From Sphingosinicella soli (GTDB lineage Bacteria > Pseudomonadota > Alphaproteobacteria > Sphingomonadales > Sphingomonadaceae), in assembly GCF_014199685.1 (NCBI RefSeq), contig NZ_JACHNZ010000006.1, positions 1 through 64,000 of the forward strand: a stretch of DNA of 64,000 nt, read 5' to 3'. The translations under genes were made by a program, and so were the position numbers. Every line of letters starts with the position of its first letter. Position 1 is the stretch's first letter. The notes below the pieces were generated by a model. The model worked only from the letters and a program-made list of their open reading frames with translations, did not search any database and was not told the origin of the DNA. Below are positions 1 to 64,000 of this stretch, one piece after another.

Positions 1-128
1 TCACCCCATATGAATATGTCTGCAAAATATGGTCCGAGCAGCCAAAACGGTTTATCAGAGAACCGCACCATCAAAACGAGGGACTAAACACCTAGTGCAT
101 CCACCATTCTCCTCTCCCGAACCTGAAT

Positions 129-782
129 TCAAACGCTCGGCGCGAAATCCGCGATGAGGTCGTGGCGGTCGCCGGGGAAGAGTTGTGATACGCTCGTCAC
201 GGGGTCTCCGCCGCGCCATGTCCAGCGTTCGATGCGCAGGCAGGCGGTGCGCGGGATGCCGAGCAGGCGGGCTTCGGCGGCGGTGGGCATCACTGCGCTG
301 ATGCGGTGCCGCGCCTCGCTCCACGGCACCCGCTTCAACAGCCATGTGCCGGGCGCTTCTTCCGCGAACGTCTGGGTTTCGGCCTCGGGCACGGCGGCGA
401 GCGAGATTTCGCGTTGCTCGATGCAATAGGGCTCATCACCCGCGTGGTGGAGCCCGGTGATGACGACGCTGCCGTCCTGCAACTCGCATTTCAGCCGCTG
501 CCAGCGATAGGCAAGGCCGCGCTCGGCGACGACTTTCGCGAGGTCCGGCACTTCCAGAACCGCCGAATGCACGCGCGGGTGCGCGACGAACGATCCGGCC
601 TTGCGCCGCCGCTCGATCAGCCCTGCCCGCGCCAGCATCTCCAGCGCCTTGCTCACCGTGGCGCGCGAGCAGCCGTGGGCGCGGACGAGTTCGTGCTCGA
701 AGGGAATGCGGTGCCCCGGTTGCCATTCGCCCGAACGGATGCGTCCCTCGATCTCCGCGCGGATACGCTCGCCCGGTTTCAC
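129..782 (-). CDS. hutC: HutC, GntR-family repressor of histidine utilisation
   Basis: This 217-residue transcriptional repressor probably senses urocanate and controls the hut genes. An N-terminal winged helix-turn-helix of the GntR type spans about residues 3-70, with the motif FEHELVRAHGCSRATVSKAL. A UTRA effector domain fills the rest and ends in FPGDRHDLIADF. Start: the GTG at 782 overlaps the hutF stop codon in a GTGA junction, which argues for translational coupling; open frame further upstream merely runs antisense-free inside hutF in another frame. The family assignment is clear. The hut role is inferred from the neighbours and from the HutC-type palindrome between hutF and hutI. Confidence 0.93.
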   Translation of the reverse strand: MKPGERIRAEIEGRIRSGEWQPGHRIPFEHELVRAHGCSRATVSKALEMLARAGLIERRRKAGSFVAHPRVHSAVLEVPDLAKVVAERGLAYRWQRLKCELQDGSVVITGLHHAGDEPYCIEQREISLAAVPEAETQTFAEEAPGTWLLKRVPWSEARHRISAVMPTAAEARLLGIPRTACLRIERWTWRGGDPVTSVSQLFPGDRHDLIADFAPSV

Positions 783-2128
783 GCGATCAGACGCTCCAGC
801 GCCGCAGCATAGCGCACCTCGGCCGCGTCCCGCGCGATATGGCGACCGTTTTGGACCTGCCGCACGCCGCCCGCCCACACCGTGTCGACACAGCCCGCCC
901 CGCCCGCGAAAATCCAGCTGTCGAGAATCATGTCGCTTTTTCTTGCGGCGAGCGACGGATGGCAAGCGCTGAGCGCAACAATATCGGCGGGCATACCCGC
1001 AGTAAGTCCGCACTTCACGCCCAGCGCCTGCGCCCCGCCTGCAAGTGCGCCGCCGAACAGCCGCTCGCCGACCGACGCCTCGGCCTCGCTGCCGAGGATG
1101 TTGCGGCGGCGGCAGTGAAGCCGCTGACTGTATTCGATCATGCGCAGCTCGCCCGCCGCATCGACGAGAATGTTGGAGTCCGTGCCGGTGCCGATGCGTC
1201 CGTCGAGGCGGAGATAGGCCTCCGCCGGAAACACGCCGTCGCCCAGATTCGCTTCCGTCACCGGGCAAAGACCGGCGACGGCGCCCGACGCCGCGAGCCC
1301 CATCACTTCGGCGTCGTCAATGTGTGTCGCGTGGATCAGGCACCAGCGCTCATCCACGCCCGCATTGTCGAGCAGCCACTCGACAGGCCGCGCGCCGGAC
1401 CATGCAAGGCAGGCGTCCACCTCTTTCGTCTGTTCGGCGGCATGGATATGGACAGGCCCGCCCGCCGCCAGCGGCAGGATCGCGGCGAGTTCTTCGGGTG
1501 TCACCGCCCGCAGCGAATGCGGCGCGATGCCGATCACGTCGCCGTCGCGCAGCTTCGCGCGGCTCGCCTCCATCAGCCGGGCAAAACCATCGATGTCGCT
1601 GATGAACCGTCGCTGCCCCGGCGCGGACGGCGCCCCGCCGAAATCGGCGTGCGCGTAGAACACGGGAAGCAGCGTCAGCCCGATGCCGGTTTCCGCCGCT
1701 GCCGAGACGATGCTGCCCGCGGTTTCCGCAGGGTCCGCGTAGCGATCGCCGCTCACATCGTTGTGCAGGTAGTGAAACTCGCCGACGCGCGTGTAGCCGC
1801 TTTCCAGCATCTCGGTATAGGCAAGCGCCGTGATCGCGGCGATGTCATCGGGCGTCATGCGGTCGAGGAAGCGGTACATCACCTCGCGCCATGACCAGAA
1901 ATCGTCGTCCGGCCTGCCGCGCCGTTCCGAAAGTCCCGCCATGCCGCGCTGGAAACCGTGGCTGTGGACGTTGCAGAGCCCCGGGATCGCAATGTCGTGG
2001 CGTTCGTCCCCGGCCGCCGCCGCAACCCCCGTCTCGACGCCTTGGATCATCCCGCGCGACAGTGTGATCCGCACGTCCTTTGCCCAGCCGCCGTCCAGTC
2101 TTGCCTGCGTGAACCAGAGCCTTTGCAT
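779..2128 (-). CDS. hutF: HutF, formimidoylglutamate deiminase
   Basis: This amidohydrolase converts N-formimidoyl-L-glutamate to N-formyl-L-glutamate plus ammonia in the cytoplasm, which is the route-defining step of the five-step histidine pathway. It has 449 residues, the usual family size. The metal-binding NVHSHGFQR motif puts His55 and His57 in the first strand of the barrel, and a GTGTDSNIL segment supplies the late aspartate. The ATG at 2128 is preceded by a GAGGTG Shine-Dalgarno; a longer reading frame upstream would run across the operator and is rejected. It is cotranscribed with hutC, whose start overlaps its stop, and is divergent from hutI. The presence of HutG two genes away fits this pathway version. 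Confidence 0.95.
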   Translation of the reverse strand: MQRLWFTQARLDGGWAKDVRITLSRGMIQGVETGVAAAAGDERHDIAIPGLCNVHSHGFQRGMAGLSERRGRPDDDFWSWREVMYRFLDRMTPDDIAAITALAYTEMLESGYTRVGEFHYLHNDVSGDRYADPAETAGSIVSAAAETGIGLTLLPVFYAHADFGGAPSAPGQRRFISDIDGFARLMEASRAKLRDGDVIGIAPHSLRAVTPEELAAILPLAAGGPVHIHAAEQTKEVDACLAWSGARPVEWLLDNAGVDERWCLIHATHIDDAEVMGLAASGAVAGLCPVTEANLGDGVFPAEAYLRLDGRIGTGTDSNILVDAAGELRMIEYSQRLHCRRRNILGSEAEASVGERLFGGALAGGAQALGVKCGLTAGMPADIVALSACHPSLAARKSDMILDSWIFAGGAGCVDTVWAGGVRQVQNGRHIARDAAEVRYAAALERLIA

Positions 2129-2139
2129 CGTCACCTCGA

Positions 2140-2159
2140 TATTATGTCTAGACATAATA
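2140..2159. promoter_or_regulatory. HutC-type operator between divergent hut operons
   Basis: This is a perfect 20-bp palindrome whose left half is tattatgtct, with the core GTCTAGAC. The core fits the GT-N-TA-N-AC consensus known for HutC-subfamily GntR regulators. It lies 11 bases upstream of the hutF start and 25 bases upstream of the hutI start. Each half also contains a TATTAT sequence that could serve as a -10 element, so a bound repressor would block both promoters. The palindrome is seen directly; the assignment to HutC is inference from family and position. Confidence 0.8.
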
Positions 2160-2184
2160 ACCGATCGCGCGGAGAATGGCACGC

Positions 2185-3366
2185 ATGAATCGCCTCTGGC
2201 ACAACGCAAGACTCATGACGCTCGAAGGGCCTGATCTCGGCATCGTCGAGGACGGCGTCGTGGCGTGCGAAAACGGTGTCATCACGTATGCAGGTCCGCG
2301 CGCAGGCGCGCCGGAAGCGGCAGAGACGATCGATTGCGAAGGCCGTTGGATCTCGCCGGGCCTCGTCGATTGCCACACGCACCTCGTCTACGCCGGAAAC
2401 CGGGCGCGCGAGTTCGAGCTTCGTCTGCAGGGCGCATCCTATGAAGAGATTGCCCGCGCGGGCGGCGGCATCGTGTCGACGATGAAGGCGACGCGCGCGG
2501 CGAGCGAGGACGACCTTGTTGCAGCCTCCCTGCCCCGCCTCGATGCACTCCTCGCCGAGGGCGTGACGACGATCGAAATCAAGTCCGGCTACGGCCTGTC
2601 GCTTGAGAGCGAGCGCAAGCAGCTCCGCGCCGCACGCCGCCTCGGCGAAGAACGCCGCGTGGCTGTCACCACCACCTTCCTTGGTGCGCACGCACTGCCG
2701 CCTGAATTCGCGGGCCAGGACGCCTATATCGCGCACGTCTGCGACGTGATGCTGCTCGCACTCGCCGCAGAAGGGCTCGTCGATGCGGTCGATGCGTTCT
2801 GCGAGGGCATCGGCTTCTCGCCCGATCAGGTCGCGCGTGTGTTCGAAGCTGCCCGCGCGCTCTGCCTTCCCGTGAAACTCCACGCCGAGCAGCTTTCCGA
2901 TCTCGGCGGCGCGGCCCTTGCCGCCCGCCACGGCGCGCTCTCCGCCGATCACCTTGAATATCTGGACACGGCGGGCGTCGCCGCGATGGCGGCATCGGGC
3001 ACCGTCGCCGTGCTGCTTCCCGGTGCTTTCTATTTCACGCGCGAGGAAAAGCGCCCGCCCGTCGCCGCGCTGCGCGCGAACGGCGTGCCGATCGCCCTCG
3101 CGACGGACTGCAACCCCGGCACCTCGCCGCTCACCTCGCCGCTGCTTGCGATGAACATGGCGGCGACACTGTTCCGCCTCACGGTCGAGGAATGCATCGC
3201 CGGCTTCACGCGCGAGGCGGCGCGCGCGCTCGGCCGCAGCGATATCGGCACGCTTGCGCCCGGAAAGGCTTGCGACCTCGCGATCTGGGACATCGGGCAG
3301 CCTGCCGAGCTTGTTTACCGCATGGGATTGAACCCTCTCCATGCGCGCATCTGGAGAGGACAGTGA
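2185..3366 (+). CDS. hutI: HutI, imidazolonepropionase
   Basis: This enzyme hydrolyses 4-imidazolone-5-propionate to N-formimidoyl-L-glutamate, the third step of histidine breakdown. The 393-residue amidohydrolase carries the metal site [10 protein letters not shown] with His64 and His66, a KSGYGL strand, an LHAEQ histidine and the late ATDCNPG aspartate. I chose the ATG at 2185 because GGAG at 2171-2174 then sits about 10 bases away; the ATG at 2176 lies right against it. It is the first gene of the hutIHGU operon, and its TGA overlaps the hutH GTG start by four bases. Regulation is likely through the palindrome just upstream. Confidence 0.95.
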
Positions 3367-4868
3367 CGATCACGCTCATCCCCGGCGCAATCCGCTACAC
3401 GGAGCTTCGCGCCATCTATCGCGGCGAAACAGCAGCGCTCGACGACGCCGCCTTCCCGGCGATCGAAGCAAGCGTAGAGTCTGTCGCGCGTATCGTCGCG
3501 CGCGGCAATCCCGTCTACGGCATCAACACCGGCTTCGGAAAACTCGCCTCGGTGCGCATCGGCGATGACGATCTCGCCACGCTCCAGCGCAACATCGTAC
3601 TCAGCCATGCCGCCGGTGTCGGTGCACCGATGCCGCGCGCGGTCGTGCGCCTGATGATGACGCTGAAGCTGGCCAGCTTCGGCCACGGCGCCTCGGGCGT
3701 CTCCACCGCGACCGTGCGCCTGATCGAAGCCATGCTGGCGAAAGACCTGATGCCCACGATCCCGTCGCAGGGCTCCGTCGGCGCAAGCGGCGATCTTGCC
3801 CCGCTGGCGCACATGGCCGCCACGATGATCGGCGTCGGCGAAATTGATGAAGTTCCCGCCGCGACAGCGCTCGCCGAGGCGGGGCTTTCCCCGCTCACGC
3901 TCGGCGCCAAGGAAGGCCTCGCCCTCCTCAACGGCACGCAATTCTCCACTGCCTATGCGCTCGCGGGCCTGTTCGAAGCCGAAACCCTGCTGCGCACCGC
4001 GCTCGTCACCGGCGCGCTCTCCACGGAGGCCGCGAAAGGCTCCGATACGCCGTTCGATCCGCGTATCCACACGCTGCGCCGTCATCGCGGCCAGATCGAT
4101 GTGGCGGACGCGCTGCGCACGCTCATGCAGGGCTCGGCGATCCGCGCCTCGCACCTAGAAGGCGACGCGCGCGTGCAGGATCCCTATTGCCTGCGCTGCC
4201 AGCCGCAGGTGATGGGCGCGGCGCTCGGCATTCTGCGACAGGCGGCCGAAACATTGGTCGACGAGGCAAACGGCGTCTCCGACAATCCGCTGATATTCGC
4301 GGATACCGACGAAGCGCTTTCAGGCGGCAACTTCCACGCCGAGCCGGTCGCCTTCGCGGCGGACATCATCGCGCTGGCGCTCTGCGAGATCGGCTCCATC
4401 GCCGAACGCCGCGTCGCCATGCTGGTCGATCCGGCGCTCTCCGGCCTCCCCGCCTTCCTCACGCCGCACCCCGGCATCAATTCGGGCTTCATGATCCCGC
4501 AGGTGACAGCCGCCGCGCTGGTCTCGGAAAACAAGCAGCGCGCCTATCCGGCCAGCGTCGACTCGATCCCCACGTCCGCCAATCAGGAAGACCACGTCTC
4601 GATGGCCGCGCACGGCGCGCGCCGCTTGCTGCCGATGGCGGAGAACCTCGCTTCGGTGCTCGCCATCGAATATCTCGCCGCCGCGCAGGGATGCGACTTC
4701 CACGCGCCGCTCGCCTCCAGTCCCGTGCTCGAACAGGCCCGCGCCGCGCTCAGGCGCGACGTGCCCACGCTGGAGGACGACCGCCATTTCCACCCGGACA
4801 TCGTCGCGGCGACCCGCATCGTGAACGCCGGCACGCTGGCCGCCCTCACGGAGCTTGCCGTCCTGTGA
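3363..4868 (+). CDS. hutH: HutH, histidine ammonia-lyase
   Basis: Histidine ammonia-lyase deaminates L-histidine to trans-urocanate, the entry step of the pathway. The 501-residue protein contains the [14 protein letters not shown] signature. Ala141-Ser142-Gly143 in it would cyclise into the MIO electrophile, almost the same numbering as in characterised bacterial enzymes. Other family landmarks are [11 protein letters not shown] near residue 55 and [12 protein letters not shown] near residue 380. The start is the GTG at 3363, overlapping the hutI stop in a GTGA junction; the stop in turn overlaps the hutG start. The enzyme should be a cytoplasmic homotetramer. Confidence 0.97.
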
Positions 4869-5680
4869 CCTGGCTGATGGTCCACCAGGGCGACGCGCCG
4901 CTCGTGATCGCCTTCCCGCACACGGGCACGACGATCCCGCTCGAAATCGAACAGACGCTGCGCTCGCCCTGGCTCGCGCTCAAGGACACCGACTGGTGGG
5001 TAGATGCGCTCTATGCCTTCGCGCGCGATCTCGGCGCCACGACGATCCGCACCGGCATGTCGCGCACCGTCATCGACGTGAACCGCGACCCGGCGGGCGT
5101 CTCACTTTATCCGGGCCAGATCACCACCAGCCTTTGTCCCACCGAAACCTTCGACGGCGAGCCCTTCTACCGTCCCGGCCAGGAGCCGGACGCCACCGAG
5201 ACCGCGCGCCGACGCACCGCATGGTTCGATCCCTATCATGGCGCACTCGCCGGGGAGATCGCGCGCCTACGAAGCCGTCATGCCCGCGTCATCGTCTACG
5301 ACGCCCACGCCATTCGCGGCCACGTCCCCCGCCTGTTCCCCGGCGACCTCCCCGATCTCAATGTCGGCACCAACGGCGGCACGACCTGCGCGCCCGCGCT
5401 CGCCGAAGCGGTGATGGCCGCCTGCCAGCGCTCGCCCTGCACGCATGTCCTCGACGGGCGCTTCAAGGGCGGCTGGACGACGCGCCACTACGGCGATCCC
5501 GGCGCGGGCATCCATGCGATCCAGATGGAACTCGCGATGCGCACCTATCTCGCGGAGCCGCCCGTCACCGCATGGGGAAACTGGCCCGCCGACTACGACC
5601 CCGCGCGCGCCGCGCCGCTTCAATCCACGCTTCGCGAGGTGCTGGAAGCCGCCCTCGCTTTCGCCAAAGGCCACTCATGA
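4865..5680 (+). CDS. hutG: HutG, N-formylglutamate deformylase
   Basis: This enzyme hydrolyses N-formyl-L-glutamate to glutamate and formate, the last step of the pathway that runs through HutF. It has 271 residues and belongs to the N-formylglutamate amidohydrolase family, recognised from the N-terminal [17 protein letters not shown] segment, the DVNRDPAG motif, the YDAHAIRG motif and the [11 protein letters not shown] motif. The start is the GTG at 4865, overlapping the hutH stop; an ATG four codons further in is a weaker alternative because it loses the conserved first strand. The stop overlaps the hutU ATG. No transporter gene accompanies this hut locus inside the window. Confidence 0.93.
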
Positions 5681-7332
5681 CCCGCACCGACCCCACCCGC
5701 GTCATCCGCCCCGCCACCGGCACCGTGCTCAGCGCCAAGAGCTGGCTCACCGAGGCCCCCTTGCGCATGCTGATGAACAACCTGCACCCGGACGTCGCCG
5801 AGCGCCCCGAGGAGCTGGTCGTCTACGGCGGCATCGGCCGCGCTGCGCGCGACTGGGAAAGCTACGACAAGATCGTCGAGACTCTGCGCCGCCTTGAAGG
5901 CGACGAAACGCTGCTCGTCCAGTCCGGCAAGCCCGTCGGCGTGTTCCGCACGCACGCCGATGCGCCGCGCGTGCTCATCGCCAACTCGAACCTCGTGCCG
6001 CACTGGGCGACGTGGGAGCATTTCAACGAACTCGACCGCAAGGGTCTCGCCATGTACGGCCAGATGACGGCGGGCTCGTGGATCTACATCGGCACGCAGG
6101 GCATCGTGCAGGGCACCTACGAGACGTTCGTGGAGATGGGCCGCCAGCATTATGGCGGCGATCTTTCGGGCCGCTGGCTGCTCACGGCGGGGCTCGGCGG
6201 CATGGGCGGCGCGCAGCCGCTCGCCGCCACGATGGCGGGCGCCTCCTGCCTGGCCATCGAATGCCAGCCGAGCCGCATCGAGATGCGCCTGCGCACCGGC
6301 TACCTCGATCACAGCACCGAAAGCCTCGACGAAGCCCTCAAGATCGTCACCACCGCCACCAAGCCCGTGTCGGTCGGCCTGCTCGGCAACGCCGCAGAGC
6401 TGCTGCCTGAACTCTACCGGCGCGGCGTGCGCCCCGACCTCCTCACCGATCAGACCTCCGCGCACGATCCGGTGAACGGATACCTGCCCGCAGGCTGGAG
6501 CCTCGAACGCTGGCTGGGCATGCGCGAACAGAACCCCGAAATCGTCGCCGAGGCCGCGAAGGCCTCGATGGCCGAACACGTCCGCGCCATGCTCGATTTC
6601 CAGAAAGCGGGCGTTCCCACGGTCGATTACGGCAACAACATCCGGCAGGTCGCCAAGGACGCGGGCGTCGAGGATGCCTTCGCCTTGCCCGGCTTCGTCC
6701 CCGCCTACATCCGCCCCCTGTTCTGCCGCGGCATCGGCCCGTTCCGCTGGGTCGCGCTCTCGGGCGACCCGGAGGATATCTACAAGACCGACGCGAAGGT
6801 GAAGGAACTCATCCCCGACAACCCGCACCTCCACAACTGGTTGGACATGGCGCGCGCGCGCATCCGTTTTCAGGGCCTGCCCGCGCGCATCTGCTGGGTC
6901 GGGCTCGGCGATCGCCACCGCCTCGGCCTCGCCTTCAACGAAATGGTCGCCTCGGGTGAACTCAAGGCCCCCGTCGTCATCGGCCGCGATCATCTAGATT
7001 CCGGTTCGGTCGCCAGCCCCAACCGCGAGACCGAAGCCATGCGCGACGGCTCCGATGCGGTCTCCGATTGGCCGCTGCTCAACGCCCTCCTCAATACCGC
7101 ATCGGGTGCCACCTGGGTGTCGCTCCACCACGGCGGCGGCGTCGGCATGGGCTATTCGCAGCATTCGGGCATGGTCATCGTTTGCGACGGCACCGAAGAC
7201 GCCGCGCGCCGCATCGAGCGCGTGCTCTGGAACGATCCCGCCACCGGCGTCATGCGCCACGCCGACGCGGGCTACGACATCGCGCTGGATTGCGCGCGCG
7301 AACACGGCCTCGATCTTCCCGCCATCGGCTAG
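5677..7332 (+). CDS. hutU: HutU, urocanate hydratase
   Basis: Urocanase adds water to urocanate to give 4-imidazolone-5-propionate, the second pathway step, using tightly bound NAD+ as an electrophile. The 551-residue protein has the family's usual length and several near-invariant blocks: [33 protein letters not shown] for the dinucleotide, [10 protein letters not shown] and a C-terminal [15 protein letters not shown] stretch. Its ATG overlaps the hutG stop in an ATGA junction. It closes the hutIHGU operon; a weak gtgcc/ggcac stem follows at about 7350-7362, and the next gene starts 53 bases downstream on the same strand. Confidence 0.97.
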
Positions 7333-7385
7333 ACGCAGCGTTTCTTCCTGTGCCATAGGCACCCGGCAAAAGCGGGAGAAGCGCA

Positions 7386-7874
7386 TTGGGTGAAATCGAT
7401 CTGGTCGGCGCGACCAAGCAGGCGCTGCGCCGCCTCGCCACCACGGTCTGCGTCATCAGCAGCCGCCACGAGGGCGAGCGCTTCCTGATGGCCGCGACAG
7501 CGGTGGAGGCGATGTCGATGGACCCGCCCTCGATGCTCGTCTGCGTCAACCGTTCCGCCTCGATCCACGCCCCGCTCGCGGCGGGTGCGGACTTCGCGAT
7601 CAATGTGCTTTCCGCCGATCAGGAAGACATCTCGCGCCTCTGCGGCGGCGGCGCCAAGGGCGAGGAACGCTTCGCCTGCGGCGACTGGCAGGACGGACCC
7701 GGCGGCATCCCGCTCCTCGGCGGCGCGCAGGCGAACGTCGTCTGCAAGCAGGACGGCCTGTTCGCTTATGGCACGCACACCATCGTCATCGGCCGCGTGG
7801 AGTCCGCGATCGTCGGCGATGTCGTCGATCCGCTGGTTTACGTGGACGGCCGCTACACGCGCGTTCCGGCCTGA
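7386..7874 (+). CDS. flavin reductase family protein (FMN-binding split barrel)
   Basis: This 162-residue protein has the FMN-binding split-barrel fold of NAD(P)H:flavin oxidoreductases that feed reduced flavin to two-component monooxygenases. The fold is seen in LRRLATTVCVIS near the N terminus, MAATAVEAMSMDPPSMLVCVN and SIHAPLAAGADFAINVL, followed by a C-terminal YVDGRYTRV strand. Start: a TTG at 7386 with GGGAGAA at 7374-7380, a good spacing; no ATG or GTG serves as well. It follows hutU by 53 bases and may be transcribed with it, but nothing links it chemically to histidine. The partner oxygenase is not in the window. Confidence 0.85.
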   Translation: MGEIDLVGATKQALRRLATTVCVISSRHEGERFLMAATAVEAMSMDPPSMLVCVNRSASIHAPLAAGADFAINVLSADQEDISRLCGGGAKGEERFACGDWQDGPGGIPLLGGAQANVVCKQDGLFAYGTHTIVIGRVESAIVGDVVDPLVYVDGRYTRVPA

Positions 7875-7875
7875 C

Positions 7876-8715
7876 CTATCGCGTCAGCCGTTCATGGTGC
7901 CAGCGCAGGTGCGGCTCCATGAAGGTCGAGATGAAATAATAGCTGTGGTCATAGCCCTCGCGCATCCCCAGCGTCAGCGGGATGCCGGCTTTCGCGCAGG
8001 CAGCCTCAAGCAGTTCGGGCTTCAACTGGTCCTTCAGGAAATTGTCCGCCCCGCCCTGATCCACCAGCAGGTCCGGCACGCGCGCGCCGTCCTCGATCAG
8101 CGCGCAGGCATCGTACTGCCGCCACGCCGAGCGGTCCGCGCCCAGATAACCGCCGAGCGCCTTCTCGCCCCACGGGCAATTGAGCGGGCTGACGATCGGC
8201 GCAAACGCTGACGTCGCGCGGAACCGGCCGGGATTGCGAAGGCTGATGGTCAGCGCGCCGTGCCCGCCCATCGAATGGCCCATGATGCCCTGCCGCGCCA
8301 TGTCCGCCGGGAAATTCGCCGCCACGATCTCCGGCAGTTCGGTTTCGATGTAGCTGCGCATCCGGAAGTTCGCCGCCCACGGCGCCTCGGTCGCATCGAC
8401 ATAGAAGCCCGCGCCCTTGCCGAAGTCATACGCCTCATCGTCGGGCACCTCGTCGCCGCGCGGGCTCGTGTCCGGCGCTACGAAGATCAGGCCGAGTTCC
8501 GCGCACGCGCGCCGGAATTCGCCCTTCTCGGTCACATTGGCGTGCGTGCAGGTCAGGCCCGAGAGATACCACACCACCGGCAGCTTCGCGCCCGGCGCAT
8601 GGTCGGGCACGAACACGCTGAACACCATCGGCGTGCCGGTTTGCGCGGATGCGTGCCGGTAAACGCCCTGCGTGCCGCCGAAGCTGCGGTTCGTCGAAAC
8701 GGTCTCGATGGTCAT
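7876..8715 (-). CDS. fghA: S-formylglutathione hydrolase
   Basis: This esterase D family serine hydrolase cleaves S-formylglutathione to formate and glutathione, the second step of glutathione-dependent formaldehyde detoxification. It has 279 residues. The nucleophile elbow GHSMGGHGAL places Ser148, with the oxyanion segment LSGLTCTHANV near residue 52 and the late catalytic histidine in GYDHSYYFI. The ATG at 8715 has GGAGGA seven bases upstream; it overlaps the stop of the gene upstream, so the two are coupled. The glutathione-dependent formaldehyde dehydrogenase usually found beside it is not in this window. It is convergent with the flavin reductase, with one base between stops. Confidence 0.94.
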   Translation of the reverse strand: MTIETVSTNRSFGGTQGVYRHASAQTGTPMVFSVFVPDHAPGAKLPVVWYLSGLTCTHANVTEKGEFRRACAELGLIFVAPDTSPRGDEVPDDEAYDFGKGAGFYVDATEAPWAANFRMRSYIETELPEIVAANFPADMARQGIMGHSMGGHGALTISLRNPGRFRATSAFAPIVSPLNCPWGEKALGGYLGADRSAWRQYDACALIEDGARVPDLLVDQGGADNFLKDQLKPELLEAACAKAGIPLTLGMREGYDHSYYFISTFMEPHLRWHHERLTR

Positions 8716-9218
8716 TTGTCCTCCAGAACGGGAATGCGGGCGATGATCGGCGCGTGGCCCCACGCGATGAGCGCACGCACCAGGTCGGGACCGGACATGC
8801 CGACCGTGGCGGTGTTGCGCAAGGGGTGGACGTTCACCGCCTCCGCCCCCGCCAGCCCCGCGTCGAGCGCCACCGTCACCGCGCGCGCCGTATCGTTGAA
8901 AGCCGCGAGAGGCGTCACCGATCCGGGCGTGATGCCGAGCAGGCGCTCCATGTCGTCCGCCTTGCCGAAGCTGAGCCGCCGCGAACCGAGCACGGCGGGC
9001 AGCGCCTTCAGGTTCGCCCGCGCTTCGGCCGGAATGGTGACGAGGAAGAACACCCCCGCTTCGTCCTTCAGGAACAGGTTCTTCGTGTGCGCCCCCGCGA
9101 TCCGGCGGTGCAGGTCGTCGCTCTCGGCGACGGTGAACACCGCTTCGTGCTCATGCACCGTGAAGGATATGCCCAGCCCGGCGAGCGCCCCGTGCAGATC
9201 CAGTTCCCTTGATGCCAC
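8712..9218 (-). CDS. YbaK/ProX-type aminoacyl-tRNA deacylase (prolyl-tRNA editing domain)
   Basis: This free-standing editing-domain protein of 168 residues resembles ProX/PrdX proteins, which hydrolyse mischarged Ala- or Cys-tRNA(Pro) in trans. Typical blocks are HEHEAVFTVAE, the AHTKNLFLKD strand with the conserved lysine, LGSRRLSFG, GSVTPLAAFND and a C-terminal NVHPLRNTATVG segment. The start is a GTG at 9218 with GGGGA about seven bases upstream. Its TGA overlaps the ATG of the S-formylglutathione hydrolase gene, so the pair is an operon, though no functional link between them is obvious. The exact tRNA substrate cannot be fixed from sequence alone. Confidence 0.85.
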   Translation of the reverse strand: MASRELDLHGALAGLGISFTVHEHEAVFTVAESDDLHRRIAGAHTKNLFLKDEAGVFFLVTIPAEARANLKALPAVLGSRRLSFGKADDMERLLGITPGSVTPLAAFNDTARAVTVALDAGLAGAEAVNVHPLRNTATVGMSGPDLVRALIAWGHAPIIARIPVLEDK

Positions 9219-9302
9219 ACCAATCCCCTTTCGTCTGGCGCATACAACGCATTAACCCTCTCGTGCCAGAATGTTCGCGCAGAATGATGCGAGGACAGGC
9301 AC

Positions 9303-9845
9303 GTGGACCGCGAAACCGATTTCTCCAGGAACACGTCGTCCGGCGTCGAGGAGCCGGACTTCGCGCTCAGCGCGCTGGACCACATTCGCGTCCGCTCCGA
9401 AGCCGCGCTTGCGCGCAAGGATATCGAACTGCGCCGCCTGCGCGCCGAAATCGAATGCCTGCAGATCATCAAGCAGCGCTTCGAATCGATCGTCGATACG
9501 GTTCCCTGCGTTATCTTCGCGTGCAATGCGAAGGGGGAAGTCACCTATATCAACGGCAGTTTCACGCGCCTTACCGGCTGTCCGCCTGAAGATGCGCTCG
9601 AAGGCGGATGGCAGACATTCACGCACCCGGACGATGTCGCGCAGGTGAAAGACGCCCTTGCATTGGCGGTTCAGACCGGCGTGGCACGCGGCGCCACGAT
9701 GCGGATCCGCGCGCCGGGCAAGGCATATGTGACCTTCGGCGCAACAGGCGCGGCCGTGCGAGACAGCCAGGGCAAGTTTCTGGAATGGTACGGCGTGCTT
9801 ATCCCGCAGCCGGACGACATCCACCTTCTGACCGTGGAACCTTGA
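9303..9845 (+). CDS. PAS-domain protein, no output domain
   Basis: This 180-residue soluble protein has a disordered N terminus (1-30), a predicted coiled coil at about 30-60 (ALARKDIELRRLRAEIECLQ) and a single PAS domain at about 60-170 with VPCVIFACNAKGEVTYINGSF and HPDDVAQVKDAL. No kinase, cyclase or DNA-binding domain follows, so it is either a short sensor that passes signals by dimerisation through the coiled coil or a partner of a separate kinase. The start is a GTG at 9303. It stands alone, divergent from the tRNA-editing gene and followed by a 179-base gap that holds the promoter of the next gene. Confidence 0.8.
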   Translation: MDRETDFSRNTSSGVEEPDFALSALDHIRVRSEAALARKDIELRRLRAEIECLQIIKQRFESIVDTVPCVIFACNAKGEVTYINGSFTRLTGCPPEDALEGGWQTFTHPDDVAQVKDALALAVQTGVARGATMRIRAPGKAYVTFGATGAAVRDSQGKFLEWYGVLIPQPDDIHLLTVEP

Positions 9846-9950
9846 CGGGTAATCGGTGTCCGCGCCTGTCTCGTTACGGCACAGCCGGGTCGAAAATCCG
9901 GGCCATGTAGCGGCTTTGAATCCACGCAACGGCTAATTTCCGCGATAGAG

Positions 9951-9975
9951 GGAACTGGCATTCTGCTTGCGTGTT
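9951..9975 (+). promoter_or_regulatory. EcfG-type general stress promoter (candidate)
   Basis: GGAAC at 9951-9955 is followed after 17 bases by GTT at 9973-9975 (16 bases to tGTT). This matches the alphaproteobacterial EcfG/sigma-EcfG consensus, which is roughly GGAAC-N16-17-cGTT. It ends about 50 bases before the start of the small zinc-ribbon gene at 10025, a normal leader length. I found no comparable match in front of the other genes in the window. The motif is short, so chance occurrence is possible. Confidence 0.5.
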
Positions 9976-10024
9976 GCTTCGGCGAGGCGCCCTTGTTCGG
10001 CGCCGGGCTGAAAGGACGAGAACC

Positions 10025-10237
10025 ATGCTCGACACGCGCGCCTATGACGGCACGAAGCAGGGCTACCGGCTTGTGTATCGCCCGTCGAAGGTCAATTGCT
10101 GCCCCGGCTGCGGGCACACCAACTGGTATGTCGGCCGCAGCTCCGCCGAATGCGCCTTCTGCGCGACCGCCCTGCCGCTTCAGCAGACCGGCGGCGCCGA
10201 TTATCTCACGGATTTCACCGCGCGCGCTGCCGCGTAA
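10025..10237 (+). CDS. small zinc-ribbon-like protein, function unknown
   Basis: This 70-residue protein has two pairs of potential zinc ligands, CPGCGH around residues 25-30 and CAFC around residues 46-49, in the pattern of a compact zinc ribbon; both arms are followed by short hydrophobic strands. The ATG at 10025 has AAAGGACGAG upstream, a fair ribosome site; an upstream in-frame start would lengthen it by 18 arginine-rich residues and is unlikely. It stands as a single gene behind a candidate EcfG promoter, which suggests a role in the general stress response. I do not recognise a characterised family. Confidence 0.75.
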   Translation: MLDTRAYDGTKQGYRLVYRPSKVNCCPGCGHTNWYVGRSSAECAFCATALPLQQTGGADYLTDFTARAAA

Positions 10238-10245
10238 GCGTCGGC

Positions 10246-10260
10246 ATAACCGCAGGTTAT
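10246..10260. promoter_or_regulatory. inverted repeat ATAAC-N5-GTTAT upstream of serine hydrolase gene
   Basis: ATAAC at 10246-10250 and GTTAT at 10256-10260 flank the spacer cgcag, about 100 bases before the start at 10360. The same arms with the same 5-base spacing recur in front of the TonB-dependent receptor gene at 11808-11824, which suggests a shared operator. The regulator is unknown. Confidence 0.45.
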
Positions 10261-10359
10261 AGCGCACAGTGCAGATTTTCTATTGTGAACACAGCCTGAT
10301 CGGCCTTCCCTAGCAAGGTCTGTCGCCCCGCCGCGACAGCGCTCTGGAGGGGGCCGCCC

Positions 10360-11709
10360 ATGAAACTGCCGATTGCCATTCTCAGCCTTGCCATTGTTTC
10401 ATCGCCTGCTCAGGCGGTCGACGTTGAAGCCGTTCGAAAGCTGATCGCCGATCCGCGCGCGGCGAGCGCGCCGGGCTGCGTTGCGGGCGCATTCAAAGCG
10501 GGGAAAACCCTCTTCGTCACCGCCGCCGGCATGGCGGATGTCGAAAACGCGCGGCCGCTCGACGGCGACACGCTCATCTATGCGGCTTCGGTTTCCAAGC
10601 AGTTCACCGTGCTCGCCGCCGCCACGCTTGCCGTGCAAGGCAAGATGGGCCTTCAGGACGATATCCGGAAATATCTGCCCGAACTGCCGCAATATGAAGT
10701 GCCCGTCACCGCGGAGATGCTGATCCACCACACGTCAGGCATCCGGGATTGGCTCGCGCTTTCAAGCTGGGCAGGCGCTTCGGATTTCTCGCAGGCCAAA
10801 AAGGCCGATGTCCTCAGTCTGTTGTTTCGTCAACAGGGCACCAATTTCACGCCGGGCACCGATTTCACGTACTCGAACGGCGGTTATCTGCTGCTCGCGG
10901 AGATCATCGAACGCGTATCGGGGATGCCGTTCAGCACATATGTCACGAAAACCGTGCTCGAACCGCTCGGCATGAAGAACAGCATGTTCATGAACGGCGC
11001 AGGTCCGACGAAGGGCAAGATCGCGCATGGATACAAGCCGAAGGGCGATACCTTCGAAATTCGCGATACCTATCCCACGATCAGCGGATCGGGCGGGTTG
11101 ATGGTCACGATCAACGATCTTGCGAAGTTCGATCACGATCTGGAGGTCGGCCACAAGGTCTGGACCCCGCAGGTCAAGGCCATCATGCTGGCGCCCGGCA
11201 CGTTCACCAACGGTGAGCCCGCGCTTCGCAAGCCGAGCAAGCAGGCCTACGCGGGCGGTCTCATGGTCGGAGAGCGGCGCGGGCAATATTTCGTGCAGCA
11301 CGGCGGCGGCGCAGAAGCGTTCAGGAACCAGTACGCCCGATTGCCGGAGCGCCGACTCGGCGTCGCCGTCTTCTGCAACCGCAGCGACTGGGATCCCTCC
11401 GAACGCGCCGACGCCGTTATAGAACTCGTCGAGGGCGCCATACTGACGGATGAAAACAAGCCTCTCAACGGCCGTTATTATTCCGATGAGCTTCAGGCCA
11501 CCTATGACGTGTCGATCGACGGGAAGGAACTGACCGCAGCAGTCACCTCCCCCTACGCAAAAGCCGGAAAATCCGAGACGTTCGAGCGTTCGTCCGACGG
11601 CACGTTCCGCGCGAACGGCACCATTCTCACGTTCTTGCCCGACGGCGGGTTCACGCTCGGCACAGAACGGGTCCGTGCCATTCCCTTCAAGAAAGTCACC
11701 GGCAACTAA
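10360..11709 (+). CDS. secreted serine hydrolase, beta-lactamase class C / penicillin-binding fold
   Basis: This 449-residue protein carries a signal peptide (MKLPIAILSLAIVSSPAQA, cleavage near 19) and so should act in the periplasm. The catalytic signatures of the serine beta-lactamase-like superfamily are present: S-V-S-K with Ser77 and Lys80, Y171-S-N and a late H-G-G in FVQHGGGAEAF. A C-terminal beta-rich domain of about 100 residues follows the hydrolase domain (roughly 350-449). Such proteins include D-aminopeptidases, esterases and peptidoglycan enzymes; true cephalosporinase activity cannot be claimed. ATG at 10360 with GGAGGGGG upstream. The neighbouring TonB-dependent receptor shares an upstream inverted repeat with it, so the two may be co-regulated. 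Confidence 0.88.
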   Translation: MKLPIAILSLAIVSSPAQAVDVEAVRKLIADPRAASAPGCVAGAFKAGKTLFVTAAGMADVENARPLDGDTLIYAASVSKQFTVLAAATLAVQGKMGLQDDIRKYLPELPQYEVPVTAEMLIHHTSGIRDWLALSSWAGASDFSQAKKADVLSLLFRQQGTNFTPGTDFTYSNGGYLLLAEIIERVSGMPFSTYVTKTVLEPLGMKNSMFMNGAGPTKGKIAHGYKPKGDTFEIRDTYPTISGSGGLMVTINDLAKFDHDLEVGHKVWTPQVKAIMLAPGTFTNGEPALRKPSKQAYAGGLMVGERRGQYFVQHGGGAEAFRNQYARLPERRLGVAVFCNRSDWDPSERADAVIELVEGAILTDENKPLNGRYYSDELQATYDVSIDGKELTAAVTSPYAKAGKSETFERSSDGTFRANGTILTFLPDGGFTLGTERVRAIPFKKVTGN

Positions 11710-11807
11710 AACCTGCCTGTTGCCGGGAATAGATAGGCCGGCGCCTTCGAACACTTCGTTCGGGGGCGTCGTCGTGCCCGCGCGCATCAAGCATAAATGC
11801 AGGAAAG

Positions 11808-11824
11808 CATAACTACGGGTTATG
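11808..11824. promoter_or_regulatory. inverted repeat CATAAC-N5-GTTATG upstream of TonB receptor gene
   Basis: CATAAC at 11808-11813 and GTTATG at 11819-11824 flank the spacer tacgg, about 85 bases before the receptor start. It is the second copy of the ATAAC-N5-GTTAT motif seen before the serine hydrolase gene. The rest of the 195-base gap between the two genes is comparatively AT-rich and shows no convincing -35/-10 pair. Confidence 0.45.
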
Positions 11825-11904
11825 ACCATGCCACGTCTTGATACATGGCAGGCTTCATTTTCACTGCAATTATACTGCAACGCAAAATTCAAAAAGGGGC
11901 AATC

Positions 11905-14691
11905 ATGTTTACCAATTCACTTGAACACCGCCATAATTTGAAAAGCGCGCGCCGCCACAAGGCTGTTTGTTTCGCAGGCGCAGCAATGACTTTGTGCGCA
12001 ATCTCGCCTGCGTTTGCCCAGTCTTCCGGCACGCCTCCCGCCAGAACGATCGACGAGGAGATCGTCGTCACCGGCTCGCTCCTTGCACGCAGCGGATTTG
12101 ATGCCCCTACGCCGGTCACGGCCATCGGCACGGAAGATTTGCTGCGCGTCAACGCGCCGGACATCTCCAACGTCGTCAACCAGATGCCCGCCGTCCGCGC
12201 CTCGCTGACCCCCGCGAGCACCGGCAATCTCAGCAGTCTCGCCGCAGGCAACTACATCGATCTGCGCGGCCTCGGCTATCTCCGCACGCAGGTTCTGATC
12301 GACGGCCGCCGCTATTCACCCAACACGCCGAGCGGCGGTGTCAACGTAAGCTCCATTCCCCAGACGCTGGTGCGCGGCATCGACATCGTGACCGGCGGCG
12401 CGTCGGCGGCTTACGGCTCCGACGCCGTGGCCGGCGTCGTCAATTTCCTCATCGACGACGAATTTCAGGGCCTGAAGGGCAAGGTGCAGGGCGGCATCAC
12501 CGATCATAACGACTACCGCAACTATCTCGCCTCGGTCGCCTACGGCACGAACTTCGCCGACAACCGTATCCGGCTTACCGTTGCCGTCGAGGCCGCGCAG
12601 AACAGCGGCATCGATTTCATCGGAGACCGCGATTGGGGGAACAACCCGTCCCGCATCGCAAACCCGGCATGGACCGCAACGAATGATGAGCCGCGCAATC
12701 TGGTCGTCATGGGCGCCAAGGCCGCAAACGTCGCCTACGGCGGCGTCATCAACTCGCCGGGCGCACTGCGCGGGCTGCAGTTCGCACCGGACGGGTCGGC
12801 GATTCCGTTCAACTACGGGTCGCTCGTGACGACGTCCTCGATGGTCGGCGGCGACGGCGTCAACGCCACAGCCGACAATGTCGGTTCCGTCCCTTCCGAG
12901 CGTTATGCGGCATTCGGACGCCTCACCTTCGACGCAACCGACTCGCTGAAAATCTTCGCGGAAATCAATTATTCGAAGATCCAGTCGCGCTTCCCCACGC
13001 TGTCTCGCACCGAACAGCTCACGATCCGCGCCGACAACCCCTTCATTCCCGAGTCCGTCCGTGATGTGATGATTTCGGAGGGGATCCCGAGCTTCGTCAT
13101 GGGCCGCAGTCTCAACGACTATGCCCGCGGCGACATCGATATGGATATCGACACGCTGCAAGCCGTGTTCGGCGCGGAAGGCAGCTTCGGCGATTCGTGG
13201 AAGTGGGACGCCTATTACAGCCACGGACGCACCAAGAACGTCCTCCATCTGGAACAGCGCGTCACATCGCGGTTCGCCCTTGCGCTCGATGCCGTCACCG
13301 ATCCGAACACCGGAGCGGCCGCGTGTCGGTCCACGCTCACGAATCCCGGCAACGGCTGCGTTCCGATCAACCTGATCGGTGAAGGCAACGTCACGGATGC
13401 GGCGCTCAACTACATCAACGGCATGTCGCGCCGCGAATGGGACATCAAGCAGAACATCGTCGCCGGCACCGTTCGCGGCGAGCCCTTCTCCACATGGGCA
13501 GGTCCGGTCGGCGTCGCCGTCGGTGCGGAATACCGGAGCTGGAAGGTCGATACGACGTCCGATCCGATTTCCCAGGTCCAGGGCTATCTCGGCGGCGGCA
13601 CCATTCCCTACTCCGGCAAGATCGAGGTCAAGGAAGTCTTCGGCGAGATTCTCGTGCCGCTGGCAAGCGGGGAAAGCTGGGCACGCGATCTCAGCCTCAA
13701 CCTCGCGGGCCGCATCACGGATTACAGCACGTCGGGCACGGTCGAAACCTGGAAGGCGGGCGTCAATTATGCGATCAACGACTCCATCCGGCTGCGCGCA
13801 ACCCGCTCACGCGACATCCGCGCGCCGGGATTGGAGGAATTGTTCGCTGCAGGCTCGACCAGCACGCTCAGCGTGCAGGATCCGGAATTCGGCGGCGAGA
13901 GCTATTCGGTCCAGGCCGCCAACACCGGCAACCCGACGCTGACCCCCGAAAAGGCCGATACGCTCACGGCAGGTATCGTGCTGACGCCGGACTTCCTTCC
14001 GGGCTTCAAGTTCTCGGTCGATTACTATGATATCAAAATGAAGAACGCGATCATCGCGCTTACCCCGGCCACGATTGTCGATCAGTGCTACACGACCGCG
14101 CCGCAGCTTTGCTCGCTCATCACGCGCGGCGGCGACGGCAGGATCACCCGCGTTCTGAACGGGCCGGTGAACCTTCAGCGCGTCCAGGTCCGCGGCATCG
14201 ATTTCGAATCCTCGTACCGCTTCCCGCTCGGCGCAGGGGACATCAATCTCCGCGCGCTCGCGACCTACATCGACAAGGCGGTCATCGACGACGGCATCAC
14301 GGCGAGCGAACTTCATGACGCGGTCAACCAGCCGACCATTGCGGCGCTCGGCGGAAACCCGCGCTGGCGCTTCAACACAAGCGCGAGCTACATCACCGAT
14401 CAGGCGCGCCTAAGCGTCACCGGGCGGTATGTCGGCGGCGGCAGGATCGACCCGAGCTTCACGTCGAAGGATCTCGATGTTCTCCGCGTGAAGGGGCGTC
14501 TGTATTTCGACATCTCCGGCGAATACGCGATCATCGAGCGCGGCGAGAGCACGGTCGCCCTGTTCGGCAGTATCCAGAACCTGCTCGATCAGAATCCGCC
14601 GATCACGGGCGTAGGCGGCTACGGCACGACGCGCTCGCTCTACGACACGATCGGCCGCATCTATAACGTCGGCGTCAGGTTCCAGTTCTGA
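11905..14691 (+). CDS. TonB-dependent outer-membrane receptor
   Basis: This 928-residue outer-membrane transporter has a signal peptide ending near residue 38 (AISPAFA), the DEEIVVTGS segment typical of sphingomonad receptors, a plug domain at about 60-190 with YIDLRGLGYLRTQVLIDGRR and TGGASAAYGSDAVAGVVNF, and a C-terminal 22-strand barrel ending in the terminal aromatic VGVRFQF. It would import a siderophore, carbohydrate or peptide using TonB-ExbBD energy; the substrate is not predictable. I chose the ATG at 11905 because AAGGGG lies eight bases upstream and the signal peptide then has a normal length; an ATG at 11845 is possible. It is followed by a tandem 15-bp duplication and a strong terminator. 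Confidence 0.93.
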   Translation: MFTNSLEHRHNLKSARRHKAVCFAGAAMTLCAISPAFAQSSGTPPARTIDEEIVVTGSLLARSGFDAPTPVTAIGTEDLLRVNAPDISNVVNQMPAVRASLTPASTGNLSSLAAGNYIDLRGLGYLRTQVLIDGRRYSPNTPSGGVNVSSIPQTLVRGIDIVTGGASAAYGSDAVAGVVNFLIDDEFQGLKGKVQGGITDHNDYRNYLASVAYGTNFADNRIRLTVAVEAAQNSGIDFIGDRDWGNNPSRIANPAWTATNDEPRNLVVMGAKAANVAYGGVINSPGALRGLQFAPDGSAIPFNYGSLVTTSSMVGGDGVNATADNVGSVPSERYAAFGRLTFDATDSLKIFAEINYSKIQSRFPTLSRTEQLTIRADNPFIPESVRDVMISEGIPSFVMGRSLNDYARGDIDMDIDTLQAVFGAEGSFGDSWKWDAYYSHGRTKNVLHLEQRVTSRFALALDAVTDPNTGAAACRSTLTNPGNGCVPINLIGEGNVTDAALNYINGMSRREWDIKQNIVAGTVRGEPFSTWAGPVGVAVGAEYRSWKVDTTSDPISQVQGYLGGGTIPYSGKIEVKEVFGEILVPLASGESWARDLSLNLAGRITDYSTSGTVETWKAGVNYAINDSIRLRATRSRDIRAPGLEELFAAGSTSTLSVQDPEFGGESYSVQAANTGNPTLTPEKADTLTAGIVLTPDFLPGFKFSVDYYDIKMKNAIIALTPATIVDQCYTTAPQLCSLITRGGDGRITRVLNGPVNLQRVQVRGIDFESSYRFPLGAGDINLRALATYIDKAVIDDGITASELHDAVNQPTIAALGGNPRWRFNTSASYITDQARLSVTGRYVGGGRIDPSFTSKDLDVLRVKGRLYFDISGEYAIIERGESTVALFGSIQNLLDQNPPITGVGGYGTTRSLYDTIGRIYNVGVRFQF

Positions 14692-14711
14692 GCTGACCAG
14701 TTCTGAGCTGA
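14682..14711 (+). repeat. perfect tandem 15-bp duplication over the receptor stop codon
   Basis: The unit ccagttctgagctga occurs at 14682-14696 and again directly after at 14697-14711. The first copy contains the last codons and TGA stop of the receptor gene, so the duplication leaves the protein end unchanged and adds a second in-frame stop context downstream. It looks like a recent slippage event. Confidence 0.95.
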
Positions 14712-14715
14712 ATCG

Positions 14716-14750
14716 AAAAGGGCAGGCGAATTGATCGCCTGCCCTTTTTC
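14716..14750. terminator. rho-independent terminator after TonB receptor gene
   Basis: A perfect 14-bp stem (aaaagggcaggcga paired with its complement at 14735-14748) with a 5-base loop is followed by further T residues. The A-rich left end and T-rich right end mean it can work in both directions, serving the receptor gene and the convergent typA gene, whose stop is at 14772. Confidence 0.93.
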
Positions 14751-14771
14751 TTTGCGTTTGCCGGGAAACCC

Positions 14772-16598
14772 TCAGGCGGCGGCTTTGCGCGACTCGCGCT
14801 TGCGCTCGTGCGGGTCGAGGTAGCGCTTGCGGATGCGGATGGACTTCGGCGTCACTTCCACCAGTTCGTCGTCGTCGATGTAGGCGATGGCCTGTTCCAG
14901 CGTCATGCGCTTGGGCGGCGTCAGGCGGATGGCGTCGTCTTTGCCCGAAGCGCGGAAGTTGGTCAGCTGCTTGGATTTCAGCGGGTTGACCTCCAGATCC
15001 TGCGGCTTGGCGTTCTCGCCGATCACCATGCCCTGATACAGCGGCTCGCCCGGCGAGATGAACAGGATGCCCCGGTCTTCCAGCGCGTTCAGCGCGTAGG
15101 CGACCGCTTCGCCCTGCTCCATCGAGATCAGCACGCCGTTCTGGCGGCCGGTGATCTGGCCCTTGTGCGGCCCGTAGCTGTCGAACAGGCGGTTCATGAT
15201 GCCGGTGCCGCGCGTGTCGGACAGGAACTCGCCGTGATAGCCGATGAGCCCGCGCGACGGCGCGATGAAAGTCAGCCGCGTCTTGCCGCCGCCCGACGGG
15301 CGCATGTCGGTCATCTCGCCCTTGCGCAGCGCCATCTTCTCGACGACCGTACCCGAATGCTCGCCGTCGACGTCGATAACGACGGTTTCGTACGGCTCCT
15401 CACGCCCCTTCGCGCCTTCCTTGAAGAGAACGCGCGGACGGGAGATGCCGAGTTCGAAACCTTCGCGGCGCATCGTTTCGATGAGCACGCCAAGCTGAAG
15501 CTCGCCGCGTCCGGCGACTTCGAAACTGTCCTTGTCGGCGCTTTCGGTGACGCGGATGGCGACATTGCCTTCCGATTCGCGAAACAACCGCTCGCGGATC
15601 ATACGGCTCGTCACCTTGCTGCCCTCGCGGCCCGCGAACGGGCTGTCGTTGACGGCGAAGGTCATGGCGAGCGTCGGCGGATCGATCGGCTGCGCGGGAA
15701 GCGCCGTCGTCACCGAAGGCTCGGCGATGGTGTTGGCCACGGTCGCGGTCGAAAGTCCCGCGATGGCGACGATGTCGCCCGCCTCGGCGCTTTCCACCGG
15801 CACGCGCTCAAGGCCGCGGAACGCGAACACCTTGCTGGCGCGGCCTTCCTCGACGACCTTGCCTTCGGGGTCGAGCGCGCGGATCGGCATGTTGGCGGAA
15901 AGTTTGCCGCTGGTGATGCGGCCGGTGAGGATACGGCCGAGGAAGTTGTCGCGGTCGAGCAGCGTCGCCAGCATGGCGAACGGCCCCGCCGGATCGGCGT
16001 CCGGCGACGGCACATGCTCGACGATCTTCTCGAACAGCGGCGTCAGGTCGCCCGAGCGTACATCCGCCGAAAGTCCCGCATAGCCGCCGCGTCCGCTGGC
16101 GAACAGCGCCGGAAAATCGAGCTGCTCGTCGGAGGCGTCAAGCGCCATGAACAGCTCGAACACTTCATCGAGCACCTCGTCGGCGCGCGCGTCCGAACGG
16201 TCGACCTTGTTCACCACGACGATGGGACGCAGGCCGAGCGCCAGCGCCTTGCCGGTCACGAACTTGGTCTGCGGCATCGGCCCCTCGGCGGCGTCGACGA
16301 GCAGGATGACGCCGTCGACCATCGAGAGGATTCGCTCCACCTCGCCGCCGAAGTCGGCGTGGCCCGGCGTATCGACGATGTTGATGCGTGTCGTCTCGCC
16401 GCCGTGAATCCATTCGACAGAGGTGCACTTCGCGAGAATCGTGATGCCGCGCTCTTTTTCGAGGTCGTTCGAGTCCATCGCGCGCTCTTCGACGCGCTGG
16501 TTGTCGCGGAACGTGCCGGACTGGCGGAACAGCTGATCCACAAGCGTTGTCTTGCCGTGGTCGACGTGGGCGATGATTGCCACGTTGCGAAGGCCCAT
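14772..16598 (-). CDS. typA: TypA/BipA, ribosome-binding translational GTPase
   Basis: TypA is a 608-residue ribosome-associated GTPase needed for growth under cold and other stress and for late 50S assembly. The GTPase domain starts at once with NVAIIAHVDHGKTTL (G1), followed by the DTPGHADFGGEV (G3) and NKVDRSDA (G4) motifs; domain II, the EF-G-like domains III and V and the TypA-specific C-terminal domain follow, with the family signature MRPSGGGKTRLTF. The ATG at 16598 begins the conserved MGLRNVAII; the reading frame extends 26 codons further but no ribosome site supports that. It is convergent with the receptor gene and divergent from metY. Confidence 0.97.
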   Translation of the reverse strand: MGLRNVAIIAHVDHGKTTLVDQLFRQSGTFRDNQRVEERAMDSNDLEKERGITILAKCTSVEWIHGGETTRINIVDTPGHADFGGEVERILSMVDGVILLVDAAEGPMPQTKFVTGKALALGLRPIVVVNKVDRSDARADEVLDEVFELFMALDASDEQLDFPALFASGRGGYAGLSADVRSGDLTPLFEKIVEHVPSPDADPAGPFAMLATLLDRDNFLGRILTGRITSGKLSANMPIRALDPEGKVVEEGRASKVFAFRGLERVPVESAEAGDIVAIAGLSTATVANTIAEPSVTTALPAQPIDPPTLAMTFAVNDSPFAGREGSKVTSRMIRERLFRESEGNVAIRVTESADKDSFEVAGRGELQLGVLIETMRREGFELGISRPRVLFKEGAKGREEPYETVVIDVDGEHSGTVVEKMALRKGEMTDMRPSGGGKTRLTFIAPSRGLIGYHGEFLSDTRGTGIMNRLFDSYGPHKGQITGRQNGVLISMEQGEAVAYALNALEDRGILFISPGEPLYQGMVIGENAKPQDLEVNPLKSKQLTNFRASGKDDAIRLTPPKRMTLEQAIAYIDDDELVEVTPKSIRIRKRYLDPHERKRESRKAAA

Positions 16599-16735
16599 GG
16601 GGGTCTCTTTCAGATTCGAGGAAACGGATTTGGCGCGCGCATACATCACCTGCTGCATCGCAGCAAGGCGTGTCACCTCTTGGCGAAGGCCCCGTCACCC
16701 GATTAGAGCTTCAAAACCAACAAGGAGGATAAGCC

Positions 16736-18031
16736 GTGACCAACAGCCTGCACCCCGAAACGCTGGCGCTTCACGCCGGCTGGCGCGCGGACCCGACGAC
16801 GGGCGTGGTCGCTCCTCCGATCTACCAGACGACCTCGTACCAGTTCAAAAATACCGAGCACGCCGCGAACCTGTTCGCGCTGTCCGAGCTGGGCAACATC
16901 TACACGCGCATCATGAACCCCACGACCGACATCCTCGAACAGCGCATCGCCGCGATCGAGGGCGGCGTGGCGGCGCTCGCGGTCGCGTCGGGTCAGGCGG
17001 CCTCGGCGCTGGCGATCCAGAACCTCGCCCGCGCCGGCGAGAATATCGTCAGTTCTACAGACCTTTACGGCGGAACCTGGAACCTGTTCGCGAACACCCT
17101 GAAGGATCAGGGCATCGAGGTCCGCTTCGTCGATCCCGCCGATCCGCAGGCCTTCGTGCGTGCCAGCGACGATCGCACCCGCGCCTGGTACGCCGAGACG
17201 CTACCAAACCCGAAGCTGCGCGTGTTTCCGATCGGCGAGGTCGCCGCGCTCGGCCGCGCGCTCGGCATCCCGCTCATCGTGGACAACACCGCCGCGCCGC
17301 TGCTCGCGCGCCCGTTCGATCACGGTGCCACCATCGTCGTCTATTCGGCGACCAAGTACATCGGCGGCCACGGCACCTCGATCGGCGGCCTGATCGTCGA
17401 CGGCGGCAATTTCGACTGGGAAGCAAAGCCGGAACGCAGCCCGACGCTCAACACGGCGGACCCGAGCTACCACGGCGCTGTCTGGACGCAGGCGGTGAAG
17501 CCGCTCGGCCCCATCGCCTACATCCTGCGCGCCCGCACCGTGCTGCTGCGCGATCTCGGCGCGGCGCTATCGCCGATGAACGCCTTCCAGCTGCTGCAGG
17601 GCCTCGAAACCCTGCCGCTCCGGATGCCCCGGCACTGCAGCAACGCGCAGGCGGTCGCGGATTATCTGAAGAACCGCAAGGGGATCACCAAGGTCGTTCA
17701 CCCGTCCGCGCAGGATAGCGAAGCCCGCGCCCGCGCCGACAAGTATCTCTCGGGCGGGTACGGCGGTCTGCTCGGCTTCGAGCTTGAAGGCGGCCGCGAG
17801 GCAGGCCGCGCCTTCATCGACAACCTGAAATTGCTTTACCACGTCGCCAACATCGGCGACGCGCGCAGCCTCGCGATCCACCCGGCCTCGACGACGCACT
17901 CGCAGCTCTCCGAAGCCGACCAGATCGCCACCGGCGTCTCCCCCGGCTACGTCCGCCTGTCGATCGGCCTCGAACACATCGACGACATCATCGCCGACAT
18001 CGAACAGGCGCTCGCCGCCGCAGGCGCCTGA
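16736..18031 (+). CDS. metY: O-acetylhomoserine (thiol)-lyase, Cys/Met metabolism PLP enzyme
   Basis: This 431-residue PLP enzyme of the gamma family makes homocysteine directly from O-acetyl- (or O-succinyl-) homoserine and sulfide, in methionine synthesis. The length, the early TLALHAGWRADPTTG, the YTRIMNPTTD segment and the long insertion before the PLP lysine match MetY better than MetB or MetZ. Lys207 in YSATKYIGGHG would hold PLP. Start: a GTG at 16736 with a textbook AAGGAGG. The 137-base gap to typA was checked for a SAM-II-type riboswitch; none was convincing. Confidence 0.92.
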   Translation: MTNSLHPETLALHAGWRADPTTGVVAPPIYQTTSYQFKNTEHAANLFALSELGNIYTRIMNPTTDILEQRIAAIEGGVAALAVASGQAASALAIQNLARAGENIVSSTDLYGGTWNLFANTLKDQGIEVRFVDPADPQAFVRASDDRTRAWYAETLPNPKLRVFPIGEVAALGRALGIPLIVDNTAAPLLARPFDHGATIVVYSATKYIGGHGTSIGGLIVDGGNFDWEAKPERSPTLNTADPSYHGAVWTQAVKPLGPIAYILRARTVLLRDLGAALSPMNAFQLLQGLETLPLRMPRHCSNAQAVADYLKNRKGITKVVHPSAQDSEARARADKYLSGGYGGLLGFELEGGREAGRAFIDNLKLLYHVANIGDARSLAIHPASTTHSQLSEADQIATGVSPGYVRLSIGLEHIDDIIADIEQALAAAGA

Positions 18032-18038
18032 CCCACCC

Positions 18039-18066
18039 TATCCTCTCCCGCTCGCGGGAGAGGATA
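18039..18066. terminator. hairpin between convergent metY and pgi
   Basis: A perfect 12-bp stem (tatcctctcccg and its complement) with a 4-base loop lies 8 bases after the metY stop and 20 bases before the pgi stop. There is no T tract. Its core ctctcccg...cgggagag resembles palindromic intergenic units that are common in proteobacterial genomes, so it may be a dispersed repeat that also stabilises or ends both transcripts. Confidence 0.65.
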
Positions 18067-18085
18067 CGAAGCCTTGGCCAAAGGC

Positions 18086-19618
18086 CTAGGCGAAGTTGGT
18101 GAGGGCCCGCGCCAGAAGCGCCCGGCTCGACGCATCGAACCCCGCCCCCGCGCCGTCACCCAGCGCCGCGTGCGCCATCTCCTTGCCCAGTTCCACCCCC
18201 CACTGGTCGAACGGATTGATGCCGAGCATCACCGCCGCCGTGAACGTGCGGTGCTCATAGAAGGCGACAAGCGCACCAAGCGTATGCGGATCGAGCCGTT
18301 CCAGCACGATCGCGCTCGAAGGCCGGTTCCCCGGAAACGTCTTCGCCGCTGCGAGCGCTGCGTCACCGCCGGAGAGCGCCAGCGCCTCCTCCATCGTCCG
18401 CCCGCGCATAAGCGCCGCACCCTGCGCGATCGCATTCACCAGAAGCTGGCGATGATGCGCCGCGCCGAGCCCGTGCCCCGGCGTCTTCACCATCACGAAC
18501 TCGGCCGGCACCAGATGCGTGCCCTGATGCAGCAGCTGGAACACCGCGTGCTGCGCGTCCGTACCGGTGCCGCCCCAGGTGATCGCCGCGCTGGGATGCG
18601 TGAGCGCTCCGCCCTCGCGGTCCACGCGCTTGCCGTTGCTCTCCATTTCAAGCTGCTGGAGGAACGACGGCAGCAGCCTAAGCCGTTCGTCATAAGCAAA
18701 TACCGCGCGCGTTTCAGCGCCGAGGAACGCCGCGTAGAGCACATCCACCATCGCCGCCAGCACCGGCGCATTCGCCTCCATGGGCGCGGTCTCGAAGTGC
18801 CGGTCCATGGCGCGCGCGCCCGCCAGCAGCGCCTCGAACGCCGGCCAGCCGAGCGTCAGCGCCGCCGTCACGCCGACCGCCGACCAGAGCGAATACCGCC
18901 CGCCGACGCTTTCGGCGAAACCGAGCACGTTTTCCTTGAGGATGCCCCACGCCACCGCTTTCTCCGGCGCCGCCGTCACCGCCACGAATCGCGCCGTGCC
19001 GCCGATCCAGTCGCGCGCGCTCTCGGCGTTCGTCATCGTCTCGATCGTCGTGAATGTCTTCGATACGACCACCACCAGCGTCCGCGCAGGGTCGCAGGCG
19101 CGCATCGCGCGCTCCAGCGCGACGCCGTCGATGTTGGAGATGATGTGCGTATCGTATCGCCCCTCGCCGAGCGCATCGACGAGCAGCGCGGGCCCGAGCG
19201 CGGATCCGCCGATGCCGATGTGGAGGATGTGCCGGATCTCGCCGAACGCTCCGGCCGCGACGCGCTCCACCAGCCGCTGCGTCATCGCGCGCGCGGTGTC
19301 AGCCCCCGCAACCGCCTGCCCGCTCCCCGAGCCCCGCTCCGCCGCATGTGTCGCCGCACGCCCTTCGCTGGGGTTCACGGCCGCGCCCGAAAACAGCGCG
19401 GCGCGAACCGATTCGAAGCCCGATGCGCCCAGCAGTCCCGCAAGTCCGGCCTCCGCGCCCGGAGAGAGATGCGTCTTCGAAACGTCGAGATGCAGTCCCG
19501 CAACGTCCACCGACAGCCGCCCCGCCCGTCCCGTGTCCGCACCGAACAGGCCCGCCAGCGTGGGAACCTCGCGCGCTGCCTCTGCAACCGCCGCCCAGGC
19601 CGTGCTTCGCTCGTCCAT
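18086..19618 (-). CDS. pgi: glucose-6-phosphate isomerase
   Basis: Pgi interconverts glucose-6-phosphate and fructose-6-phosphate; in sphingomonads it feeds mainly gluconeogenesis and the Entner-Doudoroff cycle. The 510-residue protein has HIGIGGSALGP near residue 135 (phosphate site), SKTFTTIETMTN near residue 210, the signature FLQQLEMESNGKRV with the catalytic glutamate, and the C-terminal GINPFDQWGVELGK carrying the ring-opening region lysine. Starts at the ATG at 19618 with GGAG six bases upstream; a GTG two codons earlier is equally possible. It is divergent from lepB with only 53 bases between the starts. Confidence 0.96.
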   Translation of the reverse strand: MDERSTAWAAVAEAAREVPTLAGLFGADTGRAGRLSVDVAGLHLDVSKTHLSPGAEAGLAGLLGASGFESVRAALFSGAAVNPSEGRAATHAAERGSGSGQAVAGADTARAMTQRLVERVAAGAFGEIRHILHIGIGGSALGPALLVDALGEGRYDTHIISNIDGVALERAMRACDPARTLVVVVSKTFTTIETMTNAESARDWIGGTARFVAVTAAPEKAVAWGILKENVLGFAESVGGRYSLWSAVGVTAALTLGWPAFEALLAGARAMDRHFETAPMEANAPVLAAMVDVLYAAFLGAETRAVFAYDERLRLLPSFLQQLEMESNGKRVDREGGALTHPSAAITWGGTGTDAQHAVFQLLHQGTHLVPAEFVMVKTPGHGLGAAHHRQLLVNAIAQGAALMRGRTMEEALALSGGDAALAAAKTFPGNRPSSAIVLERLDPHTLGALVAFYEHRTFTAAVMLGINPFDQWGVELGKEMAHAALGDGAGAGFDASSRALLARALTNFA

Positions 19619-19636
19619 CCGCACTCCGCTCCTTGC

Positions 19637-19665
19637 TTGACACCCCGGACCGGGGCCAATAGTGC
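19637..19665 (+). promoter_or_regulatory. candidate leaderless promoter of lepB with palindromic spacer
   Basis: A perfect -35 TTGACA (19637-19642) is followed by a 17-base spacer and the weak -10 TAGTGC (19660-19665). Transcription would then begin about at 19672, the first base of the lepB GTG. No Shine-Dalgarno precedes that GTG. The spacer contains the perfect palindrome ccccggaccgggg (19643-19655), which could bind a regulator. The -10 matches consensus poorly, so the call is tentative. Confidence 0.35.
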
Positions 19666-19671
19666 CGCCCT

Positions 19672-20523
19672 GTGACCGATCCCGAAACCGCAGACCCTTC
19701 TAACGATGCCTCCCGCGCAGTCCATCAGGCGCGCGGTGAGCAGATGCTCGGCTCGATGAAGGAAGGCCTCAGAACCATCGTCGGGGCGGTGCTGATCGCG
19801 CTGTTCCTGCGCTCGTTCGGCTACGAACCGTTCAACATTCCGTCCGAATCGATGCTCCCGCGTCTGTACGTCGGCGATTATCTGTTCGTCGCGAAATGGC
19901 CGTATGGCTACAGCCGCTACTCTTTCCCGATGGGCCCGCCGATCTTCGAAGGCCGTATCGCGGGCAGCGCGCCGGAGCGCGGCGACGTCGCGGTCTTCAA
20001 GACGCCGAGCGACAACCGCACGGATTTCATCAAGCGCGTGATCGGCCTTCCCGGCGACATCGTTCAGATGCGCGGCGGCGCGCTTTACCTCAACGGCGAT
20101 GCCGTGCCGAAGCGCCGCGTTGCCGATTTCGTCGTGCCGCAGAGCCCGAACATGGCCTGCCTGAAGGGTGAAGTGTTCGTCGATGAAAGTGGCGAACGCA
20201 TGTGCCGCTACCTGCGCTATGAAGAGACGCTGCCCGGCGGCCGCACCTATTTCGTGCTCGACAGCGACCCCGCGAGCCCCGGCGACGATACGGCGCCGTT
20301 CGTCGTGCCCGAGGGCCACTACTTCATGATGGGCGACAATCGCGACAACAGCTCCGACAGCCGCTTCAGCATCGCCGAGGGCGGCGTCAGCTTCGTGCCT
20401 GCGGAAAACTTCGTCGGCCGCGCCGAGATCATGTTCTTCTCGACCGACGGTTCGGCCAGCTGGCTGTTGCCTTGGACCTGGGTATCGGCCGCGCGTTGGG
20501 AGCGTATCGGGCGCCTCTTCTGA
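19672..20523 (+). CDS. lepB: signal peptidase I
   Basis: This membrane serine protease removes signal peptides from exported proteins in the inner membrane. It has 283 residues, with one N-terminal membrane segment at about 32-50 (EGLRTIVGAVLIALFLRSF), catalytic Ser60 in IPSESMLPRL, the general-base Lys121 in DFIKRVIGLPGD and the family box GHYFMMGDNRDNSSDSR. Start: the GTG at 19672 probably works as a leaderless start; an in-frame ATG at 19744, preceded by GGTGAG, is an alternative that keeps all functional parts. It is the first gene of lepB-rnc-era, with stop and start codons overlapping. Confidence 0.95.
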   Translation: MTDPETADPSNDASRAVHQARGEQMLGSMKEGLRTIVGAVLIALFLRSFGYEPFNIPSESMLPRLYVGDYLFVAKWPYGYSRYSFPMGPPIFEGRIAGSAPERGDVAVFKTPSDNRTDFIKRVIGLPGDIVQMRGGALYLNGDAVPKRRVADFVVPQSPNMACLKGEVFVDESGERMCRYLRYEETLPGGRTYFVLDSDPASPGDDTAPFVVPEGHYFMMGDNRDNSSDSRFSIAEGGVSFVPAENFVGRAEIMFFSTDGSASWLLPWTWVSAARWERIGRLF

Positions 20524-21185
20524 TGGAGAGCGCCGCATGGGCACTGAAGGCGCTCGGCCACGAATTCGCCGATCCGAAGCTGCTTGAAAGCGCGCTCACG
20601 CACGGCGGCGGGCGCAAGCGCAACTACGAACGTCTGGAATTTCTCGGCGACCGCGTGCTCGGCTGCGTCGTCGCGGCCTGGCTCTATCATCGCTTCGACG
20701 AGACGGAGGGCGAACTTGCCCGCCGTTTTGCCGCGCTTGTCGACAAGGGCACCTGCGCAGAGGTCGCGCGCGCCATCGGCGTACCCGCGATCATCCGCAT
20801 GGAGCCCGCCGCGCGCCAGGCGGGCGTTCACCGGTCCGACAACGTCCTCGGCGATATCTGCGAGGCGCTGATCGGCGCGCTCTATGTCGATGGCGGGCTT
20901 CCCGTCGCCGAAGCCTTTATCCGCGCCCAGTGGGCAGCGCACGTCGATCGGCGCAGCACCGCGCCGCGCGATCCCAAGTCCGCGCTGCAGGAATGGGCGC
21001 AGGGTCAGCGCCTGCCGATCCCCGTTTACGAGGTCGTCGAGCGCTCCGGCCCGGATCATGCGCCGAGCTTCCGCGTTCGTGTCACGGTGCGCGGCTATGC
21101 GCCGGCAGATGCGGACGGTTCGAGCAAACAGGAAGCGGAGAAACAGGCGGCAATCGCACTGCTCGCGCGGGAGACGGGTGAATGA
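20523..21185 (+). CDS. rnc: ribonuclease III
   Basis: RNase III cleaves double-stranded RNA in rRNA precursors and regulatory duplexes. The 220-residue protein has the signature NYERLEFLGDRVLG, with Glu39 and Asp43 in the Mg2+ site, the second acidic site in DICEALIGALYVDGG, and a C-terminal double-stranded RNA-binding domain (about 150-218) ending in SSKQEAEKQAAIALL. The ATG overlaps the lepB stop by one base (TGATG), and the stop overlaps the era start (ATGA), so the three genes are translated together. Confidence 0.97.
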   Translation: MESAAWALKALGHEFADPKLLESALTHGGGRKRNYERLEFLGDRVLGCVVAAWLYHRFDETEGELARRFAALVDKGTCAEVARAIGVPAIIRMEPAARQAGVHRSDNVLGDICEALIGALYVDGGLPVAEAFIRAQWAAHVDRRSTAPRDPKSALQEWAQGQRLPIPVYEVVERSGPDHAPSFRVRVTVRGYAPADADGSSKQEAEKQAAIALLARETGE

Positions 21186-22081
21186 GCGAAAAAACCTTTT
21201 GCGGCGTGGTTGCCGTTGTCGGCGCGCCCAATGCAGGCAAGTCGAGCCTCGTCAACGCGCTCGTCGGCCAGAAGGTCGCGATCGTCAGCCCCAAGGTGCA
21301 GACGACGCGCACGCGCCTGATGGGCCTTGCGATCGAAGGCCAGACGCAGATCCTCCTCGTCGACACGCCGGGCATCTTTCAGCCCAAACGCCGCCTTGAC
21401 CGCGCGATGGTGCATGCCGCGTGGGAAGGGACGGCGGGCGCGGATATCGTGCTCCTCGTCATCGACGGCAAGCGCGCGATTTCGGATGAGGCGGACGCGA
21501 TCCTCGAAGTGCTCGCGAACCGGCCCGAACCCAAGATGCTCGCCATCACCAAGATCGACATCGCCGCGAAGGAGCGCCTGCTGCCCATCGCGGCGGAATC
21601 GAACCGCCGCGTCGACTTCGCCGAAACGCTGATGGTCTCCGCCGTCACCAACGATGGTATCGACGACCTTCGCCGCACGCTCTCCGCCGCGCTTCCCGAA
21701 GGCCCCTGGCACTTCCCGGAGGACCAGGTCTCCAACATCACGACGCGGCTTCTCGCCGCCGAAATCACGCGCGAACAGCTCTATCGCCAGCTCCACGAGG
21801 AACTTCCCTACGCCTCCACCGTGGAGACCGAGCTGTGGGAGGAGCAGAAAAACGGCTCCGTGAAAATCCACCAGCAGATCCTCGTCCAGCGCGATACGCA
21901 GAAAGCCATCGTGCTCGGCAAGGGCGGCACCCGCATCCGCGCCATCGGCTCCGCCTCCCGCGCCGAACTGGAAACGGTTCTCGATCGTCGCGTGCACCTG
22001 TTCCTGAACGTGAAGGTGAAACCGGACTGGGCGGACGACCGGGAGACATACCGTGACATGGGGCTGGGCTGGGTAGATTGA
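21182..22081 (+). CDS. era: Era, GTPase for 16S rRNA maturation
   Basis: Era is an essential GTPase that binds the 3' end of 16S rRNA during 30S assembly. It has 299 residues: a GTPase domain at 1-175 with GAPNAGKSSLVNAL (G1), DTPGIF (G3) and a TKIDIA motif (G4), and a C-terminal KH domain at about 200-290 with the motif IVLGKGGTRIRAIG. The ATG overlaps the rnc stop. It ends the lepB-rnc-era operon, a gene order conserved in many proteobacteria. Downstream lies a 106-base gap with a hairpin. Confidence 0.98.
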   Translation: MSEKTFCGVVAVVGAPNAGKSSLVNALVGQKVAIVSPKVQTTRTRLMGLAIEGQTQILLVDTPGIFQPKRRLDRAMVHAAWEGTAGADIVLLVIDGKRAISDEADAILEVLANRPEPKMLAITKIDIAAKERLLPIAAESNRRVDFAETLMVSAVTNDGIDDLRRTLSAALPEGPWHFPEDQVSNITTRLLAAEITREQLYRQLHEELPYASTVETELWEEQKNGSVKIHQQILVQRDTQKAIVLGKGGTRIRAIGSASRAELETVLDRRVHLFLNVKVKPDWADDRETYRDMGLGWVD

Positions 22082-22150
22082 CGCCGCGACACGCGCCATT
22101 ACCCGTTTAGACGAAGAATTGCCCGCATCGAGCGTTGCTCCCCGGCGTGC

Positions 22151-22170
22151 GCCTGCCACGATCGGCAGGC
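22151..22170. repeat. hairpin gcctgcc/ggcaggc between era and esterase gene
   Basis: A 7-bp GC-rich stem with a 6-base loop ends only seven bases before the GGGAGG ribosome site (22177-22182) of the lipoprotein esterase gene. It has no T tract, so it is not a classical terminator. It may lie in the 5' leader of the esterase mRNA or protect the end of the lepB-rnc-era transcript. Confidence 0.5.
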
Positions 22171-22187
22171 TTACAAGGGAGGCCAAG

Positions 22188-23393
22188 TTGTTCCGCAAAC
22201 ACCTGTGCACCATTTCAGTTTTCGCCCTCGCGGTTTCGGCATGCGACGGGCATACGCCTTCGCCCGACCCGGCAAGTGCGCCGCACCCTGAAGATCAGGA
22301 AATCGCCGATCTTGCCGCCAAGCCCGACAGCTGGGTGCTGGAACAGGTCGGCGGCAAGCGCATCGTGCTCGACGGCCAGACACTCGATCTTCGAATGCAG
22401 TATCTTTTCCATCAAGGGCAGATCGCAGCCGAAAAAGAGGCCGAAGCCGCAAAAACGCTGCCCGAAAAGCCGGAGTCGGACCCGTTCGATGCGCCGCAAA
22501 GTGCTCTCGAAACCCGGGAGGACGCAAACCAGCGCTGGATCCGCCGCACCAAACCGGGGCCCGAACTCGCGACAACGGACGAAACGGTCACGGCAAGGGA
22601 CGGCAAGCCCATTCCTGTCCGCATCTACCGACCGAAAGCGGAAGGGCCGCTTCCGGTTCTGGTCTATTACCACGGCGGCGGCTGGCTGTTCGGCAATATC
22701 GAGGCGGTCGACCGCGCCATGCGGCGGCTGGCGGACGAAGCAAAGGTCATGATCATCTCGACCGACTATCGCCTTGCGCCGGAAAGCCCCTACCCCGGAT
22801 CGTGGAACGACGCCGAGGACGCCTATTACTGGGCACTGGAGAACGCGGCCCGGCTGAACGCCGATGCGTCCCGCATTTGCGTCGGCGGAGACAGCGCGGG
22901 CGGCAATATGTCGGTCGTTGTCACCGCCCGCGTTCACAAGGCCGGAAAACCGAAGCCCGCGTGTCAGTTGCTCTACTACGCAGCCGTGGACAATCGCAGC
23001 GTGCCCGTCATGCGCGAGCATTATGACTCCGCACGCTTGTTCTGGAACGGTTTCGGCCTCGACGAACCTTTCACGAACTACGTCCACCAGCGCGTGTTTC
23101 CGGGCATGGATCTGGCGCAGCCCGAAATTTCGCCGATTCTGGCCGACAATTTCACGATCATGCCGCCTACGCTCGTGGCTGCGGCCGGTTTCGACCCGCT
23201 GAGGGATTCAGACCGCGCGTACGCAGAGGCCTTGAAAAAGGCGGGCGTCCACACCGTCTATCTCGAATATTCGGCCCTCCCGCACGGCTTCCTCCAGCAA
23301 ACCGCCGTCACGCAGGAGGCCGACCGCGCCGCCGGAGAATCGGCACGGGAATTCGGGAAACTCGTTGCCGGTCTTCAAGCGAAAAAGCCCTGA
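22188..23393 (+). CDS. lipoprotein alpha/beta-hydrolase, HSL-type esterase
   Basis: This 401-residue esterase of the hormone-sensitive lipase family seems to be anchored in the envelope. The N terminus is a lipoprotein signal ending in AVSAC, with Cys about 19 residues in, followed by a proline-rich linker. The catalytic fold has the HGGG oxyanion motif in VYYHGGGWLFGN, the nucleophile elbow GGDSAGGN, an aspartate in GFDPLRD and a histidine in LPHGF. The TTG at 22188 is chosen because GGGAGG stands five bases before it and because it yields the lipobox; longer frames lose both. The substrate is probably a short-chain ester. Transcribed alone after era. Confidence 0.88.
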   Translation: MFRKHLCTISVFALAVSACDGHTPSPDPASAPHPEDQEIADLAAKPDSWVLEQVGGKRIVLDGQTLDLRMQYLFHQGQIAAEKEAEAAKTLPEKPESDPFDAPQSALETREDANQRWIRRTKPGPELATTDETVTARDGKPIPVRIYRPKAEGPLPVLVYYHGGGWLFGNIEAVDRAMRRLADEAKVMIISTDYRLAPESPYPGSWNDAEDAYYWALENAARLNADASRICVGGDSAGGNMSVVVTARVHKAGKPKPACQLLYYAAVDNRSVPVMREHYDSARLFWNGFGLDEPFTNYVHQRVFPGMDLAQPEISPILADNFTIMPPTLVAAAGFDPLRDSDRAYAEALKKAGVHTVYLEYSALPHGFLQQTAVTQEADRAAGESAREFGKLVAGLQAKKP

Positions 23394-23408
23394 CCTTGTC
23401 GTGGGCGG

Positions 23409-24230
23409 TTACTCGAACTCGCCCTTCGGCAGCGTCTCCACCTTCGCCCAAACCGCCGCCACGTCCGGTATTTCCAGCCCGAACACGCCGCCGAGCGCGG
23501 CGGCGAGGTCGTCCGCGTTCTTCATCGCCTCCGTCGTCATGCCGTCTGCCGTCACCGTGCGGCGCGTGCGGTTGACGATGGATTCGATGCGTCCGTCGAA
23601 GTGACGCATCACCACGAGGTTGTTTCGAAACGGCGATCCGTCGTCCGCCATCAGCCAGGCCTGCTGGGCAGCGAGCCGGGGCTCGTCGGTGTAATCAGCC
23701 TTGAAATCGAAATTCGGCGCCGCGCCGAAGCGGTGATTGCGGAAACGCAGCCAGTCGGCATCCGCCGCTTCGATGCCGAAATCGTGGAATTCGTGGCGAT
23801 GGTCGCCGACGGCGAGCGGGATCGGCCGCGCGGGTGCATCGCCAAGGCCGCCGTCCACCAGCCACGGCTGTTCAAGATCCACGCGCAGCGTCAGGTGGTT
23901 CCCCACCACGCCGTCGCCCAGATCGGCCCGGCGCACGCCGCCGCACAGGCGCGTGACCTGAAATCCCGCCGCAGACAGCGCCGCGCCCAGCAGCCCGTTC
24001 ATTTCATAACACCAGCCGCCGCGCGCGCCGCCGATCATCTTGTCGAACGCCGCCGCCGGGTCGATCGCGTTCGGCCAGCCCATGAAGGCGTCGAGCACTT
24101 CCCATGTGAAGGCGCGCACATGCCCGCGCTGGAACGCGGCGAGACGGTCAAGATCGGGGGCGCCCGCGCGCGGCACGCCGATACGCGCGCAGTAGCGGTC
24201 CATGTGTGCCGGAGTCAGTTCGGTCAGCAC
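23409..24230 (-). CDS. arylamine N-acetyltransferase family protein
   Basis: NAT enzymes move an acetyl group from acetyl-CoA to arylamines, hydrazines or arylhydroxylamines by way of a cysteine. The full Cys-His-Asp triad is visible in the 273-residue protein: Cys74 in RGGWCYEMN, His112 in GNHLTLRV and Asp126 in WLVDGGLG. Length and motif spacing match bacterial NATs. Start: GTG at 24230 with a strong GGAGGTGA. It is convergent with the lipoprotein esterase (15 bases between stops) and divergent from recO. The physiological substrate is unknown. Confidence 0.92.
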   Translation of the reverse strand: MLTELTPAHMDRYCARIGVPRAGAPDLDRLAAFQRGHVRAFTWEVLDAFMGWPNAIDPAAAFDKMIGGARGGWCYEMNGLLGAALSAAGFQVTRLCGGVRRADLGDGVVGNHLTLRVDLEQPWLVDGGLGDAPARPIPLAVGDHRHEFHDFGIEAADADWLRFRNHRFGAAPNFDFKADYTDEPRLAAQQAWLMADDGSPFRNNLVVMRHFDGRIESIVNRTRRTVTADGMTTEAMKNADDLAAALGGVFGLEIPDVAAVWAKVETLPKGEFE

Positions 24231-24253
24231 GGTTCACCTCCCCCGTATATCGT

Positions 24254-24283
24254 TTGACGCGCCTCTAGCGCCTCGGCGATGAT
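24254..24283 (+). promoter_or_regulatory. candidate leaderless promoter of recO
   Basis: TTGACG (24254-24259) and GATGAT (24278-24283) are separated by 18 bases. The -10 ends six bases before the recO ATG at 24290, so transcription should begin on the start codon. No Shine-Dalgarno is present upstream of that ATG, which agrees with a leaderless mRNA. Confidence 0.4.
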
Positions 24284-24289
24284 CCGCCA

Positions 24290-25015
24290 ATGCATCTGGA
24301 TGCCGAAGCCCTCGTCTGCGCTGCCATTGCCCACGGCGAGAACGGCGCGGTCGTGCGTTTCCTCACGGCGGAGTCCGGCCTCGTGGCGGCCTATGTGCCC
24401 GGCGGGCGTTCGCAGCGCCTGCGTCCCGCGCTTGCGCCCGGCACGCGCGTACGCGTCCGCATCGACGGACGCAGCGACACGCAGCTGGCGCGCGCGAGCG
24501 TGGAAATCGTGCGCTCGCGCGCCGCGCTCGCCTTCGATCCGCTGGCGCTCGCGCTCGTCGAGTGGCTGGCCGGGCTTGCCGCGACGCTGCTTCCGGAAGG
24601 CCACCCCTACCCGCGCGTTCATGCGACGCTGGAATCGGTGCTCGACCTCGCAGAGCTTCAGGATGATCCGCTCGTCACGCTCGCCGCGCTCGCGCGTTTC
24701 GAGATGCTGCTGCTTGCCGAACTTGGCTTCGGCCTCGATCTTTCCGCCTGCGCCGCCACGGGGCAGACGCACGACCTCGCCTTCGTCTCCCCGAAAACCG
24801 GCCGCGCCGTCAGCGCGGGAGCGGGCGCGCCCTATGCGGACCGCCTCTTTCGGCTGCCTGCATTCATCACGGGCGGCGGCAAGGCGAGCGCGGATGACGT
24901 CGCGGAGGCGCTTCTCATCGCCCGCCATTTCATCGAACGCGACCTCCTCACCGGACGCCGCGCCGCCACCCTCACCGCCGCACGGGACAGGATCGAGGCA
25001 CGCCTGCGTCGATAG
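24290..25015 (+). CDS. recO: RecO, DNA repair mediator
   Basis: RecO helps load RecA on SSB-coated single-stranded DNA in the RecFOR pathway. The 241-residue protein begins with an OB fold (about 1-78; ALVCAAIAHGENGAVVRFLTAE, GLVAAYVPGGRS) followed by the helical domain with RFEMLLLAELGFGLDLSACA near residues 135-155; the cysteine pairs of the zinc site found in some RecO proteins are not complete, which is common in this group. Its neighbour downstream is parC, 39 bases away. The ATG at 24290 appears to be read from a leaderless transcript. Confidence 0.93.
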   Translation: MHLDAEALVCAAIAHGENGAVVRFLTAESGLVAAYVPGGRSQRLRPALAPGTRVRVRIDGRSDTQLARASVEIVRSRAALAFDPLALALVEWLAGLAATLLPEGHPYPRVHATLESVLDLAELQDDPLVTLAALARFEMLLLAELGFGLDLSACAATGQTHDLAFVSPKTGRAVSAGAGAPYADRLFRLPAFITGGGKASADDVAEALLIARHFIERDLLTGRRAATLTAARDRIEARLRR

Positions 25016-25054
25016 GCTCGCATCCCCCTTCCGGGCCTGCTATCGCCCTTCCCC

Positions 25055-27340
25055 ATGACTGATCTTCTCGACCCTGAATCGAACATCATCGAAGCCCCGT
25101 TCGGCGACGCGCTGGCGGATCGCTATCTCGTTTACGCGCTCTCCACGATCACCGCGCGCTCGCTGCCGGATGTGCGCGACGGGCTGAAGCCGGTTCACCG
25201 CCGGCTGCTTTGGGCGATGCGGCTTCTGAAGCTCGATCCGGGTCAGGGCTACAAGAAGTGCGCGCGCGTCGTCGGCGACGTCATCGGTAAATACCATCCG
25301 CACGGCGATGTCGCCGTTTACGACGCGATGGTCCGCCTCGCGCAAAGTTTCTCCCTCCGCTACCCACTTGTCGACGGCCAGGGTAACTTCGGAAACATCG
25401 ACGGCGATAACGCCGCCGCCTACCGCTATACCGAGGCGCGACTGACGCAGGTCGCCATCGACCTGATGGCGGGCCTCGACGAAGACGCCACCGACCTCCG
25501 CCCAACCTACAACGGCGAGGATGAAGAGCCGGAGGTGATGCCCGGCCTGTTCCCCAATCTGCTCGCCAACGGCGCCAGCGGCATCGCCGTCGGCATGGCA
25601 ACGTCGATCCCCCCGCACAACGCCGCCGAACTCATCGACGCCGCCGTGCTCCTGATCGATCAGCCCGGCGCTGAACTCGATCAGCTTCTCGAACACGTGA
25701 AAGGTCCGGACTTCCCGACCGGCGCGCTCATCGTCGATGGTCCGGCCAGCATCCGCGAAGCCTACGCCACCGGGCGCGGCAGCTTCCGCGTTCGCGCCCG
25801 TTTCGCCGGACGTGAAGACCCGGCCACCGGCAAGTGGATGGTGGAGCCGGAAAAGCTCTCAAGCGGCATGTGGCAGCTCGTCATCACGGAAATCCCTTAC
25901 GGCGTGCAGAAGGGCAAGCTGATCGAGCAGATCGCGCAGCTCATCGCCGACAGGAAGCTCCCCATCCTCGAAGACGTTCGCGACGAGAGCGACGAGGCCG
26001 TCCGCATCGTCATCGTGCCGAAAAGCCGCAACGTCGAACCGGATGTGCTGATCGAGAGCCTTTACCGCCTCACCGAGCTGGAAACCCGCTTTTCGCTCAA
26101 CCTCAACGTGCTCGATGCCGAGCGCACGCCCCGGGTGATGAGCCTGAAAGAGGTGCTCACCCAGTGGCTCAGCCACCAGATCACCGTTCTGCTGCGCCGC
26201 TCCCGCCACCGGCTGGCGAAGATCGACGACCGCATGGAGCTTCTCGAAGGCTACCTGATCGCCTATCTCAATCTCGACCGCGTCATCGAGATCATCCGTA
26301 CCGAGGATGAACCCAAAGTGGTGATGATCGCGGAGTTCGGGCTCAACGACCGGCAGGCCGAAGCCATTCTGAACATGCGCCTCAGGAGTCTCCGCCGACT
26401 TGAGGAAATGGAGATCCGCAAGGAACGCGACAATCTCGCAAAGGAACGCGAAGGCCTCGTCGCGCTGATCGACAGCCCCGCGCGCCAGCGCACGCGCCTG
26501 AAACGCGACCTCGCCGTGCTCCGCGATCGCTACGGCTTCGAGACCGCGCTCGGTGCCCGCCGCACACGAATCGAGGAAGCTTCGGCGACGCGCGAGATCC
26601 CGCTCGAAGCGATGATCGAAAAAGAACCGATCACCGTCGTCGTATCGGCCAAGGGCTGGGCGCGCGCGATGAAAGGCCACCTCGACCTCAGCGATCCCGA
26701 AGCGTTCAAGTTCAAGGAGGGGGACGGCCCCGCCTTCGCCTTCCACGCGCAAACCACCGACAAGATCCTCATCGCCGCCGACAACGGCCGTTTCTACACC
26801 GTAGGCGCCGACAAGCTCCCCGGCGGGCGCGGCTTCGGCGAGCCGCTACGGCTGCTCGTCGATATCGAGGGTGATGCCGCCATTGCCGCGGTCCTTACCG
26901 CGCGGGCGGAAATGCGTGTGCTGCTCGTGGCGAACGACGGGCGCGGCTTCATTGCCGCCAACGAAGACCTTCTCGGGGAAACCCGCAAGGGCCGTCAGGT
27001 AATGACGTTCAAGAAGGGGGTGCGGCTGCACAGTATCAGGGCCATTGATGCGGCCCACGATCATCTTGCGCTTATCGGCGAGAACCGGAAGCTGCTGATC
27101 GTGCCCATCGCGGAAATCCCGGTCATGGTACGCGGCCAGGGTGTCGCGCTTCAGAAATACCGCGACGGCGGGCTCTCGGACGCCCTGCCGTTCCGCCTTG
27201 CGGACGGGCTTTCCTGGACGATGGGCGGCAAGGAAGGCCGCACCCGCACCGAGACCGATCTTGCGAACTGGATGGGCGCGCGCGCACAGGTCGGCCGCCT
27301 GCCGCCGATGGGTTTCCCGCGGAGCAACCGCTTCGACTGA
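25055..27340 (+). CDS. parC: DNA topoisomerase IV subunit A
   Basis: ParC is the DNA-breaking subunit of topoisomerase IV, which unlinks daughter chromosomes. The 761-residue protein starts with the winged-helix/tower breakage domain: [16 protein letters not shown], the region GKYHPHGD and the active-site Tyr125 in [11 protein letters not shown]. The C terminus (about 500-761) is a reduced beta-pinwheel, shorter than in GyrA and without a GyrA box, which identifies it as ParC. At the position of the quinolone-relevant Ser80 of E. coli ParC it has Val86, and Asp90 replaces Glu84. It follows recO by 39 bases. Confidence 0.96.
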
Positions 27341-27409
27341 GATATCCCCGACCAGGGTTAACTTTATTTCGAAAGTATAACTGCGCTTTACGGGTCCTTA
27401 ATTTCGTGC

Positions 27410-29323
27410 GTGCCATTCCCTTCAGAACCGGTGCCGGCTTCGCGTGATTTGAAGCCGGAGACTCAGCCGGCCGAGTTGCAAGTGAAGGGAATGATGCAGT
27501 CGAAACGCGCGATCGAAGCGGCAGGTTCGGCGGCAAACCGCATCGGCAGGGTTGAACCTGCCGCCGCCGCCGCAGCCGAAGAAGCCATGCTTCAGGGTGT
27601 CATCGATACGCTCCCCGTCGGTGTACTTATATTCCAGAGCGGGCCGGACGGCGTTCCCTTGTGCCTGTCTTCCAACGCCACCTTTGAAAACTGGGCGTGC
27701 TATCCGCACAACCAGCTCATCGGGCTCAGCCTGCCGCGTATCCGGCTGCTGAACGAGAACCCGCGTATCGGGGTCGCCGTGGAATCGCTGCTGCAGGACG
27801 CGCGCGGCGCCAAGCGCGAGATCGACTGGTCGGTTTCCGAAAGTCCGCGTCAGCGCCACCTCTCGGCACACATCTCACCGCTCCCGCTCGTGGGAGACAG
27901 TCCGGCGCGCGTTGTCATCGCGGTTCGCGACCGCACTCCCGAAATCCAGGCAGAGCGCAATCTCAAGCAAACCATGCTGAACGATGCGCTCACAGGCCTT
28001 CCGAATCGCGTACTGTTTATCGAGCAGCTGGAAGAAGCCCTTGAAGGTCGCATGAAATCGCACCTCGCGGTCGCAATCATCAACATCGACCGGTTCAAGC
28101 GCATCAACGAAAATCTCGGTCACATCGTCGGCGACGAGCTGCTTGCGGCGATGGCGCGGCGCCTGCTGCCCTGCATCCGTGCCAACGATTGCCTCGCACG
28201 CCTCGCGGGCGACGAGTTCGCGATACTCGTGAAGAACATCGATGCGCCCGAAGACACGATCCGCGTCGTCGAGCGCATTCAGAGTGCGCTCAAGTCGCCG
28301 TTCGTCATCTCGGGCGGCGAGTGTTTCGTTTCGTCGAGCATCGGCATCGCAACGACCTTCTCGTCGCGGCGGTATTCCGAAGACATGATCCGCGATGCGG
28401 ATTTCGCGCTGCACACCGCCAAGTCGCGCGGGCGCGGCGGAATCGCCATTTACCAGTCGAGCGCGCACAGCGTCGCGCGCGACATGTTCCGCATGGAGGC
28501 CGACCTCCGGAAGGCGATCGAACGACAGGAGCTGGAACTCGCCTTCCAGCCCTACGTGAATCTCGAGCAGGGCACCCTTGCCGGCTTCGAAGCCCTCGCG
28601 CGCTGGAATCATCCGGAACGCGGCATGATCTCACCGGCCGACTTCATACCCATTGCCGAGGATTCCGGGCTCATCGTGCCGCTGGGCCGCTGGGCGATCG
28701 AAACCGCCTGCATGCAGATCGCCGACTGGCGCAAGCGCTGCCCCAATGCAGCCGACCTCATTGTCGGCGTCAACGTGTCGGGGCTACAGCTTGCACAGGA
28801 CGATATCGTCGGCGCCGTGGAAGCCGCGCTGGCGAACTCCGGGATCCCCGGCAGCGCGCTCAAGGTCGAACTTACCGAAAGCGCCATCGTCGAAAATCCC
28901 GAGCTGGCACGCCAGATCTTCACAAAGCTAAAGCAGCTTGATCTCAGCATCGCGATGGATGATTTCGGCACAGGCTATTCGTCGCTCAGCTATCTGCAGC
29001 AGCTGCCGATTGATGTGCTGAAGATCGATCAGTCGTTCGTCGCGGGCATGTTGAAATCCGACGACAGCTACAAGATCGTCACCACGATCATCGCGCTCGC
29101 GCGCAACCTCGGCATGAGAACCGTAGCGGAGGGCGTCGAGGAGGAGGGCCAGGCGGATCGGCTTCGCGCACTCGGCTGCGACATGGCTCAGGGGTTTTAC
29201 TTCGCGCGCCCGATGGCGGCGAGGGGCGCCGAAAAGTTGCTCGAAACCGGGCTCTACAGCCCGTCACGCAAGCGCGGCGGCAAGCAGATCATCGATGCGC
29301 GCAGCATCGAGAGGACATCCTGA
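27410..29323 (+). CDS. PAS-GGDEF-EAL cyclic-di-GMP signalling protein
   Basis: This 637-residue cytoplasmic protein has a disordered N terminus, a PAS-like sensor at about 60-185, a GGDEF domain at 186-355 and an EAL phosphodiesterase domain at 365-620. The GGDEF site reads A-G-D-E-F (266-270), one residue off consensus, while the EAL site is complete: E394-A-L, NVSGLQL, the TESAI glutamate, DDFGTGYSSL and AEGVE. It therefore most likely degrades cyclic-di-GMP, with the GGDEF part regulatory or weakly active. The start is uncertain: the GTG at 27410 has no ribosome site, and ATGs at 27491 and 27494 follow AAGGGA closely. Its last 60 bases overlap the convergent cca gene. Confidence 0.9.
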   Translation: MPFPSEPVPASRDLKPETQPAELQVKGMMQSKRAIEAAGSAANRIGRVEPAAAAAAEEAMLQGVIDTLPVGVLIFQSGPDGVPLCLSSNATFENWACYPHNQLIGLSLPRIRLLNENPRIGVAVESLLQDARGAKREIDWSVSESPRQRHLSAHISPLPLVGDSPARVVIAVRDRTPEIQAERNLKQTMLNDALTGLPNRVLFIEQLEEALEGRMKSHLAVAIINIDRFKRINENLGHIVGDELLAAMARRLLPCIRANDCLARLAGDEFAILVKNIDAPEDTIRVVERIQSALKSPFVISGGECFVSSSIGIATTFSSRRYSEDMIRDADFALHTAKSRGRGGIAIYQSSAHSVARDMFRMEADLRKAIERQELELAFQPYVNLEQGTLAGFEALARWNHPERGMISPADFIPIAEDSGLIVPLGRWAIETACMQIADWRKRCPNAADLIVGVNVSGLQLAQDDIVGAVEAALANSGIPGSALKVELTESAIVENPELARQIFTKLKQLDLSIAMDDFGTGYSSLSYLQQLPIDVLKIDQSFVAGMLKSDDSYKIVTTIIALARNLGMRTVAEGVEEEGQADRLRALGCDMAQGFYFARPMAARGAEKLLETGLYSPSRKRGGKQIIDARSIERTS

Positions 29324-30460
29324 AGCCACCCAGTCACGTTCGAAACGCTGCAGACGCCGGCTGACCTCCGGGCCGGCCGAAATGCCGCGCGCGATGATAT
29401 CCTTGCCGCTCACCGGCATCGCCGGCTTTCGCCAGTCCGCCAGCGCTTCCCACGCGGCGCGGGCGTCCTCGCCCAGCAACAGGAGCCGATCGCGCGCCAC
29501 ATCGACGCCCCTGAAATAGGCCGCAGTAAACGGATCCCCGGGCAACGCCGGATCGGCGACACCCAGCGCGTCCAGTCGCGCCGTATCGCGCCGAGACAGT
29601 CTCAGCCGCGCGCCGAATTCCGCTCCCAGCCCCTCGCGCTGCGGCAACAGCGCGGCAAAGCGCCGGATCGGGTCGGGATCAACACCCCAGGCCGCCTCGC
29701 GTCCGGCGAGTGCCGCGAGATGCGGAACACACTCAGGCACGATTTCGGGCAGAACCGGCTTCAGAATGCCCAGCGCCAGCATCAGCGCGAGCGTCTCCGC
29801 CGCGCGCGGCAGCACAAGGATGCGGAACAGTTCGTCACGAATGCGTTCGCGAGACAGCGCCATCAGATCGTTGGCGCGCGCCGCGCACGCCGCCAGCCCC
29901 TCCGCGTCCGGCGCGCCGCGTCCGAAACGGCTGTGGAAGCGGAAGAAGCGCAGGATGCGCAGATGATCCTCGGCAATCCGCTGGAGCGGCTCCCCGATAA
30001 AACGGACGCGGCCCTCATGTAGATCAAGTAGTCCGCCGAACCAGTCGTCGATGTCGCCGCCGGGCAGCCGCGCATAGAGCGCGTTGATCGTGAAGTCGCG
30101 CCGCGCTGCGTCTTCGCGCCAGTCAGCCGTATACTTTACGGTTGCGCGTCGCCCGTCGGTGGAGACGTCGCGCCGCAATGTCGTCACTTCGATGATGAGA
30201 TCGGGTGTCACCGCAGTGACCGTGCCGTGCGCGATGCCCGTCGGCACGACCTGAATACCGGCCGCCTCCAGCCGTTTCGTCACCTCCGCCGGGGAGAGCG
30301 CGGTCGCAAGGTCCACGTCCGTCACGGGCAGATCGAGCAGCGCATCGCGCACCGCGCCGCCCACCAGCCGCGTCGTACCGTTTTCGGCATCGAGCGCGCG
30401 GAGGACGGCGGCCCCGCCTGCCGTCGTCGACCATGCCGGTGGGGGCAGCTTTCGGGTCAT
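29264..30460 (-). CDS. cca: CCA tRNA nucleotidyltransferase / poly(A) polymerase family
   Basis: This class II nucleotidyltransferase adds or repairs the CCA end of tRNAs. The 398-residue protein has the catalytic LVGGAVRDALLDLPVTDVDL segment with the Asp-x-Asp metal pair, the RRDFTINAL motif and the RIAEDHLRILRFFRFHSRFG motif that precedes the helical neck and body. Poly(A) polymerases of the same class cannot be excluded, but the length and alphaproteobacterial context favour CCA addition. The ATG overlaps the stop of the Nudix gene upstream (ATGA). The 3' end overlaps the EAL gene by 60 bases tail to tail. Confidence 0.92.
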   Translation of the reverse strand: MTRKLPPPAWSTTAGGAAVLRALDAENGTTRLVGGAVRDALLDLPVTDVDLATALSPAEVTKRLEAAGIQVVPTGIAHGTVTAVTPDLIIEVTTLRRDVSTDGRRATVKYTADWREDAARRDFTINALYARLPGGDIDDWFGGLLDLHEGRVRFIGEPLQRIAEDHLRILRFFRFHSRFGRGAPDAEGLAACAARANDLMALSRERIRDELFRILVLPRAAETLALMLALGILKPVLPEIVPECVPHLAALAGREAAWGVDPDPIRRFAALLPQREGLGAEFGARLRLSRRDTARLDALGVADPALPGDPFTAAYFRGVDVARDRLLLLGEDARAAWEALADWRKPAMPVSGKDIIARGISAGPEVSRRLQRFERDWVASGCPLDAARIDDLLAAALA

Positions 30461-31059
30461 CGCGTCAGAATCCGCGCGAGGTTCACCACCATGCCCGCCG
30501 TCGCGCCCCAGATGTCGCCGTCTCTCCAGGGAATCACGTAGAAGGTGCGCTCGCGCCCCTTGAATTCCGCGGTGCGGCGCTCGTGCCTCGAAGCGTCGAG
30601 CACATAGGCGAGCGGCACCTCGAACAGGCTTTCGACCTCCGCTTCGTGCGGGGTGAGCGCGAGGTCCGGCGGGATGATCCCCACCACCGGCGTAACGCGA
30701 AACCCGGTGCCGGTCGCGTAGTCGTCGATGGGCGCGATCACCTCCACATCGCCCGGCGGCAGCGCGGTTTCCTCTTCGGCTTCGCGCAAGGCGGCGCGCA
30801 CGGCGTCCTCGCCGGGGTCGAGCCGACCGCCGGGAAATGCCACCTGACCGGCATGCCGCCGCATTTTGGCGTTGCGCTTGGTGAGCAGCAGCGTCGGCTC
30901 GCGCCTCGCGATCACGGGGACGAGTACGGCAGCGGGGGTCAGCGCGCCGAGCAGGTCGGTGTCGAAATTGTCGATGTCATCGCCGAACTGCGGAAGATGG
31001 CCGGGGATGCGTTCATAGGCGCGCAGGCGGGTGCGCAGCCAGTCGAGGTCGGCGCTCAT
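30457..31059 (-). CDS. Nudix hydrolase, CoA pyrophosphatase type
   Basis: This 200-residue Nudix enzyme probably cleaves coenzyme A or acyl-CoA into 4'-phosphopantetheine and 3',5'-ADP. It carries the NuCoA signature (LLTxR...R...G...FPGG) as LLTKRNAKMRRHAGQVAFPGG split over residues 60-80, directly before the Nudix helix GRLDPG...REAEEE. The penultimate glycine of the usual Nudix box is alanine here. The ATG at 31059 overlaps the stop of the DUF1285 gene, and its own stop overlaps the cca start, so the three genes form one coupled operon. Confidence 0.88.
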   Translation of the reverse strand: MSADLDWLRTRLRAYERIPGHLPQFGDDIDNFDTDLLGALTPAAVLVPVIARREPTLLLTKRNAKMRRHAGQVAFPGGRLDPGEDAVRAALREAEEETALPPGDVEVIAPIDDYATGTGFRVTPVVGIIPPDLALTPHEAEVESLFEVPLAYVLDASRHERRTAEFKGRERTFYVIPWRDGDIWGATAGMVVNLARILTR

Positions 31060-31607
31060 GCGTCTATCAACGGGAAGTAGGCGCCTTCGCTCCACACGCC
31101 CGCCGGATCCCTGCCCTCGGCGATGGCGATGTCGGCGAGTTCGTAATAGACCGGCCGCGCGATGCGCGCCTCCAGCCCGGCGCGGACGTGGAGGTACGGC
31201 GCCTCGTCGCGCAGGAATATCGCATGCCCCGGCCCGGCGATCACAGGATCGCCCGTGTTGAGCGTGAAGCCGAGACGGCGCGCCTCGCCTTCCCCCTCGC
31301 TCGCCACGGCGACCGCGATGAATGCCGCGTCCTCCACGAGAATGGTCAGCTTTTCGGCGGGCGTCACCAGCACATGCGCGCCGTCGGGCTCGCGGCGCAG
31401 GATGGTCGAAAACAGCCGCACCATCTCGGGACGCGGGATCGGCGCGTCCTGATGGAACCACGTGCCTTCCCGCGCGATCCGCATTTCGCTGTCGCCGGTG
31501 CGCTCGGGATGCCAGCTTTCGACCGGCGGAAGCGTTCGCTCCGCCGCTGCCTGCGCGATCTCGGCGAGCGTTGCCGGTATGTCCAGGGTGGCGCGTGTGT
31601 CGATCAT
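31056..31607 (-). CDS. DUF1285 family protein, function unknown
   Basis: This 183-residue cytoplasmic protein belongs to DUF1285, recognised by the PPVESWHPERTGDSEMRIAREGTW-like block (here residues 27-50), the GxWFHxDxPIxRPxMVRLFSTIL pattern and the C-terminal RPVYYELADIA and GVWSEGAYFPL segments. The fold is known from a structural genomics entry in the family but no activity has been assigned that I can name. ATG at 31607 with AGGGTGG upstream. It leads the operon DUF1285-Nudix-cca and is divergent from the MoxR block, with 65 bases between the starts. Confidence 0.88.
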   Translation of the reverse strand: MIDTRATLDIPATLAEIAQAAAERTLPPVESWHPERTGDSEMRIAREGTWFHQDAPIPRPEMVRLFSTILRREPDGAHVLVTPAEKLTILVEDAAFIAVAVASEGEGEARRLGFTLNTGDPVIAGPGHAIFLRDEAPYLHVRAGLEARIARPVYYELADIAIAEGRDPAGVWSEGAYFPLIDA

Positions 31608-31638
31608 GGCTTGCCACCCTTATCGCGCGCAGCGATGA

Positions 31639-31666
31639 TTGTAACCCTGATCCCCCTTTGTATTAG
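31639..31666 (+). promoter_or_regulatory. candidate leaderless promoter of the MoxR operon
   Basis: TTGTAA (31639-31644) and TATTAG (31661-31666) are 16 bases apart. The -10 ends six bases before the GTG at 31673, so transcription should start on the start codon; no Shine-Dalgarno is present. This is the best of three such arrangements in the window. Confidence 0.5.
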
Positions 31667-31672
31667 AGCGCT

Positions 31673-32665
31673 GTGAACACCGAACCCAAGCCTCCCCTCG
31701 ACATCAAGCAGGCCGAAGCGCGCTTCGATGCGCTTGCCGCTTCGTTTGCCGACGCCCGCACCGAGATTGCCCGCACCATCATCGGGCAGGATCGCGTCGT
31801 CGAACTTGCGCTCGTCGCCTTGCTCGCGGGCGGTCATGCGCTCGTCGTCGGCCTGCCCGGCCTCGCCAAAACACGCCTCGTGAAGACGCTCGGCACGGTG
31901 CTCGGGCTCGATACGCGCCGCGTTCAGTTCACGCCCGATCTCGTGCCTTCGGACATTCTCGGGGCCGAAGTGCTCGAACAGTCGCAGGGCAGCGACCGCG
32001 CCTTCCGCTTCATCGAAGGGCCGGTTTTCACGCAGCTTCTGATGGCCGACGAGATCAACCGGGCGAGCCCGCGGACCCAGTCCGCGCTGCTGGAGGCGAT
32101 GCAGGAGCGGCAGGTGAGCGTCGCGGGCACGGCGCGGCCCCTGCCCCGTCCGTTCCACGTGCTCGCCACGCAGAACCCGATCGAGCAGGAAGGCACGTAT
32201 CCGCTCCCCGAAGCGCAGCTCGATCGTTTCCTGCTGCAGATCGATATCGATTTCCCGTCGCTCACCGACGAGCGCGCCATTCTTGTCGCCACCACGGGTG
32301 CCCAAGACCCCGCACCCGAGCCGGTTCTCGGCGCCGCCGATCTGATCGAGGCGCAGACGCTTCTGACGCACATGCCCGTGCCCGAAGGCGTGGTCGATGC
32401 CATCCTTCGCGCCGTACGCAGCCTGCGGCCGGGCGCGGAAAACCCCGGCCTGCTGTGGGGGCCGGGGCCGCGCGGCGGACAGGCGCTCATCACGGCGGCG
32501 CGCGCCCGCGCGTTCCTGCAAGGACGATCGGTGCCGCTGCTGGAAGATGTCGCCGCGCTGCTCCAGCCTGCCCTTGGCCACCGCGTCCAGCTCGGCTTCG
32601 GCGCGCGCAGCGAAGGGCGCAGCACGGCCGATCTCATCCGGGCGGTCGAATCCGGGCTGGAGTGA
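31673..32665 (+). CDS. MoxR family AAA+ ATPase
   Basis: MoxR ATPases act as chaperones that remodel or insert metal centres into partner proteins, typically VWA-domain proteins encoded beside them. The 330-residue protein has Walker A in GLPGLAKTRLVK (about 60-71), the sensor region FTPDLVPSDILG, Walker B in LLMADEINRASP and the ATQNPIEQEGTYPLPEAQLD motif typical of the family. The start is a GTG at 31673 that is probably leaderless. It leads four genes whose stops and starts all overlap: MoxR, DUF58, a BatA-like membrane protein and a second large membrane protein. Confidence 0.95.
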   Translation: MNTEPKPPLDIKQAEARFDALAASFADARTEIARTIIGQDRVVELALVALLAGGHALVVGLPGLAKTRLVKTLGTVLGLDTRRVQFTPDLVPSDILGAEVLEQSQGSDRAFRFIEGPVFTQLLMADEINRASPRTQSALLEAMQERQVSVAGTARPLPRPFHVLATQNPIEQEGTYPLPEAQLDRFLLQIDIDFPSLTDERAILVATTGAQDPAPEPVLGAADLIEAQTLLTHMPVPEGVVDAILRAVRSLRPGAENPGLLWGPGPRGGQALITAARARAFLQGRSVPLLEDVAALLQPALGHRVQLGFGARSEGRSTADLIRAVESGLE

Positions 32666-33489
32666 GTACGCCGCAGGACGCCGAACGCATCGCGGCCATG
32701 ATCGGCCCGCTGCGTCTAGCGCGTGCCCGCGCGCGCGCCGCGCGTCAGGCGGGCGCGCATCCCCGCCGCGTGGCCGGGCCGGGCGCCGAATTCTGGCAGT
32801 ACCGGATGCTGAACCCCGGCGAGGCTGCCGACAAGGTGGATTGGCGGCGATCGGGCCGCAGCGACGAGCTGTATGTGCGCGAACGCGAGCGCGAAGACCC
32901 TGTGCGGCTGTGGCTCTGGTCCGACGCCAGCGCCTCGATGGACTACGCTTCGGATGAAGCGCTGCCGCGCAAGAAGGCCCTCGCGGACACGGTGATCGCC
33001 GCGCTCGGGCTCGCGGCGCACGAAGCCGGAGAGACGTGCTGCTTCCCGCCCGATCCCCGTCCGCTGCGGGGCGACACGCTGCTTGCCCCGCAAGGCCCGG
33101 GCGACGCGCCCCGGCTTGATGCCCCCGGCCCCGCCGACATCGTGCTCGCGGCAGGCGATTTCCTGGGGCCGCGCGCGCTCGACTGGATCGCGCCTGCCGC
33201 CGCCGCCGGTGCGCAGGGTGTCGTTATCGCCGTCGCCGATCCCGCCGAGATCGCCTTTCCCTTCACCGGGCGCGTGCATTTTGACGCGGTCGAGCCCGGC
33301 GACCGTCCGTTCGAAGCGGGCCGCGCCGAAGCGCTCGGCGAAACCTATGCCGCCGCGTGGACCGCGCACCGCGCCCGGCTCGCCGACGCCTGCAACCGTC
33401 CCGGCTGGTTCCTCGTCGAGGTGGTAACAGGCGAGGATGCAGCGGCTCATGCCGCGCAGATCGCCCGCTGGCTGCGGGAAACCGCCTGA
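32662..33489 (+). CDS. DUF58 domain protein (VWA-like)
   Basis: This 275-residue protein belongs to DUF58, a VWA-like family that is the usual partner of MoxR ATPases. The family core is visible: EFWQYRMLNPGEAADKVDWRRSGRSDELYVRE, here spread over residues 35-66, then LWLWSDASASMDYASD with the D-x-S-x-S metal site at about 86-90. It lacks obvious membrane segments. The start is the GTG at 32662, overlapping the MoxR stop (GTGA); frames extending upstream are read-through inside moxR. The stop overlaps the next start by one base. Confidence 0.9.
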   Translation: MSTPQDAERIAAMIGPLRLARARARAARQAGAHPRRVAGPGAEFWQYRMLNPGEAADKVDWRRSGRSDELYVREREREDPVRLWLWSDASASMDYASDEALPRKKALADTVIAALGLAAHEAGETCCFPPDPRPLRGDTLLAPQGPGDAPRLDAPGPADIVLAAGDFLGPRALDWIAPAAAAGAQGVVIAVADPAEIAFPFTGRVHFDAVEPGDRPFEAGRAEALGETYAAAWTAHRARLADACNRPGWFLVEVVTGEDAAAHAAQIARWLRETA

Positions 33490-36017
33490 TGGGCGGCGCG
33501 TTCAGCTTCGCCTTGCCGTGGCTTCTCGCCGCCGGGCTGGCGCTGCCGTTCCTCTGGTTCCTGCTGCGCCGCCTGCCCCCCGCCGTGCGGCGTGTGCGCC
33601 TGCCTTCGATCGTGCTGCTCGACAATGCCGAAATTCCGCCGCCGCCTGCCGCGACGCCGCCCTGGTGGCTGGTTCTGCTGAGAATCGGCATCGTCGCACT
33701 GCTGATCGCCGGGCTTGCCGGGCCGATCTGGAAGCAGACCCCCGCAACAGCGCCGCCCGCCCGTCTCGCAATCGTGATCGACAACGGCTGGTCCGCCGCC
33801 TCGCAGTGGGATCGGCTCGTCACCGCCGCGTCCGAGCGTATCGAAACGCTGCCGGACACGACGCGATTCACGGTTTTGCCGACCGCATTCGACGGCCCCG
33901 TTCCGGCGGCGCACTGGGTCGACGCCCCCACCGCGAAGGCGCAGCTCGCCGCGCTCAGTCCCTTGCCGTGGCCCGCCGAGCGCGCGCGCCGCGCGGCCGC
34001 GCTTCCCGAAGACGCCGCGTTCCTGTGGGTTTCCGACGGCGTCGAGGATGCAGACGCCCCCGCCCTGCGCCGCGCGCTGGCAGGGGCAGAGCTTCTCGCA
34101 CTGCCCCCCACGGAGCCCGCGATTCGCGCCGCCGGACGCACCAACGAGGGTTGGAGCGGCCAGATCGTCGCGCCGCCGGGGCTTGCGTCGGCATCGCTGC
34201 GCTTCCGCAGCCGCCGGGGCGAAACCCTTTTCAGCGAGCCGCTGGTCTTCGACGGCGACGTCGCGACGTTCCGCATCCGGCTCGACGCGTCCGAGCGGGC
34301 AGACGTGAGCCGCCTCACCGCCGGAAGCAGCGCGCAGGCGATCTGGCTGGCGGATGGCAGCGCGGCCCGCCCGCGCGTCGTCGTCGTGGAAGGCCCGTCG
34401 AACGCGCCGCCGCTCGAATCCGGCGGTTACTACGTGCGCCGCGCGCTGGAGCCACACGCCGATGTCAGGGCGGGCACGATCGCTGACGCCGCCGATGATC
34501 CCGCAACACTCTTCGTGCTCACCGATGTCGCCGCTGAACCCGAACAGGCCAAGCCCCTGCTCGATCGTGTCGAGAAGGGCGCCGTCGTCATCCTTTTCGC
34601 CGGGCCGCGCATCGCCGAAAACGGCAGCGCGCTCTCGCCCGTGCCGCTGCGTGCGGGGGCGCGGGCGCTCGGCGGCGTGCTGTCGTGGCAGCAGCCGCAG
34701 GCGATCGGCGGTTTTGAAGAGACGGGTCCGCTCGCGGGCCTCGCCATTCCAGAGGAAGCGCGCATCTCGCGCCAGCTTCTCGCCGCATCCGACAATGATG
34801 CGATGCGCTGGGCGTGGCTTGCCGACGGCACGCCAATGGTGAGCGCGGCGCGGCGGGGCGCGGGGCTGCTCATCCTCGTCCACACCGCCGCCGATCCGTC
34901 GTGGTCTACCCTGCCGCTCAGCGGACTGTTCGAGGCGATGCTGCGGCGTCTGCTGCCGCTGGGGGCGAATCCGGCATCCATCGACATCGCGGGCGCGAAA
35001 CCCTGGGTGCTCGAACGCATGCTCGGCGCGCGCGGGCAATGGCAGGAACCGGAACGGCCCGTCACCATTCCGGCCTCGCGTATCGATGCGGCGACGGCGA
35101 GCGCAGCGACTCCGCCCGGCCTCTACCGCAGCGGCGACGCCCGGCGCATCGTCAACCTCGCGGGCGCGCTCGGCCCGCGCTTCAGCTTCGCGCCGCTGGC
35201 GACCGACGGCCTCAGGCCTGCGGTCGAAGCCGCGCCGCCGCTCGATATCGGCGCATGGCTGATCTTCGCCGCCGTGCTGCTCGCGCTTGTCGATATTCTC
35301 GTCGCGCTGCGTCTGCGCGGTGTACTGGTGCCCTTCGGCGCCGCCTTGCTCGTCATGCTCGCGCCGGGGGCTGCACACGCCGCTGATCTCCAGCTCGCCT
35401 ACGTCCGCACGGGCAGCGCCGCGACCGACGCGGGCGTTGCGCGCGGCCTCGAATCGCTTGGCCAAACGCTTACGCGCCGCACCTCCGTCTCGCCCGGCAA
35501 GCCCGCCGCCGTCGATCCGGCGCGCGATCCGCTCGGCGCGTATCCGGTGCTGTACTGGCCCGCCGCGACCGTCCGCAGCATGTCTCCGGCCGCCGCGCTC
35601 CGCCTGCGCGCCTACATCGCCGCCGGGGGCCTCGTTCTCTTCGATTTCGGGCGGCCGCTCGGTGCGGGAAGCGGCGCGCGGGATTTGCTGGAACCGCTCG
35701 GCCTCCCGGCGCTCAGCGAGGTGGGCAGCGAACACGTGCTCTCGCGCAGCTTCTACCTGCTCAGCACCCATGCGGGCGGCGCGGTGTGGGCGGAGGCGGG
35801 CAGCGAGGGGGAAGACAGCCACGTCTCCGGCGTCGTCATCGGCGGCGGCGACTGGGCCTCGCTCTGGTCGGGCGACCGTGTCGTCAGCCAAGCGCAGCGT
35901 GAACAGGCGCTGCGGTTCGGCGTCAATCTGGTGATGTACGCGCTCACCGGAACCTACAAGGCCGATCAGGTTCACACCCGTGCGCTGCTCGATCGCATGG
36001 GCGGGCCGCAGCGATGA
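33489..36017 (+). CDS. BatA-like membrane protein with C-terminal DUF4159
   Basis: This 842-residue inner-membrane protein begins with the aerotolerance-type N-terminal domain: two membrane helices at about 5-27 (FALPWLLAAGLALPFLWFLL) and 57-77, flanking the RRLPSIVLL-like segment. A large periplasmic or cytoplasmic middle region follows. Two further helices occur near 585-625, and a C-terminal DUF4159 domain (about 635-840) contains LQLAYVRTGS and GGLVLFDFGRP. It is the third gene of the MoxR block. The ATG overlaps the DUF58 stop (TGATG). The exact role is unknown; envelope stress or maturation of surface proteins is a common guess for such clusters. Confidence 0.87.
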   Translation: MGGAFSFALPWLLAAGLALPFLWFLLRRLPPAVRRVRLPSIVLLDNAEIPPPPAATPPWWLVLLRIGIVALLIAGLAGPIWKQTPATAPPARLAIVIDNGWSAASQWDRLVTAASERIETLPDTTRFTVLPTAFDGPVPAAHWVDAPTAKAQLAALSPLPWPAERARRAAALPEDAAFLWVSDGVEDADAPALRRALAGAELLALPPTEPAIRAAGRTNEGWSGQIVAPPGLASASLRFRSRRGETLFSEPLVFDGDVATFRIRLDASERADVSRLTAGSSAQAIWLADGSAARPRVVVVEGPSNAPPLESGGYYVRRALEPHADVRAGTIADAADDPATLFVLTDVAAEPEQAKPLLDRVEKGAVVILFAGPRIAENGSALSPVPLRAGARALGGVLSWQQPQAIGGFEETGPLAGLAIPEEARISRQLLAASDNDAMRWAWLADGTPMVSAARRGAGLLILVHTAADPSWSTLPLSGLFEAMLRRLLPLGANPASIDIAGAKPWVLERMLGARGQWQEPERPVTIPASRIDAATASAATPPGLYRSGDARRIVNLAGALGPRFSFAPLATDGLRPAVEAAPPLDIGAWLIFAAVLLALVDILVALRLRGVLVPFGAALLVMLAPGAAHAADLQLAYVRTGSAATDAGVARGLESLGQTLTRRTSVSPGKPAAVDPARDPLGAYPVLYWPAATVRSMSPAAALRLRAYIAAGGLVLFDFGRPLGAGSGARDLLEPLGLPALSEVGSEHVLSRSFYLLSTHAGGAVWAEAGSEGEDSHVSGVVIGGGDWASLWSGDRVVSQAQREQALRFGVNLVMYALTGTYKADQVHTRALLDRMGGPQR

Positions 36018-38041
36018 CGCAGCACGCGATCAGCTTCGCGCCGCTCCTGCCGTGGTGGGGCGTCATCGTCATCGGCGTGCTGTTCGCCGCCGGGCTCGCG
36101 CTCGTGCTGTGGCGCGCGCCGCGGCTGTTCTGGCCGCGCGCGCTGATCGCCGCCGTGCTGCTCCTGCTGCTCGCGAACCCGGTGCGGTTTCAGGAACGGC
36201 GTGCCGTGAAGCCCGATGTGGCCGTCGCCGTCATCGATCGCTCCGCAAGCATGGGGATCGGGAACCGCACGCGCGAGGCGGACGCCGCGCTCGCCGCGCT
36301 TCGCCGCGCTTCGCCGGGGGTCGAATGGCGCGTCGTTCCCGTTCCGCAGGCGCCCGGCGAACCGACACGCCTTGCCGCCGCCATCGAGCGCGCCGCATCG
36401 GACGCGCCCGCCGGGCGGCTCGCGGGCGTCGTCGTCGTCAGCGACGGCATCTCGGCGGATGCGCCCGATCCGCGCCTTCTGCCCGCCGATGTGCCGCTGC
36501 ATCACCTCATCGCGGGCGATCCCGATACGCCCGACCGCCGCCTGATCGTCGAGCGCGTGCCGAGCTACAGCGTCGTCGGCCAGCCCGCCGAGGTCATCAT
36601 CCGCATCGACGACGGCAACGCGCCGCCGGGCACCGCGACGCTTACGGAGTCGATCGCGGGCGGGCGCACCACCGAGCGCACCGTGCGAACCGGCGAGCCG
36701 GTGCGCCTCTCCGTTCCCGTCACGCGGCGCGGCACGATCGAAATGGCGCTGTCGGTCGCGCCGCTTACGGGCGGCGAGGCGACGCTTGTGAACAATCGCG
36801 CGCTGGTGCGCCTGAACGGCGTGACGGACCGGCTGCGCGTGCTGCTCGTTTCGGGTGTCCCCTACCCCGGCGGGCGGGTGTGGCGCGACATTCTGAAGAG
36901 CGATTCCAACATCGATCTCGTGCATTTCACGATCCTGCGCCTGCCGACGAGCTTCGACACGACACCGCCCGACGAGATGTCGCTGATCCCCTTCCCGGTC
37001 GAGGAGCTGTTCGAGCAGCATCTGGGCGATTTCGATCTCATCATCTTCGATCGGTTCAGCCTCTCGGAGCTGCTGTCGCCCGTCTATTTCCAGGATCTCG
37101 GCGAGCGCGTGAAGGCGGGCGGCGGCTTGCTCGTCGTCACCGGCGAGGAGTTCGCGGGCGAAGGCGGACTTGCCGCGACCGAGCTTGCGCCGGTGCTCCC
37201 CGCGCGCACCGCAGGGCCGGGGATCGAGGCGCCGTTCCGTCCGGTACTGACGCCCACGGGCCGCCGCCATCCCGTCACGTCCGAGCTGCCGAAGATATGG
37301 GGCACCGATGCGTGGGGCCGCTGGGCCTCGCAGAGCGACATGACCCCGACGGGCGAGGTGCTGATGTCGGGCGCGCAGGACAAGCCGCTCGTCATTCTGG
37401 ACCGTGTCGGGCGCGGGCGCGTGGGGCTCATCGCGTCCACCAATGTCTGGTGGTGGTCGCGCGGGGTCGACGGCGCCGGGCCGCATGCCGAACTGCTGCG
37501 CCGCATCGCGCACTGGCTGATGCAGGAGCCTGATCTGGACGAGAACCGCCTGGATGTCAGCGCCGCCGGGCGCCGCATCGATATCACCGCGCGCGGCATC
37601 GCCCCGCCGGAAGCCGCGATCCTTACCGATCCATCAGACCGCGATCGCGGCATCCCGCTCGCGCCGCGCGGCGAGGGCGTGACGGGCGCCGCCGTCACGG
37701 TCGGCGCGGACGGGCTCTACCGCGTGGCGGCGGGCGAGCGCATCCGTTACGTGCTGGCCGGCGACAGCGCCGAGTTCGCCGAGGTCCGCCCCCGCGAAGC
37801 CCCGCTTTCCGGGCCCGTCAAGGCGTCGGGCGGCGGCAGCTACCTGCTTCAGGACGGACAGCCCGGCGTTCGCCGCATCACGCCGGGCGATGCCGCCGCC
37901 GGACCCGGTTGGCTCGGCCTTGTGGAAAACCGCGCCGGAGCGATCGTCGCGGTGGATGAAAAGCCGCTGCTTATGCCGCTGCCGGCGTTGTTGCTGGCGG
38001 CGGGCCTTTTCGTGCTGGCGTGGTGGCGCGAACGGCGCTGA
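36014..38041 (+). CDS. large membrane protein with glutamine amidotransferase-like/VWA-like region
   Basis: This 675-residue protein has two N-terminal membrane helices (about 10-33 and 40-57), a VWA-like strand VAVAVIDRSASMGIG with a D-x-S-x-S site near residue 76-80, a long middle part and a region resembling the class I glutamine amidotransferase-like domain (LLVVTGEEFAGEGG, IASTNVWWW) that lacks a recognisable catalytic cysteine. A last helix lies at 652-670, just before the C terminus. It is the last gene of the MoxR block; its ATG overlaps the upstream stop. The final 71 bases overlap the convergent GNAT gene. Confidence 0.83.
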   Translation: MTQHAISFAPLLPWWGVIVIGVLFAAGLALVLWRAPRLFWPRALIAAVLLLLLANPVRFQERRAVKPDVAVAVIDRSASMGIGNRTREADAALAALRRASPGVEWRVVPVPQAPGEPTRLAAAIERAASDAPAGRLAGVVVVSDGISADAPDPRLLPADVPLHHLIAGDPDTPDRRLIVERVPSYSVVGQPAEVIIRIDDGNAPPGTATLTESIAGGRTTERTVRTGEPVRLSVPVTRRGTIEMALSVAPLTGGEATLVNNRALVRLNGVTDRLRVLLVSGVPYPGGRVWRDILKSDSNIDLVHFTILRLPTSFDTTPPDEMSLIPFPVEELFEQHLGDFDLIIFDRFSLSELLSPVYFQDLGERVKAGGGLLVVTGEEFAGEGGLAATELAPVLPARTAGPGIEAPFRPVLTPTGRRHPVTSELPKIWGTDAWGRWASQSDMTPTGEVLMSGAQDKPLVILDRVGRGRVGLIASTNVWWWSRGVDGAGPHAELLRRIAHWLMQEPDLDENRLDVSAAGRRIDITARGIAPPEAAILTDPSDRDRGIPLAPRGEGVTGAAVTVGADGLYRVAAGERIRYVLAGDSAEFAEVRPREAPLSGPVKASGGGSYLLQDGQPGVRRITPGDAAAGPGWLGLVENRAGAIVAVDEKPLLMPLPALLLAAGLFVLAWWRERR

Positions 38042-38540
38042 GCGCCTTTGCAGGCCCCAGCGTTCCGGCCGTGTGCAGCGCATGGCCTTCAGGCAGCCGC
38101 GCGAGCAGCCGGTGCCGCTCGACCGGGCCGGGCACGGTCCACGCGCCTGTCGGCTCCGCCGTGAAGCCGAAGCGTCCGTAATAGTCCGGGTCGCCGATCA
38201 GCACGATCGCGCCGCGCCCCATCGCGTCGGCGCGGGCAATCGCGGTTTCGATCAGCGCCACCCCTATGCCTGTGCCCTGCAGGCGCTTCGTCACCGCGAC
38301 GGGCCCGAGCAGGGTGAGTGCATGCACGCCGCTTTCCGCCGCAAGCGCGACCGGCCAGAGCTGGATCGAGCCGATGAGCGTGCCGTCCGTCGCCAGCGCG
38401 ACGAAGCTGAGCCCTTCCAGCGGGCGCACGCCGTCGCGTAGGCGATAGGCGGTGCGGCCATGCCGGTCGGAACCGAAAACCTCGTCGAGAAGGACTTCAA
38501 TGGCAGCGCCGTGCCGGGCGCTGGCGGGCACGATGTTCAT
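37971..38540 (-). CDS. GNAT family N-acetyltransferase
   Basis: This 189-residue acetyltransferase has the acetyl-CoA binding loop in VTKRLQGTGIGVALIETAI (the Q/R-x-x-G-x-G/A pattern) at about 90-108, and the GDPDYYGRFGF segment found in YhbS-like members. The acceptor is unknown; proteins of this group modify small molecules or proteins. I start at the ATG at 38540; a TTG five codons upstream has no better ribosome site. The gene is convergent with the MoxR block and overlaps its last gene by 71 bases. A C-terminal tail rich in Pro and Ala lies in the overlap. Confidence 0.85.
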   Translation of the reverse strand: MNIVPASARHGAAIEVLLDEVFGSDRHGRTAYRLRDGVRPLEGLSFVALATDGTLIGSIQLWPVALAAESGVHALTLLGPVAVTKRLQGTGIGVALIETAIARADAMGRGAIVLIGDPDYYGRFGFTAEPTGAWTVPGPVERHRLLARLPEGHALHTAGTLGPAKALSAVRATTPARKGPPPATTPAAA

Positions 38541-38753
38541 GTGCGGAACTTTCAAGCATTCAAGTGACAGGAGGATGAAGAACGGCCATGCGCCGTCCGC
38601 GCCGCATCGTTCGCGCGGCGTCTACCCTCGTCGTAGTCCTCGAACCTCGAATGTCATGCGCCGGAATACCTGTTTTTTACTGCGGGTTGCGCGCATAAAC
38701 GAGAATGTGGCCTCGTGCAATCACGTTTCAAACCAGGACAGGGAAAATCCTTC
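38541..38753. other. 213-base intergenic region between divergent GNAT and GST genes
   Basis: This is the longest gap in the window. It contains a strong AGGAGG (about 38569-38574) on the + strand followed by a 36-codon open frame from an ATG at 38588, which I do not accept as a gene. A T6 run lies near 38668-38673 without a hairpin. The promoters of both flanking genes must lie here, but I see no convincing hexamer pair. Confidence 0.5.
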
Positions 38754-39386
38754 ATGAAGCTCTATGGCATGCCCCGCGCACCCAATCCGCGCCGCGTCAC
38801 CATCTTTCTGGCGGAAAAGGGCATCCCTATCGAGATCCAGGAGGTGAACGTCGCAGAGGGCGGCAACCGCACACCCGAATATCTCGCCGTCAATCCGCGC
38901 GGCGTGATTCCGGCGCTGGTGCTCGATGACGGCACGGTGATCGACGAATCGATCGCCATCTGCCGTTATTTCGAGGCGCTGCATCCCGAGCCCAATCTGA
39001 TGGGCCGCGATGCTAAGGAAATCGCCGTCATCGAATCCTGGCAGCGCCGCATCGAGTTCGACGGGATGCTTGCAATCGCGTCAGTCTACCGCAACACGCA
39101 GCCGCTGTTCGCGAACCGCGCGCAGCCCGGCGGCGGGCCGGACACCGCGCAGATCCCCGCGCTTGCCGAACGCGGGCACCTGCTGCTCCCCGGCTTCTTC
39201 GCCATGCTCAACCAGCGCCTCGGCGAAAGCCCCTACGTCGCGGGCGACCGCTATACGGTCGCCGACATCAGCGCGATCGTCGCGATCGACTTCGCGCGCT
39301 GGATCAAGGTGCGCATCCCCGAAAACCACGCGAACACGCTGCGCTGGCACGCCGAGGTGACGGATCGCCCGAGCTACGCGGCCTGA
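38754..39386 (+). CDS. glutathione S-transferase family protein
   Basis: This 210-residue protein has the thioredoxin-like N-terminal domain (1-80): KLYGMPRAPNPRRVTIFLAEKG at the start, VNPRGVIPALVLDDG with the cis-proline, and DESIAICRYFE for the glutathione gamma-glutamyl site. The helical C-terminal domain includes AGDRYTVADISAIVAIDFA, the N-capping box. Such GSTs conjugate glutathione to electrophiles or reduce peroxides. ATG at 38754 with AGGGAAAA upstream; a longer frame from 38715 would destroy the first strand. Its 3' end overlaps the convergent FadJ-like gene by 13 bases. Confidence 0.93.
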   Translation: MKLYGMPRAPNPRRVTIFLAEKGIPIEIQEVNVAEGGNRTPEYLAVNPRGVIPALVLDDGTVIDESIAICRYFEALHPEPNLMGRDAKEIAVIESWQRRIEFDGMLAIASVYRNTQPLFANRAQPGGGPDTAQIPALAERGHLLLPGFFAMLNQRLGESPYVAGDRYTVADISAIVAIDFARWIKVRIPENHANTLRWHAEVTDRPSYAA

Positions 39387-41563
39387 TTCAGCCGCGCATT
39401 GCCGTAGAAGGTTTCGCCCTTCGCGGCCATGTCGCGCAGCAGCTGCGGCGGCGCGAAGCGTTCGCCGTACTGCTGCGTCAGCCGGTCGAGCGTGCGCACG
39501 ACCTCCGCGAGGCCCACGGTATCCATCATGCTGAACGGCCCGCCGGTGTGCGGCATGAAGCCCCAGCCGAAGATCGCGCCGAGATCGCCGTCCTCGGGCG
39601 TCTCCAGCACGCCCTCGGCAAAGCAGCGCGCGCATTCGACAAGCTGGCGATAGACAAGTCGCGTCTTCACTTCGCCCGACGCGGGCTGCTCTGCATCCGG
39701 CTTCTGGCCGAAGGTCGCGCCCAGATCGGCCCAAAGCGCCTTCTTGCCGCCTTCGGGATAGTCGTAATAGCCCTTGCCCGCCTTGCGCCCGATGCGGCCC
39801 AGCGCGACCATCTTCTCGATCACGTCATCGGCCGCCGTCGCCTTGTAGGCATCGCCGAGATCTTTCTTCGCCTGCAGCATGACCTTGTGGCCAAGCTCGA
39901 TCGAAACCTCGTCGAACACAGCGAGCGGACCCACCGGCATGCCCATCTGCTTGCCGATGTTCTCGACAAGCGCCGGGTTCACGCCCTCGCCGACCATCAC
40001 TGAACCCTCGGCGGTGTAGGTGCCGAAGCAGCGCGAGGTGTAGAAGCCGCGGCTGTCGTTGACGACGATGGGTGTCTTGCGGATCTGCGCGACATAATCC
40101 AGCGCCTTTGCAATGGCATCCGACCCGGTCTTCTCACCGACGATGATCTCGACGAGCGGCATTTTTTCCACCGGCGAGAAGAAGTGCACGCCGATGAAGT
40201 TTTCCGGTTTCGTCCAGGCCTTCGCGAGACTGGTGATCGGCAGCGTCGAGGTGTTGGAGCCGAAGATCGTGTCCGCGCCCAAAACGGCTTCGGTCTTCTG
40301 CGTCGTTTCCGCCTTGATGGCGCGGTCCTCGAACACCGCTTCGATGATGAAGTCGCAGCCCTTGAGGTCCGCGAAATCGGTCGTCGGGTGGATGCGTGCG
40401 AGGATTTCGTCCAGCTTCTCCTTGGGCATTTTCTTGCCGAGCTTGTCGGCGGTATAGGCCTTGCCCTTTTCCGCCGCCTCGATGCTGCGATCCAGCAGCA
40501 CGACCTCGATCCCGGCGCGCGCGGAAACGAGCGCGATGCCCGCCCCCATCATGCCCGCGCCGAGCATGCCGAGCTTCTTCGTCGGCGCCTTGGCGGCATC
40601 CTTGGGGCGACGCGCGCCCTTCTCGGCGGCCTGTTTGTTGACGAACAGGCTGCGCACCATGTTGCCCGCCTGCGGATCGGCAACGACCCTGGCGAAATAC
40701 TTGCTCTCCACGCGGATCGCCGTGTCCATCGGCAGCTGCGCGCCTTCATAAACGGCGGACATGATCGCGTGCGGCGCGTTCATGTTGCCGTTCGTGGTTT
40801 TCAGCGCAATGGCGTTGCCGGCCACGAAGGTCTGGATGAATGCCGGGTTGAACTGGCCCGCGCCGCCCGGGAACTTGAAGCCCTTCTGGTCCCAAGGCTG
40901 CACGCCTTTGGTCGGGTTCGCCTTCACCCACGCTTTGGCTTTCGCCACCACCTCGTCCGCCGGCGCGATCTCGTTCGCGACGCCGAAGCCCAGCGCTTCC
41001 TGCGGCGACATGGATTTGCCCTGCAGCAGGTACATGGAGGCCGCCTGAATGCCGATCAGGCGTGGCAGGCGCTGCGTGCCGCCTGCACCGGGAAACAGGC
41101 CGACCAGCACTTCGGGCAGGCCAAGCTGAACCTTCGGATTGTCCGCAACCACGCGGTAGTGGCAGGCGAGGCAGAGTTCGAGCCCGCCGCCGAGCGCGAG
41201 GCCGTTGATCGCCGCCGCCACCGGCTTGCCGCTCGTCTCCAGCCGCCGGAACAGGACGTTCAGCGTGAACACGCTGTCGAACAGCCGCGCCATCTTCGAT
41301 TTCTCGCCGCCGCCCGAAATGCCGCCCGACGAGAAAATCTCGCCCATGCCTTTCAGGTCCGCCCCGGCCATGAATCCGCTGGCCTTGCCGCTGGTGATGA
41401 CGGCGCCCTTGATGGCCTCGTCCTTCTCGATCATCGCGATCATCGTATCGAAATCGCGCGTCAATTCGGCGGTGATGACGTTCATCGACTGGCCGGGCAC
41501 GTCGATGGTGAACAGTGCGATGCCGTCGGCGTCGAGGTCGTATTTGATGGTTTCCATGGTCAT
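39374..41563 (-). CDS. FadJ/FadB-like 3-hydroxyacyl-CoA dehydrogenase with enoyl-CoA hydratase domain
   Basis: This 729-residue bifunctional enzyme performs two consecutive beta-oxidation steps. The enoyl-CoA hydratase/isomerase half (1-190) shows MAGADLKGMG and NGLALGGGLELCLACHYRV; the NAD-dependent 3-hydroxyacyl-CoA dehydrogenase half starts near 325 with LGMLGAGMMGAGIALVSARAGI, followed by FGSNTSTLPIT, FIGVHFFSPVEKMPLVE with the catalytic histidine, and C-terminal domains to about 720. It is last in the operon regulator-dehydrogenase-thiolase-FadJ. The ATG at 41563 has AGGGA upstream. The gap to the thiolase gene holds a large inverted repeat. Confidence 0.94.
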   Translation of the reverse strand: MTMETIKYDLDADGIALFTIDVPGQSMNVITAELTRDFDTMIAMIEKDEAIKGAVITSGKASGFMAGADLKGMGEIFSSGGISGGGEKSKMARLFDSVFTLNVLFRRLETSGKPVAAAINGLALGGGLELCLACHYRVVADNPKVQLGLPEVLVGLFPGAGGTQRLPRLIGIQAASMYLLQGKSMSPQEALGFGVANEIAPADEVVAKAKAWVKANPTKGVQPWDQKGFKFPGGAGQFNPAFIQTFVAGNAIALKTTNGNMNAPHAIMSAVYEGAQLPMDTAIRVESKYFARVVADPQAGNMVRSLFVNKQAAEKGARRPKDAAKAPTKKLGMLGAGMMGAGIALVSARAGIEVVLLDRSIEAAEKGKAYTADKLGKKMPKEKLDEILARIHPTTDFADLKGCDFIIEAVFEDRAIKAETTQKTEAVLGADTIFGSNTSTLPITSLAKAWTKPENFIGVHFFSPVEKMPLVEIIVGEKTGSDAIAKALDYVAQIRKTPIVVNDSRGFYTSRCFGTYTAEGSVMVGEGVNPALVENIGKQMGMPVGPLAVFDEVSIELGHKVMLQAKKDLGDAYKATAADDVIEKMVALGRIGRKAGKGYYDYPEGGKKALWADLGATFGQKPDAEQPASGEVKTRLVYRQLVECARCFAEGVLETPEDGDLGAIFGWGFMPHTGGPFSMMDTVGLAEVVRTLDRLTQQYGERFAPPQLLRDMAAKGETFYGNARLNQAA

Positions 41564-41609
41564 ATTCTGTCCCTTCCCAACCGATCGGCCGGTGATGAAA
41601 TCGTGAAAG

Positions 41610-41710
41610 CCCCTCCCTCTTCAGGGGAGGGGTTGGGGTGGGGCGGTTCCGCCCGGCGCTGCGTTTGAGGAGAGGCCCCACCCCCGGCCCCTCCCCTGAA
41701 GAGGGAGGGG
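41610..41710. repeat. long inverted repeat, intergenic palindromic element
   Basis: Perfect 23-bp arms lie at 41610-41632 and 41688-41710, starting with cccctccctcttcagggg. Inside them a second, G-rich to C-rich pairing (ggggtggggc with gccccaccc) extends the stem, and a small ggcggttccgcc hairpin forms the top. Each arm is also partly self-complementary, so cruciform structures are possible. It sits between the thiolase and FadJ-like genes of one operon. The structure is typical of dispersed intergenic repeats; a second full copy is not present in the window. Confidence 0.85.
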
Positions 41711-41735
41711 AGATTTAATGCGGCAAGCGTCATGC

Positions 41736-42947
<1,212 letters not shown>

Positions 42948-42970
42948 TTCGCACCTTTCAATTTCTGCCG

Positions 42971-43049
42971 TCACCCTGAACTCGTTTCAGGGTCCATAGG
43001 CCGTTTCCTCAAGCACCGCCGTATGGATGCTGAAACACGTTCAGCATGA
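42971..43049. repeat. structured intergenic repeat with two self-folding arms
   Basis: The left arm (42971-42997) contains ccctgaactcgtttcaggg, a 7-bp hairpin. The right arm (43023-43049) is its imperfect reverse complement and contains gctgaaacacgttcagc, again a hairpin. The arms agree at 21 of 27 positions; four of the six differences are paired changes (cc/gg against tg/ca) that keep each local stem intact. The element lies between the acyl-CoA dehydrogenase and thiolase genes. It resembles a widely dispersed repeat of sphingomonad and related genomes. Confidence 0.75.
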
Positions 43050-43063
43050 CGACGGGGCCTTGG

Positions 43064-44866
43064 TCATCCTCTCGCAAATGCCTCGGGAGGCAGTGCCATC
43101 AGTGTTTCGGCGCCGGTTTCGATCTTGCGGCGCAGCGCGCCCGCATCCGGCAGGTAGCGAGCACTATAGTATCGGGCGGTCGTCAGTTTAGCCTCGTAGA
43201 AAGGGGAGTCTTCCGTGCCCGCCGCCAGCGCGGCCTGCGCGGCGCGCGCCATCTTCAGCCACATCCAGCCGAGCACGACCGTGCCCATCAGGTGCATGTA
43301 GGGCACCGCGCCCGCTCCGGCGTTGTTCGGGTTCGCCATGCCGTTCTGCATCAGCCACATGGTGGCCGTCTGCAGCTCGTTTCCGGCCTTCTCCAGCGCT
43401 TCGGCCATCGGCGCCAGCGCGGCGTCGGCCTTTGCGGCGGCGACCTCCTCGCCGATCGTGGATGCCAGAAGCATCAGACCCTTGCCGCCGTGGCGGCCGA
43501 GCTTGCGGCCCACCAGGTCCATCGCCTGAATGCCGTTGGTGCCTTCATAGATCTGGGCGATGCGGGCATCGCGGACGAACTGCTCCATGCCCCATTCGCC
43601 GACATAGCCGTGGCCGCCGTAAACCTGCTGCGCGTTCACCGCCGTCTCGAAGCCCTTGTCGGTCGTGTAGCCCTTGATGACGGGCGTCAGGAGGCTGATC
43701 AGTTCGTCGGCGTTGGTGCGCTCCTCCTCGGTCTGCGCCTTCTTCGACAGGTCGACCTGAAGCGCGCCCCACAGCAGCAGCGCGCGGGCGCCCTCGGTGA
43801 AGGCCTTGCCGTCCATCAGCATGCGCCGCACGTCGGGGTGGACGATGATCGGATCCGCCTTGTCGCCCGGGTCGGCGGGTCCGGTCAGCGCGCGGCCTTG
43901 CTGGCGCTCCAGCGCATAGGTCACGGCGTTCTGATAGGCGACCTCACCCTGCGAAAGCCCCTGCAGCCCGACGCCGAGCCGCGCCACGTTCATCATGATG
44001 AACATCGCCTCAAGGCCCCGCTCCGGCTCGCCGACCAGATAGCCGGTCGCCTCGTCGTAGTTCAGCACGCACGTCGCGTTGCCGTGGATGCCCATCTTGT
44101 GTTCGATCGCGCCGCAGGAAACGCCGTTGCGTTCGCCGAGGCTGCCGTCGTCGTTCACCATGAACTTCGGCACGATGAACAGCGAAATGCCCTTCACGGT
44201 GTCGGGCGCGCCCTCGCGCTTCGCCAGCACGAGGTGGATGATGTTCTCCGCAAGGTCGTGCTCGCCCGCCGAGATGAAGATCTTGGTGCCGGTGATCCTG
44301 TAGCTGCCGTCCCCCGCGTCAACCGCCTTGGTGCGAATGAGGCCGAGATCGGTGCCGCAGTGCGGTTCGGTGAGGTTCATGGTGCCGGTCCATTTGCCCG
44401 AGACCATGTTGGGCAGGTATTTCTGCTTCTGTTCGTCGGAGCCCTTCACCTCGATGGAGGCGATCGCGCCTGCCGTGAGGCCGGGATACATCCCGAACGC
44501 CATACCGGCGGAACTCAGATACTCCTCGAACGCCATGCTGATCGTGTAGGGAAGCCCCTGCCCGCCGAACTCCGGGCTCATGTGCAGCGTGCCCCAGCCG
44601 CCTTCGCAGAAAGCCTGATAGGCCTCTTTATAGCCCTTGGGCGTCGTCACCGATCCGTCGTCGTGGCGCTTGCAGCCTTCGCGGTCGCCGGAGAAGTTGA
44701 TCGGCTGCACGACGCCTTCCACGAACTTGGCGCCTTCCTCCAGGATCGCCGCGACCATGTCGGGCGTCGCTTCGGAGAAGGTCGGCAGGTTCGAATAGCG
44801 GTCGAGGCCGATCACCTCGTCGAGGATGAACTTTGTGTCGCGAACGGGCGCGCGGTACGTGGGCAT
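43064..44866 (-). CDS. acyl-CoA dehydrogenase, large C-terminally extended (DmdC/FadE-like)
   Basis: This 600-residue FAD-dependent acyl-CoA dehydrogenase belongs to the long subgroup that includes 3-methylmercaptopropionyl-CoA dehydrogenase. Family blocks: the N-terminal helix [34 protein letters not shown] (FAD), [12 protein letters not shown], and the late [21 protein letters not shown] with [17 protein letters not shown]; a roughly 130-residue C-terminal extension follows. The substrate in this context is more likely a fatty acyl-CoA than the sulfur compound. ATG at 44866 with GGGGAG upstream, one base after the stop of the MerR gene, so it is the first enzyme gene of the operon. Confidence 0.93.
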
Positions 44867-44867
44867 A

Positions 44868-45290
44868 TCAGAACTCCCCGGATCTGGCGTTGGAGGGCAA
44901 CAGCCCCTGTACGACCCCGACGAACTCTTCGAGTTCCGCGATCGTTGCATCGATATCGTTACGCTGATTGGTCAAAAGCGCGATCTGGCGGCGGCAAAGC
45001 TCCAGAGTCCGTTCGCGCTGCCGCACGCGGCCGTCGTCCACGTCGTAAAGGTCGAGGATTTCCCTGATCTCGGCCAGGCTGAAACCGACGTTCTTGCCGC
45101 GCAGGATCCACGCCAGCCGGGCGCGGTCGCGCCGCGAATAGACGCGGCTTTGCCCCTGCCTAGCCGGTACGATCAGCCCCTGATCCTCATAGAAACGGAT
45201 CGCGCGCGGGGTGACGCCGAACTCTGCGGCGAGATCGGTGATGGTGAAGGTTTCGTCCTCGAGAACGGCTTCCATCGGGCGCTGTGGCAT
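44868..45290 (-). CDS. MerR-family regulator, LiuR-like
   Basis: This 140-residue regulator has the MerR winged helix at the N terminus ([37 protein letters not shown], about residues 14-55), a dimerising coiled coil (about 85-125) and no metal-binding cysteines. This fits LiuR-like regulators of acyl-CoA and branched-chain amino acid breakdown. It is cotranscribed with the acyl-CoA dehydrogenase, thiolase and FadJ-like genes that follow. A perfect palindrome of LiuR type ends 15 bases before its ATG, so it probably regulates itself and the operon. Effector not known. Confidence 0.88.
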
Positions 45291-45304
45291 GCGCCCTCTT
45301 TTAG

Positions 45305-45326
45305 TTGACGTTTACGTAAACGTCAA
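45305..45326. promoter_or_regulatory. LiuR-type operator, 22-bp perfect palindrome
   Basis: The half site ttgacgtttac is followed directly by its exact reverse complement. The sequence agrees with the LiuR-type motif (TTGACGTnnACGTCAA-like) described for MerR regulators of branched-chain amino acid and fatty acid degradation. It lies 15 bases upstream of the merR start, and its last four bases include the hisI stop codon. It also begins with TTGACG, a good -35, so the operator overlaps the promoter as usual for MerR proteins. Confidence 0.85.
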
Positions 45327-45631
45327 TCTACCTGCGTGAAGAAACAGCTCTGGGCCCCGGTGTGGCAGGCAGGCCCGGCGGGCTCCACTTTCAGCCACAC
45401 GGCGTCCTTGTCGCAATCGACATGGACTTCGATGACCTTCATCGTGTTCCCGCTTGTCGCGCCCTTGTGCCAAAGTTCCTGCCGCGAGCGCGACCAGAAG
45501 TGCGCCTCGCGCGTCTCCAGCGTCTTCGCGTAGGCCTGCGCGTTCATGTGCGCGACCATCAGCAGCGCGCCGCTCGCGCTGTCGGTCACGATGGCTGTCA
45601 CCAGCCCCTTGTCGTCGAATTTCAGGTCCAT
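45323..45631 (-). CDS. hisI: phosphoribosyl-AMP cyclohydrolase
   Basis: HisI opens the purine ring of phosphoribosyl-AMP in the third step of histidine synthesis. The 102-residue single-domain protein shows the family signature [20 protein letters not shown] and the zinc/magnesium sites in [11 protein letters not shown], with late cysteines in [11 protein letters not shown]. It is the unfused form, without HisE. ATG at 45631 with GGGG upstream. It is not in a his operon here. Its stop codon lies inside the LiuR-type palindrome, so readthrough into the MerR operon and regulator binding may interfere. The window thus holds both a histidine-making gene and a full histidine-degrading locus. Confidence 0.95.
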
Positions 45632-45712
45632 GCGCCCCGCTTAGCGCGGGACACGGCGGGTGGCCATAGCCGCGTCACTATGAAATAATCGCCGTTCAAC
45701 CGACAGGAGGAC

Positions 45713-46936
45713 ATGATTTTCGCGTTCGTTTCCGCATTCGCCGACCAGCCCTGGCTTCAGACCCTCGTTGCACTCGCGATCCTCGCGACCGTCGCTGCAT
45801 TCGCCAACTGGCTTGCCAAGGTCATTGTTCTTCAGGGTCTCAACCGCGCGCTTGCGCTCACCCGGTTCGGTGAGGAAACGCACACGCTCTCGCGGATCGC
45901 GTGGCGGCTTTCCTACCTCATCCCGGCGATCATCGTGCAGATGGGGATAAGCGCTGTTCCGCATCTCACCGATACGGCGATCACGCTGACCCGCAACGTC
46001 GCGGTCGCCTTTTCGATCGTTACGGTCGCGATGACGATCAGCGCCGCGCTCAGCCTGCTGAACGACGTCTATCAGCGCCGCGAGGATGCCGGCGAGCGCC
46101 CCATCAAGGGCTATGTGCAGGTCGGCAAGATCCTCGTCTACTGCGCCGCCGCCGTGCTCGTCGTATCGGCGCTGATGGATCGCTCGCCGCTCATCCTGCT
46201 CTCGGGACTCGGCGCGCTCGCGGCGGTGCTGATGCTGGTGTTTCAGGATACGATCCTGTCGCTCGTCGCCTCCATCCAGATCACCTCGAACGATATGCTG
46301 CGCGTCGGCGACTGGATCGAGATGCCGGGCCAGAGTGCGGACGGCGACGTTATCGATATCGCGCTCCATACCGTGAAGGTCCGCAACTGGGACAAGACGA
46401 TCACCACGATCCCGACCAGCCGCCTTATCAAGGAATCGTTCAAGAACTGGCGCGGCATGTCCGATTCCGGGGTCCGCCGCATCAAGCGCGCGCTGCTGAT
46501 CGATCAGACCAGCGTGCGCTTCGTGGACGACGACAAGGTCGGCGCGCTCCGCCGGTTCGCGCTGATCGCCCCCTACCTCGCCGAAAAGCAGACCGAGATC
46601 GAGCGCTGGAACCGGCAGCGCAAGGCATCGGATGCCGTGAACAGCCGGCGTCTCACCAACCTCGGCACGTTCCGGCACTATGTGGAGGCGTATCTACATG
46701 CGCATCAAGACATTGCGGAGGGGCAGACGACGATGGTCCGCCAACTCGCCCCGGCGTCCATGGGGCTGCCGCTCGAAATCTACTGCTTCACCAGCACCAC
46801 GGCGTGGACGGAATATGAAGCGATCCAGTCCGATATCTTCGATCACATGATCGCGATCATGCCGGAGTTCGGCCTGCGTCTGTTCCAGGAGCCGGCAGGG
46901 CACGATCTGGCGGAAATCACGCGCCGTGCCGCATAG
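45713..46936 (+). CDS. mechanosensitive ion channel, MscS family (YbdG-like)
   Basis: This 407-residue inner-membrane protein has about five hydrophobic segments (14-40, 65-85, 96-118, 138-158, 160-185), the last being the pore helix ALAAVLMLVFQDTILSLVASI. The MscS beta domain follows, with RVGDWIEMPGQSADGDVIDI and VKVRNWDKTITTIPTSRLI, then an extended cytoplasmic domain with an inserted helical stretch at about 275-330. The arrangement is that of YbdG rather than the small MscS. It would release solutes on hypo-osmotic shock. ATG at 45713 with AGGAGG upstream. Divergent from hisI. Confidence 0.93.
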   Translation: MIFAFVSAFADQPWLQTLVALAILATVAAFANWLAKVIVLQGLNRALALTRFGEETHTLSRIAWRLSYLIPAIIVQMGISAVPHLTDTAITLTRNVAVAFSIVTVAMTISAALSLLNDVYQRREDAGERPIKGYVQVGKILVYCAAAVLVVSALMDRSPLILLSGLGALAAVLMLVFQDTILSLVASIQITSNDMLRVGDWIEMPGQSADGDVIDIALHTVKVRNWDKTITTIPTSRLIKESFKNWRGMSDSGVRRIKRALLIDQTSVRFVDDDKVGALRRFALIAPYLAEKQTEIERWNRQRKASDAVNSRRLTNLGTFRHYVEAYLHAHQDIAEGQTTMVRQLAPASMGLPLEIYCFTSTTAWTEYEAIQSDIFDHMIAIMPEFGLRLFQEPAGHDLAEITRRAA

Positions 46937-47037
46937 CTCTGCAACATGGCAGCCATGCATGTGTGACAACCCCGCGACAAACCGGGGAAGGCACCCTATA
47001 TGAACGGTCGAATCGCCCGCCCGGCACGGAGCGCCCA

Positions 47038-48501
47038 ATGTTTGACATGATCTCGCACCCCTTCGACGACGACAAGCTGAAGGAAGAATGCGGCGTTTTC
47101 GGCGTCTGGGGCGCCGAAGGTGCCGCAGCGCTCACCGCGCTCGGCCTGCATGCGCTGCAGCACCGGGGCCAGGAGGCCGCAGGCATCACCAGCTACGACG
47201 GCAAGACCTTCTACAATCACCGCGCAATGGGTCATGTCGCCGGGAATTTCGACCGCGACGAGGTGATCCGCGAACTGCCCGGAGAGGCCGCCATCGGCCA
47301 TGTCCGCTATTCCACCACCGGGGCTTCGGCGATCCGAAACGTGCAGCCGCTGTTCGCCGAACTGTCCACGGGCGGATTCGCGGTGGCGCACAACGGCAAC
47401 ATCTCGAACGCCGCGCACGTCCGCCGCGAACTCAACCGTCGCGGCTCGATCTTCCAGTCGACAAGCGACACCGAGGTCATCATCCACCTCGTCGCCACCT
47501 CCACCTACCGGCCGCTTCTGGACCGCGTCATCGACGCGCTGAAACAGGTGGAAGGCGCCTACAGCCTGGTGATGCTGACGGACGAGGGCCTCATCGTTTG
47601 CCGCGATCCGCTCGGCATCCGCCCGCTGGTGCTCGGCCGCCGCGAGGATTCGTACATCGTCGCCTCCGAAACCGTCGCGCTCGACGTTTGCGGCGCCACG
47701 TATCTGCGCCAGATCGAGCCCGGCGAGATGGTCGTCATCAACGACAAGGGTTTGCGCTCGCTGCGCCCCTTCCAGACGATGCGCCCCCGCCCCTGCATCT
47801 TCGAGCATGTCTATTTTTCGCGTCCCGATTCGCTGCTCGACGGTCTTTCCGTCTATCAGGTCCGCAAGAACATCGGCGCGCAGCTCGCCATGGAAAGCCC
47901 GGTCGATGCCGACGTGGTGATCCCGGTGCCCGACAGCGGCAACCCCGCCGCCATCGGCTATGCCCAGCAATCGGGCCTTCCGTTCGAGCTCGGCATCATC
48001 CGATCGCACTATGTGGGGCGCACCTTCATCCAGCCCGGCGACGCCATCCGCAATCTCGGCGTCAAGCTGAAGCACAACGCAAACCGCCCGGTCATCCAGG
48101 GCAAGCGCATCGTTCTGATCGACGATTCGATCGTGCGCGGCACCACGTCGGTGAAGATCGTGCAGATGATGCGCGAAGCGGGCGCTGCGGAGGTCCACAT
48201 GCGCGTCGCCTCCCCGCCCACGCGGCACAGCTGCTTCTACGGCGTCGATACGCCTGAGCGCGCCAAGCTGCTCGCCGCGCAGATGGATGTTCAGCGCATG
48301 CGCGACTACATCAAGGTGGACAGCCTCGCCTTCCTGTCGATCGACGGCCTTTACCGCGCGCTCGGCGAAGATATGCGCGTCGAGGAAACGCCGCAGTATT
48401 GCGATGCGTGCTTCACGGGCGAATACCCGACCCGCCTGACCGACTATGAAGAGGCCGGCGCCGACGATCAGCTCGTCATGCTGACGGAGCGCGCGGGCTG
48501 A
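47038..48501 (+). CDS. purF: amidophosphoribosyltransferase
   Basis: PurF makes 5-phosphoribosylamine from PRPP and glutamine, the first committed step of purine synthesis. In the 487-residue protein a 17-residue propeptide precedes Cys18 (EECGVFGVWG), the N-terminal nucleophile of the glutaminase domain, which continues with LQHRGQEAAGI and GHVRYSTTG. The phosphoribosyltransferase half has the PRPP loop VLIDDSIVRGTTS near residue 360; cysteines near the C terminus (YCDACFTGEYP) suggest an iron-sulfur-cluster-like ligand set as in Bacillus-type PurF. ATG at 47038 with GGAG upstream; earlier in-frame starts would extend the propeptide. One base separates its stop from the SDR start. Confidence 0.96.
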   Translation: MFDMISHPFDDDKLKEECGVFGVWGAEGAAALTALGLHALQHRGQEAAGITSYDGKTFYNHRAMGHVAGNFDRDEVIRELPGEAAIGHVRYSTTGASAIRNVQPLFAELSTGGFAVAHNGNISNAAHVRRELNRRGSIFQSTSDTEVIIHLVATSTYRPLLDRVIDALKQVEGAYSLVMLTDEGLIVCRDPLGIRPLVLGRREDSYIVASETVALDVCGATYLRQIEPGEMVVINDKGLRSLRPFQTMRPRPCIFEHVYFSRPDSLLDGLSVYQVRKNIGAQLAMESPVDADVVIPVPDSGNPAAIGYAQQSGLPFELGIIRSHYVGRTFIQPGDAIRNLGVKLKHNANRPVIQGKRIVLIDDSIVRGTTSVKIVQMMREAGAAEVHMRVASPPTRHSCFYGVDTPERAKLLAAQMDVQRMRDYIKVDSLAFLSIDGLYRALGEDMRVEETPQYCDACFTGEYPTRLTDYEEAGADDQLVMLTERAG

Positions 48502-48502
48502 C

Positions 48503-49174
48503 ATGACCGATATCGAAAAACCCGTCGCGCTCGTCACGGGCGCCAGCCGCGGCATCGGCGCCGCCACGGCGAAGGCGCTTGCCGCCGCCGGCTATCATCT
48601 CCTGCTCACCGGACGCACCGAAGGCGGGCTGGAAGCGACCGAAACGGCAATCCACGATGCGGGCGGCTCCGCCACGATCGCACCGTTCGACATCACCGAC
48701 GGCGACGCCGTGGACCGTCTCGCGCAGGCGATCGGCGGACGCTGGGCGCGGCTCGACGCGCTGGTGCTGAACGCGGCGATGCTCGGCGATCTCATGCCCG
48801 TCAGCCACATGGAGCCGAAAGACTTCGAAAAGTTGTTCAAAACCAACGTCACCGCGAACTACCGCCTGATCCGGGCCTTCGATCCGCTGCTGCGCGCCAG
48901 CAAGGATGCGCACGTGGTCGCGATCACCTCCGGCGTGGCGGCAACCCCGCGCGCCTATTGGGGCGCCTACGCCGCCAGCAAGGCCGCGCTTGCGAACCTC
49001 GTTGAAACCTACGGCCTCGAAGTCGCTGCGATCAGCAAGATCAGAACGCACATCTACAACCCCGGCGGCACGGCCACCGCGATGCGCGCGAAGGCGTTCC
49101 CCGGCGAAGACCCCGCCACGCTGAAAACCGCCGAAACTGCGGCGGCAGAGATCGTCGGCCTCATCACGGCCTGA
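48503..49174 (+). CDS. SDR family oxidoreductase
   Basis: This 223-residue short-chain dehydrogenase has the Rossmann motif TGASRGIG at about 12-19, NAA near residue 88, a serine in AITSGVA near 140 and the Y-A-A-S-K catalytic pair near 153-157. TGRTEGG after strand two suggests NADP(H). Substrate unknown. The ATG follows the purF stop by a single base, so it is coexpressed with purF, an arrangement seen in many sphingomonads. The C terminus is shorter than in 250-residue classical SDRs, but all catalytic parts are present. Confidence 0.92.
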   Translation: MTDIEKPVALVTGASRGIGAATAKALAAAGYHLLLTGRTEGGLEATETAIHDAGGSATIAPFDITDGDAVDRLAQAIGGRWARLDALVLNAAMLGDLMPVSHMEPKDFEKLFKTNVTANYRLIRAFDPLLRASKDAHVVAITSGVAATPRAYWGAYAASKAALANLVETYGLEVAAISKIRTHIYNPGGTATAMRAKAFPGEDPATLKTAETAAAEIVGLITA

Positions 49175-49221
49175 AGCCGGACCCGGATTTTCAGGCTCGT
49201 TTTCTCCAAACAGAGAATAAC

Positions 49222-49249
49222 TTGCCCGAAGAGTAATCGGCTTTATGAT
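49222..49249 (+). promoter_or_regulatory. sigma-70-type promoter of the ester hydrolase gene
   Basis: TTGCCC (49222-49227) and TATGAT (49244-49249) are separated by 16 bases. Transcription would begin near 49256, leaving a leader of about 24 bases that holds the CGGGGGAA ribosome site before the ATG at 49280. Confidence 0.5.
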
Positions 49250-49279
49250 TGCGGCAAGATCACATCCGGGGGAATTCAC

Positions 49280-51202
49280 ATGTTCGCACGCCGCTGTCTC
49301 GCCGCCCTGCTCGCGTCCACGCTTGCTGCGGCCGCCCTGCCTGCGACCGCCGAGCCGCTGCCCATCAGCGACATCCCCGCCGATTTCAAACCGTCCGACG
49401 CCCGCAAGGATTTCACGATCCGCGAGGTGATGATCCCGATGCGCGACGGCGTGAAACTGCACGTCAACCTCGTGATCCCGAACGGCGTGAAGAACGCCCC
49501 GATCATCTTTTCGCGCACGCCCTATTCGGCGGACAGGGCGATCACCCGCCTTGCCTCCAACACCTACAAGCTCGCGCTTCCCGTCACCTATGCGGAGCTT
49601 GCGGAGGCGGGCTACATCATCGCGGTGCAGGACGTGCGCGGGCGTTATCGCTCCGAAGGCGACTATGTCGTCGCCCGGCCGCTCGTCGGCTCGCTCAACC
49701 CCGCGAACACCGATCATTCGACGGACACGTGGGACAGCATCGACTGGCTGGTGAAGAACGTCCCCGAAACCAACGGCAAGGTCGGCACCATCGGCGTCAG
49801 CTACGGCGGCTTCACGACGCTGATGAGCCTGGTGAACCCGCACCCCGCGCTCGGCGCGGCGGTTCCGATCAATCCGCTGGTGGACGGCTGGGTCGGCGAC
49901 GACTGGTTCCACAACGGCGCCTACCGCCAGAGCTTCCTCGATTGGGTCTACCGGATGACCGCCGACAAGTCCTCGAAGTACGCCCTCCAGTTCGATCGCT
50001 ACGACACCTATGAAAGCTGGCTGCGCGCCGGTTCGGCGAGCGACATGGCGAAACAGCTCGGCATCGAGGAGTTCCCGATCTTCAAGAAGGCCGCCGCGCA
50101 CCCGGCCTACGACGCATACTGGCAGGGCCAGGCGCTCGACAAGATCCTCGCCAAGGAGCCTCTCAAGGTTCCCACGCTCCACGTCCACAGCCTGTGGGAC
50201 CAGGAAGACATCTACGGAGCACCCGCCGTCTACAAGGCGATGGAGCCCAAGGACACCGCCAACGCCGCCAACTACATGATCATCGGCCCGTGGCAGCACG
50301 GCCAGAGCAACATGCCGAGCGGCACGAAGCTCGGTGCCATCGATTTCGGCAGCAACACCTCCGCCTGGTATCGCAGCGAGGTGCTGATCCCCTTCTTCGA
50401 CGCGCACCTGAAAAACGACGCGCCCAAGGCCGATCTCGCGCCGGTCACGGCGTTCGAAACCGGCGCCAACGTCTGGCACCGCTACGATCGCTGGCCGATG
50501 TCGTGCGCGAGCGGCTGCCCGTCGCAGTCCAAACCCATCTACCTGCAGACGCAGGGCGGGCTCGGCTGGAACGCGCCCACCGTGCGCGCCGCTTTCGCCG
50601 AATATGTCGCCGACCCCGCGCGCCCAGTCACGTACCGCGAGCGGCCGATCCTCTCCACGTACAACCCCGACACGTCATGGGGCCGCTGGCTGGTGGACGA
50701 CCAGCGTTTCGCCGAGGCGCGGCCCGACGTCGTCACCTTCGTCAGCGAGGTGCTCACCGAAGACGTGCGCCTCGCGGGCCAGCCGATCGCGAAGTTCTTC
50801 GCCTCCACGAGCGGTACGGACAGCGACTGGGTGGTGAAGCTGATCGACGTCTACCCGGCGGAGTACGCCCCCGCCCCGGAACTCGCGGGCTACGAACTCG
50901 CGATCTCGATGGACATCCTGCGCGGCCGCTACCGCGAAGACCCCTCGAAGCCGAGCGCGATCCCCGCGAACAAGGTCGTGCCCTACGAGATCAAGCTGCC
51001 CGACGTCAGCCACCGGTTCCTGAAGGGCCACCGCATCATGGTGCAGATCCAGTCCAGCTGGTTCCCGCTCTACGACCGCAACCCGCAGACCTACGTGCCC
51101 AACATCTTCTTCGCGAAGCCGGAGGATTACAAAAAGGCCACGCAGCGCATCCACACCTCGGCGCAGTACCCCAGCCGCATCGAACTGCCGGTCGTGGAAT
51201 AG
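49280..51202 (+). CDS. alpha-amino acid ester hydrolase (beta-lactam acylase family)
   Basis: This 640-residue secreted hydrolase has a signal peptide (cleavage near residue 24, ALPATA) and the CocE/NonD fold. The nucleophile is Ser174 in GVSYGGFTT, the acid Asp307 in LWDQED, the base His340 in GPWQHGQ. Asp208, Glu309 and Asp310 make the carboxylate cluster that binds the substrate's alpha-ammonium group. From memory these are exactly the positions in Xanthomonas citri alpha-amino acid ester hydrolase, as is Tyr175. The VDGWVGDDWFHNGAYRQ block is characteristic. Such enzymes hydrolyse alpha-amino esters and can acylate or cleave beta-lactams such as ampicillin and cephalexin; the natural role may be dipeptide or ester scavenging. 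It is transcribed alone. Confidence 0.93.
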   Translation: MFARRCLAALLASTLAAAALPATAEPLPISDIPADFKPSDARKDFTIREVMIPMRDGVKLHVNLVIPNGVKNAPIIFSRTPYSADRAITRLASNTYKLALPVTYAELAEAGYIIAVQDVRGRYRSEGDYVVARPLVGSLNPANTDHSTDTWDSIDWLVKNVPETNGKVGTIGVSYGGFTTLMSLVNPHPALGAAVPINPLVDGWVGDDWFHNGAYRQSFLDWVYRMTADKSSKYALQFDRYDTYESWLRAGSASDMAKQLGIEEFPIFKKAAAHPAYDAYWQGQALDKILAKEPLKVPTLHVHSLWDQEDIYGAPAVYKAMEPKDTANAANYMIIGPWQHGQSNMPSGTKLGAIDFGSNTSAWYRSEVLIPFFDAHLKNDAPKADLAPVTAFETGANVWHRYDRWPMSCASGCPSQSKPIYLQTQGGLGWNAPTVRAAFAEYVADPARPVTYRERPILSTYNPDTSWGRWLVDDQRFAEARPDVVTFVSEVLTEDVRLAGQPIAKFFASTSGTDSDWVVKLIDVYPAEYAPAPELAGYELAISMDILRGRYREDPSKPSAIPANKVVPYEIKLPDVSHRFLKGHRIMVQIQSSWFPLYDRNPQTYVPNIFFAKPEDYKKATQRIHTSAQYPSRIELPVVE

Positions 51203-51218
51203 ATACCCGCAGCGCTCG

Positions 51219-53423
51219 TTAAAGCCCTCTGGCCCGGGATTCGCCGGTCTCGCTGTCCTGGGAAGCCATGAATTCCGCAGCAAAGCTCTCGGGGGGTGTC
51301 GGTCTGCCGGTCAGATCGCCCTGGACGATGTTGCACCCGGCGATGCGAAGGAGATCCCGCTGCTCGGCGGTTTCGACGCCTTCGCCGATGACGTCCAGCC
51401 CGAAGCCGCGCGCCAGGTCCATTATCGCGGCGACGATCGCGCGGTCGCTCCCCGATGTCACCATCCCCCGCACGAAGCTCTTGTCGATCTTGATGTGGGT
51501 CAGGGGATAGCTCTTCAGCAGGCTGAGCGAGGCATAGCCGGTGCCGTAATCGTCGAAAGCGAGCCCCACGCCCATCGCCTTCAACGCGAACAGCGGCGGC
51601 AGCGTCTGGTCCTGCTGATTGAGGATGGTGCTTTCGGTAATCTCGAGTTCGAGCGCGTCGGGTGGCAGGGCATAGCGCTCCAGCGTCGCAGCGACCGTCT
51701 CGACGAGGTTTCCGTCGCGAATCTGCGAAGCGAACAGATTGACCGCGACACGGAAGTCGGGCGCGCCCCGGGTTCGCCACAGCGCGGCCTGAGAGCAGGC
51801 ATCGTCGAGCATTCTGAAGCCCACACTCGCGCTCAGCGGCGAGAATTCGAGCGCGGACAGGAACTCCGCCGGCTGGAGCAGCCCAAGCTCCGGATGCTGC
51901 CACCGCATAAGCGCCTCCGCGCCGACGAGGGCGTTGTCGGAAAGCCGGAACTGCGGCTGATAGTGCAGCAGGAACTCGTTCCGCTCCGCAGCGCGGTGCA
52001 GGGCGACATTGCCGTCCCGGCGTGCGGCGGCGGCCATGCGGAGCGCCGGTTCGAACACGACGACGTTCCCGCCCCCCTCCAGCTTGGCCTCGAACAACGC
52101 AAGGTCCGCATTCGCGACCAGCACGCGCACCTCGCCGGCATGCAACGGGCTCATGGCGATGCCGGCACTGCACTGAATGCGGATTTCCTCGCCGCCCAGC
52201 CGGATCGGCACGGAAAGGTCGGCCATCGCGCCTTCCACCACTTCGGTAACGGCCTGCAGATCGCTGGTGCTGACCAGCATCATGGCGAATTCGTCGCCCC
52301 CGACGCGGGCGATCAGGTCTTTTTCGGTGATCCGGTCCGTCAGCCGCTCGGCGACCACCCGCAGCAGTTCGTCCCCCGCTTCATGGCCCAGCGTGTTGTT
52401 GACCGCGTTGAAACCGTCGAGATCGATGATCGCCAAGGCTGCCGGATTGCCGCTGTCGATCGCGTCGGCAAGCCTGCGATAGAGCAGGTTGCGGTTGGCA
52501 AGGCCCGTCAGCGTGTCGAAGTTGCCGAGGTGGCGTAGCCGCGCTTCCTGCTGCTTGTTCCTCGTCACGTCGCGCACGATGGCGGCGAAGTGCCGGTCGT
52601 CGTCGTCGACCCAGCTCGACCATGCGAACTCCATCGGGAACGGGCTCCCGTCGCGGTGCCTGCCCGCATACTCCACGCATTCGGCGCCGACGGTGTTCCG
52701 CGCATTGGCCAGAATATCGTTGGCCGCGTCGCGAATTCTGGCCTCCTCCTCGGCCGGCATCAGGATATCGAGCGAGCGGCCCGTGGCCTCTTGCGAGGAA
52801 TAGCCGAACATGGTCTCCGCGCCGCTGTTCCATGCCGTGATATCAAGGTTCCGGTCGAAGCAGATGACGGCGTTCGGCGATGTCGCCGCGCTGTTTTCAA
52901 ACAGCGTGCGGCTGTTGCTCGCCGCCACCTCCATCCGCCGCAGCTCCAGCTTCTCGGATGCGACGAGGCCGAGGTCGCGCAGGCTCTCCCGGTCGGCGGG
53001 CGTGAAGACCCGGTGCGGTTTGCTGTCGATCACGCACAGAACGCCAAGCGCGTGGCCGGAAGGCGAGCGGAGCGGCACCCCTGCATAAAACCGTGTCGGC
53101 GTCGCGCCGGTCGTCAGCGGGTTGTCGAAAAAGCGCGGATCCTCCAGCGCGTCGGGCACGACCAGCACATCGTCCTGGGTAATCACGTGCGCGCAGAAGG
53201 AGACTTCGCGCCGCATGTCGGCCTCGCGGATGCCCCGGCTTGCGGCGAAGAACACATGCTCGCTGCCGACCAGATTCACCGCCGAAACCGGCATATCGAA
53301 CAGCCGGGCCGCGATTTCCACCACCGGATCGAGGCTCGGCAGCGGGCCCTTGTCTTCCAGATCATACTCGCGAAGGCTGACGAGCCGGTCGTCTTCACCC
53401 AAAATGGCCGATGGATAGCGCAT
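51219..53423 (-). CDS. GAF-PAS-GGDEF-EAL cyclic-di-GMP signalling protein
   Basis: This 734-residue cytoplasmic protein has a GAF domain (about 20-165, with SFCAHVITQDDVLVVPDA, FYAGVPLRSPSG), a PAS domain (about 170-295), a GGDEF domain (300-465) with intact GGDEF at 375-379 in RVGGDEFAMML, and an EAL domain (480-730) with E503-A-L, a complete DDYGTGYASLSL loop and IGEGVETAEQ. Both catalytic sites look functional, so it may be bifunctional. The GAF/PAS parts suggest redox or ligand sensing. Start: ATG at 53423 with GGGGGAAAG upstream; an upstream extension is rejected. It is convergent with the ester hydrolase (16 bases between stops). Confidence 0.93.
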   Translation of the reverse strand: MRYPSAILGEDDRLVSLREYDLEDKGPLPSLDPVVEIAARLFDMPVSAVNLVGSEHVFFAASRGIREADMRREVSFCAHVITQDDVLVVPDALEDPRFFDNPLTTGATPTRFYAGVPLRSPSGHALGVLCVIDSKPHRVFTPADRESLRDLGLVASEKLELRRMEVAASNSRTLFENSAATSPNAVICFDRNLDITAWNSGAETMFGYSSQEATGRSLDILMPAEEEARIRDAANDILANARNTVGAECVEYAGRHRDGSPFPMEFAWSSWVDDDDRHFAAIVRDVTRNKQQEARLRHLGNFDTLTGLANRNLLYRRLADAIDSGNPAALAIIDLDGFNAVNNTLGHEAGDELLRVVAERLTDRITEKDLIARVGGDEFAMMLVSTSDLQAVTEVVEGAMADLSVPIRLGGEEIRIQCSAGIAMSPLHAGEVRVLVANADLALFEAKLEGGGNVVVFEPALRMAAAARRDGNVALHRAAERNEFLLHYQPQFRLSDNALVGAEALMRWQHPELGLLQPAEFLSALEFSPLSASVGFRMLDDACSQAALWRTRGAPDFRVAVNLFASQIRDGNLVETVAATLERYALPPDALELEITESTILNQQDQTLPPLFALKAMGVGLAFDDYGTGYASLSLLKSYPLTHIKIDKSFVRGMVTSGSDRAIVAAIMDLARGFGLDVIGEGVETAEQRDLLRIAGCNIVQGDLTGRPTPPESFAAEFMASQDSETGESRARGL

Positions 53424-53533
53424 TCTTTCCCCCCGGTTGAGAAGCCCCTCCACTCGCCATGCCGTTATGTCAGAGAATATCCCACCCGACCAGCCGCGCG
53501 CGCCACCGCGCCTCCCTCTCAAACGATCAGGCT

Positions 53534-55327
53534 TCAGTCCCGAACGGCGGCGGTTGCCCCCGTGACCAGGTGTCCGCCGGTGATGAGACCGAAGGATCCA
53601 GCCATTTCATCACCGTTCGGTCCGAAAAATCGCATATAAATGTCGCCGACAGAACTTCCGGCCTGCGTAAGACCGGTGAGAAAAGCGCTATCGGCCAGAC
53701 CAGTGCCTGCCACGAGATCGAACTGACCGAAATCGACGGTCGAGCCGCCCACACGGTCAGCACCCTGCAGCCTCAGCCAACCGCCGTACGCCTGCGCGGC
53801 GAAATCGATCTGGAATTGCGAGGTGCCGGTCACGGCGAGTTGCTGCTGCGCGCCGCCGCTGCCTGCCGCGCCGATGGCGATACCGTTGTATGTCGCCGTG
53901 CCGGTCCGACCCAGAAGCACCCCCGGCGCGGTCTCCAGCCCATAGCTGAGGAACGTCCGGGTGATCTCGTTCGCGTCTGCGGTTTCCCGGAATCGCGAAT
54001 ATTCGCCGAAACTGGCGTAGGTCAGTTCGATCTCACCGGGGCCATCGGGCTTGTAGAGCGCCATCTCGAACGTCTCGCCGCCCTCCGTTTTCCGGTAAAC
54101 CGTGAACGCGTCGGCGCTGGTGTCCACGCGGTCCGTTGCGGCGAATTCCACTTCGGGGCCATCTGCGCCGGAAATCGCGTAGCGGCCGTCGGTATAATAA
54201 AACAGGCTCTTCGTCAGCAGCGTGGCTTCGGACGTGCCGTCGTCCGTACCGTCCTTGAGTTGCAGGCCGCTGTATTCGCCGCCCAGCGCGAAAAGACCCA
54301 TATTGTGACTGAGATCCGTCAGCGTGATATTCCGGTCCGGCGCGCTCGGGTTGGCAGCGGTGAAACCACCCACGACCGTGCCGCCGCTGCCGTTGTCGCC
54401 GCTGAACACGCCGCCTGCCTCCTGCGCTTCGGGGCCGTAGAAGCCGCCGTTCAGCTGACCCGCGACGGGATCGAGGGATCCGTCGTAGCGGAACGTGCCT
54501 GAAAAGCCGCCGTCACCGGAATCGAGCGTGCCCGCAGCGCGGAAAGACAAGGCTCCGGTCACTCCGGCGCCGGTCACGAAATAATATTCCTGAAGGTTCG
54601 TATCGATCGTGAACGTGCTGCGGTCGAAGTCGAACATGGTTTGCCCGGTGCCCGCGAATGTCAGCGGATCGCTGCCCACCTGCGTGGTGAGCCCGAACAC
54701 ATCCGTTGTGTACTGGGCCGAACCCAGTCTCGGGACTGCGGCGGTTTCTGTCGGAAAGCCGTAAACGAAGACGTCGAATGCCGTGTCCTGCAGGCTGCCG
54801 CTGCCCGTGTTCGACTGCCAGAAGCCGAGACCGACATGGCGTGTTCGGAGATCGGATGTGTACGACGTGTCGATGAGCGTAAGCGCCTCGGAAGACTCGG
54901 CCGTCGTTACGACATACCGGCGATCCGCATCGCTGCTCGTCGCCACGCGGTCGGCGGGCGCGAAGCTCTGGGTGATACCGTCGCGGTTCATCGTGTAGAT
55001 GCCGGTCGATGCGTTGTAGGAGATGCTGATCTCTCCCAGGTTCACGGACGTGTTTTCAACGATCCCTCCGGGCATCCGAAGCGAAACCGTATTCCGGCTC
55101 GAAGGCCCGGTGAAGGTCTGGCTGTCGACGAGATCAGCGACATCGGGATCAGGTGCCGGGGTCGGGGTCGGAGTGGGTGTAGGGGTCGGTGTCGGCGTTG
55201 GTGTGGGCGTTGGTGTGGGCGCCGGCGGCGTCGTGGTCACGCCTCCCCCCGAACCGCCTCCACACGCCGCAAGCAGGAGGGCCATTGCGCCAAGCGGCGC
55301 CCATTTGATCCGTCCGATAGACTTCAT
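53534..55327 (-). CDS. two-lobed TbpB-like surface lipoprotein, likely Slam cargo
   Basis: This 597-residue lipoprotein has a type II signal with the lipobox LLAAC (Cys22), a glycine spacer, a Pro-Thr linker of ten PT repeats (37-56) and then two similar halves. Each half ends in a beta-barrel closing motif of the transferrin-binding-protein type: GFYGPEAQEAGGVF at 295-308 and FFGPNGDEMAGSF at 567-579. This bilobed plan matches TbpB/LbpB and other Slam-dependent surface lipoproteins. It follows the Slam gene by 18 bases in the same operon, so it is probably carried to the cell surface by that protein. Ligand unknown (metal-binding host proteins are unlikely for a free-living host). ATG at 55327 with GGGAG upstream. 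Confidence 0.85.
   Translation of the reverse strand: MKSIGRIKWAPLGAMALLLAACGGGSGGGVTTTPPAPTPTPTPTPTPTPTPTPTPTPAPDPDVADLVDSQTFTGPSSRNTVSLRMPGGIVENTSVNLGEISISYNASTGIYTMNRDGITQSFAPADRVATSSDADRRYVVTTAESSEALTLIDTSYTSDLRTRHVGLGFWQSNTGSGSLQDTAFDVFVYGFPTETAAVPRLGSAQYTTDVFGLTTQVGSDPLTFAGTGQTMFDFDRSTFTIDTNLQEYYFVTGAGVTGALSFRAAGTLDSGDGGFSGTFRYDGSLDPVAGQLNGGFYGPEAQEAGGVFSGDNGSGGTVVGGFTAANPSAPDRNITLTDLSHNMGLFALGGEYSGLQLKDGTDDGTSEATLLTKSLFYYTDGRYAISGADGPEVEFAATDRVDTSADAFTVYRKTEGGETFEMALYKPDGPGEIELTYASFGEYSRFRETADANEITRTFLSYGLETAPGVLLGRTGTATYNGIAIGAAGSGGAQQQLAVTGTSQFQIDFAAQAYGGWLRLQGADRVGGSTVDFGQFDLVAGTGLADSAFLTGLTQAGSSVGDIYMRFFGPNGDEMAGSFGLITGGHLVTGATAAVRD
55160..55219 (-). repeat. hexanucleotide-based Pro-Thr repeat in lipoprotein gene
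   Basis: Ten consecutive Pro-Thr codon pairs (CCN-ACN) encode the linker between the lipidated cysteine and the folded domains. The units vary at the third codon positions, but a repeat of this kind can still change length by slippage in whole six-base steps without shifting the frame. The linker probably works as an extended tether. Confidence 0.9.
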
Positions 55328-55345
55328 TACGCTACTCCCAGCCTA

Positions 55346-56686
55346 CTAGAACGCTGCCGTGACCCCGACTTCCCCTGAAACGCGCGTGTAATCATAAAGT
55401 TCTATGGTCGACACGTTCCGTTCACGAGACAGTTTCAATATGGGCGCGAATGAACCTACCCTGAACTTTCTTAACGTCGCTGAAAGGCCGATCTCATAGC
55501 GGTCATCCACGCGGCGCTTCGGATAGAGAAACAGCCTGCGGTCGGCTTCAAGATGCTCGTATTTCGCGCTCAGCACCGAAGTCACCTTGCCCATTTCCAG
55601 AAACAGGTAGGCGCCGATGCCGCCGCTCGCTGTGGAATAGCCGGGATCGCGCGCGGTCTGCCGAAGCCCTGAAACCTGCACGCCGCCGCCGAAGCGGGAT
55701 GTAAAGGCCCGGTCGATCCCGACCGAAAGGCTATAGCGATCCGCATCGCGCAGAGACGAACGCCGATCCTCACTCCGGGTTGCGGCGCCGTCCACCCGCA
55801 TCTGCCCGCGACGGCCCAGCGGATGCTGGACGTTGGCGGACAGGCCGTATGAAAACTCATAGGGCTTGCGCCCGTACCATCGCCAGGCCACCAACCCCGC
55901 AAGACTGATCTTGTCCGTTCCGGAAAGAACCTGCGGCCCGGCCTGAAGAGACGCAGCATAATCGTCGAACTCGCCGTCGCGGTACACCCGCGCCGCGCCT
56001 GAAGCCCGCAGCAGGATGTCGACATGCGGATCGATCGGGGCGCGCGCGTACGCCTGCCCGCGCAGCGACACGCCGAGCCCCGATGTTTCCCGCGCATCCC
56101 TGCTGAGGTCAAAGTCCCCGATCACCGTGCCCAGCGTTTCGGAGCGCGTGGCGCGATTGATGTTGCTGTCGGGCGCAAACGCGACCTCCAGACTGCCGCC
56201 GAAGGGCTTCCGCGCGCCGAGGGCCTGAGCATAGAAACGAACAAGCGGCTCGATTTCAGGCGGTAGCCCGGCAGCCTGCGCCGCCCGCAATTCGCGCTCC
56301 GCGGCGCCGATGTTTCCCATCAACGCCTGTATCCGGGCCAGTTCCACCCGCACCCTTGCCGCGTTGGGCTTTTCATCAAGAATTTCCCGAAGCAGCACGG
56401 CCGCCTCGCGATGCTGCTTCCCGGTCTCTGACAGCATCATCGCGAGACGAAAACGGGCCTCGGTCCGGATTTCGATATCGGGGTTTTTGGCCAAGGCGAG
56501 ATAGGCCGTCCGCGCCGCCTCAATATCGTCTGCGGCCTGCGCCTGCTTGGCGAAATCGAACAGCTGCGCTGCCGAAAGCTCCATCGCTTGCGCCGATCGA
56601 GGCTCGGCATCGCGGGACTGTGCAGAGACGTGAACGGGACATGCCAGGGCAAGCAGCGCACCAAGCCGGAGCAGGGCCTTAAACAT
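55346..56686 (-). CDS. Slam (DUF560) outer-membrane protein, type XI secretion translocon
   Basis: Slam proteins move lipoproteins from the inner leaflet of the outer membrane to the cell surface. In this 446-residue protein a signal peptide (about 1-22) precedes a TPR-rich periplasmic domain (35-145; AARTAYLALAKNPDIEIRT, LARIQALMGNIGAAEREL) and a C-terminal DUF560 barrel from about 160, opening with the family hallmark SLEVAFAPDSNINRA and ending in a terminal Phe, as outer-membrane barrels do. The next gene encodes a lipoprotein of the TbpB type, the expected cargo. I start at the ATG at 56686 because it gives a proper signal peptide; no good ribosome site is visible, and a GTG at 56734 is an alternative. 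Confidence 0.87.
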   Translation of the reverse strand: MFKALLRLGALLALACPVHVSAQSRDAEPRSAQAMELSAAQLFDFAKQAQAADDIEAARTAYLALAKNPDIEIRTEARFRLAMMLSETGKQHREAAVLLREILDEKPNAARVRVELARIQALMGNIGAAERELRAAQAAGLPPEIEPLVRFYAQALGARKPFGGSLEVAFAPDSNINRATRSETLGTVIGDFDLSRDARETSGLGVSLRGQAYARAPIDPHVDILLRASGAARVYRDGEFDDYAASLQAGPQVLSGTDKISLAGLVAWRWYGRKPYEFSYGLSANVQHPLGRRGQMRVDGAATRSEDRRSSLRDADRYSLSVGIDRAFTSRFGGGVQVSGLRQTARDPGYSTASGGIGAYLFLEMGKVTSVLSAKYEHLEADRRLFLYPKRRVDDRYEIGLSATLRKFRVGSFAPILKLSRERNVSTIELYDYTRVSGEVGVTAAF

Positions 56687-56752
56687 GCCGGGCTGCGGCT
56701 GAAGCAAATACTGGAAAATCACGCCACACGTCACCGGCCTTTTCGTATTCCG

Positions 56753-56781
56753 ACGAAACCAGACCGATGGCCTAATGTCAA
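56753..56781 (-). promoter_or_regulatory. possible promoter of the Slam operon
   Basis: On the minus strand a perfect TTGACA (56781-56776) is followed after 17 bases by TTTCGT (56758-56753), a poor -10. It lies 66 bases upstream of the Slam start. I see no Fur-box-like sequence beside it, so iron control is not supported by the DNA. Confidence 0.3.
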
Positions 56782-56845
56782 AACCTGAGCGTTTTATTGA
56801 TGTGTCCGGCAGCCTGGCGGCGGATCAACTTGGGCACAGCGCGCC

Positions 56846-57241
56846 CTACTCCACCACCTCTTCACCGAACCCGTGCAGGCGCCTCGCCCACTGATACCCG
56901 ATCACTGCGCCCTTCACGGGTTGCAGCATCGCCAGCGCCAGCACGGCGGTAAGCGTGATCCAGATCGGGATCTGCCATTCGTAGGGCACGTCGAACGCCG
57001 TATTCACCTCGTACATCGTCGGCACCAGAATGTGGCCGAGCAGCAGGATGACGATGTAGGGCGGGAAATCGTCGGCCTGATGGTGGTGCCAGGCCTCGCC
57101 GCATTTCGGGCAGTGATCGACCGGTTTCAGGAAGCTGCGGAACAGCTTCGCCTCGCCGCAGGCGGGGCATTTTCCCGCCAGCGCGCGCGGCAGGAAGCTC
57201 CGGAAGCTCCGGTTCGTCTCTTCTGCGGTTTCAAGGGTCAT
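56846..57241 (-). CDS. DUF983 membrane protein with zinc-ribbon N terminus
   Basis: This 131-residue inner-membrane protein belongs to DUF983. The N-terminal half has two cysteine pairs, CPACGEAKLF and CPKCGEAW, forming a likely zinc ribbon at about 25-50. Two membrane helices follow, about 60-80 (PPYIVILLLGHILVPTMY) and 90-110. The function is not known; some relatives lie near cytochrome oxidase genes, which is not the case here. The ATG overlaps the def stop by one base (TGATG), so it is coupled to peptide deformylase. Confidence 0.9.
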   Translation of the reverse strand: MTLETAEETNRSFRSFLPRALAGKCPACGEAKLFRSFLKPVDHCPKCGEAWHHHQADDFPPYIVILLLGHILVPTMYEVNTAFDVPYEWQIPIWITLTAVLALAMLQPVKGAVIGYQWARRLHGFGEEVVE

Positions 57242-57786
57242 CAGGCGGCCTTCGCACCCTTGCGGATCTTCGCCAGCTTTTTCAGCAGCATGTCGCGCTT
57301 CAGCTTCGAAAGATGGTCCACGAAGAGGATGCCTTCCAGATGGTCCATCTCGTGCTGCAGGCAGGTGGCGAGCAGGCCGTCGATTTCCTCATCATGCGCC
57401 TTGCCATCGTAATCGAGCCATGTCGCGCGGATGCGCGCGGGCCGGTCCACGTCGGCATATTGCTCGGGCACGGAGAGGCAGCCCTCGTTGTAGGTCACCA
57501 GTTCCTCGGATTCCCAGGTGATTTCAGGGTTCACGAAATAGAGCGGATTCTTAACGCGGTTCGCGGGCGTGTCTTCCGCGCCCTCGGCGGGTTCCTGCAG
57601 GTCGATCACCAGCACGCGCTTCGCCACGCCCACCTGAATGGCGGCAAGGCCGATGCCGGGCGCGTCGTACATCGTTTCCAGCATATCGTCCATCAGGCGG
57701 CGCAGGTCGTCATCGACGCGCTCCACGGGTTCGGAGAGCTGCCGCAGCCGGGCGTCCGGCGCCTCGAGAATGGGTAGAATAGCCAT
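57241..57786 (-). CDS. def: peptide deformylase
   Basis: Peptide deformylase removes the formyl group from nascent protein N termini, an essential step. The 181-residue protein carries all three signature motifs: GIGLAAIQ (44-51), EGCLSVP with the metal ligand Cys103, and QHEMDHLEG with His145, Glu146 and His149. It is a type 1 enzyme. The usual partner fmt is not adjacent; DUF983 follows instead and overlaps its stop. Upstream lies a 120-base gap shared with the patatin gene end, which must contain the promoter. Confidence 0.97.
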
Positions 57787-57906
57787 GCCGGATAGCTAGG
57801 TATGCGCGCGCGTCCGGTCAAGATGCCGGAGTGTCACACGGTGATGCATGCCTCGACCCTCGCCTGTCCGGCCGTGTCTGCAAGGTACAAAGGCCCAACC
57901 TCAGCG

Positions 57907-58893
57907 CTAGGTAAAAATCCCCCGAAGATCGAGCGTCGCCTTCTTCCCCACCGCCCCGTAGTTCGCCTTCAGCCACTGATCCGCCTTCACGCGGCCGAGA
58001 TCGCGCAGTGCGGTGAGGAACGGCCAGTCGGCGTTCACCTTTGTGGCGGGGGGATAGGCGGCAAGCTCCTCGCCGCCGTCGACGCGGTGCATCAGGATCT
58101 TGCGATACCGCTTCCCCGCGACGATCTGCCCCTCCTCGATCAGCCGGTCGACGAACTCGACGGCGCGCAGTTCGCGCAGCAGCGAACCGTTGAAGGCGAT
58201 TTCATCGATGCGATTGTCGATATCCTCGACGCTTGTGGGCGTCTGGCGCCGCTCGATCGGGCTGACCTGCACGAGCAGTATGTCTTCCGGCCCCGGATGG
58301 TAGAACAACGGGAACAGTGCCGGATTGCCCATATAGCCGCCGTCCCAATACGGCTCGCCGTCGATCTCCACGGCTTGAAACAGTTGCGGCAGGCAGGCCG
58401 ACGCGGCGAGCACGTCCGCCGTCACCTCCGGGCCGGTGAACACGCGCACCTTGCCGGTAAACACATTGGTCGCCGCGATGAACAGCGTCAGCGCCTTGCA
58501 GCTTCCGATCTTTTCGAAATCGAAGGACTCCGCGACGATGTCGCGCAGCGGGTTGAAACCGGCCGGGTTGAATTGATACGGGCTCATCGCGCGCATCACG
58601 TTACTCGTCCACGCGTTCCACCACGTCTCCCACGGCGTATCGCGCACGGGAACGAACATCGCCGCATCGGACACGCGCTTCCAGAACTGATCGAGACACT
58701 CGCGCGCGCCCTCGCGCCCGCCGCTCACCCAGCCCTGCGCAAGCGCGGCAGCATTCATCGCCCCCGCACTGGTGCCCGATATGGCGGAAAGTTCGATGCG
58801 CTTGTCTTCAAGCAGCCGATCGAGCACGCCCCACGTAAAAGCGCCGTGGCTACCGCCGCCCTGAAGCGCAAGATTGATTGTTTTCGTCGCCAT
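57907..58893 (-). CDS. patatin-like phospholipase family protein
   Basis: This 328-residue hydrolase has the patatin fold with the glycine-rich oxyanion loop LQGGGSHGAFTWGVL (10-24), the nucleophile Ser42 in GTSAG and Asp184 in the DGG motif (YWDGGYMGNPAL), making the Ser-Asp dyad. No signal peptide is visible, so it acts in the cytoplasm or on the inner membrane face. In related bacteria such genes occur near polyhydroxybutyrate genes, but none is present here. It follows hemA by 43 bases on the same strand, without a clear ribosome site before its ATG, so they may share a transcript. Confidence 0.92.
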   Translation of the reverse strand: MATKTINLALQGGGSHGAFTWGVLDRLLEDKRIELSAISGTSAGAMNAAALAQGWVSGGREGARECLDQFWKRVSDAAMFVPVRDTPWETWWNAWTSNVMRAMSPYQFNPAGFNPLRDIVAESFDFEKIGSCKALTLFIAATNVFTGKVRVFTGPEVTADVLAASACLPQLFQAVEIDGEPYWDGGYMGNPALFPLFYHPGPEDILLVQVSPIERRQTPTSVEDIDNRIDEIAFNGSLLRELRAVEFVDRLIEEGQIVAGKRYRKILMHRVDGGEELAAYPPATKVNADWPFLTALRDLGRVKADQWLKANYGAVGKKATLDLRGIFT

Positions 58894-58936
58894 GACGGGA
58901 GCTTAGCGTGCGCCCCGGCCCTTGCCTATGCGCCGT

Positions 58937-60151
58937 TCAGGCTGCGAGGCGCATTTCCAGACGGTCCCAGATTTCCGCGAGCGCGCGGACGAGGTCGTCC
59001 ATCATCGCCTCGCTGTGGGTGGGACCGGGGGTGAAGCGCAGCCGCTCCGTGCCGCGCGGCACGGTGGGGTAGTTGATCGGCTGCACGTAGACGCCGTATT
59101 CGATCAGCAGGATGTCGCTGATCTTCTTGCACTTCGCGGGGTCGCCGATGAGCAGCGGCACGATGTGCGTGGTCGACGGCATCACGGGCAGGCCTGCGTC
59201 GCCCATTTTCGTCTTCAGCATTTCGGCGGCGGCCTGCTGGCCTTCGCGCTCGACGGAGGACGATTTCAGGTGCCGCACGCTTGCGAGCGCGCCTGCGACG
59301 AGGACCGGCGCAAGGCTGGTCGTGAAGATGAAGCCGGGCGCGTAGCTGCGGATCACGTCGGTCAGCGTTTTCGATGCGGCGATGTAGCCGCCCATGATGC
59401 CGAATGCCTTGGCGAGCGTGCCTTCGATGATGGTGAGGCGGTGCGCGACGCCGTCGCGTTCTGAAATGCCGCCGCCGTGGTCGCCGTACATGCCGACCGC
59501 GTGGACTTCATCGAGGTAGGTGAGCGCGTTGTACTTGTCGGCGAGGTCGCAGATTTCCGCGATCGGGGCGACGTCGCCGTCCATCGAGTAGACGCTTTCG
59601 AACGCGATCAGCTTCGCAGCGTCGGCGGGCGCCTCGGCAAGCAGTTCTTCGAGGTGTTCGAGGTCGTTGTGGCGGAACACGCGCTTTTCGCAGCCCGCGC
59701 CGCGAATGCCCGCGATCATAGAGGCGTGGTTCAGCTCGTCTGAAAACACGATGCAGCCGGGCAGCAGCTTGCCGAGCGTGGAGAGCGTCGCCTCGTTCGA
59801 GATATAGCCCGAGGTGAAGAGCAGCGCGGCTTCCTTGTCGTGAAGCTCCGCCAGCTCGTTCTCGAGTTCCAGGTGATAGTGCGTGTTGCCGCCGATGTTG
59901 CGCGTGCCGCCGGAGCCCGCGCCGACATCACGCAGCGTTTCTTCCATCGCGGCGATAACGCTCGGGTTCTGGCCCATGCCCAGATAATCGTTGGAGCACC
60001 ACACGGTGATCGGGCGTGCGCCGTTGTGACCGGCGAAGCAGCGCGCGTTCGGGTAGTTGCCGCGATTGCGCAGAATGTCGATGAAAACGCGGTAGCGGCC
60101 CTCGGCATGAAGCCGATCGATCGCGTCCTGAAAAATACGGTTATAGTCCAC
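58937..60151 (-). CDS. hemA: 5-aminolevulinate synthase
   Basis: ALAS condenses glycine with succinyl-CoA to 5-aminolevulinate, the first step of tetrapyrrole synthesis by the C4 route that is typical of alphaproteobacteria. The 404-residue PLP enzyme has Lys248 in [24 protein letters not shown] near residue 51, [13 protein letters not shown] near 78 and the aspartate in [12 protein letters not shown]. Start: GTG at 60151 ([11 protein letters not shown]), supported by the conserved N terminus; a Shine-Dalgarno is weak. An unusual perfect inverted repeat lies about 90-105 bases upstream and may be an operator. Confidence 0.96.
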
Positions 60152-60238
60152 GCGCTCTAACCCGTTCTGCCCGCCGTTTTGACCGCTTTACATCGGAGGT
60201 GGCGTGTCCGTCACCCCACTTTATGTCGCAGGCATCTC

Positions 60239-60255
60239 TTGCGATTTATTCGCAA
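60239..60255. promoter_or_regulatory. inverted repeat TTGCGA-N5-TCGCAA upstream of hemA
   Basis: The perfect 6-bp arms at 60239-60244 and 60250-60255 with the spacer tttat lie about 88-104 bases upstream of hemA and just past the stop of the toroid gene at 60278. The spacing does not match the FNR (TTGAT-N4-ATCAA) or FixK boxes. It could be the operator of another regulator or part of a terminator for the upstream gene. Confidence 0.4.
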
Positions 60256-60277
60256 CTTTGTGAGGGGCTGGAATGAC

Positions 60278-61420
60278 TTAGAGCGACTTCTCGACACGAA
60301 AACTGTCAATGGCGAATTTCGCCGCCCAGTTGAGGTACGCCCACTGGCCGTACTCGCCGTCGATGGGGAACGAACCGCGCACGCCGCCGACGAGATCAGG
60401 GTCGCCTTCAAGCGCGATGGTGCGGCGCACGAAGGCGTTGAGCCCCCTCCCCGCCGTCACGAAGGCTTCGCCGCCGCCGAGCGGAGCCAGATAGAACAGG
60501 CTTTCGGCGATCTGCACATTGCCGGTGAGACACGACCAATCGACCGCCGCCGACCAGTCCGACCGCAAACGCCCCGGAAGCGCGCCGTCGCCGCGCAGCG
60601 CGCCGAGAAGGCCGTGCGCCATCTTCAGCGCCGCGTCCAGATAGCGCGGCTCGCCCGAAAGCCGGTGCGCCTCGACGACGCCGCGCAGGTAGTAGCCGAG
60701 CGTGTGCGTGAGCGGCTTGTCCTTGTGCTGCAGGCAGCAATCATCGACCCAGCCGTTTGCCTGCATCTTGCCGAGCGCCCAATCGACCTGCCGCAGCCCC
60801 GCCGCGCCGTAGCCTTCGCCCGGCGCGGTGCGCTCAGCTTCGAACAGGCCCCACGACACATGCGTTTCATAGGCCTTCTCGCCCGCGTGCGTGAACGGCG
60901 ACGGGTGCGAGCGCCAGCAGCCGTCCGGGTCGAGCGAATCCCGCAGGAAACGCGCGGCGCCGTGCATGGCTTCAAGGTATTTCGCATCGCCGAGCACGCG
61001 CGCGCCGATGGCGAGGCCGATCAGAATCTGGCCGGTGTTGAAGGTCACGGCCTGCACCGGCACGGCGTCGATCTTGCCGCCCTGGAAGCCGCCGTCTTCA
61101 AGCTGGATCGCGCAGAGCCAGTCGAGCATGCGCCGCGCGCGGGCTTCCTCGCCCAGCGTCAGCAGCGTCGGGATGATGTAGCCGGTCGTTTCGGGGTAGC
61201 TCGTCGCCCACCCTTTCGCGACGTGATAGTCCCGCGCGACGCCGCCGTCGGCGGTCGCCGAAAAGTCCTGCGCGCGGCCGAGCCACGCCGTGCAGGCTGC
61301 GACAGCCGCATCGATGCCGGGATCGGCGAACGGCAGGCCCGCCGCGTCGCGCTTCTTCGCCGCGCGCTCGGCGGGGGCAAGCTGGAAGTCGTTGTAGAGC
61401 GATTTCAAGGTATTGAGCAT
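60278..61420 (-). CDS. alpha/alpha-toroid (prenyltransferase/terpene cyclase-like fold) protein
   Basis: This 380-residue cytoplasmic protein is made of repeated helical hairpins with motifs such as LCAIQLEDGGFQGG, CWRSHPSPFTHAGEKAYETH, GWVDDCCLQHKD and SCLTGNVQIAESLFYLA. These are typical of six-barrelled toroid proteins (terpenoid cyclase, prenyltransferase and glycosidase-like folds). There is no DXDD cyclase motif, so a cyclase role is unlikely; a sugar epimerase or glycosidase-like role is more plausible. The start is the ATG at 61420 (a GTG lies two codons upstream). It follows the ATP-grasp gene by 31 bases and is probably in the same operon. Confidence 0.7.
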   Translation of the reverse strand: MLNTLKSLYNDFQLAPAERAAKKRDAAGLPFADPGIDAAVAACTAWLGRAQDFSATADGGVARDYHVAKGWATSYPETTGYIIPTLLTLGEEARARRMLDWLCAIQLEDGGFQGGKIDAVPVQAVTFNTGQILIGLAIGARVLGDAKYLEAMHGAARFLRDSLDPDGCWRSHPSPFTHAGEKAYETHVSWGLFEAERTAPGEGYGAAGLRQVDWALGKMQANGWVDDCCLQHKDKPLTHTLGYYLRGVVEAHRLSGEPRYLDAALKMAHGLLGALRGDGALPGRLRSDWSAAVDWSCLTGNVQIAESLFYLAPLGGGEAFVTAGRGLNAFVRRTIALEGDPDLVGGVRGSFPIDGEYGQWAYLNWAAKFAIDSFRVEKSL

Positions 61421-61451
61421 GGCCACTGCCTAAAGCGAGTCGGTTAAGGTT

Positions 61452-62579
61452 TCATCGCCGCCCGGCGAGGCCGAGCTTGCGCGCGATACGGCTGCGGCCG
61501 AGCGCGAGCCATGGGCCGGGATCGTCGCTACGCCAGATCGCATCGACAGCGCGCCAGCCGGCCCCGGATCGGGGCACAACCGCGCCGGAGGCAACCGCGC
61601 CCGGATCGCGCCAGCCGTGGCGGTGAACCGGCTGCGCGGCAGGCAGCGGACGCCGCATCTGGTCCGCGTACTGGACGGCGGGAAGGTTGATGCCGTTCAG
61701 CGTCGCCAGCTCGGACTGGTAATCCGTGCGGCACGCGGTGGGCTCGATCATGGAGAATGCGCCCGTCTGCGCATGACGTTTGAACTCCAGGCTGCCCATG
61801 CCCTGAAACCGCGCCGCCGCGAAAAACGCCTGCGTATCCGCGGCAAGGCGCGCGTGCGCTTCGGGCGCGGGCGCGCAGCCTGCAGTGCCGCCGACACGCG
61901 GCGGCCAACTCGCGGTCTTGTAGCCGGTGTAAGCGGCAAGCATGTCGCCGTTCGCGCCGAAATAGGCGAGGCAGAAGAAAACGCTGCCGTCGTCACCCGG
62001 CACGTATTCCTGCGCCACGAGTTCCCCCGCCGCGGCGAGCATGTCGGGGATCATAGGCGCTGCGGCGTCCGCGCTTTCGAACACATAGGCCTTCTTGAAG
62101 CGCGCCTGATACGCTGCGACATGTTCGCTCGGCTTCACGATCAGCGGCGGCGTCAGCGTTTGCAGAAGCGGCAGGTCATCGGCGCTGCGCAGCGTCACCG
62201 TGCGGGGAACCGCAAGCCCGGCCTGCAGCGCGATCGGCATGAACCGATCCTTGTTGACCATCGCCTCGACGATATCGCGGTCCGGCATGGCGATCCGGTA
62301 GCCGGGAATCCGGTCCCGGTTCACCGCAACGGTCGCAACGCTGTCCTCGCGGGTGAGGAACAGCACGGGATCGTGATCGCGCGTGGCGCGGTAAGCCGCA
62401 AGCGCGTCGACCAGCCCTTCGCCGGCAAGCGGGGCCTTTGTCTTCGTCGCGTGCCGCGTCGCTGAAAACGGCCCCATCGCGTCGTCGAAGGCATGCACGC
62501 GGATGCCCGCCGCCGCCAGCGACCGCACGACGCCGAGGCCGTTCAGGCCAAGGCCGACGACAAGCGCGCTGCCGCTCAA
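61452..62579 (-). CDS. ATP-grasp enzyme, carboxylate-amine/thiol ligase-like
   Basis: This 375-residue protein has a Rossmann-like N-terminal part (LVVGLGLNGLGVVRSLAAAG) and an ATP-grasp core: MVNKDRFMPIALQAGLAVPRT at about 108-128, LIVKPSEHVAAY, ELVAQEYVPGDDG with the glutamate of the ATP site, and FSMIEPTACRTDYQSELA for the metal ligands. The consensus E-x-N-P of the last motif is changed to E-P-T. The substrate is unknown; this subgroup often occurs in cell-surface glycan or natural-product loci. The TTG start overlaps the stop of the upstream hydratase-like gene by four bases (TTGA). Confidence 0.75.
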   Translation of the reverse strand: MSGSALVVGLGLNGLGVVRSLAAAGIRVHAFDDAMGPFSATRHATKTKAPLAGEGLVDALAAYRATRDHDPVLFLTREDSVATVAVNRDRIPGYRIAMPDRDIVEAMVNKDRFMPIALQAGLAVPRTVTLRSADDLPLLQTLTPPLIVKPSEHVAAYQARFKKAYVFESADAAAPMIPDMLAAAGELVAQEYVPGDDGSVFFCLAYFGANGDMLAAYTGYKTASWPPRVGGTAGCAPAPEAHARLAADTQAFFAAARFQGMGSLEFKRHAQTGAFSMIEPTACRTDYQSELATLNGINLPAVQYADQMRRPLPAAQPVHRHGWRDPGAVASGAVVPRSGAGWRAVDAIWRSDDPGPWLALGRSRIARKLGLAGRR

Positions 62580-63604
62580 AAGCTGAGGTCTCCCCAGGGC
62601 GGGGGCACGAAATAGCCGTCCACCATTTCATCCGTCACATCGCGCAGCGCGGCCGGGCGCCAGCGCGGCGACTTGTCCTTGTCGATCAGCTGCGCGCGAA
62701 TGCCTTCGAAGAAATCGTGGCCGGACTTGATCGCGGAAACCACGCGGTATTCGCGGCGCAGACACCCGGCGAGGTCGTCGCGCTTCGCCTCGCGAAGCGC
62801 GCGGAGGCTGATCTTCATGCTCGTCGGCGACATCTTCATCAACGTGTCGCGCTGCGCAACGGCCCAGTCGCCGCCGAGCGAAAGCGATTCCATCATCGCC
62901 TCGACGGTATCGAACGCGAAATGCCGGTCGATCTCGTCGCGAACCTCGGCAAGCGGCGCAGGCCCCGCGTCTGAATGGAAGGCGTTCAGTGTCGCCGCCA
63001 CGTCGCCGCCCTCGGCGAGCGCGTCGGTAAGCGCCTCGATCCGTTCGCTTGCAGTGTGGTGCGTGCCGTAGCCTGCGTACATGCAATCCGCCGCTTTCAG
63101 CCGCGCGCCGGTAAGGCCCAGATAGGTGCCGATTTCACCCGGCATCTGCGCAAGAGCGTGCGTTCCGCCGACATCGGGAATAAGGCCGATGCCGGTTTCG
63201 GGCATGGCGAACAGCGTCTTTTCGGTAACGACGCGGTACGGCGCGTGGACGGAGACGCCGACGCCGCCGCCCATGCTGAACCCGTCGACGAGCGCCACAT
63301 AGGGCTTGGGAAACGTGCCGATGGCGAGGTTCATGCGGTATTCGTCCGCGAAGAAGCCTTCCCAGTCGGGCGTGCCTTCCTTGCCCGCATGGTAGAGGCC
63401 CACGACATCGCCGCCCGCGCAGAACGCCTTCTCGCCCGCGCCGCGAATGATCACCACCGAAACGTCGTCGTCCTTGGCCCACGCATCGAGCTGGCCGTGC
63501 AGCGCGAGGCACATCTCGCGGTTGAGCGCATTCAGCGCCTGCGGGCGATTCAGTGTCATCAGCCCGGCGCGACCGCGCTTTTCGAACACGATGTCGTCAG
63601 TCAT
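62576..63604 (-). CDS. 3-hydroxyisobutyryl-CoA hydrolase / enoyl-CoA hydratase family
   Basis: This 342-residue crotonase-fold protein has the two oxyanion strands KAFCAGGDVVGLYH (60s) and DGFSMGGGVGVSVHAPYRV (110-125), and the ETGIGLIPDVGGT glutamate-bearing loop. The size above 330 residues and the C-terminal R-D-x-x-x-G-x-R-A-x-x-x-D-K-D pattern (FFEGIRAQLIDKDKSPRW) are typical of 3-hydroxyisobutyryl-CoA hydrolase, which removes CoA in valine breakdown. It is coupled to the ATP-grasp gene through an overlap, and the thioesterase gene precedes it by 19 bases. ATG at 63604 with GAAGGGA upstream. Confidence 0.9.
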   Translation of the reverse strand: MTDDIVFEKRGRAGLMTLNRPQALNALNREMCLALHGQLDAWAKDDDVSVVIIRGAGEKAFCAGGDVVGLYHAGKEGTPDWEGFFADEYRMNLAIGTFPKPYVALVDGFSMGGGVGVSVHAPYRVVTEKTLFAMPETGIGLIPDVGGTHALAQMPGEIGTYLGLTGARLKAADCMYAGYGTHHTASERIEALTDALAEGGDVAATLNAFHSDAGPAPLAEVRDEIDRHFAFDTVEAMMESLSLGGDWAVAQRDTLMKMSPTSMKISLRALREAKRDDLAGCLRREYRVVSAIKSGHDFFEGIRAQLIDKDKSPRWRPAALRDVTDEMVDGYFVPPPWGDLSF

Positions 63605-63623
63605 CCGGATCCCTTCACGTCGT

Positions 63624-64000
63624 TCAGAATGCGCGCGGTGCGGCGGTGGAGGTCATACGCGCAAGGAGCGCGCCTTCGCCATCGAAAAGGTCGGCCTCCA
63701 GGAAAGCGATCATGCGCCCCCGCTTGATGACGCGCCCCTCCGCATAGAGTTTTCCGGCCTTTGCGGGCAGCAGGAAGCTCACCTTCATTTCGATCGTCGC
63801 GACGAAGATGCGTTTGCCCGCCTGCGCCACGCAGGCCATTTCCGCCGCATCGTCGAGCATCGCGGCAACGATGCCGCCCTGCACGGTGCCGTTCGGGTTG
63901 CAGAAGGCGGGCGTCGCCACAAACGACATACGCACCCGGCCCACCGGATCCAGCTCCAGAATCTCCGCCCCGAGCAGAATGCCTGTCGGCGGCAGATCGG
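63624..64000 (-). CDS. PaaI-type hotdog thioesterase, 5' end outside the window
   Basis: The reading frame stays open to the window edge, giving at least 125 codons; the true start lies beyond 64000. The hotdog fold is recognised from the leading segment LLGAEILELDPVGRVRMSF, the active-site block NPNGTVQGGIVAAMLDDA and the strand VATIEMKVSFLLPA. Such enzymes hydrolyse aryl- or acyl-CoA thioesters. It lies directly upstream of the 3-hydroxyisobutyryl-CoA hydrolase gene (19 bases) and is probably cotranscribed with it, in agreement with an acyl-CoA catabolic function. Confidence 0.88.
   Translation of the reverse strand, partial: DLPPTGILLGAEILELDPVGRVRMSFVATPAFCNPNGTVQGGIVAAMLDDAAEMACVAQAGKRIFVATIEMKVSFLLPAKAGKLYAEGRVIKRGRMIAFLEADLFDGEGALLARMTSTAAPRAF

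Follow-up and report, generated by a model that had tools for sequence, protein, structure and literature searches.

A predicted exported hydrolase of the alpha-amino acid ester hydrolase family in Sphingosinicella soli, with an intact catalytic core and a putatively changed acyl pocket

Introduction

Semi-synthetic beta-lactams are produced with the help of alpha-amino acid ester hydrolases (AEHs; EC 3.1.1.43), homotetrameric enzymes that hydrolyse alpha-amino esters and transfer acyl groups to beta-lactam nuclei; their role in nature has yet to be settled. Solved members include the enzymes of X. citri (1MPX) and A. turbidans (2B9V, 2B4K, 1NX9), and another solved relative, 4PF1, titled in the PDB as an archaeal aminopeptidase from marine sediment, is reportedly a tetrameric extracellular aminopeptidase. 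For the X. rubrilineans AEH, the residues are given as the triad S175/H341/D308, Y83/Y176 and the cluster D209/E310/D311 (Zarubina et al., PMC3890990). The X. citri numbering runs one lower because the initiator Met is left uncounted (PMC3890990), and the Tyr at position 222 of the Xanthomonas AEH stacks on the phenyl group of the substrate (PMC3890990). Amino acid ester acyltransferases from Empedobacter and Sphingobacterium are 35-36% identical to the Acetobacter AEH (PMC6920838).

The gene described here lies in a window of 64,000 nucleotides, the whole stretch of DNA that was analysed (Sphingosinicella soli, RefSeq assembly GCF_014199685.1, contig NZ_JACHNZ010000006.1, positions 1 to 64,000). 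An initial annotation, made from the letters of the window, had read it as a secreted AEH with all the catalytic positions of the Xanthomonas enzyme.

The gene and its product

The product joins an alpha/beta-hydrolase catalytic domain to a non-catalytic C-terminal domain, and NCBIfam assigns it to the CocE/NonD family (TIGR00976). The gene-level features are the following.

49222..49249, + strand: possible sigma-70-like promoter, TTGCCC-16-TATGAT, 9/12 matches, weak
49280..51202, + strand: CDS of an AEH-like serine hydrolase (Peptidase_S15 + PepX_C; CocE/NonD family), 640 aa plus stop, ATG start
49280..49351, + strand: N-terminal export signal, residues 1-24, MFARRCLAALLASTLAAAALPATA (then EP), read from the translation by eye
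49445..50305, + strand: alpha/beta-hydrolase catalytic domain PF02129 (Peptidase_S15), residues 56-342, Pfam, E 4e-57
50432..51181, + strand: C-terminal non-catalytic PepX_C domain PF08530, residues 385-634, Pfam, E 6e-31

The gene is under purifying selection, with dN/dS values of 0.08-0.15 between the window copy and its four nearest relatives and of 0.07-0.16 over all pairs. It is present in five of six Sphingosinicella genomes, the one that lacks it being only 78% complete, and its retention in the genus, together with the dN/dS values, indicates that the gene is functional. Upstream of the ATG, the motif GGGGGA is found 6 nt away, at the position of a ribosome-binding site. The promoter, initially described as good, is better called weak, as it consists of a single 9/12 match where 0.4 +/- 0.7 are expected in shuffles. 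The leader is likely of the Sec type, with a putative cleavage site and without a lipobox, a reading of the translation that fits the very low pLDDT of the structure model at residues 1-18. The description of the product as secreted is supported to the extent that an N-terminal export signal is present.

Catalytic residues and the carboxylate cluster

The following positions were assigned by alignment.

49523..49525, + strand: Tyr82, oxyanion-hole tyrosine, absent from the initial list of residues (role from PMC3890990)
49799..49804, + strand: Ser174, nucleophile, and Tyr175 (oxyanion hole)
49901..49903, + strand: Asp208, carboxylate cluster
50198..50209, + strand: Asp307 (triad), Gln308, and Glu309 and Asp310 (carboxylate cluster)
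50297..50299, + strand: His340 (triad)

In a phmmer search the hydrolase matches 1MPX_A with 731 bits (E 9.8e-219), and the alignment is ungapped over query residues 35-343, with a constant offset of 22 residues to the crystallised construct. Aligned with the X. citri and Acetobacter AEHs, the protein shows the same catalytic set, and relative to 1MPX the cluster is not shifted and contains no gap. All seven residues named at the outset (Ser174, Tyr175, Asp208, Asp307, Glu309, Asp310 and His340) are confirmed by position, and Tyr82 is added to them. Their numbers equal those of the X. citri AEH, as had been stated, and agree with the published numbering once the initiator Met is accounted for (PMC3890990). 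A chance match is excluded.

These residues are shared by about 140 AEH-like proteins and show no or almost no variation in alignments of 15, 24 and 67 family members, and D208, E309 and D310 are retained even in relatives at 35-40% identity. Being family-wide, they mark the AEH-like family rather than a near relative and do not discriminate within it. Two CocE/NonD paralogues encoded in the same genome, one of which has cocaine esterases as its nearest solved structures, lack the cluster and show D-V-S-V and D-G-D-Q instead of D-Q-E-D. Thus, AEH-like enzymes are set apart from plain CocE-type esterases by the carboxylate cluster, the residues of which predict that the window protein binds a free alpha-amino group.

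Fold and nearest solved relatives

The window protein was modelled with AlphaFold from 67 sequences, and this second model (pLDDT 91.1, pTM 0.90) replaced one made from 24 sequences in which loop 203-214 was poor. Ranked by Z score, its best match is 1MPX (Z 53.9, 1.5 A over 612 residues), followed by 4PF1 (Z 52.6, 1.6 A over 609 residues) and the A. turbidans AEH entries (Z 52.2-52.4), with cocaine esterase next at Z 37. Ranked by E-value, 4PF1 comes first in Foldseek and is also the best PDB match in phmmer (E 1.2e-219), and it has the same triad and cluster as the window protein.

The TIGR00976 assignment and the domain plan shared with CocE (Z about 37 to 1JU3 and other cocaine esterase entries) would suit a generic CocE-type esterase with no need for an alpha-amino group in its substrates. 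However, identity to CocE is about 30% by structure, the sequence and structure scores to AEH and 4PF1 are far above those to CocE, and the window protein has the full conserved cluster that the CocE-like paralogues of its own genome lack, all of which makes such an esterase highly unlikely. CocE proper was rejected as a candidate, the protein scoring 165 bits with CocE and 731 with AEH and having the cluster. An X-Pro dipeptidyl peptidase of the S15 PepX type (1LNS, 6NFF) was rejected as well, at 15-16% identity, Z 24-27 and no phmmer match at 1e-3.

Position within the family

The window protein is 54% identical to the X. citri AEH, 52% to 4PF1 and 49% to the A. turbidans AEH, and the two AEHs are 62% identical to each other. 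In the best tree, of 66 rows, the window protein groups with its genus mates and a further locus (L008) in one clade with support of 100/100, and this five-row Sphingosinicella-type clade sits within a ten-row group (100/96). Both characterised AEHs belong to a separate 29-row clade (100/99), and 4PF1 to a third. The trees, like the comparison of pocket residues given below, exclude six loci. Nesting the five Sphingosinicella-type proteins alone in the AEH clade was rejected by the AU test (p-AU 9e-5), whereas forcing the whole ten-row group, i.e., these five and their five nearest kin, to the AEH clade gave p 0.23 and was not rejected.

Judged by its sequence, the window protein is no close sister of the X. 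citri AEH. The assignment to the AEH family, with the triad, the oxyanion tyrosines and the carboxylate cluster, holds, but the close homology that the initial annotation had deduced from equal residue numbers without gaps was overstated, given the 54% identity and the position outside the 29-row clade in the best tree. Nor do equal numbers imply closeness: the A. turbidans AEH, which has the same catalytic set and fold and groups with the X. citri enzyme, is the nearer of the two to it, and yet its numbering is shifted by about 30 and its serine is residue 205. Equal numbers follow from a similar length of the signal peptide and from whether the Met is counted.

The putative wall of the substrate pocket

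Two positions differ from those of most of the family.

49805..49807, + strand: Gly176; Glu in the X. citri and A. turbidans AEHs, Asp/Glu/Pro in most of the family
49943..49945, + strand: Trp222; mostly Tyr in the family, as in the Xanthomonas AEH

The window protein has G176, L200, W222 and M226 where both characterised AEHs have E, M, Y and Q, and it differs from 4PF1 at 176 (E) and 222 (Y). When the five-member clade is compared with 124 other family members, L200 (Met in 122), Y215 (Phe in 118), W222 (Tyr in 112) and M226 (Gln in 120) are among the residues that are fixed in the clade and rare outside it. Position 222 is occupied by Y, W or F across the family, and some proteins of the AEH clade, too, have Trp222; the phenyl-stacking Tyr222, which is not family-defining, is missing in the window protein and Trp stands in its place. 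The other positions would likewise line the pocket, and these changes may alter specificity.

These residues bear on whether the protein is a functional equivalent of the X. citri AEH, that is, a hydrolase of D-phenylglycine-type esters that in addition works at useful rates on cephalexin and ampicillin, in synthesis as well as in hydrolysis. The identical catalytic and cluster residues in ungapped alignment, the rank of 1MPX as best fold match by Z and the presence of Trp222 in some AEH-clade members are consistent with equivalence, but the 54% identity, the best tree, which places the protein apart from the clade with both characterised AEHs, and the substitutions Tyr222->Trp, Glu176->Gly, Met200->Leu and Gln226->Met, which are fixed among the Sphingosinicella-type proteins and seldom seen in others, put it on the unlikely side. 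A bolder proposal, speculative and in our estimate rather unlikely, is that the Sphingosinicella branch with Gly176, Leu200, Trp222 and Met226 would form a specificity class of its own within the AEH family and not another antibiotic acylase. Its members could, for example, be exported aminopeptidases or aminoacyl transferases acting on unusual or bulky hydrophobic amino acids.

Distribution and genomic neighbourhood

The nearest named relative is the orthologue of Sphingosinicella microcystinivorans DSM 19791 (L068), at 91% identity, with the same pocket residues and the same purF-SDR neighbourhood. Both genes precede the hydrolase gene in the window, as had been noted, and do so in three genus mates. 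A GAF-PAS-GGDEF-EAL gene follows the hydrolase gene in the window (51219-53522, - strand), whereas in S. microcystinivorans it lies upstream, between the SDR gene and the hydrolase gene (5679-7859 of L068), and it was not found in the stretch read of two other genus members. The spot has thus been rearranged within the genus.

In the wider family the gene is patchy, being found in 38 of 200 genomes at E < 1e-100. Among the ORFs that surround 86 family loci, the hydrolase itself forms the only widespread cluster, and none of its neighbours recurs at more than eight. The earlier remark that the gene sits alone is supported, and an operon or context clue to function was rejected for want of a recurring neighbour across these loci. 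Searches of the window with Rfam gave no match, and its one tRNA is far from the hydrolase gene. Carriage by phages was rejected, with only two partial or distant matches among viral contigs, as was carriage by plasmids, with 15 plasmid records all below 60% identity. AEH homologues do occur on plasmids (NZ_CP010410.1, NZ_CP023037.1, NZ_CP014677.1 and others) of Xanthomonas sacchari, Komagataeibacter, Kozakia, Sphingomonas and several Bacteroidota, which may be relevant to the family's patchy distribution. One contig filed as viral (L148, IMGVR_UViG_3300005511_000807) encodes at 3001-4818 an AEH-like protein of nearly full length, 38% identical, in which the carboxylate cluster is present; the contig may be a misfiled cellular fragment.

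Elsewhere in the window, two adjacent genes (53534-55327 and 55346-56734, both - strand) form a likely Slam system in an alphaproteobacterium. One member of the pair is a TPR/SlipAM outer-membrane protein (PF04575, E 1e-13), and its partner is a lipoprotein with matches to TbpB_B_D and to Slam-dependent lipoproteins (66.6 bits, below the 80-bit cut-off) and with a linker of Pro-Thr repeats that follows the lipobox. The Slam-like pair is kept in S. microcystinivorans. Two large neighbouring ORFs at 41718-45067 (+ strand), of 443 and 673 aa, match neither Pfam nor NCBIfam and are conserved within the genus at about 70-75% identity.

Outside the genus, the nearest relative has genes for a TonB receptor and an M19 dipeptidase on the same strand as the hydrolase gene and within 7 kb. 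Together with the export signal and with the best PDB match by E-value being an entry deposited as an aminopeptidase, this neighbourhood would fit an enzyme that acts mainly as an exported aminopeptidase, trimming small or hydrophobic N-terminal residues of short peptides, with ester hydrolysis as a side activity. However, 4PF1 belongs to a different branch, the TonB/M19 neighbourhood was seen once and is interrupted by an opposite-strand PhoD gene, and the known AEHs are described as favouring esters over amides. We consider a main role as aminopeptidase a real possibility, if somewhat short of an even one.

Proposed function and implications

Very probably, the gene encodes an AEH-type hydrolase that would recognise its substrates by their free alpha-amino group. 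Alignment and model place the fold, the triad, the oxyanion tyrosines and the carboxylate cluster in the protein, and around this core we infer specificity, leaving group, location and physiological role. The AEHs, 4PF1 (an aminopeptidase by PDB title) and the Empedobacter and Sphingobacterium acyltransferases have recognition of the free alpha-amino group in common and differ in their leaving groups, and this shared recognition in three branches makes an exported aminoacyl hydrolase the most economical reading. The earlier statement that there is no clue to the natural substrate was too strong, since the best solved relative by E-value was deposited as an aminopeptidase. Against an AEH-type hydrolase count a pocket wall unlike that of both characterised AEHs at 176, 200, 222 and 226, the fact that 4PF1 is called an aminopeptidase after its PDB title, and a neighbourhood without a metabolic link.

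In the proposed mechanism, the substrate ammonium would be held by the carboxylate cluster of Asp208, Glu309 and Asp310, while Ser174, activated by His340-Asp307, would attack the carbonyl and the oxyanion would be stabilised by Tyr82 and by the backbone at Tyr175. The resulting aminoacyl-enzyme could then be resolved by water, leading to hydrolysis, or by an amine, leading to aminoacyl transfer. The enzyme most likely acts in the periplasm, cutting alpha-amino esters and/or N-terminal peptide bonds; in nature it probably acts on small alpha-amino esters, on the N-terminal residue of short peptides or on both, and probably serves scavenging or detoxification. Any activity on amino-beta-lactams would be a by-product.

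By its predicted activity, the hydrolase is an ordinary exported member of a widespread and already described family, and as a genome finding it amounts to an ordinary annotation, the interest of which lies in an altered pocket with an intact core. An AEH-like sequence from a separate branch, with the full core, a putatively changed acyl pocket and a titled aminopeptidase among its nearest solved kin, would be a useful test of what the core alone dictates.

Follow-up and report, generated by a model that had tools for sequence, protein, structure and literature searches.

Results

The locus and its genomic setting

The window analysed in this study is a stretch of 64,000 nucleotides from the free-living bacterium Sphingosinicella soli, which carries on its minus strand a gene for a Slam (DUF560) protein, the predicted outer-membrane protein of a type 11 secretion system (T11SS), followed by a gene for a putative cargo lipoprotein. 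The Slam gene (55346-56686) encodes 446 amino acids when read from its ATG, and its reading frame can be extended upstream to a GTG at 56734; the opening SLEVAFAPDSNINRA given for the protein in the initial annotation was found in the sequence. An intergenic gap of exactly 18 nt (55328-55345, minus strand), as had been stated, separates it from the lipoprotein gene (53534-55327, minus strand; 597 amino acids), whose ATG is preceded by a Shine-Dalgarno-like GGGAG. In a sister genome (locus L089) the pair also occupies a single strand, with spacing equal to that in the window. The two genes probably share one transcript; a sigma-70 promoter scan returned no match.

Among named relatives, Sphingosinicella microcystinivorans DSM 19791 comes closest, with a Slam 86% identical and a cargo about 87-88% identical, in agreement with the earlier view that the genome is sphingomonad-like. 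Between the two species, identities of 86% for Slam and 87% for the cargo compare with 90-97% for the neighbouring shared genes, and the cargo diverges no more than its exporter. The window's genome contains exactly one Slam and one barrel cargo, and a tuned barrel profile run over the whole genome found no barrel beyond the cargo's two. TonB-receptor matches number 78 in this genome (3.76 Mb), none of them near the pair; the nearest one found in the window, at 11845-14691, lies about 39 kb from the lipoprotein gene, which bears out the earlier remark that no TbpA-like receptor is adjacent.

A second cargo candidate (L139:6562-8064, on G000:C14) was rejected, as it shares only the Pro-Thr stretch, has no barrel and lies beside a different TonB receptor. 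This frame encodes a 500-aa lipoprotein, with a TonB receptor-like protein directly after it, and frames that start in a similar way are also found in other genomes of the genus.

Slam is present in three of six genomes of the genus. Two of the others have an empty site, with 0.8-1.3 kb between the same flanking genes and unrelated ORFs inside. The sister genome does have the pair, with a 6-kb stretch containing a Kup-like transporter beside Slam and a GGDEF-EAL gene elsewhere in the locus. The empty sites, together with the rearranged sister locus, mark the pair as an accessory unit whose site is variable. In the window, a GAF-PAS-GGDEF-EAL protein (51219-53522) adjoins the pair; its sister-genome relative, 68% identical, occupies another place in the locus, and this displacement is itself a sign that the site has been rearranged.

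The Slam protein

The first protein matches PF04575 with an E-value of 1.3e-13 and 51.6 bits, which passes the curated cut-off of 22. In its AlphaFold2 model (mean pLDDT 89.0; 40 aligned sequences) a signal peptide is followed by TPR-like helices at aa 39-158, seven in number, and by a 14-stranded beta-barrel, whose strands, counted from DSSP, comprise a first one at aa 162-170 and the other 13 within aa 205-445. The N-terminal TPR domain is also recognised by TPR_19 (28.2 bits versus a cut-off of 25), whereas the Slam-specific model PF24575 (Pfam TPR_Slam) scores 18.7 bits, under its cut-off of 35.2. The family match and the predicted TPR domain with a 14-strand barrel both support the earlier identification of a Slam-type translocon.

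The nearest solved folds of the model are the TPR-plus-barrel exporters BcsC and PelB and the 14-strand porin OmpG. The presence of BcsC and PelB among the best matches raises the question of whether the first gene might encode a polysaccharide exporter of the BcsC/PgaA/PelB kind instead of a Slam, the more so as PgaA had to be removed from an earlier DUF560 similarity network (PMC8406197). However, the PF04575 score is well over the cut-off, the model has 14 strands, like OmpG in the same fold list, and across the family a TbpB-type lipoprotein accompanies the gene product; we therefore regard such an exporter as very improbable.

The cargo lipoprotein

The lipoprotein has a predicted lipobox, LLLAAC, with Cys22 as the putative lipidated residue. 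It matches PF01298 in two stretches (2.2e-10, 41.5 bits, cut-off 26), and the tuned profile places its barrels at aa 201-326 and aa 475-596. In the AlphaFold2 model (mean pLDDT 76.9; 19 sequences) a disordered start precedes two units, in each of which a handle with about eight strands is followed by a barrel of eight. The N-lobe (54353-55120, minus strand) comprises handle strands at aa 70-190 and a barrel at aa 203-325, and the C-lobe (53537-54301, minus strand) handle strands at aa 343-463 and a barrel at aa 477-596. The two lobes are 26% identical (E 1e-10), which points to internal duplication. Each half contains one of the two barrel-closing motifs noted previously, FYGPEAQEAGGVF from residue 296 and FFGPNGDEMAGSF from residue 567; a slightly looser form of the motif, searched in all ORFs of the window and of 60 related loci, matched only ORFs that are also barrel-profile-positive cargo.

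A Foldseek search with the cargo model returned TbpB or LbpB as all of its top 30 solved matches (best E 2.5e-14), and haemophilin, fHbp and NHBA appeared lower in the list. Superposition of the whole protein on TbpB gave a TM of only about 0.3, so that the mutual placement of the two lobes is uncertain. The domain searches and the modelled handle-barrel lobes thus uphold the description of a two-lobed TbpB-like lipoprotein. Narrower models gave scores under their cut-offs: the NCBIfam slam_lipo equivalog NF041636 reached 66.6 bits (cut-off 80), which leaves the cargo outside that equivalog, and Pfam FHBP_C reached 21.8 bits (cut-off 28.1). Together with TPR_Slam, these results mean that the pair matches broad families only. 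No adhesion domain was recognised in the cargo by Pfam and NCBIfam profile searches.

Relatives across the Sphingomonadaceae

In 120 genomes sampled over the Sphingomonadaceae, Slam was detected in 41 and a TbpB-type barrel protein in 34. Of 49 Slam loci fetched, 39 have a barrel lipoprotein gene next to Slam, and the two invariably share a strand; in the named set, cargo and Slam adjoin each other in 68 of 79 loci. Cargos in these 79 loci have from one to four lobes, two being the commonest number, and on the Slam tree (114 rows) the number of lobes changes at least 23 times and the gene order at least eight times. Some genomes combine a single Slam with many cargos: one (G008) has at least nine, some of them unlinked, and another (G029) at least five, none adjoining Slam. 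A tandem array of six single-lobe Slam-type lipoproteins (L140, G008:C2:625000-640000) lies far from the sole Slam of its genome.

Two further groups were seen on the Slam tree. Five DUF560 proteins (L096, L106, L128, L133 and L134) branch off deeply and apart from the rest, and no TbpB-type cargo adjoins them. In a second Slam lineage (L092, L103, L105, L109, L114, L121, L123, L127, L129, L132 and L137) each member follows a single-lobe cargo, which measures about 380-490 aa and has a longer barrel region; several genomes contain this lineage together with another Slam.

TonB receptors occur in 18 of the 79 named loci, with no visible excess over the roughly 0.25 expected per 11-kb locus, a rough figure taken from one genome (78 matches in 3.76 Mb, or about one receptor per 48 kb). 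The largest recurrent neighbours besides Slam and cargo in these loci are a cluster found in 19 of them, which likely consists of spurious frames (an example overlaps Slam on the opposite strand), and a UvrA-like cluster found in 15; none of the neighbour clusters points to a function.

The tether and its poly-glycine run

Between the lipid anchor and the first lobe lies a tether (coding region 55151-55264, minus strand), which consists of Cys22, GGGSGGGVTTTPPA and then a (PT)n repeat up to about residue 59. It is modelled as disordered; residues 1-42 are of low confidence, and secondary structure starts only from residue 70. For the poly-Gly run at the lipid anchor, the window cargo reads CGGGSGGGVTTTP. 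In gonococcal TbpB, surface exposure has reportedly been found to depend in part on a poly-Gly stretch near the anchor. Of 96 cargos, 78 carry GGG in the first seven positions behind the lipidated Cys. The figure for other lipoproteins encoded in these loci is 4 of 35, and three of the four may be truncated or missed cargo. Across 864 kb of the window's genome eight lipoproteins were detected, and the window cargo alone had a poly-Gly run. This control, obtained with a strict lipoprotein filter, yielded just seven other lipoproteins, and the comparison therefore leans mainly on the 35 neighbouring ones. The common form in relatives is C, several Gly and then V-x-S-T-P; a looser V-x-S-T-P pattern fits 70 of 96 cargos and STP occurs in 54 of 96, and the window cargo has no exact match to this form.

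Discussion

Taken together, the results argue that the pair is a Slam and its cargo, acting in type 11 secretion and surface display, a reading to which we assign a probability of about 0.88. What was obtained directly is the gene pair, its profile-based family membership, the two modelled folds and a genome with one Slam and one cargo; the route of the cargo is suggested by what the family does elsewhere. The lipoprotein would leave the cytoplasm through Sec, receive its lipid at Cys22 and travel by the Lol pathway to the outer membrane, where Slam, with its barrel and periplasmic TPR domain, would pass it to the cell surface. The C-terminal TbpB-type barrel may guide this passage, and the displayed lipoprotein would then stand on its Pro-Thr stalk, where an environmental ligand could meet the N-lobe and possibly also the C-lobe. 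That barrel cargo depends on Slam has experimental precedent (PMC5449769, PMC12282271), and the T11SS proteins that the 2025 survey lists as verified cargo secretins all come from the animal-associated cluster 1 (PMC12282271). Slam export in this clade is predicted, and the prediction is tempered by the NF041636 and TPR_Slam scores under cut-off.

The initial annotation regarded the system as little-described, and this holds for the ligand only. For the kind of system it has to be given up, since a largely environmental Sphingomonadaceae subcluster with no characterised member, TXISS-1C, was delineated in 2021 (Grossman et al. 2021, PMC8406197), and a predicted T11SS cargo class named 'Sphingomonas surface proteins', marked by Pro-Thr repeats along with two to three handle-barrel pairs, was described in 2025 (Grossman et al. 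2025, PMC12282271). The pair fits the published class feature by feature: N-terminal Pro-Thr repeats, several TbpBBD domains, handle-barrel pairs, a DUF560 gene nearby and a sphingomonad host. Compared by class description, it shows no difference in kind, and its host and cargo type are, likewise by description, consistent with subcluster 1C. Judged from its sequence and models, then, it matches a member of the described 'Sphingomonas surface protein' and Slam kind.

Slam-TbpB pairs of Moraxella, Haemophilus and Neisseria have in common with this one a Slam and the two-lobed TbpB fold, and in Moraxella and Haemophilus the Slam gene lies beside the TbpB gene (PMC5449769). Unlike them, the present pair has no adjoining TbpA-like receptor, carries a Pro-Thr stalk and has environmental relatives, and the cargo is only about 12-16% identical to TbpB in fold alignments. 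The linked TbpA-type TonB receptor that marks TbpB is absent here, the nearest receptor found in the window being some 39 kb off. The single handle-barrel unit of haemophilin (HphA/Hpl) and of fHbp resembles each cargo lobe; unlike these proteins, the cargo has two lobes, is predicted to be lipidated with a stalk and has no conserved His.

The earlier suggestion that the cargo probably binds something other than transferrin gains support as a probable one. Most likely, the ligand is indeed a different one and is not handed to a dedicated linked TonB receptor. Receptors of this type show no visible enrichment near the pair in relatives, and a dedicated one was set aside as a candidate. A haem ligand was set aside as well: the cargo alignment shows none of the lobes' His, Met or Trp residues to be conserved in the manner of a haem or metal ligand, and the lobes lack a conserved His. 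As for iron regulation, also rejected, no Fur-box-like site stands out upstream; the best match, upstream of Slam, agrees at only 9 of 19 positions, which is unremarkable for the window. With no linked receptor, no conserved His and no Fur-like site, an arrangement like that of TbpA-TbpB in simple form, or of a haemophore, becomes less likely.

Two readings of the cargo's role have to be weighed on these grounds. The one that we prefer, and to which we give slightly less than an even chance, is that of an adhesin or surface-binding protein, in which repeated lobes on a Pro-Thr stalk bind cells, surfaces or polymers. The stalk itself, the range from one to four lobes in the cargos of relatives with its numerous changes on the Slam tree, and the unlinked cargo paralogues in some genomes are in line with it. 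The GGDEF-EAL gene adjoining the pair in the window could be added to this list; however, its counterpart lies elsewhere in the sister-genome locus, so that the proximity is probably incidental, and the profile searches recognised no adhesion domain. Alternatively, the lipoprotein might be a TbpB-like co-receptor, which captures a carrier of iron, haem or another metal, or more broadly a nutrient, for an unlinked TonB-dependent receptor. The closest folds (TbpB, LbpB and the haemophilins) favour such a function, and the 78 receptor matches in the genome offer possible partners. On the other hand, no TonB receptor is linked to the pair in the window or in the sister locus, and relatives show no visible excess of them near the pair; a conserved His is missing, and no Fur-box-like site stands out. 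We hold the co-receptor function to be the somewhat less likely of the two, as a stalk and a lobe number that shifts agree slightly better with surface binding.

A separate problem is the function of the poly-Gly run. One tentative and, in our estimate, rather doubtful explanation would be that it serves sphingomonad Slam cargo as a conserved signal for export or hand-over, which Slam or an earlier step would read, with the number of lobes behind it varying freely. Glycine is not mentioned in the main text of the 2025 survey (PMC12282271). The conservation of this run is an addition beyond the 2021 and 2025 surveys, as are the changes in lobe number, the genomes with one Slam and many cargos, and the empty site. 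A poly-Gly run strongly conserved after the lipid anchor leads to a precise hypothesis on how Slam cargo may be recognised, and a sphingomonad with one Slam and one cargo would be an uncluttered setting in which to study the role of the environmental T11SS branch.
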